Origin: Agarophyton chilense
Taxonomy: Eukaryota > Rhodophyta > Florideophyceae > Gracilariales > Gracilariaceae
DNA length: 64,000 nucleotides
Direction of reading: 5' to 3'
NCBI GenBank assembly: GCA_030374765.1
Contig: JARGXX010000039.1
Location: forward strand, 1 to 64,000
Positions 1-64,000 of the stretch are shown piece by piece (position 1 is the stretch's first letter; every line of letters begins with the position of its first letter). The position numbers and the translations under genes were made by a program. The notes under the pieces are model-generated. The model searched no databases. It was not told where the DNA came from and was given only the letters and a program-made list of their open reading frames with translations.

Positions 1-360
1 TCTATTAAGGAACCCAAATTCTCTATCGAACATTAGAGGCAGCCCAGAATTGATAGCTCCTGTAAAAGATGAAAAGACAATAATTCCTGGACTTAAAAAT
101 TGGTAATAAGTGTTATTTTGTGTTAATAGATTTATAGGTGCATTTTGAAATAATGCTCCAAATAAAATAAGCCATAGCATTGGTTGCACGATTCCAGAAA
201 ATAAACTCGAAGGTCTTCTTTTGATTTGTATGTAATATCTTTTAATTAAACATATAATCTCTTGATACATACTGTTTATATATTTCTTGGATGCAATATT
301 TTTTCTAGGTTGTAGTTTTACAATATTATATTGCTTATTATTTCTTATAGTGTTTAACAT
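1..360 (-). CDS. ycf38: Ycf38, ABC-2 type transporter permease (N-terminal part, cut by window edge)
   Basis: The minus strand is open from an ATG at 360 to base 1, giving the first 120 residues. About 35 hydrophilic residues are followed by a basic stretch (KRRPSS) and then the hydrophobic core typical of ABC-2 permeases: a PMLWLILFG helix, a periplasmic-like NNTYYQFLSPGI segment and GLPLMFDREFGF. The family forms the membrane part of an ABC exporter; its substrate in plastids is unknown to me. It is divergent from petF with a 213-nt gap. The 3' part lies outside the window. Confidence 0.88.
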   Translation of the reverse strand, partial: MLNTIRNNKQYNIVKLQPRKNIASKKYINSMYQEIICLIKRYYIQIKRRPSSLFSGIVQPMLWLILFGALFQNAPINLLTQNNTYYQFLSPGIIVFSSFTGAINSGLPLMFDREFGFLNR

Positions 361-443
361 TATATTGATTTTATAAATTTATATAGAAAATTTTTACGTC
401 TAATTATAATATTTTTGATATATATTTTAATTATATTTAAATA

Positions 444-472
444 TTGTATGGTTATTTATTTTGTTTTATGAT
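444..472 (+). promoter_or_regulatory. Candidate sigma70-type promoter for petF
   Basis: TTGTAT (444-449), a 17-nt spacer and TATGAT (467-472). This is 4/6 and 5/6 of the bacterial consensus with ideal spacing, about 95 nt before the petF start. Found by eye in AT-rich DNA, so chance matches are possible. Confidence 0.42.
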
Positions 473-493
473 TTAATAATAAATAGTCGTTAT

Positions 494-521
494 ATTATTC
501 CACTTAAGTTAAGTGAATAAT
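494..521 (+). promoter_or_regulatory. Stem-loop in the presumed petF 5' leader
   Basis: Arms CACTT/AAGTG extended by ATTATT/AATAAT, with one bulged C at 500 and a 5-nt loop. If the promoter at 444-472 is used, this 11-bp stem lies in the petF leader, about 50 nt before the start codon. It could stabilise the mRNA or be a protein-binding site; function is inferred only. Confidence 0.35.
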
Positions 522-573
522 GTGCAATTAGTAGTTGTAATAATTTTAGTCAAGTATTAGAGGAGAAAATATT

Positions 574-876
574 ATGGGTGATGCACTTTATAAAGTAACT
601 TTGCTTTTAGAAGATGATCGAACTGAGACTATTGATTGTTCTTCTGATACTTATATTTTAGATCAAGCTGAAGTTGATGGTCAAGATTTACCTTATTCTT
701 GCAGAGCAGGTGCTTGTTCAACTTGTGCTGGTAAATTAATTAGTGGTACAGTCGATCAGTCTGATCAAAGTTTTTTAGATGATGATCAAGTAGAAGAAGG
801 CTTTGTTTTAACTTGTGTAGCTTATCCTACAAGTGATTGTACTATTGCAACACACCAAGAAGAATTGTTGTACTGA
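574..876 (+). CDS. petF: Ferredoxin, plant-type [2Fe-2S]
   Basis: Plant-type ferredoxin of 100 residues, the soluble stromal electron carrier that takes electrons from photosystem I to FNR and other reductases. The cluster ligands are visible as C43, C48, C51 (CRAGACSTC) and C81 (LTCVAYP), with the usual acidic surface and a C-terminal EELLY. A strong Shine-Dalgarno GAGGAGA lies 7 nt before the ATG. It is divergent from ycf38 and convergent with rps10, separated by a perfect long hairpin. Confidence 0.98.
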
Positions 877-890
877 TAATGCTTTACACA

Positions 891-958
891 AAACTTTAAA
901 CTTGTCAGTAGAATACAGATTATGAATAATCTGTATTCTACTGACAAGTTTAAAGTTT
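891..958. terminator. Bidirectional terminator hairpin between petF and rps10
   Basis: A perfect 32-bp inverted repeat (arms 891-922 and 927-958) closes a 4-nt loop TGAA. It starts 14 nt after the petF stop and its right arm covers the rps10 stop codon (950-952) and the two codons before it. The position between convergent genes suggests a shared 3'-end or stabiliser structure. Confidence 0.8.
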
Positions 959-1267
959 TATTTCAATATCTACACCAGAAGGAATATTAAGCTTCATCAA
1001 AGAATCGATTGTTTGTGAAGATGGTTCATATATATCGATAATTTTTTTATGTGATCGTATCTCGAAGTGTTCTCTAGAATCTTTATCTACATGTGGTGAT
1101 CTTAAAACGCAGTAAATTTTTCGTCTTGCAGGTAATGTTATAGGCCCCCTTGCTTCGACCTTTGTTCTACGCGCTGTATCAATTATTGTTTTACACGATA
1201 CAGCTAAGAGGGTGTGGTCGTAAGCTTGCAATTTAATACGTATTTTGTTTTGTTCATGAATTTTCAT
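950..1267 (-). CDS. rps10: Small ribosomal subunit protein S10
   Basis: S10 of 105 residues with the family signatures [12 protein letters not shown] near the start and the [10 protein letters not shown] core. It is part of the 30S head. In bacteria rpsJ opens the S10 operon; here it is the last gene of the cluster, after tufA, as in plastids generally. It lies 14 nt downstream of tufA. Its last codons form one arm of the strong hairpin at 891-958. Confidence 0.97.
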
Positions 1268-1281
1268 ATATTTAATTTTTA

Positions 1282-2511
1282 TTATTCAAGAATTTTAGAA
1301 ACTACACCTGCCCCTACAGTTCTTCCTCCTTCACGTATAGCAAATCTCATACCTTGCTCAATAGCAATGGGGTTAATTAGTTCAGCACTCATTTTAATTC
1401 TATCTCCTGGCATTACCATCTCTGCAGCAGATCCATCATCTGCAGTAAATTGTGTAATTGTTCCTGTTACATCAGTAGTACGTACGTAAAATTGTGGACG
1501 ATACCCGGAAAAAAAAGGAGTATGTCTTCCGCCTTCTTCTTTTGTGAGAATATATACTTCTGCTTCAAATTGGGTATGAGGTGTAATTGTTCCAGGCTGG
1601 GCTAATACCATTCCTCGTTCAATATCTTTTTTTTGTACACCTCTTAATAATATGCCTATATTATCTCCTGCCATACCTTCGTCTAAAGTTTTTTGAAACA
1701 TTTCAAGTCCGGTAATTGTAGTTGTGGTAGTCTCTCTTATGCCTACTATCTCTATCGTATCACCAACTTTTATTATACCTCTTTCAATTCTTCCTGTGGC
1801 AACAGTACCTCTACCTGTGATTGAGAATACATCTTCTACAGCCATTAAAAAGGTTTTCTCTACATCTCTAATTGGTGTTGGAATGTATTCATCTATAGCA
1901 TCCATAAGAGAATGAATTTTATCAACCCATTCGTTTTCACCTCTTTGAATCGTGTTATTATCTGTTACTTTTTCTAAAGCTAATAACGCGGAACCTGCTA
2001 CAAATGGAATATCCTCACCCGGGAAATCGTATTGTAGCAATAGCTCACGTACTTCTAATTCTACTAGCTCTAAGAGTTCTTCATCATCTACTTGGTCTTG
2101 TTTATTCAGGAAAACGACTATATTTGGTACTCCTACTTGTTTAGCAAGCAAGATATGTTCTCTTGTTTGTGGCATTGGACCGTCTGCTGCGGATACAACT
2201 AAAATAGCTCCATCCATTTGGGCCGCACCCGTAATCATGTTTTTTACGTAGTCAGCATGACCTGGGCAATCTACATGTGCATAGTGACGATTTTTTGTTT
2301 CATATTCGACATGAGCTGTGTTAATTGTTATGCCTCTTGCTTTTTCCTCTGGTGCAGCATCAATTTCATCAAATTTTTTTGCTTTTGTATCATTTGCAGC
2401 TGCTAGAGTTGCTGATATAGCTGCAGTAAGTGTTGTTTTTCCATGATCCACATGTCCTATTGTTCCAATATTAACATGAGGTTTTTTCCTTTCAAATTTT
2501 GCACGTGCCAT
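1282..2511 (-). CDS. tufA: Elongation factor Tu
   Basis: EF-Tu of 409 residues, full length. It carries aminoacyl-tRNA to the ribosome as a GTP complex. The G domain shows GHVDHGKT (19-26), [12 protein letters not shown] and NKQD. Domains 2 and 3 follow with [13 protein letters not shown] and [21 protein letters not shown]. The plastid-encoded copy is typical of red algae. It lies in the str-like segment rps12-rps7-tufA-rps10, without fusA. An AAGGA motif lies a little upstream of the ATG. Confidence 0.99.
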
Positions 2512-2550
2512 AATTTTTAATTTCCTTTTTAGCTAAAAATTATAATATTT

Positions 2551-3021
2551 TTAATAACGGTAGTGGGCAAATGCTTTATTAGCTTCGGCCATACGATGTG
2601 TTTCTTCTCTTTTTCTGATAGTGTTGCCGCTTTCATTAGATGCATCTATGATCTCATTGGCCAATCTGAAAGCCATGCTTCTACCTGATCTTGTCTGAGC
2701 AAACCTTGTAATCCATCTAAGAGCTAAATTTGTTCCACGATATGCTCTTACTTCCATCGGTACTTGATACGTCGATCCCCCAATTCTTCTACTTTTTACT
2801 TCTACTAATGGTGTAGCATTGCGTATTGCTTTTTCTAATATCTCGAGAGAGTCATGAGATGTTTTCTTATTAATTATATCTAATGCTTCATAAACTATTT
2901 TATACGCTAATCCTTTTTTACCACTTTTGAGTATTCTTGCAGTTAGCATACTTATTAGTTTACTGTCATGTACAGGATCTGTTTTAATTAATCTTTTTTT
3001 AGATTTGTTACGGCGAGACAT
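2551..3021 (-). CDS. rps7: Small ribosomal subunit protein S7
   Basis: S7 of 156 residues, full length. It nucleates folding of the 16S rRNA 3' domain. The sequence begins [11 protein letters not shown] and shows the conserved [11 protein letters not shown] and [13 protein letters not shown] motifs, ending [15 protein letters not shown]. It lies 39 nt after rps12 and 39 nt before tufA in the same direction, so it is probably cotranscribed with both. Confidence 0.98.
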
Positions 3022-3060
3022 ATACTTAATTTTATAATATAGATTTATGTTGTTTAAATT

Positions 3061-3435
3061 TTATGTTTTCGGTTGTTTTGCTCCATATTTAGAGCGACTT
3101 TTTTTTCTATTTTTTACACCAGATGCATCTAAAATTCCTCTTACTATATGGTAACGTACACCAGGTAAATCTTTAACTCGACCTCCTCTTATAAGTACAA
3201 CAGAATGCTCTTGTATATTATGTCCTATACCTGGTATATAAGCTGTTACTTCGAATCCTGAAGTTAATCTTACTCTTGCTACTTTTCTTAAAGCAGAATT
3301 AGGTTTTTTGGGTGTGGTCGTATAAACTCTTGTACATACTCCTCTTCTTTGTGGACACCCCTTTAAAGCAGGGGATTTTGTTTTTTTACTAGATTTATGT
3401 CTTTCTGATCTTACAAGTTGTTGAATAGTTGGCAT
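3061..3435 (-). CDS. rps12: Small ribosomal subunit protein S12
   Basis: S12 of 124 residues, the decoding-centre protein. The hallmark segments [15 protein letters not shown] and [14 protein letters not shown] are present. The gene is continuous and cis, not trans-spliced as in land plants. It opens the rps12-rps7-tufA-rps10 unit. A perfect consensus promoter lies 41-69 nt upstream, so this unit probably has its own transcript besides read-through from the ribosomal cluster. Confidence 0.98.
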
Positions 3436-3475
3436 ATGTAATTTCTTTATTCATATGTTATTAAATACCTCTCAT

Positions 3476-3504
3476 ATTATAATTATTGTAATATGCCCTG
3501 TCAA
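3476..3504 (-). promoter_or_regulatory. Perfect consensus sigma70 promoter upstream of rps12
   Basis: On the minus strand: TTGACA (3504-3499), exactly 17 nt, then TATAAT (3481-3476). Both hexamers match the bacterial consensus at all six positions. The predicted RNA start is about 35 nt before the rps12 ATG. It lies in the 89-nt gap between rpl31 and rps12, inside the long cluster, and marks the old str-operon boundary. Confidence 0.85.
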
Positions 3505-3524
3505 ACTATATTTTTTTAAAACTA

Positions 3525-3755
3525 TCATTTGGAGGGTTTATCATAATTGGATTGTAAATTGTATTTACGCATGAATTTTTCTACTCTTCCTTCAGTATCT
3601 ATAATTCTCTGTGATCCTGTAAAAAAAGGATGGTTTCCTGACCATATATCTACATGTAGTTCCTCTTGAGTTGAACCTATCGTCATGACATGTTTGCCAT
3701 CACAATATACTTTAGTGTCATTAAACCATCTTGGATGTATATTTTTTTGAGTCAT
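3525..3755 (-). CDS. rpl31: Large ribosomal subunit protein L31
   Basis: L31 of 76 residues. It begins MTQKNIHPRWF and carries the conserved SGNHPFFTGSQRIIDTEGRVEKF core. The four-cysteine zinc motif of some bacterial L31 proteins is absent; only one cysteine (YCDGK) is visible, so it looks like the zinc-free type. It is preceded by rps9 with 52 nt between and followed by an 89-nt gap with the rps12 promoter. Confidence 0.95.
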   Translation of the reverse strand: MTQKNIHPRWFNDTKVYCDGKHVMTIGSTQEELHVDIWSGNHPFFTGSQRIIDTEGRVEKFMRKYNLQSNYDKPSK

Positions 3756-3807
3756 ATATTGTTCTATTTGAAGCTGATTGAAACTGCTAAGATTATGTAT
3801 TTTGTCT

Positions 3808-4221
3808 TTATCTTTTTGAATACTGAGGAGCTTTCCTTGCTTTTCGTAAACCGTATTTCTTCCGTTCTTTTATTCTAGCATCTCTTGTTAAAAATCCTTC
3901 AGCTTTCATAGTTGTGCGATTGTCAGGATTCATTCTACATAGTGCTCTTGCTAGTCCTAATCTTATTGCATTTGCTTGACCTGTTAATCCGCCTCCTTCG
4001 GTTTTAACATAAATATCGTATTCTTTGTTTAATCCAAGAATTTTTAGAGGTGCATATGATACTCTCAGATAGTTAGGACTGAATTGTAAGTATGATTCAC
4101 CTGGTAGGCCGTTAATAATTAATTTTCCAGATCCTGGTACTAGCTTGACTCTAGCAATGGATGTTTTACGTCTACCTGTACCTGCATAAATTATTTTTGA
4201 ATTTTTTGTTAATGTAGTCAT
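3808..4221 (-). CDS. rps9: Small ribosomal subunit protein S9
   Basis: S9 of 137 residues. It has [14 protein letters not shown] near the N-terminus, the [19 protein letters not shown] core and the basic tail [16 protein letters not shown] that reaches the P-site tRNA. It follows rpl13 by 12 nt, conserving the bacterial rplM-rpsI pair inside the plastid cluster. Confidence 0.97.
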
Positions 4222-4233
4222 TTGTATGAATTT

Positions 4234-4665
4234 TTAAATAAATGTTATTATTTTTGGCTTTTGTGATTCATGAGGATGCATGTTATGTGGATAGATTTTT
4301 AGCTGTCTAAATAATTGTCTACCTAAAATCCCTTTCGGCAGCATACCCTTAATAGATTTTTCTAAGATTCTATTCGGTCTTTGATTTAAAATTTCATTAA
4401 ATTTTTGAATTTTTAATCCTCCTGGGTAACCGGAATGTCTCTTATATGTCTTTTGAACGAATTTTTTACCTGTAACATTAATAGATTGTGAATTTAATAA
4501 TATTATATGTATATTATTATTAATATATGGCGTAAAAGAAGTTGAATTTTTACCTCTTAGTAATTTAGCTATTTTACTACTAAGCCTACCTAAATTTTTA
4601 TTTTTAGCATCAATAATGTACCATGTGCTACGCTTGTTTGTTGGAGCTATATATGTTTTATTCAT
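4234..4665 (-). CDS. rpl13: Large ribosomal subunit protein L13
   Basis: L13 of 143 residues, an early assembly protein of the 50S subunit. Signatures include WYIIDAKNKNLGRLSSKIAKLLRGK, YKRHSGYPGG and MLPKGILGRQLFRQLKIY. It is paired with rps9 downstream (12 nt) and follows rpoA after 82 nt. Confidence 0.97.
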   Translation of the reverse strand: MNKTYIAPTNKRSTWYIIDAKNKNLGRLSSKIAKLLRGKNSTSFTPYINNNIHIILLNSQSINVTGKKFVQKTYKRHSGYPGGLKIQKFNEILNQRPNRILEKSIKGMLPKGILGRQLFRQLKIYPHNMHPHESQKPKIITFI

Positions 4666-4747
4666 AATTAATATATGGATATATATTTTGTAAACTTAAA
4701 GTAATTATTGTTTTAGTCATATATTGAGATTTAACTTAAATATACTA

Positions 4748-5692
4748 CTAAGTATTTTTTATATTTTTTTCTTTTGGTAATCTAATCCCAAGCTTATTTT
4801 GTAATGCTTCGATTACTTCTTCTGCGGATTTTTGACCGAAATTTTTAATTTCTAAAAGTTCATCTTGTGAATAGTCTAATAGATCTGAAATAGAGTTAAT
4901 TTGAGCTCTTTTAAGACAATTGTAAGCTCTAACAGATAATTGGAGTTCTTCGATTAATACTTGATTAATTTCTTCTTCATATTCATTATCTGTATTATCC
5001 ACATTTTGAAAATTTAGATTAGTAAGAGGGTAAAATAGGCTATTTAGCACTTGTGCTCCTTCGCTAATGGCTTCCTGTGGCGATAAGCTACCATTTGTCC
5101 AGACCTCTAAAAATAGTTTTTCCTGAATAAGTATCGGACTTATCTTTTTCTCTTCTACTATATAATTGAATTTAGTGACTGGCATGAATACAGCATCTAT
5201 TTGTAAAAAATCTATAGATTTTTTATCAAAACCTTTATTCACAAGCTTATATCCGCTTCCTTTTTCAATTCGAAATTCCATTTCGAAGATAGTATTATTG
5301 CAAATAGTTGCTATATATTGTTGTGGATCCACAATTAGAATTTCTGGAGGTACTTCAAATAAGCCTGTGGTGATAATAGCAGGTCCTTGTAATCGTATTC
5401 TACCAATCTGAGGTGTATCGCTATGGCTTTTCAAGACTACTTTTTTGAGATTAAGCAAAATTTCCAATACATCTTCTCGTACTCCTGTAATAGTCGAAAA
5501 TTCATGGTTGATTCCAGCAATTCGTACAGCTACAATAGCAGCGCCTTGTAAATCTGATAGAATGGTTCTTCTTAGAGAATTGCCTAAAGTAGTACCTTGT
5601 CCTTTATTGAGTGGTTCTACAATAAAACGACCATATTGTTGACGGTTACTATCTGTTTTTGATTCTACGCATTCTATTTGGAAATAGGTCAT
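4748..5692 (-). CDS. rpoA: RNA polymerase alpha subunit (plastid-encoded polymerase)
   Basis: Alpha subunit of 314 residues. The N-terminal dimerisation domain shows PLNKGQGTTLGNSLRRTILS and the central insert domain. The C-terminal domain is intact, with LSVRAYNCLKRAQINSISDLL and the helix-hairpin-helix NFGQKSAEEVIEAL. An intact alpha-CTD means it could contact upstream promoter DNA or activators. It follows rps11 as in the bacterial alpha operon and works with rpoB, rpoC1 and rpoC2 encoded at 48406-57525. Confidence 0.98.
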   Translation of the reverse strand: MTYFQIECVESKTDSNRQQYGRFIVEPLNKGQGTTLGNSLRRTILSDLQGAAIVAVRIAGINHEFSTITGVREDVLEILLNLKKVVLKSHSDTPQIGRIRLQGPAIITTGLFEVPPEILIVDPQQYIATICNNTIFEMEFRIEKGSGYKLVNKGFDKKSIDFLQIDAVFMPVTKFNYIVEEKKISPILIQEKLFLEVWTNGSLSPQEAISEGAQVLNSLFYPLTNLNFQNVDNTDNEYEEEINQVLIEELQLSVRAYNCLKRAQINSISDLLDYSQDELLEIKNFGQKSAEEVIEALQNKLGIRLPKEKNIKNT

Positions 5693-5742
5693 ACAATATT
5701 ATTCTGGATATATCATTGTAAGCAATTATTAAGTGCTGTAAT

Positions 5743-6132
5743 TTAAACACGTCTTTTTTTAGGTGGTCTGCAACCGTTATGTGGTATAGGAGTAATATCC
5801 TTAATTAAAGTTATATTAATTCCAGTTGCTTGTAATGCTCTTATTGCAGTCTCACGTCCTGCACCTGGGCCATTAACGAGTACTTCTGTTTGTCTTATTC
5901 CTTGTTCCATCGCTTGTTTAGCGGCTTTTTCTGCAGCTATTTGTGCAGCAAATGGTGTTCCTTTTTTAGTGCCTTTAAATCCACTTGCACCTGCTGAAGA
6001 CCAAGATAAAGTGGAACCCTTAAGATCAGTAATTGTAATGATAGTATTATTAAATGTTGATTTTATATGCGCTATGCCGTTAATAATATTTTTTTTCTGC
6101 TTTGCATATGTTTTTTTTGTTTGTCTAGCCAT
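5743..6132 (-). CDS. rps11: Small ribosomal subunit protein S11
   Basis: S11 of 129 residues, platform protein of the 30S subunit. It has [35 protein letters not shown] and the tail [18 protein letters not shown]. The reading frame is open 30 codons further upstream, but those codons overlap the end of rps13 and do not resemble S11, so the start MARQTKKT at 6132 is chosen, 25 nt after rps13. Confidence 0.96.
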
Positions 6133-6157
6133 AGATGATAAAGTTAATATATGATTT

Positions 6158-6538
6158 TTATTTACGTGGAGCCTTTTTCTTTCCAGCCATGGTTTTCTTG
6201 ATACCTCGTTTTGTACGAGCATTAGTTCGTGTATTTTGTCCTCTTAAAGGAAGCCCAAGTTGATGTCTTTTACCTCTATATGAACTTATAGTCATCAACC
6301 TTTTGATATTCATAGATTCTACCCTTTTTAAGTCTCCTTCCACTTGATAATGATTATTTAGTATTTGCCTGATAAGTACAACCTGTTCATCTTTAAGTTC
6401 ATGTGTTTTAATGTTTCGATGTATTTTAAGTTGTGCTAAAATTTCTATCGCTTTTGATTTACCTATACCATAAATATATGTTAATGATATTTCTATTCTT
6501 TTATTTTTAGGTAAATCTACACCTACTATTCTTGTCAT
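6158..6538 (-). CDS. rps13: Small ribosomal subunit protein S13
   Basis: S13 of 126 residues, at the 30S head where it contacts L5 in the intersubunit bridge. It begins [26 protein letters not shown], with the helix-turn motif, and ends with [23 protein letters not shown]. It lies between rpl36 and rps11 as in bacterial alpha operons. Confidence 0.97.
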
Positions 6539-6560
6539 TTTGATTTCCTATTATATATAA

Positions 6561-6674
6561 TTATCCCTGTCGTTGCTTATGTTTTGCATTGTCACAAATG
6601 ATTATTATTTTTCTATGTCTACGTATTACTCTGCATTTATCACAAATTTTTTTTACAGATGCTCTGACTTTCAT
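6561..6674 (-). CDS. rpl36: Large ribosomal subunit protein L36
   Basis: A 37-residue zinc-ribbon protein reading [20 protein letters not shown] and ending NAKHKQRQG. The zinc ligands C11, C14, C27 and H32 are all present, so it is the metal-binding type. It sits between secY and rps13, exactly as in bacterial spc/alpha operons: 41 nt after secY and 22 nt before rps13. Confidence 0.97.
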
Positions 6675-6715
6675 TGATGTTTTAAATATTTTTATTAATT
6701 GTTGTAATTTTATTT

Positions 6716-7951
6716 TTATTCCATTATATTATCATACTGCTGAGATATTATGTATGTCTGAATTTGTTTTGCTGTATCAATTGCTACACCCACTAATATT
6801 AATAAAGATGTAGTTCCCAATCCTTGCAATAGACTTGTTTTTGTCGTGCTTGCTATTAAAGAAGGTATCAGAGCTATTATAAATAAAAATATTCCCCCCA
6901 CAAATGTCATTTTGTTTAATATTCTTCTAATATACCTGATTGTATCAGAGCCAGGTCTAATCGAGGGTATGCTGGCTCCCATTTTGTTTAAATTTTCTGC
7001 AATATCATCTGGATTTAAAACTAATGATGTATAGAAATAGCTAAAAGCAATTATTAAAGAGCAGTAAGTTGGTAAATATAAAATACGACCAGGTAAGAAT
7101 AAATTAATTATACTACCTATTGTAGGTACCTGTATATTATTTGAAAAATATATAGGTAATGTCATAGTAGCAGAAGCAAATACAATCGGCATAACACCAC
7201 CTTGATTTAGTTTTAGAGGTATATAACTTTGAGGATTTGATATAGTAAACTTACTTAATTGTTTTGCTGATACAATCATGATTTTTCTTTTACATTCTTG
7301 GATAAGAATAGTTATCATTAAAATTAACACAAATAATACAAATAAAAAGCATCCGTTAATAATAGTTTGTTTATCATAAATGTTAATTTTGTAATTTTGT
7401 ATGTTTTTTGGTATACCTGAAATGATATTTTGAAAAATCAGTAATGATGCACCATTTCCTATCCCATATTCTGTAATAATTTCCGCAAACCACATAATGA
7501 TTAAGGAGCCTGTACTTAACGCAATAACTGAATCTAGTATAAAATAGTAGTTCCAGTTAAAGACATAAGGTTTAATCCACAAAGAGATACCTACGCTTTG
7601 TATGATGCTCCAAATAAGTGTGAAATAACGTGTTATTTGTCCTATTTTTTGCCGACCTGATTCTCCTTCTTCCTTCTGTAAATTTTCTAATTCAGGTATT
7701 AACTTTGTTAATAGTTGCATCATAATTGATGCATTTATATAAGGTACAATTCCTAAAGCGAAAATCCCTATTGTAGAAAAGCCTCCACCTGAAAAAATAT
7801 TTAAAAAATTGATTAACCCATTATTATTAATATTATTATTCAATGAAGCGTGATCTATGCCTGGTACCGGAATAAATATTCCTAATCTAGCTAAAATAAG
7901 TAAGATCAATGTGATGAATAATTTTTGTTGTAATTCTTTTGCAGCCTTCAT
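6716..7951 (-). CDS. secY: Preprotein translocase subunit SecY
   Basis: SecY of 411 residues, the channel subunit of the thylakoid Sec translocase. It shows the first helix and plug ([15 protein letters not shown]), [31 protein letters not shown], the [12 protein letters not shown] helix and [23 protein letters not shown] near the C-terminus; about ten membrane segments are apparent. It works with SecA, SecE and SecG; secG is in this window at 29595. It lies between rps5 and rpl36, as in the bacterial spc operon; rpl15 and rpl30 are absent here. Confidence 0.97.
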
Positions 7952-7969
7952 TGCATATTTAGGTATGTT

Positions 7970-8488
7970 TTATATATTAAAAAGCCTTTCTATATCGATA
8001 TCTCTACTCTGTGCTGTATTTTGAAATGTTCTTAATTGGCTTAAAGCATTCAATACGGCCCGTGCATTATTTAATGTGTTGCTAGATCTTAATTGTTTAG
8101 CTAGAATATTCTTAACTCCAGCAAGTTCTAAAACTGTACGAGTGGAACCTCCTGCAATAACTCCTGATCCTATTGCTGAAGGTCTTAAGATGACTTTAGC
8201 AGCTCCTGATACACCCTCTATTGGGTGAGGTATAGAACATGATTTTGTGAGAGGTACATTGATTATGTGTTTTTTAGCATCAGTGACACCTTTTTTAACA
8301 GCACCTATGACATCACTTGCTTTACCTATACCTACTCCTATATCTCCTTTTTCATTACCTACAATTAAGATGGCTCTAAAGCTTAATTTCTTACCCCCCT
8401 TCACAACTTTTGTTACTCTTTTTACTTGAACAACTTTTTCTTCCCAGTTATTTTCTTGATCTTTATTTTTGATTAATTTTTTTTTCAT
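7970..8488 (-). CDS. rps5: Small ribosomal subunit protein S5
   Basis: S5 of 172 residues. It has the double-stranded RNA binding fold near [26 protein letters not shown] and the C-terminal [25 protein letters not shown] segment. It helps set translational accuracy on the 30S shoulder. It follows rpl18 by only 7 nt, so cotranscription is likely. Confidence 0.97.
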
Positions 8489-8495
8489 AATTATC

Positions 8496-8813
8496 TTAAA
8501 AGTTAATACCTTCTTCTCTCATAGCTTCTGCTAATGCTTTAATTCGACCGTGATATATTTTATTTTTACGATCAAATATTATTTTTTCAATTCCTAATGC
8601 TTTAGATTTTTGAGCGATATTTTGACCAATTTTATGTGCAGCATGACAATTATTTGACATTTTTTTATTTTGTTCACTTGAAGTCACTAATGTTGAACTA
8701 GTTGCAATAATTTTATTGTTATTATCATCTATAACTTGTGCATATATATGCTTGTTGGACCTAAATACACAAAGACGTGGATGGTTTTTTGTTCCTCTGA
8801 TTTTCTTTTTCAT
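8496..8813 (-). CDS. rpl18: Large ribosomal subunit protein L18
   Basis: L18 of 105 residues, the 5S rRNA binding protein. It has the [18 protein letters not shown] strand motif, an [21 protein letters not shown] segment and the ending [13 protein letters not shown]. The N-terminus is short, without the long basic extension of many bacterial L18 proteins. It follows rpl6 by 24 nt. Confidence 0.95.
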
Positions 8814-8837
8814 ATATTATTAAATACTAATCAATTA

Positions 8838-9380
8838 TTATTTTCCAGATTTACCTACTTTTAAATTAACTGCTTCATTTAAATATCTAATACCTTTTCC
8901 TTTGTAAGGTTCAGGTGGTCTTATTCTTCTAATTTGAGCAGCTATTTCTCCTACTTGTTCTTTTTGTATTCCTTTGATAGTAATATTTGTATTGTTTTCC
9001 ACTTCTATAATAATATTTTTTGGAGGTTTTATAATAACAGTATGACTATAACCTACATTGAGTATTAAATTATTTCCATTTAATTGTGATCTATAACCTA
9101 CGCCTTGTATTTGTAATCTTTTTTCAAATCCTTGAGATACACCTATAATCATATTATTTACGAGAGTCCTAGACAATCCGTATAATTTTTGTGCTTCTTT
9201 TGTGTTTTTTGTCTTATACAAGAATAATTTGTTATTTGTGAGATCTTGCTCAATTTGGATCAGTTTTGGGATTTTATATAATAACTCACCTTTTGGACCT
9301 TGAATTTGTACATGATTTTCTATAATTGTAATATTAATATTCTGCGGTAAATTAATCGGTTTTTTTCCTATTCTAGACAT
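8838..9380 (-). CDS. rpl6: Large ribosomal subunit protein L6
   Basis: L6 of 180 residues, at the base of the L7/L12 stalk near the factor-binding site. It begins [15 protein letters not shown] and ends with the family signature [19 protein letters not shown], then [10 protein letters not shown]. The two tandem L6 folds are of normal length. It follows rps8 by 20 nt. Confidence 0.97.
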
Positions 9381-9400
9381 TATTTTATTTTAAATTAGGT

Positions 9401-9799
9401 TTACCATATATAGCATAAAATTTCTCCACCCAGCCCATAGTGTCTAGCATGATAGTCAGACATTACTCCTTTTGATGTTGATATTATAGCTATTCCAATT
9501 CCTCCAAGAACTTTGGGAAGTTCTTTATAATTAGCATAAACTCTTAAACCAGGTTTACTTATTCTTTTGAGTGATGTAATCACAGGTTCTTTACGTTTGC
9601 CTTTATACTTTAATGATATCAATAAATATTTGTTACTATCTTCTCCTATTTCTTCAAATTTATAAATAAAACCTTCTTCTTGCAAGACTTGGACAATATT
9701 TCTAGTCATTTTGGTTGAACATACTTGAACAATTTGATGCTTTGCTAAGTTTGCATTTCGAATACGAGTCAACATATCTGCAATTGTATCATTAATCAT
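9401..9799 (-). CDS. rps8: Small ribosomal subunit protein S8
   Basis: S8 of 132 residues, a primary 16S rRNA binder. It begins [19 protein letters not shown] and ends with the signature [21 protein letters not shown], then [11 protein letters not shown]. Its start is 45 nt after the rpl5 stop in the spc-like part of the cluster. Confidence 0.97.
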
Positions 9800-9844
9800 A
9801 TTTTAAACTTTTTTAATTTTTAATTTTGATTGATTTATATCATA

Positions 9845-10384
9845 TTATATGAAAGGCATACCAAATTCTTTTAAAAGTGTAAGACCCTCTTCGTCATTTT
9901 TTGCCGTTGTTACTATTGTAATATCTAGTCCCCTGATTTTATCTACGTTATCATATTTGATTTCTGGAAAAATAATTTGCTCTTTCAAGCCTAAATTATA
10001 ATTACCCCTTCCATCAAAGGTTTTATGACTTATTCCTCTAAAGTCTCTAATTCTAGGCAAAGCTAAGTTGATTAATTTATTAAGAAAATCATACATTTTA
10101 TCTCTTCTTAAGGTAACCATTAGACCAATAGGTATATTTTCGCGTATTTTAAATCCAGCTATAGCTTTTTTAGATTTTGTAATTTTAGGCTTTTGACCCG
10201 TAATAGTTGCTATTTCGTTCATACTTTTTTCGAGAATTTGCTTGTTATTTGCAGCTTCTCCTAAGCCTCTATTAATTGTGATTTTAACTAGCTTAGGTAT
10301 TTGATGAATATTTCTGTAGCGAAATTTACTCTGTAAATCGTTACAGATTTTGTTATTATAGAGTGTTTTTAGTGTCTTTTCCAT
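9845..10384 (-). CDS. rpl5: Large ribosomal subunit protein L5
   Basis: L5 of 179 residues, binding 5S rRNA in the central protuberance. It shows [40 protein letters not shown], the [11 protein letters not shown] segment and [21 protein letters not shown] at the end. The length is normal. It lies 70 nt after rpl24. Confidence 0.97.
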
Positions 10385-10454
10385 ATTAAAATATAACGGA
10401 TAATTAGCTATATGTTTATTGTTGTTTTAGATGATTAATTCCAAAATTCGAATT

Positions 10455-10733
10455 TTAAATTCTATCTTCAATAGAAGTATTTGAATGAGCTTTACATTGT
10501 ATAACATTTGAGATATGAATAGGTTTTTCAATCCGAATAATTTGACCACTATTACCGTTTTTTTGTGCTTTTAAATGTTTTGTGGCTATATTTGAATTTT
10601 CAATAATTACTTGACTGCTTTTTGGTAAAACTTTAATTATTTTTCCTATCTTCCCTTTCTCACGACCAGATATTATTTTTACTGTTTCCCCTTTTTTAAT
10701 ATGCATTTTTATATTTGTTTTTTTCATTTTCAT
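10455..10733 (-). CDS. rpl24: Large ribosomal subunit protein L24
   Basis: L24 of 92 residues with the KOW motif (GETVKIISGREKGKIGKIIKV). It initiates 50S assembly. Three in-frame ATGs lie close together (10733, 10727 and 10706). The first overlaps the rpl14 stop codon by one base (ATGA arrangement), which would suit translational coupling. I keep the first start, but 10706 would give MHIKKGETVK, also plausible for L24. Confidence 0.93.
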   Translation of the reverse strand: MKMKKTNIKMHIKKGETVKIISGREKGKIGKIIKVLPKSSQVIIENSNIATKHLKAQKNGNSGQIIRIEKPIHISNVIQCKAHSNTSIEDRI

Positions 10734-11101
10734 CAGACAACCTCCGCAGCTAACGATATAATTTTGGAAAAGTTTTTATCCCTTAATTCTTTAGCTATAG
10801 GACCAAACACTCTTGTGCCTCTTGGGTTATTTTCTTGATTAATTATAACTGCTGCATTATCATCAAATCGTATACTCATTCCATCATCACGTCTTATGGT
10901 TTTTTTAGTTCTTACAATAACTGCTCTAATAATATTAGATTTTTTTATAGGCATATTAGGTAATGCATCTTTAACAACCCCAATGATAATATCTCCTATA
11001 TTAGCATAGCGAGGATTATTACTTCCTAGAACTTGAATACACATAATTTTACGTGCACCACTATTATCAGCAATATTTAAATAGCTTTGTGTTTGTATCA
11101 T
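10733..11101 (-). CDS. rpl14: Large ribosomal subunit protein L14
   Basis: L14 of 122 residues, the standard bacterial length. It begins [18 protein letters not shown] and has the [25 protein letters not shown] and [15 protein letters not shown] signatures. The frame is open 10 codons upstream, but those codons lie inside rps17. The chosen start at 11101 overlaps the rps17 stop by 4 nt, typical of translational coupling. Confidence 0.97.
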
Positions 11102-11340
11102 TTTTTTCTTATTTTTTCTATTAATATCCAACGTTTTTTCTTACTTAAAGGTCGGTGTGGTCGTATTTTTACGATATCACCTATATAGCATTGATTATAT
11201 TCATCGTGTGCATAATATTTATTACTTTTTGTAATTATTTTTTTATATTTCAGATGTGGCACTTTATTTTTTACAGCAACAGTAATAGTTTTATCCATTT
11301 TATTACTAATTACTGTTCCAATTGTATATTTTTTATACAT
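11098..11340 (-). CDS. rps17: Small ribosomal subunit protein S17
   Basis: S17 of 80 residues with the OB-fold signature [16 protein letters not shown] and the [18 protein letters not shown] segment. It overlaps rpl29 upstream by 8 nt and rpl14 downstream by 4 nt, forming a tightly packed trio that suggests coupled translation. Confidence 0.97.
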
Positions 11341-11533
11341 AATTTGACTCTTTTTTTATTGTTAATAATTGAGCTAATTGATGTTTCTTATGTTTAAATA
11401 AATGCGGCTTAACATTCTGTCTTGTTGCTTTTTTTAATTTCAAGTCAAATATTTCTTGTTTTAATTCTACTATTTTTTCTTTAATTTCTTTATCCGTAAA
11501 ATGTTTAATATCTTTAATTTTTGGTAAAGGCAT
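11333..11533 (-). CDS. rpl29: Large ribosomal subunit protein L29
   Basis: L29 of 66 residues, a two-helix protein at the peptide exit. It shows KEKIVELKQEIFDLKLKKATRQN and ends in a basic helix. Its last codons overlap rps17 by 8 nt, and rpl16 precedes it by 10 nt. The order rpl16-rpl29-rps17 is the bacterial one. Confidence 0.95.
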   Translation of the reverse strand: MPLPKIKDIKHFTDKEIKEKIVELKQEIFDLKLKKATRQNVKPHLFKHKKHQLAQLLTIKKESNYV

Positions 11534-11543
11534 AAGTTATACT

Positions 11544-11951
11544 TTATTTTTTTGTTATAAATTTTGTTTTTACAGGTAATTTATATGATGCTAATTTCAT
11601 AGCTTCCTGCGCAGTTTGTTTACCTACTCCGGCTATTTCAAACAAAATGTGACCAGGTTTTATAACTGCAACCCAATATTCTGTTGCACCTTTTCCAGAT
11701 CCCATCCGGGTTTCTGCTGGTCTAGCTGTTACAGGTTTATCTGGAAATACTCTTATCCATATTTTCCCTCCCCGTTTTACATATCTAGTAATTGTTCTTC
11801 TCGTTGCTTCTATTTGTCTTGCTGTTAGCCATACAGGTTCTAATGTTTGTAATGCATATTCTCCAAATGCAATAGTATTACCTTTACTTGCTTTACCATT
11901 CATGCGGTTGCGATGTTGTTTACGAAATTTTGTTCTTTTAGGACTTAGCAT
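11544..11951 (-). CDS. rpl16: Large ribosomal subunit protein L16
   Basis: L16 of 135 residues, near the A site and needed for 50S maturation. It begins [17 protein letters not shown] and has the [23 protein letters not shown] and [16 protein letters not shown] motifs. The gene is intronless, unlike many land-plant copies. It lies 32 nt after rps3. Confidence 0.98.
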
Positions 11952-11983
11952 TTGTGAAAAATTTTAATTTAAAAGTATATGAT

Positions 11984-12637
11984 TTAATTATCCATTTTAT
12001 GGGTTATTATTTTTTCTCCTTTGAATAACCATACTTTTACACCTAATATTCCATATATAGTGTGTGCTGTTTTGTATGAATAATCGATATGCGCTCTTAG
12101 TGTTTGCAATGGTACACGACCCTCTCTAATCCATTCGCTTCTTGCTATTTCAGCTCCATTTAATCTACCAGAAACCTGAATTTTAATTCCTTGATTTTTA
12201 GCTTTTTGAGATCTTTGCATAGCTTGCCTGATAACACGTCTAAAAGCTATTCTCTTTTCTAACTGTTGTACTATAAATTCGGCTATCAATGTTGCTTCTT
12301 TATCGGGCTCTGTGATTTCTATCAGGTTAATTCTTATCTGTGCACGATTTTTTAATGTAGTTTCCAATTTTTTTCTTATATCTTCTAAGCCTCTACCCAT
12401 TTTACCTATTATAATTCCAGGTCTAGCAGTATGTATATGTACTTGAATTTGATCAACCTTTCTATCTATGTAAATTAATGCAATACTTGCATTATGTAGC
12501 TGCTTTTCTATACAACTTCTTATTTTATAGTCTTCTTGAGCCAATTGTGGGTATGACTTCATATTAGAAAACCATGAAGATTTATGATCTTGTGTAATGC
12601 CGATCCTAAATCCTAATGGATGTGTTTTTTGTCCCAT
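11984..12637 (-). CDS. rps3: Small ribosomal subunit protein S3
   Basis: S3 of 217 residues at the mRNA entry site. It begins [15 protein letters not shown], carries the KH domain ([23 protein letters not shown]) and the C-terminal signature [30 protein letters not shown]. Full length, between rpl22 and rpl16 in the S10-like part. Confidence 0.98.
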
Positions 12638-12668
12638 TTCTTATTATCTTGTATACTTGTGTTTTTAA

Positions 12669-13013
12669 TTAGTTTATACTTAAGTTTATTGTAATATGAC
12701 ATGTTGGTTTCTGTATACGAAATGCTCTTCCTTGCGCTCTTGGTTGAAATCTTTTTAGTTTTGGGCCATCGTTAGCAAAAGCCTGCTGAATGATCAAATT
12801 TTGTTTTTCATATTTTAGATTCAATGCATTATTTCCTGCTGACTCTAGAATTTTTTTTATAGTTTTACTAGGTTTATATGTCATAAATTCTAGTATTAAT
12901 ATTGCTTCTTGATATTTTTTACCTTTTATTTGATCTAAAACCCTTCTTGTCTTTGCTGTGGACAAGCGTAAATATTTCCCTGTCGCCTGAATTTGTGTAG
13001 TTTTATTAGTCAT
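12669..13013 (-). CDS. rpl22: Large ribosomal subunit protein L22
   Basis: L22 of 114 residues, lining the peptide exit tunnel. It has KYLRLSTAKTRRVLDQIKGKKY, the SAGNNALNLKY helix and GPKLKRFQPRAQGRAFRIQKPT. The frame extends 9 codons further upstream into rps19, but the start at 13013 (MTNKTTQIQ) lies 4 nt after the rps19 stop and is preferred. Confidence 0.95.
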   Translation of the reverse strand: MTNKTTQIQATGKYLRLSTAKTRRVLDQIKGKKYQEAILILEFMTYKPSKTIKKILESAGNNALNLKYEKQNLIIQQAFANDGPKLKRFQPRAQGRAFRIQKPTCHITINLSIN

Positions 13014-13017
13014 ATAT

Positions 13018-13296
13018 TTATCTTTTTGTTTTTCTATCACTCTTTATATGGCTTCTAAAATTTCTTGTTGGTACAAATTCACCAAGTTTGTGACCAACCA
13101 TTTGATCCGATATAAAGACAGGAAAAAATTGTTTTCCATTATAAACAGCTATTGTGTGACCTATCATTTGAGGTATAATAGTTGATGATCTTGACCATGT
13201 TTTTAAAGTTTTTTTAGATTCTTGTTTGTTTAACTCTTCTACCTTTTTCAAAAGTTTATATTCTATATAAGGCCCTTTTTTGAGTGATCTAGACAT
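13018..13296 (-). CDS. rps19: Small ribosomal subunit protein S19
   Basis: S19 of 92 residues. It begins [18 protein letters not shown] and has the signature [23 protein letters not shown], then the [15 protein letters not shown] ending. It contacts S13 in the 30S head. It follows rpl2 by 29 nt. Confidence 0.98.
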
Positions 13297-13325
13297 AATA
13301 GCTCAATTGTATTTTTATATTGATT

Positions 13326-14153
13326 TTATTTTCTTTTACGTAATATATAAGGATTACTATATTTAGGTTTTTTTCTTGTTTTTCTTCCTAAAGCAGGTTT
13401 ACCCCATGGAGTAACTGGATGAGGTTTTCCTATTGGTGAACGTCCTTCTCCTCCTCCGTGAGGATGATCTATTGGATTCATTGCAACTCCTCGAACTTTT
13501 GGCCTTTTGCTGAGCCATCTATTCCTTCCAGCTTTGCCTATACTAATATTACTTGCGTCAATGTTCCCAACTTGACCTATAGTAGCAAAGCATTCTTTTC
13601 TAATTAGTCTTACTTCATTTGAAGGTAGTTTTAACGTTACAAAAGCACCTTCTTTTGCAACTATTTGCGCATATGTTCCAGCAGCTCTAACTATTTGTCC
13701 TCCTTTTGAGGGATTTAATTCTATATTATGAACAGCTGTACCTAAAGGGATAAAATTTAAAGGTAATGAATTTCCAACTTCTAAAGAAGCTTTAATGCCT
13801 GAAACAACTGTTTCACCAATATTCAATGATCTCGGGTGTAAAATATATCTTTTTTCACCATCTGAATAATGTAATAGTGCTATTCTTGCATTTCTGTTTG
13901 GATCATATTCTATACTAATAACGTTAGCTTTAATATTATATTTATTACGCTTGAAATCAATTATTCTATAAAGCCTTTTATGTCCTTTGCCTCTATGGCG
14001 TGATGTAATAATTCCTCTGTTATTACGTCCTTGGCGACGATGATTTTTACCAATGAGCGTCTTTTCTGGCTTTTTATTTGTTATTTCATTAAATGTGGAT
14101 ATAGTTCTGTTTCTCGTACCAGGTGTATATGCTTTGTATAAACGAATAGCCAT
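13326..14153 (-). CDS. rpl2: Large ribosomal subunit protein L2
   Basis: L2 of 275 residues, full length and intronless. It supports subunit joining and peptidyl transfer. It has the [18 protein letters not shown] and [18 protein letters not shown] segments and the highly conserved [21 protein letters not shown] loop with its histidine. It lies 33 nt after rpl23. Confidence 0.99.
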
Positions 14154-14186
14154 TTGATTAGTTTTTACAAGTTATTATAAATTTTG

Positions 14187-14498
14187 TTAATTATCTGCAA
14201 ATAAATTGATTTTATATGGATCATAAAGTGTTATGATAGCTTTTTTATATTTACTTTTATATCCCATATATTTACCTATGCGTTTTTTTTGGGGCTTAAC
14301 TATTAATGTATTCACTCTTTTAACTTTTACATCAAATAATTGTTCGATAGCTTTCTTAATCTTTGTTTTTTTAGCTTTAACTTCAACAGCAAAATAATAT
14401 TTATTTTCTTCTATCATTTGTGTTGTCTTATCTGTTAATATTGGATATTTAATTATATCTATTAAAGCTAATTTGTTTACTTGTATAGTTTTATTCAT
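14187..14498 (-). CDS. rpl23: Large ribosomal subunit protein L23
   Basis: L23 of 103 residues, at the tunnel exit. It shows [51 protein letters not shown], the canonical L23 fold, and a lysine-rich C-terminus. Its start codon overlaps the rpl4 stop region by 8 nt, which suggests coupled translation. Confidence 0.96.
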
Positions 14499-15150
14499 TG
14501 TATATTTGATTAATAATATCTAATGCATCTTTGTTTATTATGATTTGCTTTGCTTTTAGCAAAGATACTATATTTAGATGGTGAGCAGCTAAAAGTTCTA
14601 CATTTTTTAAGTTACGGGTAGAAAGATACAAATCATGTGATTTTTTACTCACTATGATTAAAATATTATTATTTATATTTATGTTTAAATTATACTTCTT
14701 TAAGTTATTTACTATTATTTTCGTATTTGGTGGGTTTATCTTACCTATAAAATTTTCTGCAATTATGGTATTTTTAAATTTATTATCTATAAGAATTCGT
14801 AATGCTAATTGTTTTTCTTTCTTATTGATCTTATTGACATATCTCTTATGGCGCGGTCCAAAAATTACTCCTCCTCCTCTCCATAATGGAGATCGGTTTG
14901 AACCTGCCCTTGCTCTACCAGTTCCTTTTTGTTTCCATGGTTTTCTACCTCCTCCACTCACTTCACCTCGTGTTTGCGTGTTTGCGTTTCTGTTTCTATG
15001 ATTACTTAGTTGATGTATTAGCGCTCGGTGTAGTATATGTATATTATTATTCTTCTTTTTACTTAATTTTACTACGATTTCTTCACTTTCTTTTTTTTTG
15101 TTATCTTCAGAAGATATTATGGAATAGATTAACTTCTTTTTTATATTCAT
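14491..15150 (-). CDS. rpl4: Large ribosomal subunit protein L4
   Basis: L4 of 219 residues. It has the glycine- and arginine-rich tunnel loop ([26 protein letters not shown], about residues 58-85) followed by [18 protein letters not shown]. The N-terminus is lysine-rich and not strongly conserved. It starts 4 nt after the rpl3 stop. Confidence 0.97.
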
Positions 15151-15154
15151 AGAT

Positions 15155-15775
15155 TTATTTTTGATGAATGCTAACCATGTTACCAGCTTTTCCAGGTACA
15201 GAACCTTTAACTATAATAAGATTATGATTAATTTTTATATCTATAATTTTAAGATTTTGAATTGTTACTTTTTTTCCGCCCATACGGCCAGCCATTCTCT
15301 TGCCAGCAAAAACTTTTCCTGGTGTTGTTCCAGCGCCAATTGATCCCGGTTGCCTGTGGTTTTTTGAACCATGAGACATAGGTCCTCTACTGAAATGATG
15401 TCTTTTTGTGCAACCCGTGAATCCCTTACCTATACTTTTGCTAGAAACAGAAATATTTTGATTAATAATTAAATCTTTGACTGTAATCCATTCCCCTATT
15501 TGATAGTTGTCTGTTGAAGCTACTCTGTATTCTTTTAAGTATTTCACAGGGGGCATTTTATGTTTATTTAGATGGCCAATCTGTGCTTTGCTAAGTTTGC
15601 TACTATCTACTTGTACATATCCTATTTGGATGGCTGTGTATCCATGAGATTTCATGTTTTTTATATCAGTTATTAGACATGGTCCTAATTCTAGAATAGT
15701 CACGGGCAATGCTTTACCTCCTGGGTCAAAAATTTGAGTCATGCCAATTTTTTTACCTAATAGCCCGATTTTCAT
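15155..15775 (-). CDS. rpl3: Large ribosomal subunit protein L3
   Basis: L3 of 206 residues, at the peptidyl-transferase centre. It has [67 protein letters not shown] and a C-terminal [14 protein letters not shown]. An upstream in-frame ATG at 15787 would add four residues, but an AAGGAG ribosome-binding site touches that ATG directly, leaving no spacer, so the second ATG at 15775 (12 nt away) is chosen. It is the first gene of the 29-gene ribosomal cluster. Confidence 0.95.
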
Positions 15776-15787
15776 TTTTACTTTCAT

Positions 15788-15793
15788 CTCCTT
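15788..15793 (-). promoter_or_regulatory. Shine-Dalgarno that decides the rpl3 start
   Basis: AAGGAG on the minus strand immediately adjoins an ATG at 15787 (zero spacer) and lies 12 nt from the ATG at 15775. Only the second fits ribosome spacing. Confidence 0.6.
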
Positions 15794-15836
15794 GATTATA
15801 CAAAGTTTTCCTTATTTATCTTTATATCATATACTT

Positions 15837-15865
15837 ATTATCTGTTAAATTCTTAAAATTTTCAA
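15837..15865 (-). promoter_or_regulatory. Candidate promoter for the rpl3-led ribosomal cluster
   Basis: Minus strand: TTGAAA (15865-15860), 17-nt spacer, GATAAT (15842-15837); each hexamer matches five of six consensus bases. The predicted RNA start is about 55 nt before rpl3. Confidence 0.6.
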
Positions 15866-16139
15866 GTTCCTTATTGTGATAATATAAGTTATTAATTAAT
15901 TCTAAGTATATATTTATAATGAAGTATTCCATACAATATCATCTTATTTGAAATATGCAAATAAATGGATAAGATATAAGAGTTTTTTGATCAAACTATC
16001 ATTTGCATATACTTATTAAATAAGTGCGGTAATTACCACTTTACTCAAAATTTAATTTAGTGCAATATATAGTTATAGATGCAAAACGTATATAATCAAT
16101 ATTAAAATAAGTTAAATTAATTTTTTTGAGAGGTAATTT

Positions 16140-18005
16140 ATGGCTAAAGTTGTTGGAATTGATTTAGGTACAACAAATTCTGTTATTGCTGTTATGGAAG
16201 GCGGTAAGCCCACAGTAATTCCTAATAAAGAAGGATTAAGAACAACTCCATCTGTTGTTGCCTATACTAAAAAGCAAGATAAATTAGTAGGGCAGATAGC
16301 TAAACGGCAAGCTGTCATGAATCCAGAAAATACATTTTATTCTGTTAAAAGATTTATTGGTCGTAAAAAAAATGAATTACGCGATCAACTAAAGCAGTCG
16401 TCTTATAATGCAAAAACTGATACTAATTTTAATATTAAGTTAGAGTGTCCAGCATTAAGTAAAGATTTTGCTCCTGAAGAAATTTCTGCTCAGGTATTAC
16501 GTAAATTAGTTGAGGATGCGAGCACTTATCTAGGTCAACAAGTAACTCAAGCAGTTATAACTGTCCCAGCTTATTTTAATGATTCACAACGTCAAGCTAC
16601 TAAAGATGCTGGACAGATTGCTGGCTTGGATGTTTTAAGAATTATTAATGAACCTACAGCAGCATCTTTATCATATGGTTTAGATAAAAAAAACAATGAA
16701 ACGATTTTGGTATTTGATCTTGGAGGTGGTACCTTTGATGTTTCTATTTTGGAAGTAGGTGATGGTGTTTTCGAAGTTTTATCGACTTCTGGCGACACTC
16801 ACTTAGGTGGTGATGATTTTGATAGAAAAATTGTTGAATGGTTAATTCATGAGTTTAATAATGATGAAGGCATTAATTTAGGTAAAGATAGACAAGCCCT
16901 GCAGAGATTAACAGAGGCTGCTGAAAAAGCTAAAATGGAGTTATCTAGTTTAGTTCAAACTGATATTAATTTACCTTTTATTACTTCTACTAATACCGGT
17001 CCTAAGCATTTAGAAAAAAGTATAACTAGAGCCAAGTTTGAGTATTTATGTCAAGATTTGATCAATCGTTGTGAAATACCTGTTAATAATGCATTAAAAG
17101 ATGCACAATTGTCATCTAGTGATATAGATGAAATTGTTTTAGTTGGTGGCTCTACTAGAATTCCCGCTATCCAACAGCTTGTTAAACAAATGATAGGTAA
17201 AGATCCTAATCAAAGTGTTAATCCTGATGAAGTAGTTGCAATTGGAGCAGCTGTTCAAGCAGGTGTTTTAGCAGGTGAGGTGAAAGACATATTATTACTA
17301 GATGTTACACCTTTATCTTTAGGTGTAGAAACGTTAGGTGGAGTTATGACTAAAATAATAGACCGCAATACAACAGTACCTACAAAAAAATCTGAAATTT
17401 TTTCAACTGCTGTTGATAATCAGCCTAACGTTGAGATTCATGTGTTACAAGGAGAGAGAGAATTTACTAAAGATAATAAAAGTTTAGGTACTTTCAGATT
17501 AGATGGTATTATGCCTGCACCACGAGGTGTACCACAAATAGAAGTTATATTTGATATAGATGCTAATGGTATACTGTCTGTTAAAGCTAAAGATAAAGGA
17601 ACAGGTAAAGAACAATCTATTACTATAACAGGTGCATCTACATTACCGAAAGAAGAAGTTGAGAAATTAGTTAAAGAGGCAGAAGAAAATTCAGAGCTTG
17701 ATAAACATAAGCGTGAACAAATAGATGTTAAAAATCAAGCAGATGCTTTGTGTTATCAATCACAAAATCAAATTAATGAACTAAAGGATAAGATTAGTGA
17801 AGATGAAAAACAGCATGCTCAGAAACTAATAGATTCTTTAAAGTCATCTATTCAAGAGGATGATTATGAAAAGATTAAAGATACACAAAATCAATTGCAG
17901 CAAGCGATGATGAACATAGGCAAGCAGGTTTATAGTTCTAGTCAGCAAGATAATAGTAAAATAGAAGATGAGCCTGTCATAGATACTAATTCTAAAGAAG
18001 CTTAA
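16140..18005 (+). CDS. dnaK: Hsp70-type chaperone DnaK
   Basis: DnaK of 621 residues, the stromal Hsp70 that folds and imports proteins with ATP. The nucleotide-binding domain shows GIDLGTTNS (6-14), [26 protein letters not shown] and [14 protein letters not shown]. The substrate domain starts near [14 protein letters not shown], followed by the helical lid and an acidic C-terminus. A GAGAGG ribosome-binding site lies 7 nt before the ATG. It converges on trnG, which begins 10 nt after the stop. Confidence 0.99.
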
Positions 18006-18014
18006 ATAACGTAA

Positions 18015-18085
18015 GCGGGTAACGCGATTCGAACGCGCGACATCAACCTTGGCAAGGTTGCGCTCTACCACTGAGCTATACCCGC
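18015..18085 (-). tRNA. trnG-GCC: tRNA-Gly (GCC)
   Basis: A 71-nt cloverleaf on the minus strand. Acceptor stem GCGGGTA pairs with TACCCGC, the D-arm is AGCTCAGTGGTAGAGC, and the anticodon loop TTGCCAA gives GCC. The T-arm contains GTTCGAATC. CCA is not encoded. It lies tail-to-tail with dnaK, 9 nt from its stop codon, with no other terminator visible there. Confidence 0.97.
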
Positions 18086-18214
18086 TATTAAATAATAATG
18101 TTCGCAAAAAAAAACTGTTTTGTCAAATTTAGACTACATATATTTATATAGTATATACTATGCATATTAAATACTACATAAATATGAATGTTTTAATATA
18201 CATAGCAAGATATT

Positions 18215-18403
18215 TTAATTAATAAAAGAGTTTATTAGTCCTGTTACTAAGACTAATCCAGTCCATATACCAGCACCAGTGTAGATTAAGTTTTTAGATT
18301 TTTCCCACTGTCCAGGAGATGCAAAGGTTACAGGTATGCCTACTACGAGTAAAGTAGAGAATAGTACTAATATGAATACTAATAGTTGAACGACAATTGT
18401 CAT
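18215..18403 (-). CDS. psbZ: Photosystem II protein Z
   Basis: PsbZ (formerly Ycf9) of 62 residues, a small two-helix subunit at the PSII edge. Helix 1 is VVQLLVFILVLFSTLLVVGIP, followed by the conserved VTFASPGQWEKSKNLIYTGAG loop and helix 2 ending GLINSFIN. The length is typical. It is divergent from psbK. Confidence 0.96.
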   Translation of the reverse strand: MTIVVQLLVFILVLFSTLLVVGIPVTFASPGQWEKSKNLIYTGAGIWTGLVLVTGLINSFIN

Positions 18404-18696
18404 AGCTTTTATCCTTTTACATTTCTTAATATTTTAATTGCATGACTTAAAGATAGATTTATATATAATATATAATTATATATTGTGACATATAATTTAT
18501 TTATTATTGTAAACTGTTTGTTTATATATACTTTCTTTATAATCTTACTAGTTTAGTATTAGTATTAATATAGTTACCAAAAGAAATGTAGAAGAAAAAA
18601 ATATAAAATTATTTTTTATATATACATACAGCATATTTATATGAGTTTTTATAAATAAAAACAAATAAATGAATTAATTACAAAGAGGTTTATTTT

Positions 18697-18834
18697 ATGA
18701 TAACAGCGATTATAATAGCGAAATTACCAGAAGCCTACACAGTTTTTCGTCCTTTAGTGGATATACTACCAGTAATCCCTATTTTTTTCCTATTATTGGC
18801 TTTTGTTTGGCAAGCAGCTATTGGATTTAGATAA
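18697..18834 (+). CDS. psbK: Photosystem II protein K
   Basis: A 45-residue PSII small subunit. The short leader MITAIIIA is followed by [20 protein letters not shown] and the single membrane helix [16 protein letters not shown], the PsbK signature; the first eight residues are removed in known PsbK proteins. An AAAGAGG ribosome-binding motif lies 10 nt upstream. It is followed 43 nt later by petG in the same direction. Confidence 0.95.
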
Positions 18835-18877
18835 AGTCAGTGACATTATTCCAATTTATTTTTAAAAAGTTTTTATT

Positions 18878-18991
18878 ATGGTAGAACCTCTTTTATCTGG
18901 TATAGTATTAGGATTGATTCCTGTTACTTTGTTCGGTTTATTAGTTGCTGCTTATCTTCAGTATCGTAGAGGTAATCAGTTCGGATTATAA
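18878..18991 (+). CDS. petG: Cytochrome b6f complex subunit PetG
   Basis: A 37-residue single-helix subunit required for b6f stability. It reads [20 protein letters not shown] and ends YRRGNQFGL, the canonical PetG pattern and length. It is probably cotranscribed with psbK and converges on rps14 across a stem-loop. Confidence 0.97.
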
Positions 18992-19025
18992 TTTTATAAA
19001 TATAAAAATTTACATATATATTACA

Positions 19026-19060
19026 TTTATATAAATGCTTTATTCAAGCATTCATATAAA
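19026..19060. terminator. Stem-loop between convergent petG and rps14
   Basis: A 15-bp stem with one mismatch (19026-19040 with 19046-19060) around a 5-nt loop TATTC. It starts 35 nt after petG and 35 nt from the rps14 stop, so it can serve both. Confidence 0.65.
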
Positions 19061-19094
19061 TATAATATTGTGTTATATAATCATGATTCATATT

Positions 19095-19397
19095 TTACCA
19101 GCTAGCTTTTCTAACACCAGGTAATAAACAATTGTGTGACATTTCTCTTAAAACGTGTCTTGATAATCCAAAATCTTTATAGAATCCACGGCTACGCCCT
19201 GTTTTCCAGCATCTATTTCTTCTCCGGCAAGGTGTACTGTTTTTAGGTAATTTTTGTAATTCTTTTTGTATTTCTAGTTGTTCTGTGAAAGTTAAATTAT
19301 TATTTAATTTATCTTTTATTTCTTTTCTTTTTTTATGGTATTTCTGTACTAGTTTATTTCTTTTTTCTTCTCTTTCGATCATATTTTTTTTGGCCAT
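19095..19397 (-). CDS. rps14: Small ribosomal subunit protein S14
   Basis: S14 of 100 residues, with a lysine-rich N-terminal half and the signature RNRCWKTGRSRGFYKDFGLSRHVLREM. Only one cysteine is visible in that core, so it is the zinc-free type usual in plastids. It lies downstream of psaA-psaB in the same direction, after a hairpin. Confidence 0.96.
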   Translation of the reverse strand: MAKKNMIEREEKRNKLVQKYHKKRKEIKDKLNNNLTFTEQLEIQKELQKLPKNSTPCRRRNRCWKTGRSRGFYKDFGLSRHVLREMSHNCLLPGVRKASW

Positions 19398-19470
19398 TTA
19401 TATTATGCTTATTTTTATTAAGTATTAAAATTATTTTTATTTTAACTAAAAAATATCTATATAGCAATAA

Positions 19471-19508
19471 AACTCACTGTTTAGGTATTAATATCTAAGC
19501 AGTGAGTT
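19471..19508 (-). terminator. Terminator hairpin downstream of psaB
   Basis: Arms AACTCACTGTTTAG (19471-19484) and CTAAGCAGTGAGTT (19495-19508) form a 14-bp stem with one wobble or mismatch and a 10-nt loop, 33 nt after the psaB stop. It probably ends or stabilises the psaA-psaB transcript. Confidence 0.7.
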
Positions 19509-19541
19509 AAGTGTTTGTATATACAATATTTTTACTAATTA

Positions 19542-21746
19542 CTAACCAAACTTCCCTGATGTAGATGCTATTACGAATGCTGCATATGTCAAAATATATC
19601 CTACAGAGAAATGTACTAATCCCACTAGTCTTGCTTGTACTATAGATAATGCCACGGGTTTATCTTTCCATCTAATTAAGTTTGCAAGAGGTGTTCTTTC
19701 ATGAGCCCATGCTAATGTTTCTATTAATTCTTGCCAATATCCTCGCCAAGATATTAAAAACATAAAACCAGTTGCCCATACTAAGTGTCCGAATAAGAAC
19801 ATCCAAGCCCATACAGATAAGTTATTCATACCGTAAGGGTTATAGCCGTTTATTAATGGAGATGAATTGAGCCATAAATAATCTCGTAACCATCCCATCA
19901 AATAAGTTGAAGACTCATTAAATTGATTAACATTTCCCTGCCAAATTGTCATATGTTTCCAATGCCAGTAGAATGTTACCCACCCAATAGTATTAAGCAT
20001 CCAGAATACAGATAGATAAAATGCATCCCATGCAGATATATCACATGTGCCGCCTCTACCTGGACCATCACAAGGAAAACTATAACCAAAATCTTTTTTA
20101 TCAGGCATGAGTTTTGAACCTCTTGCATCTAATGCACCTTTAACTAGGATTAATGTAGTAGTATGTAAGCCTAATGCAATTGCATGATGCACAAGAAAGT
20201 CACCTGGGCCTATAGCTAAAAATAAAGAGTTTTTATTGCTATTTATTGCTTCTAGCCACCCTGGGAGCCACACACTACTTCCTGCCTTAGTTGCAATGCT
20301 AGACGAAGAAGATAGTAATGTGTTGAAACCATAAAGAGCTTTCCCTGAGCTTGCTTGTATCCATTGAGCAAATACAGGCTCAATTAGTATTTGTTTTTCT
20401 GGTGTTCCGAAAGCGATCATCGTATCATTATGAATATACAGACCTAGTGTATGAAAACCTAAGAATAACGATACCCAACTTAAGTGAGATATTATTGCTT
20501 CTTTATGATCTAACATTCTAAATAGTACATTATCTCTATTTTCTTCTGGATCATAATCTCTAATGAAAAAAATAGCGCCATGTGCGAATGCGCCAACCAT
20601 TAAAAAGCCTGCTATATATTGATGGTGAGTATAGAGAGCTGCTTGTGTAGTAAAATCTTTAGCCATAAATGCATATGGAGGCATCGCATACATATGCTGA
20701 GCAACTAGTGATGTAATAACACCTAAAGATGCTAAAGCTAATCCGAGTTGCATATGTAGTGAATTTGTTATTGTGGCATACAGTCCTTTATGTCCTTTGC
20801 CTAATCTTCCGCTTGGTGGACGATGTGCATCAAGTATATCTTTGATATTATGTCCAATACCCCAATTGGTTTTATACATATGACCAGCAATTATAAATAC
20901 TATTGCAATTGCTAGATGGTGGTGAGCCATATCAGTCAACCATAAAGATTGACTTTGTGGATGAAAGCCACCTAAAAAGGTTAAAATTGCTGTCCCTGCT
21001 CCTTGGCCTGTACCAAATATATGATTTGATGTATCTGGGTTAGATGCATAAACGCTCCAATTACCTGTGAAAAATGGCTGTAAGCCAGCAGGATGTGGAA
21101 GTGTATATGTAAAATTATCCCATCCTATATGTTGGCCACGCGATTCTGGAATTGCTACGTGAATTAGATGCCCTGTCCAAGCTAATGAGCTTAATCCAAA
21201 TAACCCAGATAAATGGTGGTTTAACCTTGATTCATTGTTTTTAAACCATGATAGGCCAGGCTTGAATTTGGGTTGTAAATGCAGCCATCCAGCAAAAAGC
21301 ATAATTGCAGACAGTATTAATAGAAATAATGAACCGTTATATAAGTCATTATTAGTTCTCATTCCTATAGTATACCACCAGTGATAGACACCAGAGAAAG
21401 TGATATCTACTGGATATGATACACCACCTTTTGTAAATGCTTTTACAGCAGGTTGCCCAAAATGGGGATCCCATATTGCATGCGCAATTGGTTTAATTTT
21501 CATGGGTTGTGCTACCCATTGTTCAAAGTTACCCTGCCAAGCTACATGAAATAAATTACCTGATGTCCATAAAAAGATTATAGCTATATGACCGAAGTGA
21601 GAAGAGAAAATTTTCTGATATAAATTTTCTTCTGTCATTCCATCATGGCTTTCAAAATCGTGTGCTGTAGCTATCCCGTACCAAATTCGTCTTGTTGTTG
21701 GATCTTGTGCTAATGCTTGGCTAAATTTTGGAAATTTTGTTGCCAT
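19542..21746 (-). CDS. psaB: Photosystem I P700 apoprotein A2
   Basis: PsaB of 734 residues, full length. With PsaA it binds P700, the primary acceptors and the Fx cluster. The Fx loop is visible as [15 protein letters not shown], with two cysteines. Eleven membrane helices with many chlorophyll-binding histidines ([39 protein letters not shown]) are apparent. It follows psaA after 24 nt and is surely cotranscribed. Confidence 0.99.
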
Positions 21747-21770
21747 TTTTTTATTTTCCTGATTTAATAT

Positions 21771-24029
21771 TTATCCTACTGATATAATTCTTGCTAAGAA
21801 GAAAGCCCATGTGGTTCCTATTCCTCCTAATAAATAGTGTGCTACACCTACAGCTCTTCCTTGTGTAATACTTAAAGCTCTTGGTTGAATAGATGGAGCT
21901 ACTTTGACTTTATTGTGTGCCCATACAATAGATTCTATAAGTTCTTGCCAATATCCACGACCACTAAATAAAAACATTAAACTGAATGCCCATACAAAAT
22001 GCGCTCCTAAGAAAATTAGTCCATATGCTGACAATGCGGATCCGTACGACTGTATTACTTGTGATGCTTGAGCCCAAAGAAAATCTCTTAGCCATCCATT
22101 AATTGTAATAGCACTCTGAGCAAAGTTTCCTCCTGTAATATGAGATACTGTTCCCGCGGGTGTAACACTTCCCCAAACATCGGATTGCATTTTCCAACTA
22201 AAATGAAATATTGCTATCGATAATGAATTATACATCCAAAAAAGGCCTAGAAATACATGATCCCATCCAGATACTTGACATGTACCACCTCTACCAGGAC
22301 CATCACAAGGAAAACGAAATCCTAAGTTAGATTTATCTGGTATTAATCTAGAATTGCGAGAAAAGAGAAATCCTTTAACTAATATCAGAACTGTGACATG
22401 AATAGTAAATGCATGAATATGGTGTACCATAAAATCTGCTGTTCCTAAATTTATAGGCATCATAGCAATTTTATTATTAACTGCAATTACATCTCCACCA
22501 AATGCATAGCTTGCTGTTGCTAGTGCATTTGGGCTTGTATTGCTTGGAGCAAGACTATGAATATTTTGTATCCACTGTGCGAATATAGGTTGTAATTGTA
22601 TCGCTGTATCTGAGAACATATCTTGTGATCTCCCTAGTGCTCTCATTGTATCGTTATGAATATATAAACCAAATGAATGAAATCCTAAAAATATACATAC
22701 CCAGTTTAGATGAGATATTATTGCATCTCTATGTCTTATTACTCTGTCTAGTACATTATTATAATTTTGTGCTGGATTATAGTCTCTTACCATAAATATT
22801 GAAGCATGTGCCCCTGCTCCTACGATACAAAATCCACCTATCCACATGTGATGTGTAAATAGAGATAATTGTGTTGGGTAATCAGTTGCAATGTAAGGAT
22901 ATGGAGGCATTGCATACATATGATGAGCAACAATAATACTTAATGAGCCCATCATAGCTAAATTGATAGCCAGTTGTGCATGCCAAGAAGTTGTTAGTAT
23001 TTCATAAATACCTTTATGTCCTTCGCCTGTAAATGGTCCTTTATGAGCTTCTAATATCTCTTTCATGCTATGCCCAATACCCCAATTAGTTCTATACATG
23101 TGGCCAGCTACTAAAAATAGTACGGCTAAAGCTAAATGATGATGTGCTGTATCAGTTAACCATAAACCTCCCGTGATGGGATTTAATCCACCCTTAAAAG
23201 TTAGAAAATCAGAGTACTCATTCCAATTTAAAGTAAAGAAAGGTATTATGCCTTTACTAAAACTTGGGTATAGTTGGCTTACTAGTTCTCTATTCACTAA
23301 AAATTCATGTGGTAGAGGTAATTCTTGTGGTGACACACCAGAATCCAACAGTTTATTAATCGGGATTGAGATGTGAATTTGATGTCCAGCCCAACCTAAG
23401 CAGCCTAATCCGAGTAAACCTGCCAAGTGGTGATTCATCATAGATTCTACATTTTGAAACCATTCTAGTTTGGGAGCGGCTTTATGGTAATGAAACCAAC
23501 CAGCAAAAAGCATTAAACATGCCATAAAAAGTCCTCCTATGGCTGTTGCGTATAGTTCAAATTCTGTTGTTATTCCAGAAGAACGCCATATTTGGAAGAA
23601 ACCAGATGTAATTTGAACTCCTTGGAATCCTCCTCCAACATCTCCATTTAAAATTTCTTGACCAACAATAGGCCAAACAATTTGAGCACTTGGCTTAATT
23701 ACAGTGGGATTACTAAGCCATGCTACATAGTTGGAAAATTTTGCACCGTGAAAGTACATTCCACTCAGCCATAAAAATATAATTGCTAATTGACCAAAGT
23801 GTGCGCTAAAGATTTTTCTTGAAACTTCTTCTAGAGAACTTGTCTGACTATCAAAGTCGTGAGCATCTGCATGTAAATTCCAGATCCAAGTAGTGGTTTT
23901 AGGACCTTTAGCTAAATTTCTCGAAAAATGGCCAGGTTTTGCCCACTTGTCAAATGATGTAGCAACAGGATTTTTGTCTACAGTAACTTGAACTTTTTTT
24001 GTTTCTTGCTCTTTTGAGCTGATTGTCAT
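21771..24029 (-). CDS. psaA: Photosystem I P700 apoprotein A1
   Basis: PsaA of 752 residues. The Fx loop [15 protein letters not shown] is present, as are the histidine-rich helices ([20 protein letters not shown]). The frame is open 18 codons further upstream, but the start at 24029 ([12 protein letters not shown]) is preceded by an AGGAGA ribosome-binding site with normal spacing, and the added residues do not look like PsaA. It heads the psaA-psaB operon. The 241-nt gap to accB contains the accB hairpin; I could not fix the psaA promoter. Confidence 0.99.
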
Positions 24030-24194
24030 CGAGATTCTCCTGTTTATTCTAATAAAATACATTGAGACAATTGAATAAAACACTCATGATGTTAATATTT
24101 TTTGCATATTTATTTTTAATATCTCTCGACTATTGAAGCTTAAGTTATGCAATTTTTACAATTGAGTTTTTATTACTAATTTATATTATAAATA

Positions 24195-24222
24195 TAACAG
24201 ATCTGTTACCTAAGATCTGTTA
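24195..24222 (-). terminator. Terminator hairpin downstream of accB
   Basis: Perfect 10-bp stem TAACAGATCT / AGATCTGTTA with an 8-nt loop, 48 nt after the accB stop and upstream of psaA. Confidence 0.55.
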
Positions 24223-24270
24223 ACAATAGTTAAAATCTAAAATAATTAAGTTCTATTAATTATATATCTT

Positions 24271-24783
24271 CTACAGTGTTTGTACTTTCATAAGTGCTTG
24301 ACCACAGTCAACAATTTCTCCATCTTTAACTAATATTTCAGCAATTTTCCCATTTACTTCAGCTTCTATCTCATTCATTAATTTCATAGCTTCAATTATA
24401 CAAACGATTTGTTTTTTATTTACTATATCGTTTTTTTCTATGAATGGAGGTTCATTCGGTGCTTGTGATCTATAAAAAGTACCAACCATTGGTGAAACTA
24501 TTGTAGAATAGCTGATTGACTCCTTTGTATTTGTATTTGCTGGAGCACTATGGATAGTAGCATGATTTAAACCGCTTTTGTCTTCTGAAATTTTAGTTGT
24601 ATTTTTTAGAGAAATATTCGAGTATTTAGATTTGATAATTGTAGAATTTGTATTAAAAATAATGTTATCCTTATTAATAAATAATTCAAATTGTTTACTT
24701 ACTATATTAAGACGATGAATTCTATTTACTTTAAGGGAATATAGTATTTTCCTTAAATCTTTTACTTGAAAGTTTATATCCAA
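24271..24783 (-). CDS. accB: Biotin carboxyl carrier protein of acetyl-CoA carboxylase
   Basis: BCCP of 170 residues. The biotinyl domain at the C-terminus (about 93-170) has SPMVGTFYRSQAPNEPPF and the biotin site EAMKLMNEI with K134. It carries CO2 between carboxylase subunits for malonyl-CoA synthesis in the stroma. The start is TTG at 24783: an AGGAG lies 8 nt before it, no ATG occurs between the upstream stop and this codon, and the next methionine in the protein is residue 99. The N-terminal 90 residues are variable, as in other BCCPs. Confidence 0.93.
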   Translation of the reverse strand: MDINFQVKDLRKILYSLKVNRIHRLNIVSKQFELFINKDNIIFNTNSTIIKSKYSNISLKNTTKISEDKSGLNHATIHSAPANTNTKESISYSTIVSPMVGTFYRSQAPNEPPFIEKNDIVNKKQIVCIIEAMKLMNEIEAEVNGKIAEILVKDGEIVDCGQALMKVQTL

Positions 24784-25086
24784 TATGTATTCTCCTGTAG
24801 TATATGTGGTAATGTATTTAACCTATGCTATTTATTGTTATTATTGTAATTGATTTTTAGTATTTTCGTATATTTTATACTGATAGTCATAGACTAATCC
24901 TGGTACCAGTATTGCTTTTGTAATGTTGTTATTATCTTTTTCAATTGAATGTATAATTCATGTTACATTGAATCTTGGAAAATATAAAGAAATCTTTAAT
25001 ATAAATTAAATCTTACATACAAGAAGATTACTCTTCATTATAGTTAATAATATAAGTTTTTAATATTACTCATTGATGAACTAAGA
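24784..25086. other. 303-nt divergent intergenic region, accB / ycf45
   Basis: No gene or tRNA is seen. It holds the accB ribosome-binding site (24792-24796) and, toward ycf45, a TATAAT at 24952-24957 whose -35 is poor. Otherwise it is AT-rich sequence with no clear repeat. Confidence 0.5.
24792..24796 (-). promoter_or_regulatory. Shine-Dalgarno supporting the TTG start of accB
   Basis: AGGAG on the minus strand, with an 8-nt spacer to the TTG at 24783. This is the main evidence for the start codon. Confidence 0.7.
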
Positions 25087-26760
25087 ATGTTAATAGCAGA
25101 TGATTTAGACCAATTATTAGATATTTTGCCTAATTTTATTAGGTATCCTTTACAGATTCATCCTCAGAGAAAAGTATTAATTGAAGTAGTGATGGATTTA
25201 GGCCGAAAACCAGAAGCACGTTTTCCTAGAGGACCAGAATATCTATCTAAGAGAATTATCACTTGGCAAGATTTAGATTATTCTATTAAACGTATAGGAC
25301 ATTTTAGTGCTGACAATCGTTCTGGTATTGAAAGAACATTACACAGAATTAGTTCTATTAAGAACAGACAAGGCAGCACGATTGGTTTAACTTGTAGAGT
25401 AGGTAGAGCTATTTTAGGCACTATAAGTATCATTAGAGATTTATTAGATACATATCCTTCTATACTATTGTTAGGTAAGCCGGGTGTTGGTAAAACTACG
25501 GTTATTAGAGAAATTGCAAGAGTATTAGCAGATGAAATGGAAAAGAGGGTTGTTATAATTGATACATCTAATGAAATAGCCGGTGATGGTGATGTACCAC
25601 ATCCTGCCATTGGTAGAGCTCGAAGAATGCAGGTATCAAAACCAGAGTTACAACATCAAGTTATGATTGAAGCTATAGAAAATCATATGCCTGAAGTGAT
25701 TATAATAGACGAAATAGGTACGGAATTAGAAGCCTTAGCTGCTCGCACAATAGCTGAAAGAGGTGTTCAGTTAGTTGGTACAGTACATGGTAATTATTTA
25801 GATAGTTTAATAAAAAATCCAGTTTTATCTGATTTGATTGGAGGTATACAATATGTTACTCTGGGAGACGACGAAGCAAAAAGGAGAGGTTCTCAAAAAA
25901 GTATTTTAGAAAGAAAAGCATCGCCAGCATTTCAAGTCGCTATAGAAATTCATGATCGTCATAGTTGGATTGTTCATGAATCAGTAGGGCATGCTGTTGA
26001 TCAACTATTACAAGGAGTCAATTTATGGGTTCAGAGGCGTAAATTAATTCCTGGTGGTGCGATTTTAGTTCAATGTGAACAATATATAACTAGTACTTTT
26101 ATTTCTAATACAAGTCGCTTTGACCCTAAAGTTAATATTAAAAATTCAAAATCTAATAACACTAATATACAATCATCTTTAAACTATTCGCAAAAACAAA
26201 ATCTTATAAAGTTGCAAGAAATATCTGCTGTACCAAGTTTCTCTAGAAATCTTATGAAGGATATGCCTACTATACGTGTCTATCTATACTATATTAATAG
26301 TGAACAAGTAGAAATGATAATTAAGAATTTGCATTTACCTATTATTATTACAAGGGATATTGTACAATCTGATGTAATTTTATCTTTGAGATCGGGGTTT
26401 AAGCATAATACGAAGTTAAAAGAGGTAGCAAAAATAAGACATATAACAATATATACATTATGTAGTAGTAATTCTGCTAATATTAAGCGCGCTTTGACTA
26501 AAATGGTCAATATCAATAAAGTATCCCATTATAATTGGGATACTTTATGTAAAAATAGTACAGCAATAGAGTTGAAAATTTTGATAGAAACTAGAATAGC
26601 GATAGAAAAAATAGTAAATGGTAAAAAACAGTCTGTAGAATTACTTTCGCAAAATGTGAACTTACGCAAATTACAACATCAATTAATTAATTTTTATAAC
26701 TTAAGATCTCGTAGTTTCGGTGAAGAACCTAATAGAAGATTAAGAATTTTCCCCGATTAG
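25087..26760 (+). CDS. ycf45: Ycf45, P-loop ATPase with C-terminal R3H-like segment
   Basis: A 557-residue protein of the Ycf45 family, related to SpoIIIAA-type ATPases; its plastid function is not known to me. The ATPase part (about 1-300) shows Walker A GKPGVGKT (130-137), a DTSNEIAGDGD motif and Walker B IIIDE (205-209), then GTVHGN. A poorly conserved asparagine- and serine-rich linker (about 345-380) follows, then a second alpha/beta region. The tail (about 523-557) has RKLQHQLINFYNLRSRSFG with RxxxH spacing and ends RRLRIFPD, as in R3H nucleic-acid binding domains. A binding or remodelling role on nucleic acid is inference. Confidence 0.93.
   Translation: MLIADDLDQLLDILPNFIRYPLQIHPQRKVLIEVVMDLGRKPEARFPRGPEYLSKRIITWQDLDYSIKRIGHFSADNRSGIERTLHRISSIKNRQGSTIGLTCRVGRAILGTISIIRDLLDTYPSILLLGKPGVGKTTVIREIARVLADEMEKRVVIIDTSNEIAGDGDVPHPAIGRARRMQVSKPELQHQVMIEAIENHMPEVIIIDEIGTELEALAARTIAERGVQLVGTVHGNYLDSLIKNPVLSDLIGGIQYVTLGDDEAKRRGSQKSILERKASPAFQVAIEIHDRHSWIVHESVGHAVDQLLQGVNLWVQRRKLIPGGAILVQCEQYITSTFISNTSRFDPKVNIKNSKSNNTNIQSSLNYSQKQNLIKLQEISAVPSFSRNLMKDMPTIRVYLYYINSEQVEMIIKNLHLPIIITRDIVQSDVILSLRSGFKHNTKLKEVAKIRHITIYTLCSSNSANIKRALTKMVNINKVSHYNWDTLCKNSTAIELKILIETRIAIEKIVNGKKQSVELLSQNVNLRKLQHQLINFYNLRSRSFGEEPNRRLRIFPD
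26516..26548 (+). repeat. 13-bp perfect inverted repeat inside ycf45
   Basis: ATAAAGTATCCCA and TGGGATACTTTAT flank a 7-nt loop within the coding sequence, in the poorly conserved region between ATPase and R3H parts. It encodes an ordinary hydrophilic stretch. It may be incidental or a small inserted palindrome. Confidence 0.6.
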
Positions 26761-26792
26761 TTCTAAGTATGTAATTTGTCATAATTTTATTC

Positions 26793-26822
26793 TTGATAAT
26801 TATAGATACAGGCTATTCTAAT
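26793..26822 (+). promoter_or_regulatory. Candidate promoter for acpP
   Basis: TTGATA (26793-26798), 18-nt spacer, TCTAAT (26817-26822); each hexamer matches five of six consensus bases. It lies 35 nt before the acpP start. Seen by eye only. Confidence 0.38.
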
Positions 26823-26857
26823 AATCGTATATGCTATTTATTAACTAAGGAGTTATT

Positions 26858-27121
26858 ATGTCATCTTCTCAATCAACATCTTATATTTTCGATAAAGTTC
26901 AAAATATAGTTGTTAACCAGTTGGGTGTAGATAAGAATAAAGTTACAGAAGATGCTAAATTTGCTTCTTTAGGAGCAGATTCTTTAGACACAGTTGAGCT
27001 TGTAATGGCTATTGAAGATACATTCGCAATAAAGATACCTGATGAGGATGCAGAAAAAATAGCTAATTTAAGTCAGGCTATAGAATTTATTCAAAATGCT
27101 ATAGATAAGAAAAAAAATTAA
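26858..27121 (+). CDS. acpP: Acyl carrier protein
   Basis: ACP of 87 residues, the stromal carrier of acyl chains in type II fatty-acid synthesis. The phosphopantetheine site is S42 in [17 protein letters not shown]. The fold is short and acidic, with a lysine-rich tail. A strong AAGGAG lies 5 nt before the ATG. It works in the pathway fed by accB and the pdhA/pdhB products. It converges on trnS, 19 nt away. Confidence 0.98.
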
Positions 27122-27140
27122 TTTTCTGTATTAATTATAC

Positions 27141-27225
27141 GGAGAGGGTGGGATTCGAACCCACGGAACCTAATGGTTCATCTGATTTCAAATCAGACGC
27201 AATAAACCAACTCTACCACCTCTCC
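27141..27225 (-). tRNA. trnS-UGA: tRNA-Ser (UGA)
   Basis: An 85-nt class II tRNA on the minus strand. The acceptor stem GGAGAGG pairs with the 3' CCTCTCC, the anticodon loop TTTGAAA gives UGA, and there is a long variable arm (GAACCATTAGGTTC) and a T-arm with GTTCGAATC. CCA is not encoded. It lies tail-to-tail with acpP. Confidence 0.97.
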
Positions 27226-27259
27226 TAATTTGTAGTAATGTATAAGGTTATAATATAAC

Positions 27260-27304
27260 ATAAGTAAGCTATTAAATACAATTTTGTATTACGATCTTAC
27301 TTAT
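27260..27304 (-). terminator. Nested terminator hairpin downstream of psaD
   Basis: Outer arms ATAAGTAAG (27260-27268) and CTTACTTAT (27296-27304) enclose an inner hairpin AATACAA / TTGTATT (27275-27281, 27284-27290). It begins 34 nt after the psaD stop on the minus strand. Confidence 0.6.
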
Positions 27305-27338
27305 AGCATATATTTATATTATATAAATAACGTATAGA

Positions 27339-27764
27339 TTATTCATACGTAGTTTTTCCTGTAAATTTTCTATTTACCGGATCATCATTTTTACCTATGG
27401 AATGCTCAATATTTCCTACACCAACCCTACCAGGATTGACTTTCTCAGGAAATACACCATCTTTTGGGTGTAAATATTGGACTTCACTATTTGGAAAAAT
27501 TCTATAAATTTTAAAATCTTTAATTTTAAATTGCGTTTTTAGTTGTGTGCTCAACGCTAAGCACTGTTCTTTCCTTGCTAAATATAAAAGATTATTACCC
27601 TCAAGCATTATTGCAGCTCCACCTGTAGGCATTTCAAAAATTTGTTCTTGTTTACTTGTCCAAGTAATAGCATACTTTTCTTCTATTTCCGCAGATCTCA
27701 GCCATCCACCTGTGCTACCACCAAAAGTGGGTGACGGCATTTTTAAATCTATTGTATTAGTCAT
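27339..27764 (-). CDS. psaD: Photosystem I subunit II (PsaD)
   Basis: PsaD of 141 residues, the stromal PSI subunit that docks ferredoxin. It has [24 protein letters not shown], the [11 protein letters not shown] segment, [10 protein letters not shown] and the C-terminal [19 protein letters not shown] with [19 protein letters not shown]. The length is typical for the plastid-encoded form. Its partner ferredoxin is encoded at 574. Confidence 0.98.
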
Positions 27765-27813
27765 AATAAATAATTCAGTAATATATAATACTTATCATTA
27801 TAATTCATATAAT

Positions 27814-27836
27814 ATTGCCTATATTAATTAGGCAAT
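27814..27836 (-). terminator. Hairpin between acsF and psaD
   Basis: 8-bp perfect stem ATTGCCTA / TAGGCAAT with a 7-nt loop, 61 nt after the acsF stop and 50 nt before psaD. It may be the acsF 3' end. Confidence 0.45.
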
Positions 27837-27896
27837 AAAGCTTTATCTTTTTTACTGGGTTAGTATTACTAAATTAGTAAATGTCATATAATTAGA

Positions 27897-28946
27897 TCAT
27901 CTTATAGTTGATACGACATGTGAAGAGGGAATAGTTGGTAATAGATATAATTTGATTAAGTAAGAACATAATTTAATGTAAATAGGTACTTTTATAAGTT
28001 TTTTAATAACCCAGTTATTATATTTTTGATCTATTTCTATTAATTTTCTATTTTCTACAGCACATTGATCTAGGTGTTGAAAAAATTCAGGTTGATCAAC
28101 ATTTAATGCAACTGGAAAAATTCTTGATGCACTTTCGTTAGTTTTTCTAATCACTTGCATGTCATATTGCCTTGCATCTAAACCGATAGACTTATAAAAA
28201 TTTGATCTTTGAAAGTCATTTAAATACATTGTTGCAAATACGCTTAATAAAAAAAAACGACACCACAGTCGTGCTTCTAGATTATTTAATAATTGTGGTT
28301 GTGATTTCAATAATACTGCAAAGAAATCACCGTGACGGTTTTCATCTTGACACCAGTTCTCAAAAAATTTAAAAATTGGATATATGCGATGCTCAGGATA
28401 TTGTTCTAAATGTCTATATATCGTTATATATCGCCAATAGCCAATTTTTTCTGATAGATATGTTGCATAAAAAATAAATTTAGGCGCAAAAAAAGTATAT
28501 TTTCTGCTTTTAGTTAAAAAACCTAAATCTAGCGATAAATTGAAGTCACTCATAGCTTTATTTAAAAAACCTGCATGTCTTGCTTCATCTCTTGACATAA
28601 GAAGAAAACATTCTGCTATTATAGGATTATTTTTGTCTAGTTTTCTAGAAAGTTCTTTATATAGTAAAAATCCTGAAAATTCAGCCGTACATGACCTTTC
28701 CAGAAATTCAATAAATAATGCTTTAGTTTTACTATCTAAATTATTCCAAGATTGTTCAAATTCTTCATCTCGAATAAAATGTTGTCTGTTATAATCTGCT
28801 CTAAATTCTTGTAGTAGAGCTTCAAATTCATCAATATTTGACGAAATGTCTAATTTAGACATTTCGTCAAAGTCTGTTGTATAAAATCGTGGAGTGAGTA
28901 AAGTTTCTTTTGCGGGTGTTTGAGATAAATTGTGACTTGTACTCAT
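27897..28946 (-). CDS. acsF: Mg-protoporphyrin IX monomethyl ester oxidative cyclase (aerobic)
   Basis: AcsF (also named Ycf59 or ChlA) of 349 residues. This diiron enzyme forms the fifth ring of chlorophyll using O2. The two metal-binding ExxH motifs are visible: DEARH (E121, H124) and DENRH (E202, H205), with further glutamates in the helical bundle. The sequence from [16 protein letters not shown] to the end matches the family without gaps. It is a soluble or thylakoid-associated stromal protein. It lies upstream of psaD in the same direction. Confidence 0.97.
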
Positions 28947-29126
28947 AATATTAGAATAATAATTTATTTGATTTTTATATATTTTAAAATTAATATATAA
29001 TGTATCAGTATTTTTATACTAACCTTAAGTATTGTTATACTTTACTTTTTTTTGTAAAAAATTTACATTTCTTGATTTTATCTTAAAAAATCATATATTA
29101 TTGTTGAACATAAAATATTTTTTAGC

Positions 29127-29155
29127 TTGTTTTTTGGTACAATAAGTTTTATAAG
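29127..29155 (+). promoter_or_regulatory. Candidate promoter for petN-petM
   Basis: TTGTTT (29127-29132), 17-nt spacer, TATAAG (29150-29155), about 57 nt before petN. Both hexamers are partial matches (4/6 and 5/6). Confidence 0.4.
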
Positions 29156-29211
29156 ATGAATTGCAGTATAAAAATCATTTAATTCTTTATATGATTAAAG
29201 GAGTGAAAACA

Positions 29212-29304
29212 ATGTTAGATATAATTAGTCTAGGCTGGGGATCATTATTAGCAATATTTAGTTTTTCAATTGCACTAGTTGTTTGGGGTAGAAATGGTTT
29301 CTAG
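29212..29304 (+). CDS. petN: Cytochrome b6f complex subunit PetN
   Basis: A 30-residue single-helix subunit. The [29 protein letters not shown] pattern, ending in VVWGRNG, is diagnostic of PetN. An in-frame ATG lies 21 nt upstream, but AAGGAG (29198-29203) stands between the two with an 8-nt spacer to the second, so 29212 is the start. It is followed by petM 53 nt later. Confidence 0.96.
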
Positions 29305-29357
29305 TTTTAATATAATTAATTATTAATTTACTATTTATATACTTATGGAGTAAGGTA

Positions 29358-29456
29358 GTGGGGGGAGAAATTTTAATTGTAAGTACTGTAAGTTTCACAC
29401 TAATATTATTAGGTTTGTTTTTAGGTTTTGTCTTGTTGAAAGTTCAAGGCGAATAA
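29358..29456 (+). CDS. petM: Cytochrome b6f complex subunit PetM (GTG start)
   Basis: A 32-residue single-helix subunit (PetM). The protein begins (M)GGEIL and ends VLLKVQGE, the conserved ends of the family, with a hydrophobic helix between. The start codon is GTG: no in-frame ATG exists between the upstream stop (29313-29315) and this codon, and GGAG (29347-29350) lies 7 nt before it. Together with petN, petG and petA it supplies b6f subunits. Confidence 0.93.
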   Translation: MGGEILIVSTVSFTLILLGLFLGFVLLKVQGE

Positions 29457-29594
29457 CTGTTCATGATTTTTTATTATAACAAGTTAATTTTTATTTAAAT
29501 TTAATTATTTTTAATATTTTTTAATAAAAGATTCTTAATAAGAATATGATAATCATATTCTTATTATTTATATTTTTTTATTCTAAATCACTAT

Positions 29595-29810
29595 ATGAAA
29601 ATTTTATGGTACATACTTGGAGTTGTTACAGTAATATTGATTTTAATTAGTAATCCTAAATTGACGACTTTAGGAGGATTTAAAAATGAATCTAATGGTT
29701 TAAATCTTACACGTAGCACGCAAAAAAATTTACAAATTATTATTATTATTAATATATGTCTATTTTTAGGATGGACTATCATATATGTGCTGTCATCTAG
29801 TATGTATTGA
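29595..29810 (+). CDS. secG: Preprotein translocase subunit SecG
   Basis: SecG (Ycf47) of 71 residues, with two membrane helices (KILWYILGVVTVILILI and IIIIINICLFLGWTIIYVL) around a glycine-rich cytosolic-type loop containing NPKLTTLGGF. It assists the SecY channel encoded at 6716. Sequence conservation in this family is low, so the call rests on size, topology, the loop motif and position next to ycf36. Confidence 0.88.
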   Translation: MKILWYILGVVTVILILISNPKLTTLGGFKNESNGLNLTRSTQKNLQIIIIINICLFLGWTIIYVLSSSMY

Positions 29811-29848
29811 CATATATTGTATGAATCATATATAACATAAAAAAATTT

Positions 29849-30352
29849 ATGCCTATTTCTAAAAAAATATGTCCTGTACCTTTCGACCAACAGCCCTTAA
29901 ATGAATATTTATCTTTAAAATCTTCCTGGTTTTTCTCTTGGTCTACTTTATCTTTAGATAAGTATTTTATTAAACTATTGACTATTTTTATGTTTATTTC
30001 TATTGCATTTATGCCTTTATTACGATATATAGTTTCAAAAACTTATAGTATATGGGGATTAGTCATATTAAATATATTAATAGTTAATACTATCTTTTTA
30101 TTAATTTTTATACGTTTATATCTAGGGTGGTCTTATGTTCTTAAAAGACTAATTAGTGCGACTACTTTTTATGAAGAATCAGGATGGTATGACGGTCAGT
30201 TATGGGTTAAAAGTCCAGAGGTTTTAATAAAAGATCGTCTTGTTGGATTTTATGAGGTTACGCCATTTTTATCAAGGGCAAAATATGGCATATTAATAAG
30301 TATAATTTTGATACTTCTTGAAAAAGTAGTTTATTCGTTGCTTTTAAGATAA
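29849..30352 (+). CDS. ycf36: Ycf36, conserved membrane protein of unknown function
   Basis: A 167-residue protein of the Ycf36 / DUF1230 family found in cyanobacteria and red-lineage plastids. It begins CPVPFDQQPLNEYLSLKSSWFFSW, a family hallmark, then has two membrane helices (about 45-65 and 72-92), the RLYLGWSYVLKRLISATTFYEESGWYDGQ motif and a C-terminal helix. Function is not known to me. It lies between secG and trnfM in the same direction. Confidence 0.95.
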   Translation: MPISKKICPVPFDQQPLNEYLSLKSSWFFSWSTLSLDKYFIKLLTIFMFISIAFMPLLRYIVSKTYSIWGLVILNILIVNTIFLLIFIRLYLGWSYVLKRLISATTFYEESGWYDGQLWVKSPEVLIKDRLVGFYEVTPFLSRAKYGILISIILILLEKVVYSLLLR

Positions 30353-30378
30353 TAAATATATTATTATAATTGTTTAAT

Positions 30379-30382
30379 CGCG

Positions 30383-30427
<45 letters not shown>

Positions 30428-30452
30428 AATGGTTCAAATCCATTCTCCGCTA
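30379..30452 (+). tRNA. trnfM-CAU: Initiator tRNA-Met (CAU)
   Basis: A 74-nt tRNA. The anticodon loop CTCATAA gives CAU. Initiator features are visible: position 1 C is not paired with position 72 (T), and the anticodon stem has three consecutive G:C pairs (CGGG / CCCG). The T-arm contains GTTCAAATC. CCA is not encoded. Confidence 0.96.
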
Positions 30453-30574
30453 TTATATTGTTTAAGTATTGAATATGTTATTCATACTAATTTATGCTAT
30501 TATGTTGTTTTGTTACTGTTATTTTATATAATATAGAAAATGCTAAATGTTATAACAAGAAGTGTAGTATTAAC

Positions 30575-31174
30575 ATGATAACAAATAATAATGTTTTTAG
30601 AGTTGGTCAACAGGCGCCAAATTTTTCTGCCACTGCTGTGTATGATCAGGAGTTTAAGAAAATAACACTATCTGATTACTTGGGTAAGTATGTGATACTA
30701 CTCTTTTATCCTTTAGATTTTACATTTGTTTGTCCAACTGAGATCACTGCTTTCAGTGATTCATATAAAGAGATTCAGGGTCTAAATACAGAAGTTTTAG
30801 GTATATCTGTTGATAGTGAATATTCACATTTAGCATGGTTGCAAATGGAAAGAGATATTGGAGGCTTAGGAGACCTTAATTATCCTTTAGTTTCTGATTT
30901 AACAAAAGAGATTAGTGCTTCATATAATGTTTTAACAGAAGAAGGTAAAGCACTAAGAGGTTTATTTATTGTTGATCAGCGAGGAATTATACAATATTCT
31001 TTAGTTAATAATTTAGATTTTGGCCGTAGCGTTAGTGAAACTTTAAGAACACTTAAAGCTATTCAATATGTACAATCTCACCCGGATGAAGTTTGTCCAG
31101 CAAATTGGCAGCCAGGACAAGCTACTATAATTAATAGTCCTCAAAAATCGAAAAATTATTTTCAGTCTGTATAG
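30575..31174 (+). CDS. bas1: 2-Cys peroxiredoxin (thioredoxin peroxidase)
   Basis: Typical 2-Cys peroxiredoxin of 199 residues (Bas1 / Ycf42), reducing H2O2 and lipid peroxides in the stroma. The peroxidatic cysteine is C53 in [13 protein letters not shown] and the resolving cysteine is C174 in EVCPANW. The frame is open 27 codons further upstream, but those codons do not look like this family, so [17 protein letters not shown] is taken as the start. It is followed by the dead pbsA gene. Confidence 0.96.
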
Positions 31175-31267
31175 ATCAATATAATAATTTTCTCTTTAAT
31201 ATATTTAATTTAACTATGTGTTCTAAATACTCTATTCTTTATTAAGAATTTATCAAGAATAATAAGT

Positions 31268-31915
31268 ATATCTAGTAATTTAACGTAACAATTCCGTAAA
31301 AGAACAACAAAAGCACATAGTATGGCTGAAAATTTCAGTTTTGTTAAATCATTGTTGAGCCGTGTATTTGATATAAAATCCTATTGCAGATTAATCGCTA
31401 ATTTGTTTTTTATTTATAGTGCCCTTAAATAAGCAATAGAAGCAAATAAGGATTATTATATGGTTCTATCAATAGGGTTTCCAGAACTAAATCGTAAGCT
31501 TAGCTTATAAAAAGATCTTGCATATTACTATGACCCTAATTGGGAAGCGTAGATTTATGATGTTTTTAGCAATAAAAACTTATGTTAATAAAATTAGTAA
31601 TATTGGTTTGAGTCAAACTGGGTTGTTAATATCTCATTCTCATAATAGAGATATAGTGGATTTATCAGAAGTATGGATATTGAAATGAATTGTACAAACG
31701 GTTATGAATTTATATAGTAGTGATAGAACTATATTCTAGAATTTTCTAGATATCAAAAATGATAAAAAGTTTAAAACTATATATCATCAAGTATTGAAAA
31801 ATGCTCCTATGGATCGAATCTAAACAGAAATAATTGTTCCTGAAGCTAATATTGTATTTAATCTTAATTTAAGATGATTGGTATATTACTTCTAAGTGCA
31901 ATTACAAGTTTATGA
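31268..31915 (+). pseudogene. pbsA: Decayed heme oxygenase gene (pbsA pseudogene)
   Basis: Broken remnant of plastid heme oxygenase, which opens heme to biliverdin for phycobilin synthesis. Conserved blocks read through in order: TTKAHSMAENFSFVKSLL, with the heme-ligand His, then LIANLFFIYSAL, FPELNRKLSL, DLAYYYDPNW and, in a second frame, TYVNKISNIG, DIVDLSEVWILK, NFLDIKNDKKF and PEANIVFNLNL. The first frame has stops at TAA 31286, TAA 31430, TAA 31508 and TAG 31550. A shift occurs at about 31550-31580, and the second frame has TGA, TAG and TAA stops. The presumed start is ATA. The glycine-rich GDLSGG helix motif has decayed. It occupies most of the 912-nt bas1-rpl35 gap; the flanks hold no other gene. 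Confidence 0.9.
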
Positions 31916-32086
31916 AAAAATTTATTAAAAATACAACATTATTTCTATTTTTGTATTTTGATCTTTATAGTATAGACATCTTGTCTAAGATCTCATTTAT
32001 TTTTATACTGATAAATGACTTATTTAGTGATTAATATAATTTATTCAACTTGTATGTTTTGACTACTTAATTCAGTTATAAAATTT

Positions 32087-32290
32087 ATGTGTAAAATAAA
32101 AACCTCTAAATCAATAGTTAAAAGATTTAAATTTAAATCTAAAAATAAAATTTTACGACGCATGGCTGGTCGCAGCCATTTACTACAAAAAAAATCGTCC
32201 AAGAGAAAACAGAAGTTAAGAAAAGTTATTAATTTAAAAAAAGTTGATATATCAAGCTGGAAATTTAAAATACCTCACATACATTATTAA
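32087..32290 (+). CDS. rpl35: Large ribosomal subunit protein L35
   Basis: L35 of 67 residues, very basic. It has the pattern KTSKSIVKRFKFKSKNKILRR with RSHLLQKKSSKRKQKLRK. It precedes rpl20 by 14 nt, the conserved bacterial rpmI-rplT order; infC, their usual bacterial partner, is absent here. Confidence 0.95.
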   Translation: MCKIKTSKSIVKRFKFKSKNKILRRMAGRSHLLQKKSSKRKQKLRKVINLKKVDISSWKFKIPHIHY

Positions 32291-32304
32291 GATAATATAC
32301 TTAT

Positions 32305-32661
32305 ATGACAAGAGTTAAAAGAGGCAATGTTGCTCGTAAAAGACGAAAAAAAATTTTAAAACTTGCTAAAGGTTTTAGAGGTTCTCATGCAATTTTATTC
32401 CGTACAGCTAAACAGCAAGTACTAAAAGCTCTAAAATATTCTTACATAGGTAGAAAAAATAGAAAACGCAATTACAGAAGTCTTTGGATAGTACGTATTA
32501 ATGCTGCAGTGAGACCTTATGGGATTACATATAACGAGTTTATAAAACAATTAAAAAAAAGTAGTATTGCTTTAAATCGAAAAATGTTGTCTCAATTAGC
32601 TATTCTAGATCATTCTGTCTTCAAAACTATTTTAAATTCTTGTACATCTGAATTTAAGTGA
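32305..32661 (+). CDS. rpl20: Large ribosomal subunit protein L20
   Basis: L20 of 118 residues, an early 50S assembly protein. It begins [26 protein letters not shown] and has the [25 protein letters not shown] core, then a C-terminal helical domain. Start 14 nt after rpl35, so the two are cotranscribed. Confidence 0.97.
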
Positions 32662-32822
32662 TAATCTAAAATATTTTTTAATTTGCAAGCTGATAATTAA
32701 ACACGTTTTTAATTGTTCTTAAAAAGTCTTAAAAAGAAAATAGTTTATCTTTTTTGATTCAATATATTAAATTACTCATATTAAGATTTGATTTCAATTA
32801 CTTTAAAATATAAACATCTTAT

Positions 32823-32847
32823 GTGATTTAATTTTAAATTAAATCAC
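32823..32847. terminator. Stem-loop between convergent rpl20 and preA
   Basis: Perfect 11-bp stem GTGATTTAATT / AATTAAATCAC with a 3-nt loop. The arms are AT-rich. It lies in the 275-nt gap, 90 nt from preA's stop and 162 nt after rpl20. Confidence 0.5.
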
Positions 32848-32936
32848 TTTACCAAAGTTTTATTAAAAACTTATGTTTTTTTAAAACATCATTTTACTAA
32901 TTGCTAATTCCATCATTAATAGCTAGAATCCTTCTT

Positions 32937-33908
32937 TTAAGATAATCTCTTCATAACATAGTTATTGATATAGGTTAAATTTTTTTGAGCTAATTGGTTA
33001 TCTATTTTTTTAAGAGCTTGTATTGATGCTTGCATGTGCTCTTGTGCTAAGTCATATGATTTTTGAATACCACTACTACTTTTGATGATTTTAATAGCTT
33101 TATCAATATCTTTATTTTGCTGAAATTCTCTTGTAATTAATTCGTAAAGTCCTGAATTTTCTTGTAAAGCAAAAAGAAGTGGAGCAGTTAAATTTCCATT
33201 TTTTAAATCTGACCCAGCTGGTTTTCCGAGTGATACTGCCGAACCTATTATATCTAAAATATCATCTACAATTTGAAAAGCTAGTCCTAAGTGTTTTCCA
33301 TATAAGTAAAATTGATTTTGTGTGTCTTTTGTTGTGTTACTAAGTATAGCAGTAGCTTTACAGCTGGATGCTATTAGAGATGCGGTTTTATAAAATGATT
33401 TTTCTATATAGTTATTCATAGATATTGTTTCATCAAAACATGTTAATCCTTGTCTTATTTCACCTTCTGCAAAATCAGTAATAACTTTAGAAATAGTTTT
33501 GACTACCTCTAAGTTATTTAAATTTGCTAAGTACCAGGAAGATTGAGCAAATAAAAAATCTCCTGCTAGTACTGCTACTTTAGTGCTGAATGCATTATGG
33601 ACTGTGTTTACCCCTCTCCTTATTTCACACTCATCGATGACGTCATCATGTACTAAGCTAGCTGTATGTATAATTTCTGTGATTTCAGCAAGCCTTTTAT
33701 GTTCTGGAAGTATATGTAACATTTTTGTGGTTGATAATGCTACTAATAGTATAATAGTTGGTCTTATTCTTTTTCCTCCAGCTTTAAAAAGATGTTCAGC
33801 TGCTGCGTATAATATAGGATGTTTGGCACCTACCATTCTTTTTAGATTGTTTTCTAAAATCACTAAATCCGGCTGGATATTTTGTAAGGTTTTGGGTAAT
33901 ATACTCAT
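32937..33908 (-). CDS. preA: Polyprenyl diphosphate synthase (PreA)
   Basis: Trans-isoprenyl diphosphate synthase of 323 residues, making the prenyl chain for plastoquinone or related lipids; chain length cannot be read from sequence alone. Both aspartate-rich motifs are present: DDVID (88-92) after SLVH, and DDILD (215-219) after FQIV. GGKRIRP binds isopentenyl diphosphate. The frame is open 24 codons further upstream with a hydrophobic stretch, but MSILPKTLQNI is the start that fits the family. Confidence 0.96.
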   Translation of the reverse strand: MSILPKTLQNIQPDLVILENNLKRMVGAKHPILYAAAEHLFKAGGKRIRPTIILLVALSTTKMLHILPEHKRLAEITEIIHTASLVHDDVIDECEIRRGVNTVHNAFSTKVAVLAGDFLFAQSSWYLANLNNLEVVKTISKVITDFAEGEIRQGLTCFDETISMNNYIEKSFYKTASLIASSCKATAILSNTTKDTQNQFYLYGKHLGLAFQIVDDILDIIGSAVSLGKPAGSDLKNGNLTAPLLFALQENSGLYELITREFQQNKDIDKAIKIIKSSSGIQKSYDLAQEHMQASIQALKKIDNQLAQKNLTYINNYVMKRLS

Positions 33909-34070
33909 GGCTATTTCAATAATATGGATAAAATATAAATTCAGACAAATGATTATAACTATATTACTCAATATATTCATCTATTTGGAGCTGTTTTATA
34001 ATTGATATATAAAAATTCCTAATGTATTATTATCTGTATATTTATTATATTTATATATAAGATTTCTTTC

Positions 34071-34100
34071 TTGACGAAATATTTGATTTTTTATTATTAA
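34071..34100 (+). promoter_or_regulatory. Candidate promoter for pdhA-pdhB
   Basis: TTGACG (34071-34076, five of six consensus), 18-nt spacer, TATTAA (34095-34100, four of six). It is 30 nt before the pdhA start. Confidence 0.4.
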
Positions 34101-34129
34101 TATTTCAATTAATTATAGTATTTAACTAA

Positions 34130-35155
34130 ATGAAGAATAAAATTATTTTACCCTCAAGTGTGTCTCGCGAATATGATATAAATTCTCATGTTGTGTTACA
34201 TCTATATAAAGATATGCTACTTGGTCGTTGTTTTGAGGATATGTGTGCTCAGATGTATTATAGAGGCAAAATGTTTGGTTTTGTTCATTTATATAATGGT
34301 CAAGAAGCTGTATCAACTGGAGTTATAAAAGCTTTGCAGAAAGACGATTATGTTTGTAGTACATATAGAGATCATGTCCATGCCTTAAGTAAAGGTGTTC
34401 CAGCCAATTTGATTATGGCAGAATTATTCGGTAAAGAGACTGGATGTAGTCGTGGACGTGGTGGTTCAATGCATATTTTTTCGGCTTCCCATAATTTTTT
34501 AGGTGGTTTTGCCTTTATTGGTGAAGGTATTCCCATTGCTATAGGTGCTGCTTTTCAAAGTGTTTATCGAAAACAAATTTTAAATGATTTGCAACCTATG
34601 CGTGTAACAGCTTGTTTTTTTGGAGATGGTACTAGTAATAATGGGCAATTTTTTGAATGCTTAAATATGGCTGTTTTATGGAAATTGCCTATTATTTTTG
34701 TTGTAGAAAATAATCAATGGGCAATTGGTATGGCTCATAGTAGATCTACTTCATTTCCTGAAATACATAAAAAAGCAGAAGCATTTGGTTTACCAGGTAT
34801 AGAAGTAGACGGTATGGATGTTTTAGCAGTACGAGAGGTTGCTATATCAGCTGTTGATAGAGCACGACTTGGGCATGGCCCTACCCTGATAGAAGCATTG
34901 ACATATCGTTTTAGGGGACATTCTTTAGCAGATCCTGATGAGTTAAGATCGCTTAGTGAAAAAGAAGCATGGTTAGCGCGTGATCCTATTAAACGTTTAA
35001 AAAATTATATTGTACATAATTCTTTATGCTCGGATCAAGAAGTTGAAGATCTAAATTCAGTAGTGAAAATAGAAATCGATCAAGCTGTTGAATTTGCTAT
35101 GTCCAGTCCTGAACCACATCTCAAAGATTTGAAAAAATATTTGTTTTCAGATTAA
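34130..35155 (+). CDS. pdhA: Pyruvate dehydrogenase E1 component, alpha subunit
   Basis: E1-alpha of 341 residues. With E1-beta it decarboxylates pyruvate on thiamine diphosphate to feed acetyl-CoA into plastid fatty-acid synthesis. The ThDP motif [17 protein letters not shown] runs from residue 165 and ends [16 protein letters not shown] (109-115) is the substrate-site segment, and the phosphorylation-loop region [16 protein letters not shown] is present. pdhB follows 54 nt later. Confidence 0.97.
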
Positions 35156-35209
35156 TCATATTAATATATTTATATTTATTTATAGTTTTAGATATTTATT
35201 ATTTATCTC

Positions 35210-36181
35210 ATGACTGAAGTATTTATGTTTGATGCTTTAAGAGAAGCTACTAATGAAGAAATGCAAAATGATTCTTCTGTATTTGTTCTGGGAGAAGATG
35301 TAGGTCATTATGGAGGTTCTTATAAAGTTACTAAAGATTTACATTCTAAATACGGTGATTTAAGAGTTTTAGATACTCCTATTGCTGAAAATAGTTTTAT
35401 GGGTATGGCAATTGGCGCAGCAATTACAGGTTTACGTCCTATAGTTGAAGGTATGAATATGAGTTTTTTACTCTTAGCCTTTAATCAAATTTCTAACAAT
35501 GCTGGTATGTTACGGTATACTTCAGGAGGCAATTTTCAAATTCCTATTGTTATACGTGGACCAGGAGGTGTTGGTAAACAATTAGGAGCAGAGCATTCAC
35601 AAAGATTAGAAGCTTATTTTCAAGCTATTCCAGGACTTAAAATTGTTGCTTGTTCAACACCCTATAATGCTAAAGGTTTATTGAAATCTGCTATTAGAGA
35701 CAATAATCCTGTAATTTTTTTTGAACATGTTTTACTTTATAATTTAAAAGGTGAATTACCAAATGATGAGTATTTTCTTCCTTTAGATAAAGCCGAGGTA
35801 GTTAGAAATGGATCAGATGTTACTATTTTGACTTATTCTCGAATGCGTCATCATGTAATGCAAGCTGTAGCAGATCTTGTGAATGATGGTTATAATCCAG
35901 AAGTAATAGATTTGATTTCATTAAAACCATTGGATATAAGCTCTATTGCACAATCCTTAATGAAGACAAATAAACTAATTATAGTAGAGGAATGTATGAA
36001 AACGGGAGGTATTGCTGCTGAAATAATAGCACAAATTAATGATAATTATTTTGATTTTTTAGATGCTCCTGTAATAAGATTGTCTTCTAAGGATATACCT
36101 ACACCCTATAATGGTAAATTAGAAAAAGCTACTGTTATCTATCCTCAGCAAATTATCGAAGCTGTTAAAAGTATAGTCTAG
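35210..36181 (+). CDS. pdhB: Pyruvate dehydrogenase E1 component, beta subunit
   Basis: E1-beta of 323 residues. It shows [21 protein letters not shown], the [20 protein letters not shown] segment with the catalytic-site glutamate, and [21 protein letters not shown]. The C-terminal transketolase domain has [11 protein letters not shown] and [13 protein letters not shown]. It pairs with PdhA upstream; the E2 and E3 components must be encoded elsewhere. It converges on petA across a perfect palindrome. Confidence 0.97.
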
Positions 36182-36200
36182 TAATTTCTGATTAATTATC

Positions 36201-36228
36201 AATAAGTAAGTATATATACTTACTTATT
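36201..36228. terminator. Perfect 28-nt palindrome between convergent pdhB and petA
   Basis: AATAAGTAAGTA-TATA-TACTTACTTATT reads the same on both strands. It forms a 12-bp stem, 20 nt after pdhB and 22 nt from the petA stop, so it can serve both transcripts. Confidence 0.7.
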
Positions 36229-36249
36229 AGATTTCTATATATTATTTTT

Positions 36250-37182
36250 TCAGAAATTGATCTCAGCTGCTTGTACCTTTTCCCATTGTTTTTTCTTTAA
36301 CACAAAAAATATTTGAGCTGTTGTTACAGTGAAGAAAAACACTATCATGCCTTTAATTCTAGAAGGGCTTTGTAATACTATTTCTGTTTCAGTTTGCCCG
36401 AATCCTCCTATATTTGGATCATTAGTCAGATTTTGATTAGCAAAAATTTGACTGCCTTGAGATATCATTAATTTTAATCCTGGTGGTATATTTTCTATAT
36501 AGTTTTCTCCATTTTCTTTTTCAATTTCAATGCTATATCCGCCCTTTTCTAAAGATATTACATTTATAACTTTTCCTGTATTTAAAGATACTATTGGGTT
36601 ATTATTAGATTTATCTCCGGTTGGGTAAACTTGTCCTCTTCCTCTGTTAGCTCCTACATAAATTGGATATTTTAAAAAATGAATATTTTTATCTTTATTT
36701 GGATCTGGTGATAAAATAGGGAAAATTATTTCTTGGTTTTTTTCGCCAGGTAAAGGACCTACTAATAAAATGTTATCTTTTGTTGTACTATATGGTTGTA
36801 TATAAACATTTTTAGTTTTTTCTCTTAATTCTTCAGATAATAAATTTTTGGGAGCTAATTTAAATCCTTCAGGTAAAATCATGACAGCTCCAGTATTTAT
36901 AGATCCTGTAAGTCCATTTCCTAATAGTTGTTTGCCACTTTTGTCATAAGGTATTTTCACAATTGCTTCAAAAATGCTATTTGGTAATACTGTTTTGGGT
37001 GTTTCAATTTCTACACCTTTTTGTGCTAGATGACAATTTGCACAAACTATTCTACCCGTAGCTTCCCTTGGATTTTCGTATCCCTGCTGTGCATATATAG
37101 GAAATGCTAGAGTTTGTGTCGGTTGAATTATAATTAAGTTTATAATACTGATTAAAGCTAATAATGTAAGTTTTATATTCAT
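36250..37182 (-). CDS. petA: Cytochrome f (apocytochrome precursor)
   Basis: Cytochrome f precursor of 310 residues, the c-type heme subunit of b6f that passes electrons to plastocyanin or cytochrome c6. A signal peptide ends at TLA before FPIYAQQGY; heme attaches to CANCH (C47, C50, H51). The lumenal domain carries SPDPNKDKN and YPTGDKSNNN, and a C-terminal membrane helix (MIVFFFTVTTAQIFFVL) is followed by a stromal KKKQWEKVQAAE tail. An upstream in-frame ATG at 37212 would add 10 residues; no ribosome-binding site separates the two, so the start is uncertain. Confidence 0.96.
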   Translation of the reverse strand: MNIKLTLLALISIINLIIIQPTQTLAFPIYAQQGYENPREATGRIVCANCHLAQKGVEIETPKTVLPNSIFEAIVKIPYDKSGKQLLGNGLTGSINTGAVMILPEGFKLAPKNLLSEELREKTKNVYIQPYSTTKDNILLVGPLPGEKNQEIIFPILSPDPNKDKNIHFLKYPIYVGANRGRGQVYPTGDKSNNNPIVSLNTGKVINVISLEKGGYSIEIEKENGENYIENIPPGLKLMISQGSQIFANQNLTNDPNIGGFGQTETEIVLQSPSRIKGMIVFFFTVTTAQIFFVLKKKQWEKVQAAEINF

Positions 37183-37347
37183 ATAAAAATATTTATCGTA
37201 ATTACGAGTCATGTTGCATAAAATAAGATTTTTAATTATTATATCTCTCTATTTATTTATAATAACATTCTATATTTATTATTTTTTCATAAATTGTTTT
37301 TCTTATTATTTTAGTTATCATTTTTTCTTTTATAATTTATATTCAAG

Positions 37348-38064
37348 TTACTTGTTTAGTATTTTCAATACAATAATTCCACTGCTATATAATGCTAAAA
37401 TAGCTATAGACATAATAATTTGTGTTATTGGATCTGTTGATGGGGTAATAATAGCTGCAATTATTGTTGCGCCTAAAACAATATATTTCCAGTATATATA
37501 CATTTCTGTAGAAGAAAAAATTTTCAGTATTCCTAAGATTACTTGGATGATAGGAATTTGAAATGCAATACCCGTACTAAATAAAAGAAGTAATATAAAG
37601 TTGAAATATTGTTCAAATGACCATATTGGTTCTACAATTTCATTGCCATAATTAATTAAAAATTTTAGTGCTGCAGGTACTAAAATCATATAAGCAAATA
37701 CTATACCACTGAAAAATAATATTATGGATATAAATAATATAGGAACTATAAAGTTACTTTCTTTTCTAGTAAGTCCAGGTAAGATAAATAAAGTTATTTG
37801 ATAAATAATGAAAGGGCTACTTAATAAAAATCCTGAGTATAAAGCGACTTTAATAGAGGTAAAAAGATATTCTCCTGGCGCTAGTTGTAAAAATTTTATT
37901 CCTATTGCTGGTTGTTGTAAAATATATGAAATATGTTTCATGTATGTGAAGCATATTAAAGTAATAACAGTAAAGATAAGAGCAGCAATAAATATACGTT
38001 GTCTTAGTTCTTCTAAATGTTCAAAAATAGACATGTCTGTGCTAGAATTTATTTTTTTATTCAT
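37348..38064 (-). CDS. tatC: Sec-independent translocase subunit TatC
   Basis: TatC (Ycf43) of 238 residues, the receptor subunit of the delta-pH/Tat pathway for folded proteins across the thylakoid. It starts with the conserved SIFEHLEELRQRIF, has six membrane helices and the PGLTRKESNFIVP and GIAFQIPIIQVIL segments. It precedes petA in the same direction by 165 nt. Confidence 0.95.
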   Translation of the reverse strand: MNKKINSSTDMSIFEHLEELRQRIFIAALIFTVITLICFTYMKHISYILQQPAIGIKFLQLAPGEYLFTSIKVALYSGFLLSSPFIIYQITLFILPGLTRKESNFIVPILFISIILFFSGIVFAYMILVPAALKFLINYGNEIVEPIWSFEQYFNFILLLLFSTGIAFQIPIIQVILGILKIFSSTEMYIYWKYIVLGATIIAAIITPSTDPITQIIMSIAILALYSSGIIVLKILNK

Positions 38065-38375
38065 AAAAGTGTGTAAATGAAAAAAAATTTATTTTGTTTA
38101 CTTTTAAGTATTCTAAATAAAAAATAATATTTATATTTTTTCTTTTCACTAATAAGTATTACAAAGTTTATATTTATTCAAGGTAGATATATATTTTATA
38201 TATATTATAAGTATAAGTATTTTAAGTATAAATTTATATAGTAATCATAGATCCTGCTACAATATAGTCAACTTAAATTTTATAAATTTAAAATCTATGT
38301 TTTGAATTAAATGATTTATATCAAGTTTAAAATAGTCTATACAAAAGTATCGTATTTAGGTTAGGAGATCAATTT
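38065..38375. other. 311-nt divergent intergenic region, tatC / apcE
   Basis: No gene is seen. It must hold the apcE control region. A weak promoter-like pair TTTATA-N17-TATACA ends about 30 nt before apcE, and the apcE ribosome-binding site AGGAGA lies 8 nt before its ATG. Repeated AAGTATA units (about 38208-38230) lie mid-region. I cannot assign a firm promoter. Confidence 0.45.
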
Positions 38376-41009
38376 ATGAGTGTTAAAGCAACTAGTGGAA
38401 GCCCTTTAGTGTGTCCACAGCTTTTTCGGACAGCTTCAATCTCTGCTATAGTGCAAGCAGAACAACAAGACCGATTTCTACAGTTAGGTGAATTAGATCA
38501 GCTTGTTACATTTCTAAAGTCAGGCAATAAGCGTTTAGAAGTAGCAGATATTCTAACTAAAAATGCTAATCTATTAGTATCTAAAGCAGCTGACAAAATT
38601 TTTGTAGGAGGGTCACCGATTTCTTATTTAGAGAGACCACAAGCATCATTTCTATCGATAAATCAATTAAGTAATCAATCAAGCTTCCAAAATTTATCAG
38701 GTGACATTCAAAATAACTTTTTGGGCATAGTGTCATCTACTTTTAGTACAAGTGATTCATTACCAGCTGGCTTTAAGCCTATTAATATAGTACGTTATGG
38801 CAACAATCGTATGAAAAAATCTTTACGTGATTTAGATTGGTTTCTACGATACTTGACGTATGCTATTGTTGCAGGAGATCCTAATATTTTATCTGTTAAT
38901 ATTAGAGGTTTAAGAGATTTAATAGATAATGCATGTTCTAGTGCCGCTGCAATAGTCGCGTTGCGTGAGATGCGTAAAATAGCAATTAGTATTTTTAATG
39001 AAGATTCTCAAGGTCAAAAATTGGTAAAAGAATACTTTGATGTTATTATTTCAGAATTTGATCAATCAGCTTTAACGGATAAATTACGTAAAAGAAATTC
39101 TACTGATTTACAGGGGTTGCGTTTACCTCAAACTTATAGTAAGGCTAGTATTTTGAAGCAGCGCTTCGTTATGAAGACCGGTTTATCTTCAGACGAAAAG
39201 AACATGGTGATTAAAGCATGCTATAGACAGATTTTTCAAAGAGATATTTCTAAAGCATATGGATTAAATTTCAAAGATCTAGAATCGCAAGTCAAAAATG
39301 GTACATTATCGATTAAAGAATTCATCCGTTATCTAGGTAAATCATATATTTATCGTAAGCAATTTGTTCAGCCTTTTACTAATAGTCGTGTTATTGAATT
39401 GGCATTTAGACATTTTTTAGGCAGAGGTATTAGTTCTCTACAAGAGTTTAAACAATATTTTGCAGTTTTGTCATCTAGAGGTCTAGATGGTTTAATAGAC
39501 AAAATAATCAATAGTAATGAATATTCCGATTACTTTGGCGAAGAAACCGTTCCATATTTGCGTAGTTTAGGTGAAGAAGCACAAGAAGCTTGCAATTGGG
39601 GTGCCCAAATTGACTTATTGAAATATAGTTCAGTTTTTCGAAAAATTCCGCAGTTTATCACTTTATTTGGTGATTATAAGGGAAATCTTCCAGATCAGCA
39701 TCCTTATGGCTTAAGCAATGATCCCTTATTAATACAATTTGGAGCAATCTTTGCAAAAAATCGTATTAATTTACGTAAAAAGTCATCTCTTTTTGGAAAA
39801 GATACGAGACGTATCTTGCCTAGAAGTGGTCCTGCTATATACAGTCAGATTAGTAGTCCGCACCTACGTTCTAAAAGTTCGGGTTCATTAGGACCTAAAA
39901 TATTTCAATTAAATCTTTCTAATCAGAAAGATAGTCCAGACTTAGAACAAGTTATACGAGCTACATATTTAAGCGTTTTTGGTCGTTTTATCTATGAAGC
40001 TGAAAAAATTATAGTTAAAAAGTATGAGAATTTATTTAGAAATCGTCAAATTTCTGTTCGTGAATTTGTTAGCGAATTAACTAAATCATCCATCTTCAGG
40101 TCATTGTATTGGGATAATTTATATATATGTAAAGCTATAGAGTATATACATAATCGATTAATAGGAAGACCTACGTATGGTAGACAAGAAATTAATAAAT
40201 ACTTTGATATTGTTTACAAACAAGGTTACTATAAAATGATAGATGCTATGATAAATAGTGTTGAATATTTTGAAACTTTCGGTGATAATATTGTTCCATA
40301 CGAGCGATATATAACACCTTATGAGTTAGCTGCTAGAAATTTGAGATTAAGTAATCAAGATCAGAAATATCTGAGTAACATATCTTCAAAAGTGTTTCAA
40401 AAATTGATATTAAATTCTACATCTTCTAAGCAAAGTAACACTATGCAAAAAATGAAACAGGGCGTTAGTATAAAAAGAGACCAACAAGTTATTTTTAAAG
40501 CTGATCCTTCAATGGACGCTGCAAGTATGTTTCAAATTTTAAGAGCAGCTTATCGTCAAATTTTCGAAAGAGATTTAAGCCCTTTTGTTATAGGCGATGA
40601 GTTTTTTAACTTAGAAAAAGCATTTGTTAATCGACAAATAACAGTTCGAAGGTTAGTCGAAAATTTAGGATCTTCTTCTTTATATGCTAAAGAATTTTAC
40701 CAACCTTATCCCAATACAAAAGTTATTGAATTGGGAACAAAACATTTTTTGGGTAGAGCACCTAATAATCAAGCTGAAATAAGATATTTCAATCAAATTT
40801 TAGCATCTCAAGGATTGGCGTATTTTATATCTACTTTAGTGAACAGCAAAGAGTATGATTTAATTTTTGGTATGAACACTATACCTTATCGTCGTTTCCC
40901 AACTTTACCGGCAGCTAATTTTCCGAATACGGAAAAATTATATAATCGTCTAACAAAACAAAGTAAATCAATTGTTATACCTAGTTTCATATCAAATAGT
41001 GGGAATTAA
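38376..41009 (+). CDS. apcE: Phycobilisome core-membrane linker (L-CM, ApcE)
   Basis: ApcE of 877 residues, the terminal emitter and anchor of the phycobilisome on the thylakoid. The N-terminal domain (about 1-240) is allophycocyanin-like, with a loop insertion (about 80-140) and the bilin-site cysteine C187 in DNACSSAAAI. Three linker repeats follow, around residues 255-390, 520-650 and 705-850; each shows a YRQIFQRD/YLSVFGR/YRQIFERD motif, a strand ending FVQPF-type and an Asn-Ser-EY ending. Three repeats fit a tricylindrical core. AGGAGA precedes the start. apcA and apcB follow. Confidence 0.98.
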   Translation: MSVKATSGSPLVCPQLFRTASISAIVQAEQQDRFLQLGELDQLVTFLKSGNKRLEVADILTKNANLLVSKAADKIFVGGSPISYLERPQASFLSINQLSNQSSFQNLSGDIQNNFLGIVSSTFSTSDSLPAGFKPINIVRYGNNRMKKSLRDLDWFLRYLTYAIVAGDPNILSVNIRGLRDLIDNACSSAAAIVALREMRKIAISIFNEDSQGQKLVKEYFDVIISEFDQSALTDKLRKRNSTDLQGLRLPQTYSKASILKQRFVMKTGLSSDEKNMVIKACYRQIFQRDISKAYGLNFKDLESQVKNGTLSIKEFIRYLGKSYIYRKQFVQPFTNSRVIELAFRHFLGRGISSLQEFKQYFAVLSSRGLDGLIDKIINSNEYSDYFGEETVPYLRSLGEEAQEACNWGAQIDLLKYSSVFRKIPQFITLFGDYKGNLPDQHPYGLSNDPLLIQFGAIFAKNRINLRKKSSLFGKDTRRILPRSGPAIYSQISSPHLRSKSSGSLGPKIFQLNLSNQKDSPDLEQVIRATYLSVFGRFIYEAEKIIVKKYENLFRNRQISVREFVSELTKSSIFRSLYWDNLYICKAIEYIHNRLIGRPTYGRQEINKYFDIVYKQGYYKMIDAMINSVEYFETFGDNIVPYERYITPYELAARNLRLSNQDQKYLSNISSKVFQKLILNSTSSKQSNTMQKMKQGVSIKRDQQVIFKADPSMDAASMFQILRAAYRQIFERDLSPFVIGDEFFNLEKAFVNRQITVRRLVENLGSSSLYAKEFYQPYPNTKVIELGTKHFLGRAPNNQAEIRYFNQILASQGLAYFISTLVNSKEYDLIFGMNTIPYRRFPTLPAANFPNTEKLYNRLTKQSKSIVIPSFISNSGN

Positions 41010-41055
41010 TAAATTATTATATTTGATACAACAGTAAACTTTCTTGCTTTAGTAC

Positions 41056-41088
41056 TTCTTAAGTACATTTATTTTGTACTTATAAGAA
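41056..41088 (+). repeat. Intercistronic stem-loop between apcE and apcA
   Basis: TAAGTACA / TGTACTTA form an 8-bp stem with a 7-nt loop, extended by four pairs beyond a 2-nt bulge. It lies 47 nt after apcE and about 95 nt before apcA. It could attenuate or protect the transcript, allowing more apcA/apcB than apcE product; inferred. Confidence 0.5.
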
Positions 41089-41181
41089 AAGCTTTTAAAG
41101 CAATTGTTACTTGATTAGACAGAGAGACTTGAATTGTATTTTATTATATAAATGTTAATAGTATTATTGGAGTTTTATTTA

Positions 41182-41667
41182 ATGAGTATTATTACTAAAT
41201 CAATTGTTAATGCAGATGCAGAAGCTAGATATTTAAGTCCAGGAGAATTAGACAGAATTAAAAGTTTTGTTTTATCTGGTCAAAGACGCTTAAGGATAGC
41301 ACAAATTTTAACAGACAACCGTGAACTAATTGTAAAGCAAGGTGGTCAACAGTTATTTCAGAAGAGGCCAGATGTGGTCTCGCCTGGCGGTAATGCTTAC
41401 GGGGAAGAAATGACTGCAACATGTTTGAGGGATTTAGATTATTATTTAAGATTAGTGACTTACGGTATAGTAGCTGGTGATGTAACTCCAATAGAAGAAA
41501 TAGGTTTAGTGGGAGTTAAAGAAATGTACAACTCTCTAGGTACTCCTATCTCTGGAGTTGCTGAGGGTGTACGTTCCATGAAGAATGTTGCTTGTTCTTT
41601 GCTTGCTGGAGAAGATTCTGCAGAGGCGGGTTTTTATTTTGATTATACATTAGGCGCAATGCAGTAA
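41182..41667 (+). CDS. apcA: Allophycocyanin alpha subunit
   Basis: ApcA of 161 residues, forming trimers with ApcB in the phycobilisome core. The phycocyanobilin site is C81 in [16 protein letters not shown]. The ending LGAMQ is typical. The frame is open 10 codons further upstream, but the start at 41182 ([22 protein letters not shown]) has GGAG nine nt before it and fits the family. apcB follows after 59 nt. Confidence 0.98.
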
Positions 41668-41726
41668 AAACAAAAACTTATATCAAGAAATATTAACAGA
41701 AATAATTTTAAGGATAATTCATAACT

Positions 41727-42212
41727 ATGCAAGATGCTATTACTTCTGTAATTAATGCAGCTGATGTACAAGGTAGATATTTAGACGATAATTCATTAGA
41801 TAAGTTAAGAGGTTATTTTCAAACAGGCGAATTAAGAGTTAGAGCTTCAGCTACTATAGCAGCTAATGCAGCAACAATTATTAAAGATTCTGTGGCTAAA
41901 GCTTTATTATATTCAGATATAACTAGGCCAGGTGGTAATATGTATACTACAAGAAGATATGCTGCTTGTATACGTGATTTAGATTACTATCTTCGTTATG
42001 CTACTTATGGAATGCTAGCAGGCGATCCATCTATTCTAGATGAGCGTGTTTTAAATGGCTTAAAAGAAACATATAATTCATTAGGTGTGCCTATTGGTGC
42101 TACTATCCAGGCTGTACAAGCCATGAAAGAAGTTACATCTAGTTTAGTAGGTCCAGATGCAGGTAAAGAGATGGGAGTATATTTTGATTATATTTGTTCT
42201 GGTTTAAGCTAG
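41727..42212 (+). CDS. apcB: Allophycocyanin beta subunit
   Basis: ApcB of 161 residues, partner of ApcA. The bilin site is C81 in [16 protein letters not shown]; the nearby asparagine N71 (PGGNMY) is the residue methylated in phycobiliprotein beta subunits. An AAGGAT motif lies about 10 nt upstream. It ends the apcE-apcA-apcB unit and converges on atpE. Confidence 0.98.
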
Positions 42213-42220
42213 TAAAATAA

Positions 42221-42264
42221 AAAAATAAATTAGTAATTAAAATTAATATTACTGATTTATTTTT
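42221..42264. terminator. Stem-loop between convergent apcB and atpE
   Basis: 17-bp stem (42221-42237 with 42248-42264) with one T:G pair and a 10-nt loop. It starts 8 nt after the apcB stop and ends 20 nt from the atpE stop. Confidence 0.65.
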
Positions 42265-42284
42265 GTAGTTCACTAATTGTTTTC

Positions 42285-42689
42285 TTAGTTAGCTAGAACA
42301 TTAGATGCTTGTATACGAGCACGAGCTCTTCTTAAATTTTGTGTAGCCTCAATTTTATCTTTATCGTTTATAGCTTCATTTAGTATTTTAGTAGCTTTCT
42401 CTAAATTTTCTTGTGCTGCTTTTATATCTATTTTTGATACTTCTTCTGCTCCATTTACTAAAATGGTAATTTTATTATCTTTGACTTCAGCGAAACCTCC
42501 AAGAAGTATAATGGGCTGCCATTCTTTTTGAATACGTACACGCATAACTCCTATATCTATTGCTGTTAATAGAGGAATGTGTCCTTTTAAAATACCTACC
42601 TGTCCAGTGCTGCTAGGTAAAATTACTTCTTCTGCATTTGCATCCCATACTGTTTTATCAGGTGCAATAACACGTATATTTAATGTCAT
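42285..42689 (-). CDS. atpE: ATP synthase CF1 epsilon subunit
   Basis: Epsilon subunit of 134 residues, controlling ATP hydrolysis. The N-terminal beta-sandwich shows ANAEEVILPSSTGQVGILKGHIPLLTAIDIG, and the C-terminal two-helix domain is full length. It follows atpB by 13 nt. Confidence 0.97.
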   Translation of the reverse strand: MTLNIRVIAPDKTVWDANAEEVILPSSTGQVGILKGHIPLLTAIDIGVMRVRIQKEWQPIILLGGFAEVKDNKITILVNGAEEVSKIDIKAAQENLEKATKILNEAINDKDKIEATQNLRRARARIQASNVLAN

Positions 42690-42702
42690 TTGTCTAATTT
42701 TA

Positions 42703-44145
<1,443 letters not shown>

Positions 44146-44210
44146 TTATTGTAAATTAACATAATTTCTTTAAGCTGTCTTTAACCTAAGACCGATATAA
44201 TTATAATCTA

Positions 44211-44240
44211 ATTATAGATTGAAATGAAAGTTTTTAACAA
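44211..44240 (-). promoter_or_regulatory. Candidate promoter for atpB-atpE
   Basis: Minus strand: TTGTTA (44240-44235), 18-nt spacer, TATAAT (44216-44211). The -10 is perfect and the -35 matches four of six. The leader would be about 80 nt. Confidence 0.5.
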
Positions 44241-44264
44241 CAATTATGAAAATACTAAGAATTT

Positions 44265-44777
44265 TTATGTGTTATTTAGTCGACCTGTCGTTTTTAACCA
44301 GTTTTGAGCTTCTATATAATTGTTAGGCGCTAAATAAATAGCTTGTTTCCAATATTCTGCTGCTTTATCAAACATAGATTTTGACATATTATTATCTTGT
44401 TTATCAGCAGCTTTTAACCCCTGATAATGATATATAATAGCAATATTATTAAATGCTTGTGGTAATCTAGCATTTAATTCTAAAGATTGGTGATAATACT
44501 CCAAAGCTTTTATATGTTCACCATTACTTGCATAAATCAGCCCAATATTGTATATTATGTATGACCTATCATATGGGTCTTCCTCTAATCTTAGAGCCTC
44601 ATAATAATTTTCTAAAGCTTCAGCATATTCCCCTTCTGATTGAGCTGACATACCATCGCGATAATAACAAAAAGCTTGTTTTTCTTCTTTAGTTGTAGGT
44701 AATATTTTTAAAATTATATCTGCTAATACAGTAAAGGTTTTGTCTATAAAATTATCATTTTTTTGTAAACGAGGCAT
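44265..44777 (-). CDS. ycf3: Photosystem I assembly protein Ycf3
   Basis: Ycf3 of 170 residues, a TPR protein needed to assemble PSI. Three tetratricopeptide repeats are apparent (about 36-69, 73-106 and 120-153), with motifs [23 protein letters not shown] and [16 protein letters not shown]. The gene is uninterrupted, unlike the intron-bearing land-plant copy. AAGGAGT lies 5 nt before the ATG. Confidence 0.97.
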
Positions 44778-44950
44778 AGTACTCCTTATATTTGATATCT
44801 AATTATATAATTTCTATCTGCATATTATTATAATAATTGATAAATCTATTTTAGTTGTCCTTAATTACGTGAGTTAAAAATTGTATACAACGTTTTTTAA
44901 TAAAATGTCTATTTCATTTGAAGTATTAATATAATATCTATTTATTATAA

Positions 44951-44957
44951 GGGGAGG
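44951..44957 (+). promoter_or_regulatory. Shine-Dalgarno supporting the GTG start of infB
   Basis: GGGGAGG, 7 nt before the GTG at 44965 and 43 nt before the first in-frame ATG at 45001. Confidence 0.6.
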
Positions 44958-44964
44958 TGTGTAA

Positions 44965-47193
44965 GTGCGTTATAATCATTTTATTGATTTTAGTATATGT
45001 ATGTCTATAAAAAGTGAAAATACTTTTTTATTAGAGAATCCAAGATTTATTAATAATCTGAAACTTTTTAATATTCATTCAAGTCAAGACTTTAAGTCTC
45101 CTATAGAAATAAGAAATTCTGTTGATAATTCAGATTATAATGTAAAGCTTGAAAAGAAATTAAGAAATTCATTTAAGCAAGATATTAAGCCAAAATCAAA
45201 GAAAAATAAGATTGTTGGTGTTGACTTAGACCAAGAATATATGTTTAAGAAAAAGAATAAAAGTAAAGTAATAATTAATGCTCCAGATGATTTGATTAAT
45301 AACAGTGAAAACTCTTTTACGTCTGGTAAACAAAAAAAGAAAGATAAGGTGAAGCAAAAACAGAATGTTAATAGCGATATGCATCATACAACAAATGATC
45401 ATTTGTCTAATCTTAATCCTATAGATAATAGCAATAAAGATAAATCTATAATTATAGATAGTTCTTTAAGTGTTGAAGAATTATCTATAAAACTTAAAAT
45501 ACCGCCAGCAGAAATTATTACTGGTTTGTTTTTGAAAGGCATTTCTGTAACGGTTAATCAAATTATTGATGTAGCTATTGCGACCCAAGTAGCTCAAAAA
45601 TACAACTTTACAGTTGTAAAACAAAATTATCAATCTCAACTAGATCATTCAAACAAATTAAAAGAAGTTAGTTCTATTGCGAGCATTCATAGAGCTCCTA
45701 TAGTTACAATTTTAGGGCATGTAGATCATGGTAAAACCACTCTATTGGATTCAATTCGAAATACTAATACTGTTAGTAAAGAAATAGGTGGAATAACACA
45801 ATCTATCAAAGCTTATGAAGTGAATTGGTTATATAATTCATCAAATAAAAAATTAATATTTATTGATACACCAGGTCATGAAGCTTTTTCTAGCATGAGA
45901 CTACGTTGTGCACAAATTACTGATATAGTAATTTTAATTGTTGCTGCAGATGATGGTTTAAAACCTCAAACTATTGAAGCAATTAATTATATTTTATCTA
46001 AAAAAATACCCTTTATTGTAGTTATCAATAAAATTGATAAAGTAGATACAAGTCTTATTAAAGTTAGAGAGCAATTGGCTAACTATGATATTATAAGCAC
46101 AGATTGGGGAGGAGAAATTCAGTTTGTTGAAATTAGTGCTTTACGAAAAAGTAATATTAATAAATTATTAACAGTCATTTGTTCATTAGCAGAATATATC
46201 AATTTAAAAGCTGATCCTACCCAATTGGCAGAAGGGTCTATCTTAGAAGCCTATTTAGATAAAAGTAAAGGCATAGTTGCAAATATGGTTGTTTTAAATG
46301 GTACATTACGAATTGGAGATATTATAGTTTCAGGTCATTCTTATGGACGTGTAAAAAAAATTATAAATAGTTTATGCAATGAATTAATTCAAGCTGAGCC
46401 TTCGTCTATTTTAGAAGTATTAGGTTTTTACTCTATGCCGCAAACAGGAAAATATTTTTATGTAGTTGATAGTGAAAAACAAGCGAAAAAATTAATTGCA
46501 CGCATCCCTCTATCTAATATTACAAAAACTACTAAAAATGTATTCAACTCAAATCCTAAATTATATGATCATAGTATTAATAATAGAATTCTAAATTTAA
46601 TTATTAGAGCAGATACGCAAGGCACTGTTGATGCTGTCATCAATTCATTGATACAAATTTCTCAAAAGAAAATTAAGCTCAATATACTAACTGCTAGTTT
46701 AGGAGTTGTTTCTAATACAGATTTAGATCTAGCTTTTAGCACTCAAGCTTTAATCATTGCTTTTAATGTTTATATTTCTAATAACATAGTCAATGAAGCG
46801 AAAAAATTAAATCTACATTTACGTAAATTTTTACTAGTTTATGATCTCGTGGATTACGTAAGTCATTTTATGTTAAATTTAATTGATCCTGAATACGATA
46901 AAATTTTAATCGGGCAAGCTGAAGTTCAAACTACTTTTTCAATAAATAAAGGAACCGTAGCTGGTTGTATAGTAAAGTCAGGTAAGTTAAAAAAAGATAC
47001 TTTGATAAGTGTATATCGTAACAATCAATTAATTTATGAGGGTGTGATTAATTCATTAAAACGTATTAAAAATGATGTAAATGAAGTGGTTATAGGTCAT
47101 GAATGCGGTATCTTATGTAAAGATTATCATCACTGGCAATCAGAAGATATAATAAAAGCCTATGAGTTATATGAGAAGCCTAAAACTTTATAA
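44965..47193 (+). CDS. infB: Translation initiation factor IF-2
   Basis: IF-2 of 742 residues with a GTG start. It brings initiator tRNA to the 30S subunit as a GTPase. The N-terminal ~170 residues are lysine/asparagine-rich and variable. Then follow the IF2-N motif (SVEELSIKLKIPPAEIITGL), the G domain with GHVDHGKT (about 251-258), DTPGHEAFSSMR and NKIDK, and C-terminal domains with VVSNTDLDLA and GHECGI. A strong ribosome-binding site favours GTG at 44965 over ATG at 45001, which would remove 12 residues. Confidence 0.95.
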   Translation: MRYNHFIDFSICMSIKSENTFLLENPRFINNLKLFNIHSSQDFKSPIEIRNSVDNSDYNVKLEKKLRNSFKQDIKPKSKKNKIVGVDLDQEYMFKKKNKSKVIINAPDDLINNSENSFTSGKQKKKDKVKQKQNVNSDMHHTTNDHLSNLNPIDNSNKDKSIIIDSSLSVEELSIKLKIPPAEIITGLFLKGISVTVNQIIDVAIATQVAQKYNFTVVKQNYQSQLDHSNKLKEVSSIASIHRAPIVTILGHVDHGKTTLLDSIRNTNTVSKEIGGITQSIKAYEVNWLYNSSNKKLIFIDTPGHEAFSSMRLRCAQITDIVILIVAADDGLKPQTIEAINYILSKKIPFIVVINKIDKVDTSLIKVREQLANYDIISTDWGGEIQFVEISALRKSNINKLLTVICSLAEYINLKADPTQLAEGSILEAYLDKSKGIVANMVVLNGTLRIGDIIVSGHSYGRVKKIINSLCNELIQAEPSSILEVLGFYSMPQTGKYFYVVDSEKQAKKLIARIPLSNITKTTKNVFNSNPKLYDHSINNRILNLIIRADTQGTVDAVINSLIQISQKKIKLNILTASLGVVSNTDLDLAFSTQALIIAFNVYISNNIVNEAKKLNLHLRKFLLVYDLVDYVSHFMLNLIDPEYDKILIGQAEVQTTFSINKGTVAGCIVKSGKLKKDTLISVYRNNQLIYEGVINSLKRIKNDVNEVVIGHECGILCKDYHHWQSEDIIKAYELYEKPKTL

Positions 47194-47244
47194 AAAAATA
47201 CTAAGATATATTTATATTATCTTAAATATTTTTATGATTTTTGG

Positions 47245-47457
47245 TTAATCTTTATTCACAAAAGGTAGTAATGCTAGAATACGTGCTTTTTTGATGGATT
47301 TTGCTAATTGTTTTTGTTGTTTTACTGTTAAACCATTAGAGCGCCTAGAAACAATTTTGCTTTGATCTGTAATAAATTTACGTAATAAATCTATATCTTT
47401 GTAATCGATTATTTCATTTGGTTTAAGATGTATATTTTTTTGTTTATAGAATATCAT
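47245..47457 (-). CDS. rps18: Small ribosomal subunit protein S18
   Basis: S18 of 70 residues. It has [49 protein letters not shown], the family signature. Its start overlaps the rpl33 stop by 4 nt, so the pair is probably translationally coupled. Confidence 0.97.
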
Positions 47458-47651
47458 TTAATTTCTTTAAATTTTTGATGCTTATTACAATTAGGACAAA
47501 ATTTCATTAATTCTATCCTATTAGGTGTATTTTTTCTGTTTTTCGTACTAGTATACCGGAATATTCCTGACTTTCTTTTATTTATATTGTTCAAATTTCG
47601 ACAGCAACATTCTAGTGTTATTACTATACGAGCTCCTTTACTTTTACTCAT
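47454..47651 (-). CDS. rpl33: Large ribosomal subunit protein L33
   Basis: L33 of 65 residues. It begins [16 protein letters not shown] and ends [21 protein letters not shown]. Cysteines are visible at the CC and CPNC positions, so the zinc-binding form is likely. It precedes rps18 with a 4-nt overlap. Confidence 0.95.
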
Positions 47652-47697
47652 GTTAATTTCTTGTTTAGTAATTACAATTCACGACTAATACCTTAGT

Positions 47698-47727
47698 ATT
47701 ATGTCATAATTATGTTTAATGTATCAA
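47698..47727 (-). promoter_or_regulatory. Candidate extended -10 promoter for rpl33-rps18
   Basis: Minus strand: TTGATA (47727-47722), 18-nt spacer ending TGA, then CATAAT (47703-47698). Each hexamer matches five of six, and the TGn before the -10 is an extended -10 motif. The -10 is about 46 nt before rpl33. Confidence 0.5.
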
Positions 47728-47829
47728 GTCTGGCCCATGTAAATATATTTTTTTTCAAGATAAAAAGTATCTAATACATTAGATTTTCAGTTTAATTTGC
47801 ATGAGTAGATGCTATGTGTTTATTGATTC

Positions 47830-47859
47830 TTGTCTATTTTGATATATTAGTGATATAAT
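47830..47859 (+). promoter_or_regulatory. Candidate promoter for the rps20-rpoB-...-atpA cluster
   Basis: TTGTCT (47830-47835), 18-nt spacer, TATAAT (47854-47859, perfect). It is 79 nt before rps20. It lies back-to-back with the rpl33 promoter in a 287-nt gap. Confidence 0.55.
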
Positions 47860-47938
47860 CCAATTATATTTAGGACTAAATATTGATTAGTTATATACAT
47901 TTTAATTATTTGAATTAACATTATACAGTAATAGAAAT

Positions 47939-48232
47939 ATGTCTAAGAATGTATCAGCCATCAAAAAAAATCAAGTATCTTTGCGTAATAAACGTAAAAA
48001 TAAAAGCTATAAGTCTGCTATTAAAACTTTAACTAAAAAGTATATTGCTAGTTTAAATGATTTAATAGATATAAATAATACTAATGATTGTAGATTAAAG
48101 CTATCATCAGTTTATAAAAAAATAGATCAAGCTGTTAGTAAGGGAGTATTACATAAAAATTATGGATCTCGTAAAAAATCTATGCTTGCTAAAGCTATGA
48201 AAAACATGATTTTCAGAAGTAAGAATATATGA
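47939..48232 (+). CDS. rps20: Small ribosomal subunit protein S20
   Basis: S20 of 97 residues, a primary 16S rRNA binder. It has KNQVSLRNKRKNKSYKSAIKTLTKKY and the ending YKKIDQAVSKGVLHKNYGSRKKSMLAKAM. It is the first gene of the long plus-strand cluster and is followed by rpoB after about 170 nt. Confidence 0.96.
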   Translation: MSKNVSAIKKNQVSLRNKRKNKSYKSAIKTLTKKYIASLNDLIDINNTNDCRLKLSSVYKKIDQAVSKGVLHKNYGSRKKSMLAKAMKNMIFRSKNI

Positions 48233-48405
48233 CTACATAGATATATCAATGCAATTATTTTTTCAGTAAATTCTTTCTATAATTCTTACTCATTGAATAT
48301 ACATTTATTCAAATGTAATTAGTAGATATATATTCCTTAAAAATTATTGTATATTTAAATTTTTAGCCTTTATAAGCAGTGAATTTGTAAATTATGAGGT
48401 TATTA

Positions 48406-51400
48406 ATGTCACAAGAAATGATGTTTGAATATGTATTTCCAGATTTAGCAGCTATTCAAAAAGAAAGCTTTAAGTCTTTTTTATTAGAAGGTTTATCTGA
48501 AGTATTAGATTCTTTTCCTATTATAGTTGATCCAACTGGTAAATTAGAATTACAATTTTTTGGTAAAGATTATAAATTAAAATTTCCAAGATATAGTGTA
48601 AGAAAAGCTAAAAGTAGAGATAAGACGTATAGTGCTCAGATATATATACCAGCAAAATTAACTAGAAGAGATACAGAAGTAATTAAAGAAAATATATCAA
48701 ATAGTAAAGATCTCTCATATTTTTTTAATTCTCAGGATATAAATAAAAAATATAGGAAAAGACCTGTATTTATAGGTGATCTTCCATTAATGACAAATAG
48801 AGGTACTTTTGTAATATCTGGTACAGAAAGAATAATTATTAATCAAATAGTTAGAAGTCCAGGTGTTTATTACAAAAAAGAGTTAGATAAAAATAATAAA
48901 CAAATATATAGTTGTAGTATAATTTCAAACCGTGGTTCTTGGTTAAAATTCGAAATAGATGCTAAAGCACAAATTTGGGCTAAAATCGATAAAAATCATA
49001 AAGTTAGTGCGTATATTTTTTTGAGATCTATAGGTCTAACAAACCAAGATATTCGTAAAAGATTAACAAAGTACAGTTATCTTATTAATTCATCATTAAC
49101 TTATTACAAAAAAGAATTTAGTAAAGACATAAATAATATTGATATTGAAAAAATAACAGAAGAAGAAGCGTTAGTTATTGTTTATAGTAAGTTGCGTCCG
49201 AATGAACCGGCTACTTTAGCAGTTGCTAAACAAATGTTATATACACGTTTTTTCGATCCTAAAAGATATGATTTAGGTGCAGTAGGCAGACATAAGATTA
49301 ATCAAAAGTTGAATTTAAAAGTTCCGCATCACTTTCGTGTTTTATCTCCAGAAGATATCTTGGTATCTTTAGACTACTTATTGAATATAAAAGAGCAAAA
49401 TATTGGAACTTTTGATGACATAGATCATTTGGGAAATAGAAGAGTACGTTCAGTTGGAGAGTTACTTCAGAATCAAGTTCGTATAGGTTTGAATAGGCTA
49501 GAGAGAATTATTCGTGAGCGTATGATGATCTGTGATCTTGATTCTTTAAGCTTATCTAATCTAGTTAATCCTAAGCCTTTAATGGCTTCAGTAAGAGAAT
49601 TTTTTAGTTCTAGTCAGTTATCTCAGTTTATGGATCAAACAAATCCTTTGTCTGAGTTAACTCATAAAAGAAGAATCAGCGCCTTAGGTCCCGGAGGTCT
49701 TAATAAAGATAGAGCAGGTTTTGCGGTTAGGGATTTACATCCAAGCCATTATGGCCGTATATGTCCGATAGAAACGCCAGAAGGACCAAATGCTGGTTTA
49801 ATAGGTTCTTTAAGTATCTATGCTAAAGTTAATAGATATGGTTTCATAGAAACTCCTTGTTATAAAGTGACTAATGGTCAAGTATTAAAAAAGGATAAAT
49901 TTTATTATATCACAGCTGACCAAGAAGATTATTTACGTATAGCTCCACCAGATATAAATTTAGACGTCAATAATGTTATACAAGATAAAATAATTGCAGT
50001 GAGGTATAAGCAAGAGTTTATAACAGCCAATATTAATCAAGTAGATTATATGGCTGTTTCTCCGATTCAATTTATATCTGCTGCTACATCTTTAATACCT
50101 TTTTTAGAACATGACGATGCTAATAGAGCTTTGATGGGATCAAATATGCAAAGACAAGCAGTACCATTATTGTTCCCAGAAAAATCCATTGTAGGCACAG
50201 GCCTAGAATCTAAGATTGCAAAAGATTCAGGTATGACTATAATTAGTCGTACTAATGGTATTATTAGTTACGTATCCGGAACTAAAATTGGTATACAAAA
50301 TAAAGAAGGTTACACAATCCACTATAGATTAAAGAAATATTATCGTTCTAATCAAGACACTTGCATTAATCAAAGGCCTATTGTCTGGCCAGGAAAAAAT
50401 GTTAGTATAGGTCAAACGATTGCGGATGGTGCATCTACCGACGGTGGAGAAATAGCTTTAGGTCGAAATATTATAGTTGCTTATATGCCTTGGGAAGGTT
50501 ATAATTATGAGGATGCTTTTTTAATTAGTGAGCGTCTAGTATACGAAGATTTGTATACTTCTATACATATTGAACGATATGAACTCGAATGCCGGCAGAC
50601 TAAACTAGGTTCAGAAGAAATTACACGAGATATTCCCAATGTAAGCGAAGCTTCAATTGGTTTATTAGATAAAAATGGCATCATTTCAATTGGCTCTTGG
50701 GTAGATTCTGGTGATATATTAGTAGGTAAAGTTACTCCTAAAGGAGAATCTGATCAATTACCAGAAGGAAAATTGCTAAGGGCTATATTTGGTGAAAAGG
50801 CACGAGATGTACGTGATACATCTTTACGATTACCTAATGCTACTAAAGGTAGGGTGGTTAATATAAAAATTTTTAAACGCCAAAAAGGAGATGAGCTTCC
50901 ACCAGGAACCAATGAAATTATCAGAGTTTATGTGGCGCAGAAACGAAAAATTCAAGTAGGAGATAAAATGGCTGGTCGTCATGGTAATAAAGGTATTATT
51001 TCACGAATTTTATCTGTACAAGATATGCCTTTTCTACCGGATGGTACTCCTGTAGATATTATTTTAAATCCTTTAGGTGTTCCATCAAGGATGAATGTGG
51101 GTCAGCTATTTGAATGTTTGCTCGGTTTAGCGGGTGAATACTTAGGTAAACGTTTCAAAATTATACCGTTTGATGAAATGTACGGTTCAGAAGCTTCTCG
51201 TGCTTTAGTTAATAATAAATTGAAACAAGCTAGCTTAATTAATGATAAATCTTGGTTATTTAATGCTTTGCATCCTGGTAAAGTTATGTTGGTAGATGGC
51301 AGAACTGGTGAATTTTTTGATAATCCTATTACAGTTGGCAAAGCGTATGTTTTAAAGCTTGTTCATTTAGTAGACGATAAGATTCATGCACGTTCTACAG

Positions 51401-51765
51401 GACCTTATTCTTTAGTAACACAACAACCCTTAGGAGGACGAGCTCAGCATGGAGGCCAGCGTTTAGGAGAAATGGAAGTATGGGCGTTAGAAGCATTTGG
51501 AGCGGCTTATACTTTGCAAGAATTATTAACAGTTAAGTCAGATGATATGCAAGGCAGAAATGATGCTTTGAATGCAATAGTTAAAGGTAAGCCTATACCT
51601 AAACCTGGAACACCTGAATCTTTTAAAGTTCTCATGAGAGAATTACAATCTTTGGCACTTGATATAGCTGTACATAAATTAGAATTGCTTGATAATGGTG
51701 ATAAAGCTAGTATAGAAATTGATTTAATGTCTGATGAACAAATAGAACAAATAAATTCTATTTAA
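48406..51765 (+). CDS. rpoB: RNA polymerase beta subunit
   Basis: Beta subunit of 1119 residues from this start. It has the rifampicin-pocket region ([30 protein letters not shown]), the [12 protein letters not shown] catalytic-core segment and [32 protein letters not shown] at the end. An upstream in-frame ATG at 48394 adds four residues, but a GAGG motif stands between the two ATGs with 6 nt to the second, so 48406 is preferred. It is cotranscribed with rpoC1 and rpoC2. Confidence 0.98.
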
Positions 51766-51908
51766 GAAAAATATTAATTATATCAATTGTGGATATTTCT
51801 ACATTAGTAAAAGGTTTTACATAAATCAAATAGCGTAGAAGTTATTCGTGAGCTTACAAATATATTTACTAAATTGCTACTTGCTTTATTGATTTTTATT
51901 TTTAATTC

Positions 51909-53795
51909 ATGACTAAATTTGATCATCATTTTGACTACGTGAAAATCAGTTTAGCTTCTCCTAGTAAAATACGCAGTTGGGGCGAAAGAACTCTTCCAAA
52001 TGGCCAGATTGTTGGGGAAGTCACTAAACCTGAAACGATTAATTATAGAACTTTGAAGCCCGAAATGGATGGCCTATTTTGTGAACGAATTTTTGGTCCA
52101 GTAAAAGACTGGGAATGTCATTGCGGTAAATATAAAAGATTTCGTTATAAGGGTGTTGTATGTGAACGTTGTGGAGTCGAAGTAACAGAATCTAAAGTTA
52201 GAAGGCATAGAATGGCATATATTGAGCTAGCTGCTCCTGTAACTCATGTTTGGTACCTAAAAGGTACTACAAGTTACATTGCTCTAGCACTAGATTTAAC
52301 TGTTAAAGATCTAGAAAAGATAGTCTACTTCCATTCTTATGTAGTAATTAGTCCAGGTAATTACAAGAAGTTAAATTATAAACAGCTTCTAGAAGGTTAT
52401 GAGTGGAGAAATTTGGAAGAGAAGCTATCTGCTCATTCTTCCAATATATTTGGCATTGAAGTTGGTATAGGAGCAGAAGCAATACATAAGTTATTAGATA
52501 ATATAGATTTACAAAATACTGTCGAAATTTTAAGAGAAGAATCCTTAAGACCACCTAAATTATTTAAGAATCCATCCACAAAGTTTAATAAAAAGATGAA
52601 GAGATTGCGTTTGTTAGAAAATTTTCTTGCAACAGGCGCAAATCCTGCATGGATGGTTTTGTCAGTAGTTCCTGTTATTCCACCTGACCTAAGGCCTATG
52701 GTTCAGCTAGATGGAGGCAGATTTGCAACAGCTGATTTAAATGAGTTTTATAGAAGAATTATTAATCGTAACAATCGTTTAGCTCGCCTTAAAGCAATTT
52801 TAGCTCCTGAAATAATTATTAGAAATGAAAAAAGAATGTTGCAAGAAGCAGTAGATTCTTTAATGGATAATGGACGTCGTGGTCGAACTGTCATTGGTGC
52901 TAATAATCGTCCTTTAAAATCCCTTTCTGATATAATTGAAGGCAAACAAGGAAGATTTAGGCAGAATTTATTAGGAAAGCGAGTTGATTATTCTGGTCGA
53001 TCGGTTATTGTTGTTGGTCCTGATTTGAAATTACACCAATGTGGTTTACCTAAAGAAATGGCATTAGAATTATTTCAACCTTTTGTAATTCATAGATTAA
53101 TTTTACAGGGTTTAGTTAATAATATTAAAGCTGCTAAAAAAATTATTCAAAGGAACGAGGTAGTTGTGTGGACTGTCTTAGAAGAAGTGATATATGGTCA
53201 TCCAGTATTATTAAATAGAGCTCCAACTCTTCATAGATTAGGTATACAAGCATTTGAGCCTATTTTAGTAGAAGGGAGAGCAATAAAATTACATCCATTA
53301 GTTTGTCCTGCATTTAATGCGGATTTCGATGGTGATCAAATGGCTGTACATGTGCCTCTTTCTTTGGAAGCACAAGCAGAAGCTCGTTTACTTATGTTAG
53401 CACCTCATAATTTTTTGTCTCCAGCAACAGGCCAACCGATTTTAATGCCAAGCCAAGATATGGTTTTAGGTTGTTATTATTTAACTACTCATAATCCTGC
53501 TGCTATTAGTGATTTCAGTCACTATTTTGCTGATTTAGATGATGCATTGATGGCATATCAGCAGAATAATATAACTTTACATTCTCTGGTTTGGGTTCGT
53601 TTTAATGGTCTAGTTAATGATTCATCTAATCAAATTATTATTTCGTCAAAGTTAAATATGGATGGCACTATAACAAAAATATTTTCTGATAGAATAGTTA
53701 AGTATGATAATGATGGTCAAATGGTTGTTCAATACATTCGCACAACAGCCGGACGTATTTTATTTAATAAAGCTATTAGACAGTCATTACTTTAA
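51909..53795 (+). CDS. rpoC1: RNA polymerase beta' subunit (N-terminal half, gamma)
   Basis: RpoC1 of 628 residues. The zinc-binding loop is visible ([22 protein letters not shown]), and the catalytic magnesium motif NADFDGD is at 470-476. Together with RpoC2 it equals bacterial RpoC, split as in cyanobacteria and plastids. No intron. It lies 143 nt after rpoB and 43 nt before rpoC2. Confidence 0.99.
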
Positions 53796-53838
53796 GTTAA
53801 GTCTGATAATGTATTATTCTCATTTTAATATATGATAT

Positions 53839-56800
53839 ATGACAAAAGATAAATCTATAGAACCATTCTTTTTAAATAAAGTTGTGGATAAGTCACAGCT
53901 AAGACAATTAATTATATGGGCTTTTAGAAATTATGGTATAGCTCGTGCTTCTAACATGGCAGATACTTTAAAAGATTTAGGTTTTTTGTATGCAACAAAA
54001 GCAGGAATATCTTTGAGTTTAGAAGATTTGCGCATTCCTCCTGTTAAAAATAATCTTCTTGACATTACAATAGAGTTAATTAATGATACGGATTCTAAAT
54101 ATAGAAAAGGAGAGATAACAGCGGTTGAACGTTTTCAAAAAGTTATTGATACATGGAATAGTGCAAGTGATACTTTAAAAAAACAAGTTATTAAGTATTT
54201 CACTGAAACAGATCCATTAAATTCCATTTATATGATGGCCTTTTCTGGTGCAAGGGCTAATATTTCACAGGTGAGACAATTAGTAGGCATGAGAGGTTTG
54301 ATGGCTGATCCGCAAGGTCAAATTATTGATTTGCCTATATCTAGTAATTTTAGAGAAGGTTTAACAGTGACAGATTATTTTATCTCTTCTTATGGAGCCA
54401 GAAAAGGTCTCGTTGATACCGCTTTACGTACAGCTGATTCTGGTTATTTAACTCGTCGGCTTGTAGATGTCGCACAAGATGTAATCATAAGAGAGGCAGA
54501 TTGTAATACCTCTAAAGGTATTGTATTAGAATCTATGATAGATAACAGAAAAACTTTAGTTTCTTTAAATCAGGCTTTGATTGGACGCGTATTAGCAGAA
54601 GATCTTTTTAATTCAGTTGGTTCTAAATTGGTGGCCAAGGTAAATACTGAAATATCACCTGAGTTAGCAAGTGAAATCATTAGCTTAGGTATTTCAAGTG
54701 TATTAGTTAGATCACCTATTACATGTGAATCTATAAAATCGGTATGTCAGTCATGTTATGGCTGGAATTTAGCTCATGGTAGGATTGTTGATTTGGGTGA
54801 AGCTGTCGGTATTATTGCGGCTCAATCAATTGGCGAACCTGGTACTCAACTAACTATGAGAACTTTTCATACAGGCGGAGTCTTTACGGGTGAATTAGCC
54901 GAAACTGTAATTAGCTCTTCAGACTATCGAGTAGAATATCCCAATAATATTATCTTAAGTGATACGCGGACTCGTCATGGGGATCATGCTTTTTTAGTAG
55001 AAAAAGATATTAAGCTAAAATTATTAAATTTTAATAAAAAACAAACCAGCTTACCGTTAGTAAAAGGTTCGCTACTTTTTGTAAAACATTTAGAGCATAT
55101 AAAAAGTGGGCAAGTTATTGCTGAATATCCTATAAGTAATAGACTTATTACAGAAAAAGCTCAAAAAGCTGTTTTAGCAGATTTTTCTGGCAGTATTTAT
55201 TTAATGGACTTATCTGTAAATGATATAGAAAGCGAACAACAAACTTTCAAAAATGTTATTAAAGGTGGTGTAATTTGGATACTTTCTGGACATGTTTTTA
55301 GTATACCTTATAATACACAACTTATCATTTCTGAAAATGATTTTATAGATGAAAATCATTTGATTGGAAAAACTGAATTTGTGAGTCGTTATGACGGAAG
55401 AATCCGTATTTTGAAAAAGAAACAAGATCTTGCACAAGATATAGTAATTATTACATCCTCTAAGACGTATCTTAATATAGAAGTTTTAACAAAATTTTAT
55501 AATGGATACACTAACTATTTTTTAATTACTAATCAACAAGATCAATTTATTTTAAAAATTTTACCTAATCAACCTATCGTTGATCAACAACTCATTGCAG
55601 AGTTAATTACGAATATTTATCGCACAAGTACAGGAGGAATTATTAAGTATTTAGACTTATCTGTATCTGATAAAAAGGTAGATCTTAATAGTAAAAAAGA
55701 TTATTATAATATTATTGATGGTGGATATGTGTTATGGATAGGAGAAGAAACTCATGAAATAAATAAAGACATATCTTTACTTTTAGTCAGGCACGGTCAG
55801 TTTATAGATGAAGGCACTGAGATAGTAAAAAATATTTTTACTAACAGTGCAGGTATTATTGATATTATACAAAAAGAAGGGATTGTAAGAGAAATTATTA
55901 TTAAGCCAGGTATATTATACCCGCATTCTAAGTTTTATGATCATAATTCTAAATCTAGAGGTTTTTTGAAGCCTGGTGAAATCATTGCTAATAACTTGAA
56001 AACAGATAAGTTGGTGTATTGGGAATACTTCTATATTAAAAATCAAAGTTATACTTTAATTAGGCCAGTAATAGTATATTCGATTCCAAGTAAAACTATA
56101 GAATTTAAATACTCTGCAGATTCTTTTAATAGTCATATATGTAGCTTGAAGTTAGTCAAACGTATTTATTTTAGAGATGGTGAAAGAGTGAAGTCAGTAT
56201 CAGGGATAGATATTGTGAAAACTTATTTAATAGCCGAATTGAATAAGGATAGTTTAAACTTAACATGTACTTTACAATTGAATACCGATCCAAATAATGG
56301 ATCTATATCACGGATAAGAATTGTGACAATGGATAAATTATCTTTGAAAGATGAAAATAATATGGCTAGCACTAAAGATTTATATACAAAAACTCGTTTA
56401 TTGGTTACTAACAATCAGCATGTTAAAAGCGGTACAGTAGTTGCACAAACTGAAATATTTTCTTCTCGCCAAGGGCAAGTAGCTTCTGTTCAGCAAAATA
56501 AGTCCTCGAACCCAAGAATTTTGTTAGTCACTTCATTAGATACTAAGATCTTCTCTATTGATAATCATCAAAATATTAAAGTAAATATAAATGATTTGAT
56601 CTATGCAGGAGATGAAATTGCTACTAATATTATTTCATGTAGTTCTGGACAAGTAATTTCTGTTAGAGATAATCAAATTACTATTCGTTTAGGACAGCCA
56701 TACTTAATATCTGAGGGTTCCTTTCTTCACGTTAATAATCAGGCTTTAATTCAAAGAGGTGAAAATATTGCTACATTAATTTTTGAAAGAGCTAAAACAG

Positions 56801-57525
56801 GTGATATTGTACAGGGTTTACCTAGAATAGAAGAAATCTTAGAAGCACGTAAAAAATCTGATGTAGTTTTTAATCCGCATTTAGTTTTAGATTCAAAATT
56901 TCGTCAATATTTGAATCAAGGTTTAAATTTATATGATGCAACAAGACTAAGCTTATTAATATTACAGCTGTACTTAGTAAAAGAATTACAGCTAGTTTAT
57001 CAATCTCAAGGGGTAGAAATTGCTGATAAGCATATTGAGGTGATTGTAAGACAAATGACATCTAAAGTAAAGGTTGAGAATGGAGGTGATACTGATCATT
57101 TACCAGGTGAAATTATTGAACTACAAAAAATAGAAATAATAAATAAGACTTTGCGATTAGCTTCTAAAGAAGAAGCATTATATTATCCAATATTATTAGG
57201 TATTACTAAAGCATCACTAAATACGGAAAGCTTTATATCTGCAGCAAGCTTCCAAGAAACAACAAAAGTATTAACAGATGCCGCAATTTCTGGAAAATTA
57301 GATTGGTTAAGAGGTTTAAAAGAGAATGTGATCATAGGACGTTTAATACCTGCTGGGACAGGTTTTAATATTTATAATAATATGCAATCTAACTATCAAG
57401 ATGAAAAGTATTCTTATAATAAAAATCTATTATCGTTGTCTCAAAATACTAAAGATTTAAATTTTGAAGATATTATTGTTGATGATAGGAATGCTCATCT
57501 TTATTCTACAAATAACAATCTATAA
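53839..57525 (+). CDS. rpoC2: RNA polymerase beta'' subunit (C-terminal part)
   Basis: RpoC2 of 1228 residues. It has the second zinc-cluster cysteines (CESIKSVCQSCYGW), the bridge and trigger-loop region (AAQSIGEPGTQLTMRTFHTGG, about 325-350) and a long, variable insertion between the trigger-loop halves. The C-terminus shows GLPRIEEILEARK, EVIVRQMTSKV and the LTDAAISGKLDWLRGLKENVIIGRLIPAGTG motif. Confidence 0.98.
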   Translation: MTKDKSIEPFFLNKVVDKSQLRQLIIWAFRNYGIARASNMADTLKDLGFLYATKAGISLSLEDLRIPPVKNNLLDITIELINDTDSKYRKGEITAVERFQKVIDTWNSASDTLKKQVIKYFTETDPLNSIYMMAFSGARANISQVRQLVGMRGLMADPQGQIIDLPISSNFREGLTVTDYFISSYGARKGLVDTALRTADSGYLTRRLVDVAQDVIIREADCNTSKGIVLESMIDNRKTLVSLNQALIGRVLAEDLFNSVGSKLVAKVNTEISPELASEIISLGISSVLVRSPITCESIKSVCQSCYGWNLAHGRIVDLGEAVGIIAAQSIGEPGTQLTMRTFHTGGVFTGELAETVISSSDYRVEYPNNIILSDTRTRHGDHAFLVEKDIKLKLLNFNKKQTSLPLVKGSLLFVKHLEHIKSGQVIAEYPISNRLITEKAQKAVLADFSGSIYLMDLSVNDIESEQQTFKNVIKGGVIWILSGHVFSIPYNTQLIISENDFIDENHLIGKTEFVSRYDGRIRILKKKQDLAQDIVIITSSKTYLNIEVLTKFYNGYTNYFLITNQQDQFILKILPNQPIVDQQLIAELITNIYRTSTGGIIKYLDLSVSDKKVDLNSKKDYYNIIDGGYVLWIGEETHEINKDISLLLVRHGQFIDEGTEIVKNIFTNSAGIIDIIQKEGIVREIIIKPGILYPHSKFYDHNSKSRGFLKPGEIIANNLKTDKLVYWEYFYIKNQSYTLIRPVIVYSIPSKTIEFKYSADSFNSHICSLKLVKRIYFRDGERVKSVSGIDIVKTYLIAELNKDSLNLTCTLQLNTDPNNGSISRIRIVTMDKLSLKDENNMASTKDLYTKTRLLVTNNQHVKSGTVVAQTEIFSSRQGQVASVQQNKSSNPRILLVTSLDTKIFSIDNHQNIKVNINDLIYAGDEIATNIISCSSGQVISVRDNQITIRLGQPYLISEGSFLHVNNQALIQRGENIATLIFERAKTGDIVQGLPRIEEILEARKKSDVVFNPHLVLDSKFRQYLNQGLNLYDATRLSLLILQLYLVKELQLVYQSQGVEIADKHIEVIVRQMTSKVKVENGGDTDHLPGEIIELQKIEIINKTLRLASKEEALYYPILLGITKASLNTESFISAASFQETTKVLTDAAISGKLDWLRGLKENVIIGRLIPAGTGFNIYNNMQSNYQDEKYSYNKNLLSLSQNTKDLNFEDIIVDDRNAHLYSTNNNL

Positions 57526-57657
57526 TTATGTTTTTAGCGAAAATATATTTATCTTGTACTTTTGATTCAATGCATTGTGTTATTATGGTTTACATACTAA
57601 AATTAGTTCTATTTTGGTCTTGTCTTTAATTTCATCTATATTATTATTTAATAAGTT

Positions 57658-58353
57658 ATGTCAATTGTTTCATTAAGTGAATTATTAGAAGCTGGTGCAC
57701 ATTTTGGGCATCAAGCTAGAAGGTGGAATCCACGTATGTTTCCATATATCTATACTGAAAGAAATGGTATACATATTATAGACTTGGTACAAACAGCTCA
57801 GTTATTAACAGAAGCATGTCAATTTATTCGTGATGCTTCTCAAGAAGGTAAAAAATTTTTGTTTTTAGGAACCAAAAGACAGGCTGCAGGTGTCATTGCA
57901 GAGCAGGCTATACGTTCTAATTCTTACTATGTTAATCAAAGATGGTTAGGTGGCATGTTAACTAATTGGATAACAATTAAATCAAGAGTTGAGCGCTTAC
58001 AGCAATTGGAAATAGACGAACAGTCTGGAATAATTGATATTCTTCCTAAGAAAGAAGCTGCAATTAATCGTAGAGAATTAAATAAATTAAGAAAAAATTT
58101 AAACGGCATTAAAAATATGAGTAGATTACCTGATTTTATAGTAGTTGTAGATCAAAAGCGTGAAACAACTGCAATTCAAGAGTGTATCAAATTAGGTATT
58201 CCTATTATTTGTATATTAGATACTAATTGTAATCCAGAGATTATAGATATTCCAATACCGGCAAATGATGATGCCATTAGATCTATTAAATTAATTATTA
58301 GTAGAATAGCGGATTCTATAATAGAAGGCTCAACTTATGCTTTATATAAGTAG
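57658..58353 (+). CDS. rps2: Small ribosomal subunit protein S2
   Basis: S2 of 231 residues. It begins with [28 protein letters not shown] and has the [11 protein letters not shown] segment and [31 protein letters not shown] near the end. It is followed by tsf, the conserved bacterial rpsB-tsf pair, with 72 nt between. Confidence 0.98.
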
Positions 58354-58425
58354 TCCAAGATAGCTTATGTAGTATTTATATATAGTAATTTAATTATTTT
58401 TAATAATTAACTAGGAATAAATGAT

Positions 58426-59043
58426 ATGAAAATACAAATTTCTTCGCATTTTGTTAAGGAACTGCGTAGTAAGACAGGTGCTGGTATGATGGATTGTAAA
58501 AAAGCTCTCCAAGCAGCAGATGGAGATATGGCAGTGGCTGTAGAAACTTTGCGTAAAAGGGGTTTAGCATCTGCTGATAAAAAGTCCACAAGACTAGCAC
58601 TTGAAGGTTTAATAAATAGTTATATTCATACAGGCTCTCGAATAGGGGTATTGATTGAGTTAAATTGTGAAACAGATTTTGTCGCTAGACGGATCGAATT
58701 TCAGCAGTTAGCTAAAGATTTAGCTATGCAGATTGCTGCTTGCCAAAATGTATTTTATGTATCTATAAATGATATACCGCAAAATATTATTGATCGTGAG
58801 ATAAGGATTGAATCAGCAAAAGAAGATATTTTTAATAAACCCCTTCAAATTAAAGATCAAATTATCAAAGCAAGATTAGAGAAGAGGCTTAAAGAAATAT
58901 CGTTAATGAGCCAACCCTTTATAAAGGATCAAAATATATCCATTGAAGATTTAGTTAAACAACATATATCTTTGCTTGGAGAGAACATAAAAGTTAGGCG
59001 TTTTCAAAGGTTTTTACTAGGTGAGGCATTGGATATGATTTAA
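58426..59043 (+). CDS. tsf: Elongation factor Ts
   Basis: EF-Ts of 205 residues, the nucleotide exchange factor for EF-Tu (tufA at 1282). It has [37 protein letters not shown], the family N-terminal signature with the TDFVAR motif ([13 protein letters not shown]). It is shorter than the bacterial protein, as usual in plastids, lacking part of the C-terminal dimer region. It sits between rps2 and atpI. Confidence 0.96.
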
Positions 59044-59217
59044 AATATCTATTTTTTATCTGAAAACATTTTAAAAATTTAACAATAAAGTTAAATAATT
59101 ACTATATCAATATATAATTAATTATAATAGTATTTTTATTTTATAAAATATTTAATTTAAAATAAAAATCTAATATATTGAAATTGTCTATACTGCTTAT
59201 TAAAAACTATAATTTTT

Positions 59218-59964
59218 ATGGATTATACAAAATTAGAAAACATTTATTCATTTGTTTCAGTATCTACTGTTGAAGTGGGTAAACATTTATATTGGACAAT
59301 AGGTAGTTATAAAGTACATGGACAAGTTTTCATAGTATCTTGGTTGGTTATGATTACATTGATAGCTATTGCTCTCATAGGAACCAGACAACTTAATAAA
59401 GTACCTGAAAAATGGCAAAATTTTATGGAGTTTATATTAGAGTTTTTACAAGATATAGCAAAAAACCAGATAGGAGAGCATGAATACCGCTCTTGGGTTC
59501 CGTATATTGCAACTATTTTTTTATTTATTTTAGGCAGTAATTGGGCAGGTGCTTTAATTCCTTGGAAGTTAATTCATCTGCCAGAGGGTGAGTTAGCAGC
59601 ACCAACTAATGATATAAATACTACAGTCGCTTTGTCTTTGTTAACTTCAATTGCATACTTTTATGCTGGTTTAAGTAAAAATGGTTTAGGTTATTTTATG
59701 CGTTATATTGAACCAACACCTATATTATTGCCAATTAATATCTTAGAAGATTTTACTAAGCCTTTATCTCTTAGTTTTAGATTATTTGGTAATATTTTAG
59801 CTGATGAACTCGTAGTATCAGTATTCACGTTATTAGTTCCGATTTTTATACCCTTACCTGTGATGATTTTAGGATTATTTGCTAGTTCTATTCAAGCATT
59901 GATTTTCTCTACTTTATCTGCTGCCTATATAGGTGAAGCTATGGAAGGACATGGTGACCATTAA
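59218..59964 (+). CDS. atpI: ATP synthase CF0 subunit a (IV)
   Basis: Subunit a of 248 residues, forming the proton half-channels next to the c-ring. The conserved arginine helix is visible in [23 protein letters not shown], and the final helices carry [38 protein letters not shown]. About five membrane helices. It heads the atpI-H-G-F-D-A set and follows tsf by 174 nt. Confidence 0.98.
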
Positions 59965-60029
59965 ATTTAAGCTATATATTGTATATATTTGATTACTTAA
60001 TTGAGTATAGTTCATTTGAAACCTGTTAA

Positions 60030-60311
<282 letters not shown>

Positions 60312-60322
60312 ATTAGGGATCT

Positions 60323-60374
60323 ACGCTTAGTTTTTATATTTCTATCTCTAGATATAGAATAAAAAACTAAGCGT
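60323..60374 (+). repeat. Large stem-loop between atpH and atpG
   Basis: Lower stem ACGCTTAGTTTTT / AAAAACTAAGCGT (13 bp, 60323-60335 with 60362-60374); internal loop; upper stem TTCTAT / ATAGAA (60340-60345 with 60354-60359). It begins 12 nt after the atpH stop. Likely a partial terminator or 3'-end protecting element for an atpH-rich transcript. Confidence 0.7.
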
Positions 60375-60441
60375 TTTATAAAGTTATAATTATGAAATTT
60401 TTGTTTAAAGTATACAATCTACAATTAATATAAATAGGTAC

Positions 60442-60918
60442 ATGATTGTCTTTCCATTTTTATTATTTCAAATGTTAAGTACAGAGACAGAGGGAGGTTT
60501 GTTTGACTTTAATGCAACATTGCCTTTAATGGCATTACAGTTTATTACTTTAACTGTTGTATTAAATTTTATTTTTTACAAGCCAGTCACTAGTGTGCTT
60601 GATGAACGAGATGAATATATTCGCAATAGTTTAACGACAGCTTCTGCTTCTTTAGTAAAAGCTGATCAATTGACAAAAACATATGAGCAACAGTTAGCAG
60701 AGTCAAGAAAAAAAGCCCAAGAAATCATTAAAGTTGCGCAGGAACAAGCACAGCAAGTAGTATCTGTTAAGATAAAAGACGCTCAAGCGGATGGAGAGAA
60801 ACTAGTTTCTGAAGCTTTCCATCAGTTAAGTATTCAAAAAGAAGATGCTTTAAAAACGCTTGAAACGCAAGTTGATACTTTAAGTGATCTAATTAAATTA
60901 AAACTATTAAATGATTAA
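60442..60918 (+). CDS. atpG: ATP synthase CF0 subunit b' (II)
   Basis: Subunit b' of 158 residues. One N-terminal membrane helix ([20 protein letters not shown]) is followed by a long charged coiled coil ([22 protein letters not shown]) forming half of the peripheral stalk. It pairs with atpF; both are encoded separately, as in cyanobacteria. Confidence 0.96.
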
Positions 60919-60986
60919 TATGTGTTATAACTATAAAAATTTGTGACTAATTTAAATAATTTTTAATATTGGGATATATAGATAAA

Positions 60987-61535
60987 ATGGAAAGCTTTAT
61001 GCAGGTTTTTAATGCAATTGTAAACTTCGATACAAATTATAATCTAAGTATTAGGTTTAATACAGATTTTTTGGAAGCTAATGTCATTAATATTTTATTA
61101 CTACTGTCAGGTCTTATATATGTCTTAAAAGAGTTCTTAGGCTCTATCTTGGTCGACAGACAAGAAAAAGTTTTATTCGCTATACAAGAATCAGAAGAAC
61201 GTTTACAGCAAGCTAATTTACGATTAAGTGAATCAGAGAAACAATTAGCTCAAACTCAAATGGTTGTTACTCAAATTATCAAAGAAGCAGAGATAACTGC
61301 TCAAAAAGTTAGGCAATCTATATTAGATCAAGGAAAAGCAGATGTAGAAAAGTTAATAGCGGCTAGTAAAGACAGTATTACAACGGCTGAAACCCAAATT
61401 AAACAACAAATTCAGCTTCAGGTTACGTCTTTAGCGATAAAAAGAGTAACCATGCAACTGCAAGATCAAATTACTCCTACTATTCAGACTAAAATTATTG
61501 ATAATAATATTGCTCAATTAGGAGGCTATCTATGA
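60987..61535 (+). CDS. atpF: ATP synthase CF0 subunit b (I)
   Basis: Subunit b of 182 residues, the other stalk half. The membrane segment is VINILLLLSGLIYVLKEFLGSIL, followed by a coiled coil with QEKVLFAIQESEERLQQA. The frame opens six codons earlier with TTG, but the first ATG at 60987 (MESFMQVFN) is the likely start. No intron, unlike land plants. Its end overlaps atpD by 4 nt. Confidence 0.95.
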   Translation: MESFMQVFNAIVNFDTNYNLSIRFNTDFLEANVINILLLLSGLIYVLKEFLGSILVDRQEKVLFAIQESEERLQQANLRLSESEKQLAQTQMVVTQIIKEAEITAQKVRQSILDQGKADVEKLIAASKDSITTAETQIKQQIQLQVTSLAIKRVTMQLQDQITPTIQTKIIDNNIAQLGGYL

Positions 61536-62089
61536 GCAGTCAAGGATTTATGTCGAAGATAGCTATACCTTATGCAGAGGCTCTTGTAGAATTAGGATCT
61601 AATGCTTCTGCATTAGATCAAATAAATCAAGATTTATCTTTAATATCTGAGATTTTAAATCAATCACAAGAGCTGCAAACATTTTTTTATAATCCTTTGA
61701 TTACAACTGAGATCAAAAAAAATGTTGTAAATAAACTATTTACAAATCGAGTAGATAGTCTTGTTATCAGGTTCTTACTTGTTCTTATAGATAGACGTAG
61801 AATTACATTGTTAGATGCTATTATTAGCAAATATTTAGAGTTAGTATATCAATTGCAGTCAATAGTAATAGCAGAAGTACTAACTCCAGTAATTTTAACT
61901 GATGTACAACAAAGTGCATTAATGAGTAAAATAAAAAATATGACTAATAGCAAAACGGTAAAACTTGTAATTACAATAAAACCTATGTTAATAGCTGGTT
62001 TTATTATAAAAATAGGATCTAAAACTATTGACACAAGTTTATATGGAAGACTGAAGCATATAAGTGCTTATTTAAATGCAGGTTCTTAA
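61532..62089 (+). CDS. atpD: ATP synthase CF1 delta subunit
   Basis: Delta (OSCP-like) subunit of 185 residues, joining the stalk to the F1 head. It has KIAIPYAEALVEL, FLLVLIDRRRITLLDAIISKYLEL and the C-terminal IKPMLIAGFIIKIGSKTIDTSLYGRLKHIS motif. The 4-nt overlap with atpF (ATGA) suggests coupled translation. atpA follows after 38 nt. Confidence 0.97.
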   Translation: MSSQGFMSKIAIPYAEALVELGSNASALDQINQDLSLISEILNQSQELQTFFYNPLITTEIKKNVVNKLFTNRVDSLVIRFLLVLIDRRRITLLDAIISKYLELVYQLQSIVIAEVLTPVILTDVQQSALMSKIKNMTNSKTVKLVITIKPMLIAGFIIKIGSKTIDTSLYGRLKHISAYLNAGS

Positions 62090-62106
62090 AAAGAGATATA
62101 TTATAA

Positions 62107-63639
<1,533 letters not shown>

Positions 63640-63672
63640 TATCGATTACGAGTAATGTATAAAAGATGTAAG

Positions 63673-63715
63673 TAATTAGGGTATTTAATTGATGGATATT
63701 GAAATATCCTAATTA
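63673..63715. terminator. Stem-loop between convergent atpA and sufC
   Basis: TAATTAGGGTATTT (63673-63686) and AAATATCCTAATTA (63702-63715) form a 14-bp stem with one G:T pair and a 15-nt loop. It starts 33 nt after atpA and ends 39 nt from the sufC stop. Confidence 0.6.
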
Positions 63716-63754
63716 AACTTTTTATTTTACTCAAATAATGTTTTATATTGATAG

Positions 63755-64000
63755 TTAAGATGATTTATTGATTGCTTTGATATATTCATAGCCATATTTT
63801 TCTAGCTTATTTGCTACTTCTGAATTACCTTTATATACTATCCGTCCTTTATCCATTACATGTATATAATCAGGAACAATATATTCTAGTAATCTTTGAT
63901 AGTGTGTAATTATAAGAATTGAATTGCATTTTGTTCTAAATTGGTTAATTTCTTCTGCAATAATTTTTAGTGCATCTATATCAAGTCCGGAATCAATTTC
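63755..64000 (-). CDS. sufC: SufC, ATPase of the SUF iron-sulfur assembly complex (C-terminal part, cut by window edge)
   Basis: The last 81 residues are visible on the minus strand (Ycf16 family). They begin just after Walker B at [19 protein letters not shown], whose SGLD is the D-loop of SufC-type ABC ATPases. The H-loop histidine lies in [12 protein letters not shown], followed by [16 protein letters not shown]. It acts with SufB and SufD in iron-sulfur cluster assembly in the stroma. The rest of the gene lies past the window end. Confidence 0.93.

Follow-up and report, generated by a model that had tools for sequence, protein, structure and literature searches.

Remnant of the plastid heme oxygenase gene pbsA between bas1 and rpl35 in a red alga

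Genes and features of the bas1-rpl35 locus

The analyzed window (64,000 nt in full) is located on contig C39 (227,691 bases) of an assembly of 79.8 Mb in 135 contigs. This contig is the plastid genome read round past its own start: the bases of the window recur 185,684 bases later, and the plastid genome is 185,684 bp long. Within the window, bas1 is followed by rpl35 and rpl20, all three open over their full length, with a gap of 912 nt (31175-32086) between the first two. The preliminary description of this DNA had noted that the gap lacks a long open frame, and indeed no ORF of at least 60 aa was found in it, the longest having 56 codons. The gene order bas1-pbsA-rpl35-rpl20 is listed in PMC5217408, and the heme oxygenase remnant identified in the gap sits at the equivalent place, as expected for a descendant of plastid PbsA. 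The features of the locus are as follows; those within the pseudogene were placed by alignment, and residue counts refer to the 80 cyanobacterial rows of the profile introduced below.

30575..31174, forward strand: bas1, peroxiredoxin gene, intact, upstream of the gap (AhpC-TSA, E 1.9e-40; its stop codon ends at 31174)
31268..31874, forward strand: body of the pbsA pseudogene, 202 codons in two frames, heme oxygenase columns 1-201 (Pfam and frameshift-tolerant alignment)
31268..31270, forward strand: ATA at the start methionine of the profile (consensus Met1)
31286..31288, forward strand: in-frame stop TAA, column 7, mainly Thr (71/80)
31310..31333, forward strand: heme-ligand block KAHSMAEN (His17), intact
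31430..31432, forward strand: in-frame stop TAA, column 55, Glu in 78/80
31508..31510, forward strand: in-frame stop TAA, column 81, Glu in 80/80
31541..31547, forward strand: +1 frameshift before 31545, place approximate
31656..31676, forward strand: decayed distal block, VDLSEVW as against GDLSGGQ in functional enzymes
31686..31688, forward strand: in-frame stop TGA, column 140, Lys in 45/80 and Gly in 34/80
31713..31715, forward strand: one extra codon relative to the cyanobacterial profile
31737..31739, forward strand: in-frame stop TAG, column 156, Tyr in 80/80
31821..31823, forward strand: in-frame stop TAA, column 184, Thr in 65/80
32087..32290, forward strand: rpl35, intact, downstream of the gap (Ribosomal_L35p, E 2e-12)
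32305..32661, forward strand: rpl20, intact (Ribosomal_L20, E 1.6e-43)

Homology to heme oxygenases and extent of decay

Two translated pieces of the interval, with X at the stops, match the Pfam family Heme_oxygenase, for which the cut-off is 23 bits. The first piece covers positions 2-94 of the 204 in the profile (E 5.4e-25, 88.9 bits), and the second, in another forward frame, covers positions 99-200 (E 2.2e-17, 64 bits); a piece of the remaining forward frame matched no Pfam family. The best solved structure for both pieces is the HO-1 chain 1we1, which we take to be Synechocystis HO-1. A profile of 240 columns was built from cyanobacterial HO1 proteins, for which the 80 best of 358 relatives found were taken, and the frameshift-tolerant alignment of the interval to it is collinear over codons 31268 to 31872 and columns 1-201, with 88 of the 202 positions carrying the consensus residue. 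The score of 362.0 compares with a maximum of 42.3 in 500 dinucleotide shuffles, a maximum of 36.5 among the 270 scores of 135 other window chunks on both strands, and 28.1 for the reverse strand of the interval. The last 39 profile columns (past 201) found no alignment downstream of 31874, and a further in-frame TGA at 31875 lies just after the aligned body; the end at 31915 given for the feature in the preliminary description is therefore unsupported by homology. A working plastid PbsA would also carry a transmembrane stretch at its C-terminus, on the side where nothing of the remnant aligned. In a tree with 20 of the 80 cyanobacterial rows, the remnant falls among 19 of these 20 HO1 sequences (support 95/89), with a branch of 2.19 that is too long for its exact placement to be sure; the branch of the nuclear heme oxygenase described below is longer still (flagged as 10).

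These results bear out the core of the preliminary description, which had read the interval as a dead pbsA between bas1 and rpl35, with heme oxygenase blocks in order over two frames, at least six stop codons, one frameshift, a start codon turned into ATA, KAHSMAEN intact and GDLSGG decayed. The frameshift-tolerant alignment that it had put forward as a check scored far above the shuffles, and the lack of a significant translated match to heme oxygenases, which it had named as one finding that would speak against it, did not occur. Domain-long homology, disablements, loss of conserved residues and gene order give good support to the dead gene. Its six stops are scattered over the domain, and together with the ATA and the frameshift they leave no open frame with a start codon. 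The further claim that several stops replace Glu or Gln codons holds for Glu at two of the six (31430 and 31508) and fails for Gln, none of the six columns being mainly Gln; this residue occurs at the stop columns of 31286 and 31821 in one of five distant functional rows each. The cyanobacterial columns only weaken the claim, since the red algal ancestor may have differed from these rows.

With respect to the residues of a working enzyme, H17, A20, E21, and N22 of the proximal block are retained, and the distal GDLSGGQ is lost. In the latter block (31656-31676), where GGQ became EVW, most of nine adjacent bases are apparently altered with the flanks retained, which may reflect clustered changes or a small rearrangement confined to this block. 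For a broader count, 42 test columns were chosen in which at least 97% of the cyanobacterial rows agree and from which none of five distant functional rows departs; the latter comprise three cyanophage enzymes, Synechocystis HO2, and a human sequence put together from two entries. Of these columns the pseudogene retains 28 and has lost 14, several of them in the GDLSGGQ region and stops not counted: G12, F29, G32, E54, G89, Y125, T126, Y128, L129, G134, G135, Q136, G152, and A195, a few of which are mild changes (F29 to L, L129 to I). When each functional row was left out in turn, it retained 42 columns of the respective set, the five sets having 42, 44, 46, 46, and 49 columns, and the pseudogene retained 28, 30, 30, 31, and 31 on the same five sets. 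The GC content of the pseudogene at codon positions 1, 2, and 3 (31.7, 28.7, and 18.8%) is intermediate at the first two positions between that of coding sequence (43.6, 35.6, and 17.9% for 45 window ORFs taken as genes) and that of spacers (17.5% over 4,233 bases).

The extent of decay was estimated by two clocks. Simulated neutral decay from the six stops gave medians of 0.16-0.24 substitutions per site for six model settings, with 5% limits down to 0.06 and 95% limits up to 0.56 over these settings; a first simulation run had given 0.20 (0.08-0.48). The conserved-residue clock (28 of 42) gave 0.16 substitutions per site (0.10-0.26), a value that may be slightly high because the clock presumes an ancestor with all 42 residues. 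The joint estimate is 0.16-0.18, implying a load of about a hundred substitutions in 606 sites. Under these models both clocks point to about 0.16-0.2 neutral substitutions per site, as would be expected for a gene that is part-decayed and not freshly dead. The earlier wording of a fairly recent loss should be taken with caution, since the estimate indicates incomplete decay and is not convertible to years. Relaxation of GC content was also considered as a clock and dropped, since its outcome hinges on the GC content assumed for the ancestor (0.265 or about 0.343).

Substitutions make up nearly all of the lesions. A single frameshift and no more than one codon indel are a small number for neutral decay, and this is a counterpoint to the reading that we prefer, a dead gene decaying neutrally. 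The small number of indels relative to the inferred number of substitutions would also suit a very improbable alternative, according to which the interval lost its coding role and its length is preserved because it is transcribed as a spacer or leader of rpl35-rpl20; against it, no Rfam family was found in the interval at the gathering threshold.

Heme oxygenases elsewhere in the assembly

A six-frame Pfam search of the assembly gave five heme oxygenase matches, namely two pieces for each of the two plastid copies and one at C13:623716-624225. The same loci were recovered with a cyanobacterial HO1 query (E 2e-5 for the C13 match), and a DNA search with the interval gave the two plastid copies and nothing else. 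No intact or other cyanobacterial-type pbsA was found in the 79.8 Mb by the six-frame and DNA searches, which intron-split genes could escape; in this assembly the gene is accordingly a unitary pseudogene, disabled at its original locus and with no other copy of its type found. No animal-type HMOX2 was found in the assembly either, and introns could hide one.

The C13 match contains no stops and belongs to an ORF of 356 codons from the first GTG, with ATGs at codons 25 and 84. From residues 131-135 on, the ORF matches the plant chloroplastic HO-1 chains 7eqh (E 1.4e-62) and 7cka (E 1.8e-60), so that an N-terminal extension of about 130 residues precedes the matched part, or about 50 if the start is the ATG at codon 84. 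The neighboring ORFs encode a TPT/EamA-type transporter and an FHA domain, and a third is without a match. By these sequence matches, C13 carries a predicted nuclear heme oxygenase gene of the HMOX1 (HY1) type in the sense of PMC5940233.

That pbsA itself was transferred to the nucleus and the copy left behind in the plastid died afterwards is most improbable. Such transfer is a frequent fate of plastid genes; however, the sole nuclear match is of HMOX1 type, with only 25% identity to Synechocystis HO1 (query residues 42-172) as against the E-value of 1.4e-62 to the plant chloroplastic enzyme, and the interval DNA is matched nowhere else than in the two plastid copies (intron-split or unassembled genes could escape). 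The C13 enzyme is a probable stand-in for pbsA and not its descendant.

Phycobiliprotein genes are present on the plastid contig, and two Fe_bilin_red loci (bilin reductases) are found outside it, on C88 and C25. Since these genes persist, biliverdin is still required, and the nuclear HMOX1 likely supplies it in place of pbsA.

Origin of the remnant and comparison with published losses

We interpret the locus, with a probability of about 0.87, as a unitary plastid pbsA pseudogene undergoing neutral decay, the loss of which was tolerated owing to an imported nuclear enzyme of the HMOX1/HY1 type. The plastid pbsA, at its usual place between bas1 and rpl35, no longer has its start or its frame, one in three of its most conserved residues is gone, and the dead gene would be decaying by neutral mutation. 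The nuclear enzyme, presumably imported into the plastid, would make biliverdin for the phycobilisomes. A more specific and rather doubtful proposal is that the nuclear HMOX1 is the single heme oxygenase left, serving both bilin synthesis and iron recycling, while the plastid copy decays nearly only by substitution; if true, this would imply that indels are very rare in the plastid or that the spacer between bas1 and rpl35 is constrained in length.

The possibility that the alga has an intact gene and that errors of sequencing or assembly produced the stops and the frameshift has very little in its favor. The contig does contain an inconsistency, a 43-base difference in apcA between its two copies, and the two assembled copies of the locus do not amount to independent reads. 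Nevertheless, assembly error is unlikely because these copies are identical around the locus (3001/3001 bases) and bas1, rpl35, and rpl20 are fully open. Moreover, errors of long reads are usually indels, whereas most of the changes behind the six stops and the 14 lost conserved residues are substitutions, and pbsA is missing from G. chilensis in independent data according to PMC5217408. Still less credible is a gene kept functional by RNA editing, stop readthrough, and frameshifting: the collinear alignment has almost no indels, as though the frame were watched, but all three stop codons would have to be recoded at six sites, the frameshift bypassed and translation begun at a non-standard codon. 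Stops aside, 14 of the 42 invariant columns are changed as well.

As a decayed plastid gene, the remnant can be compared with several published cases. The plastid PbsA of red algae is the same cyanobacterial-type heme oxygenase (PMC5940233) encoded at the same bas1-rpl35 place (PMC5217408); unlike the working gene, the remnant has six stops, a frameshift, no start codon, and a decayed distal block. The same gene is reported as missing from G. chilensis and G. firma (Ng et al. 2017, PMC5217408, citing Lee et al. 2016, PMC4814812, for G. chilensis), and an ORF of G. firma with remote similarity to pbsA (E 0.7) is mentioned there, which by analogy may be a similar remnant. Whereas those reports in PMC5217408 are of absence, here the remnant is aligned over the length of the domain and its lesions are listed. 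In Nemaliales, the plastid genes ycf21, ycf35, and ycf46 are pseudogenes with similar amino acid sequence and premature stops, as in the present case, but pbsA is described there, for four genera, as absent and not as a pseudogene (PMC5057469); in contrast to these pseudogenes, the dead gene here has a known function, and the same assembly contains a nuclear enzyme of its activity class. Among the titles and abstract beginnings listed in the open-licence literature, no description of a Gracilaria pbsA pseudogene was found.

The loss of pbsA is thus already in print, and the present analysis adds the remnant with its lesions, how far it has decayed, and the nuclear enzyme encoded in the same assembly. 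It is a case of ordinary gene decay caught part-way: a pbsA published as absent can be in the course of decay in place, with a chloroplast-type enzyme encoded in the nuclear part of the same assembly. According to PMC5940233, 12 of 16 freshwater species have lost pbsA and 100 of 116 marine species retain it. Should the alga be marine, as G. chilensis is, the remnant would add an exception to the view expressed there that pbsA is retained by marine red algae because their water is poor in iron; in Rhodella violacea, plastid pbsA responds to iron (PMC5940233). Comparing the lesions across Gracilaria could help to place the loss in time and to gauge the rate of neutral mutation in the plastid. 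Searches for relatives gave 17 pattern matches and no relative in a scan of viral contigs for bas1; in a plasmid collection searched with 30300-32700, the best 20 of 422 records comprised 18 tRNA, one rplT, and one bas1 region, none of them on the remnant.

Several further observations concern the assembly. In the second copy of apcA, near the contig end, 43 bases (window 41587-41629) are missing at G000:C39:227270-227271, with an exact match over 1887 bases before and 421 after; this is either an assembly slip or evidence of two plastid forms. The plastid carries intact ORFs for leuC (439 aa, C39:146542-147861) and leuD (189 aa, C39:147875-148444), a pair of bacterial type that also occurs in Gracilaria plastids. 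At C39:74132 there is a group II intron match, with tRNA-Gly and tRNA-Thr the only tRNAs found nearby. The G. chilensis plastid genome, as described in PMC4814812 and PMC5217408, is 185,637 bp long and contains leuC-leuD and a group II intron, which sits in a tRNA-Met gene. The alga is probably a Gracilaria close to G. chilensis, whose published data it resembles without equalling them.

Equal-scoring group II intron matches were obtained at C132:7260-7344 and twice on C133 (6934-7018 and 34177-34261, 27,243 bases apart); C133 therefore resembles a second circular molecule read past its start, which may be mitochondrial. A stretch of 567 bases in the window (29001-29567), located between acsF and the small gene that follows it, contains no ORF of at least 70 aa. 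In the PDB, phycoerythrin alpha is matched best by 1eyx and phycocyanin beta by 2bv8, which we take to be G. chilensis structures; both show visible differences, and 1eyx ranks third among the PDB matches of phycoerythrin beta.
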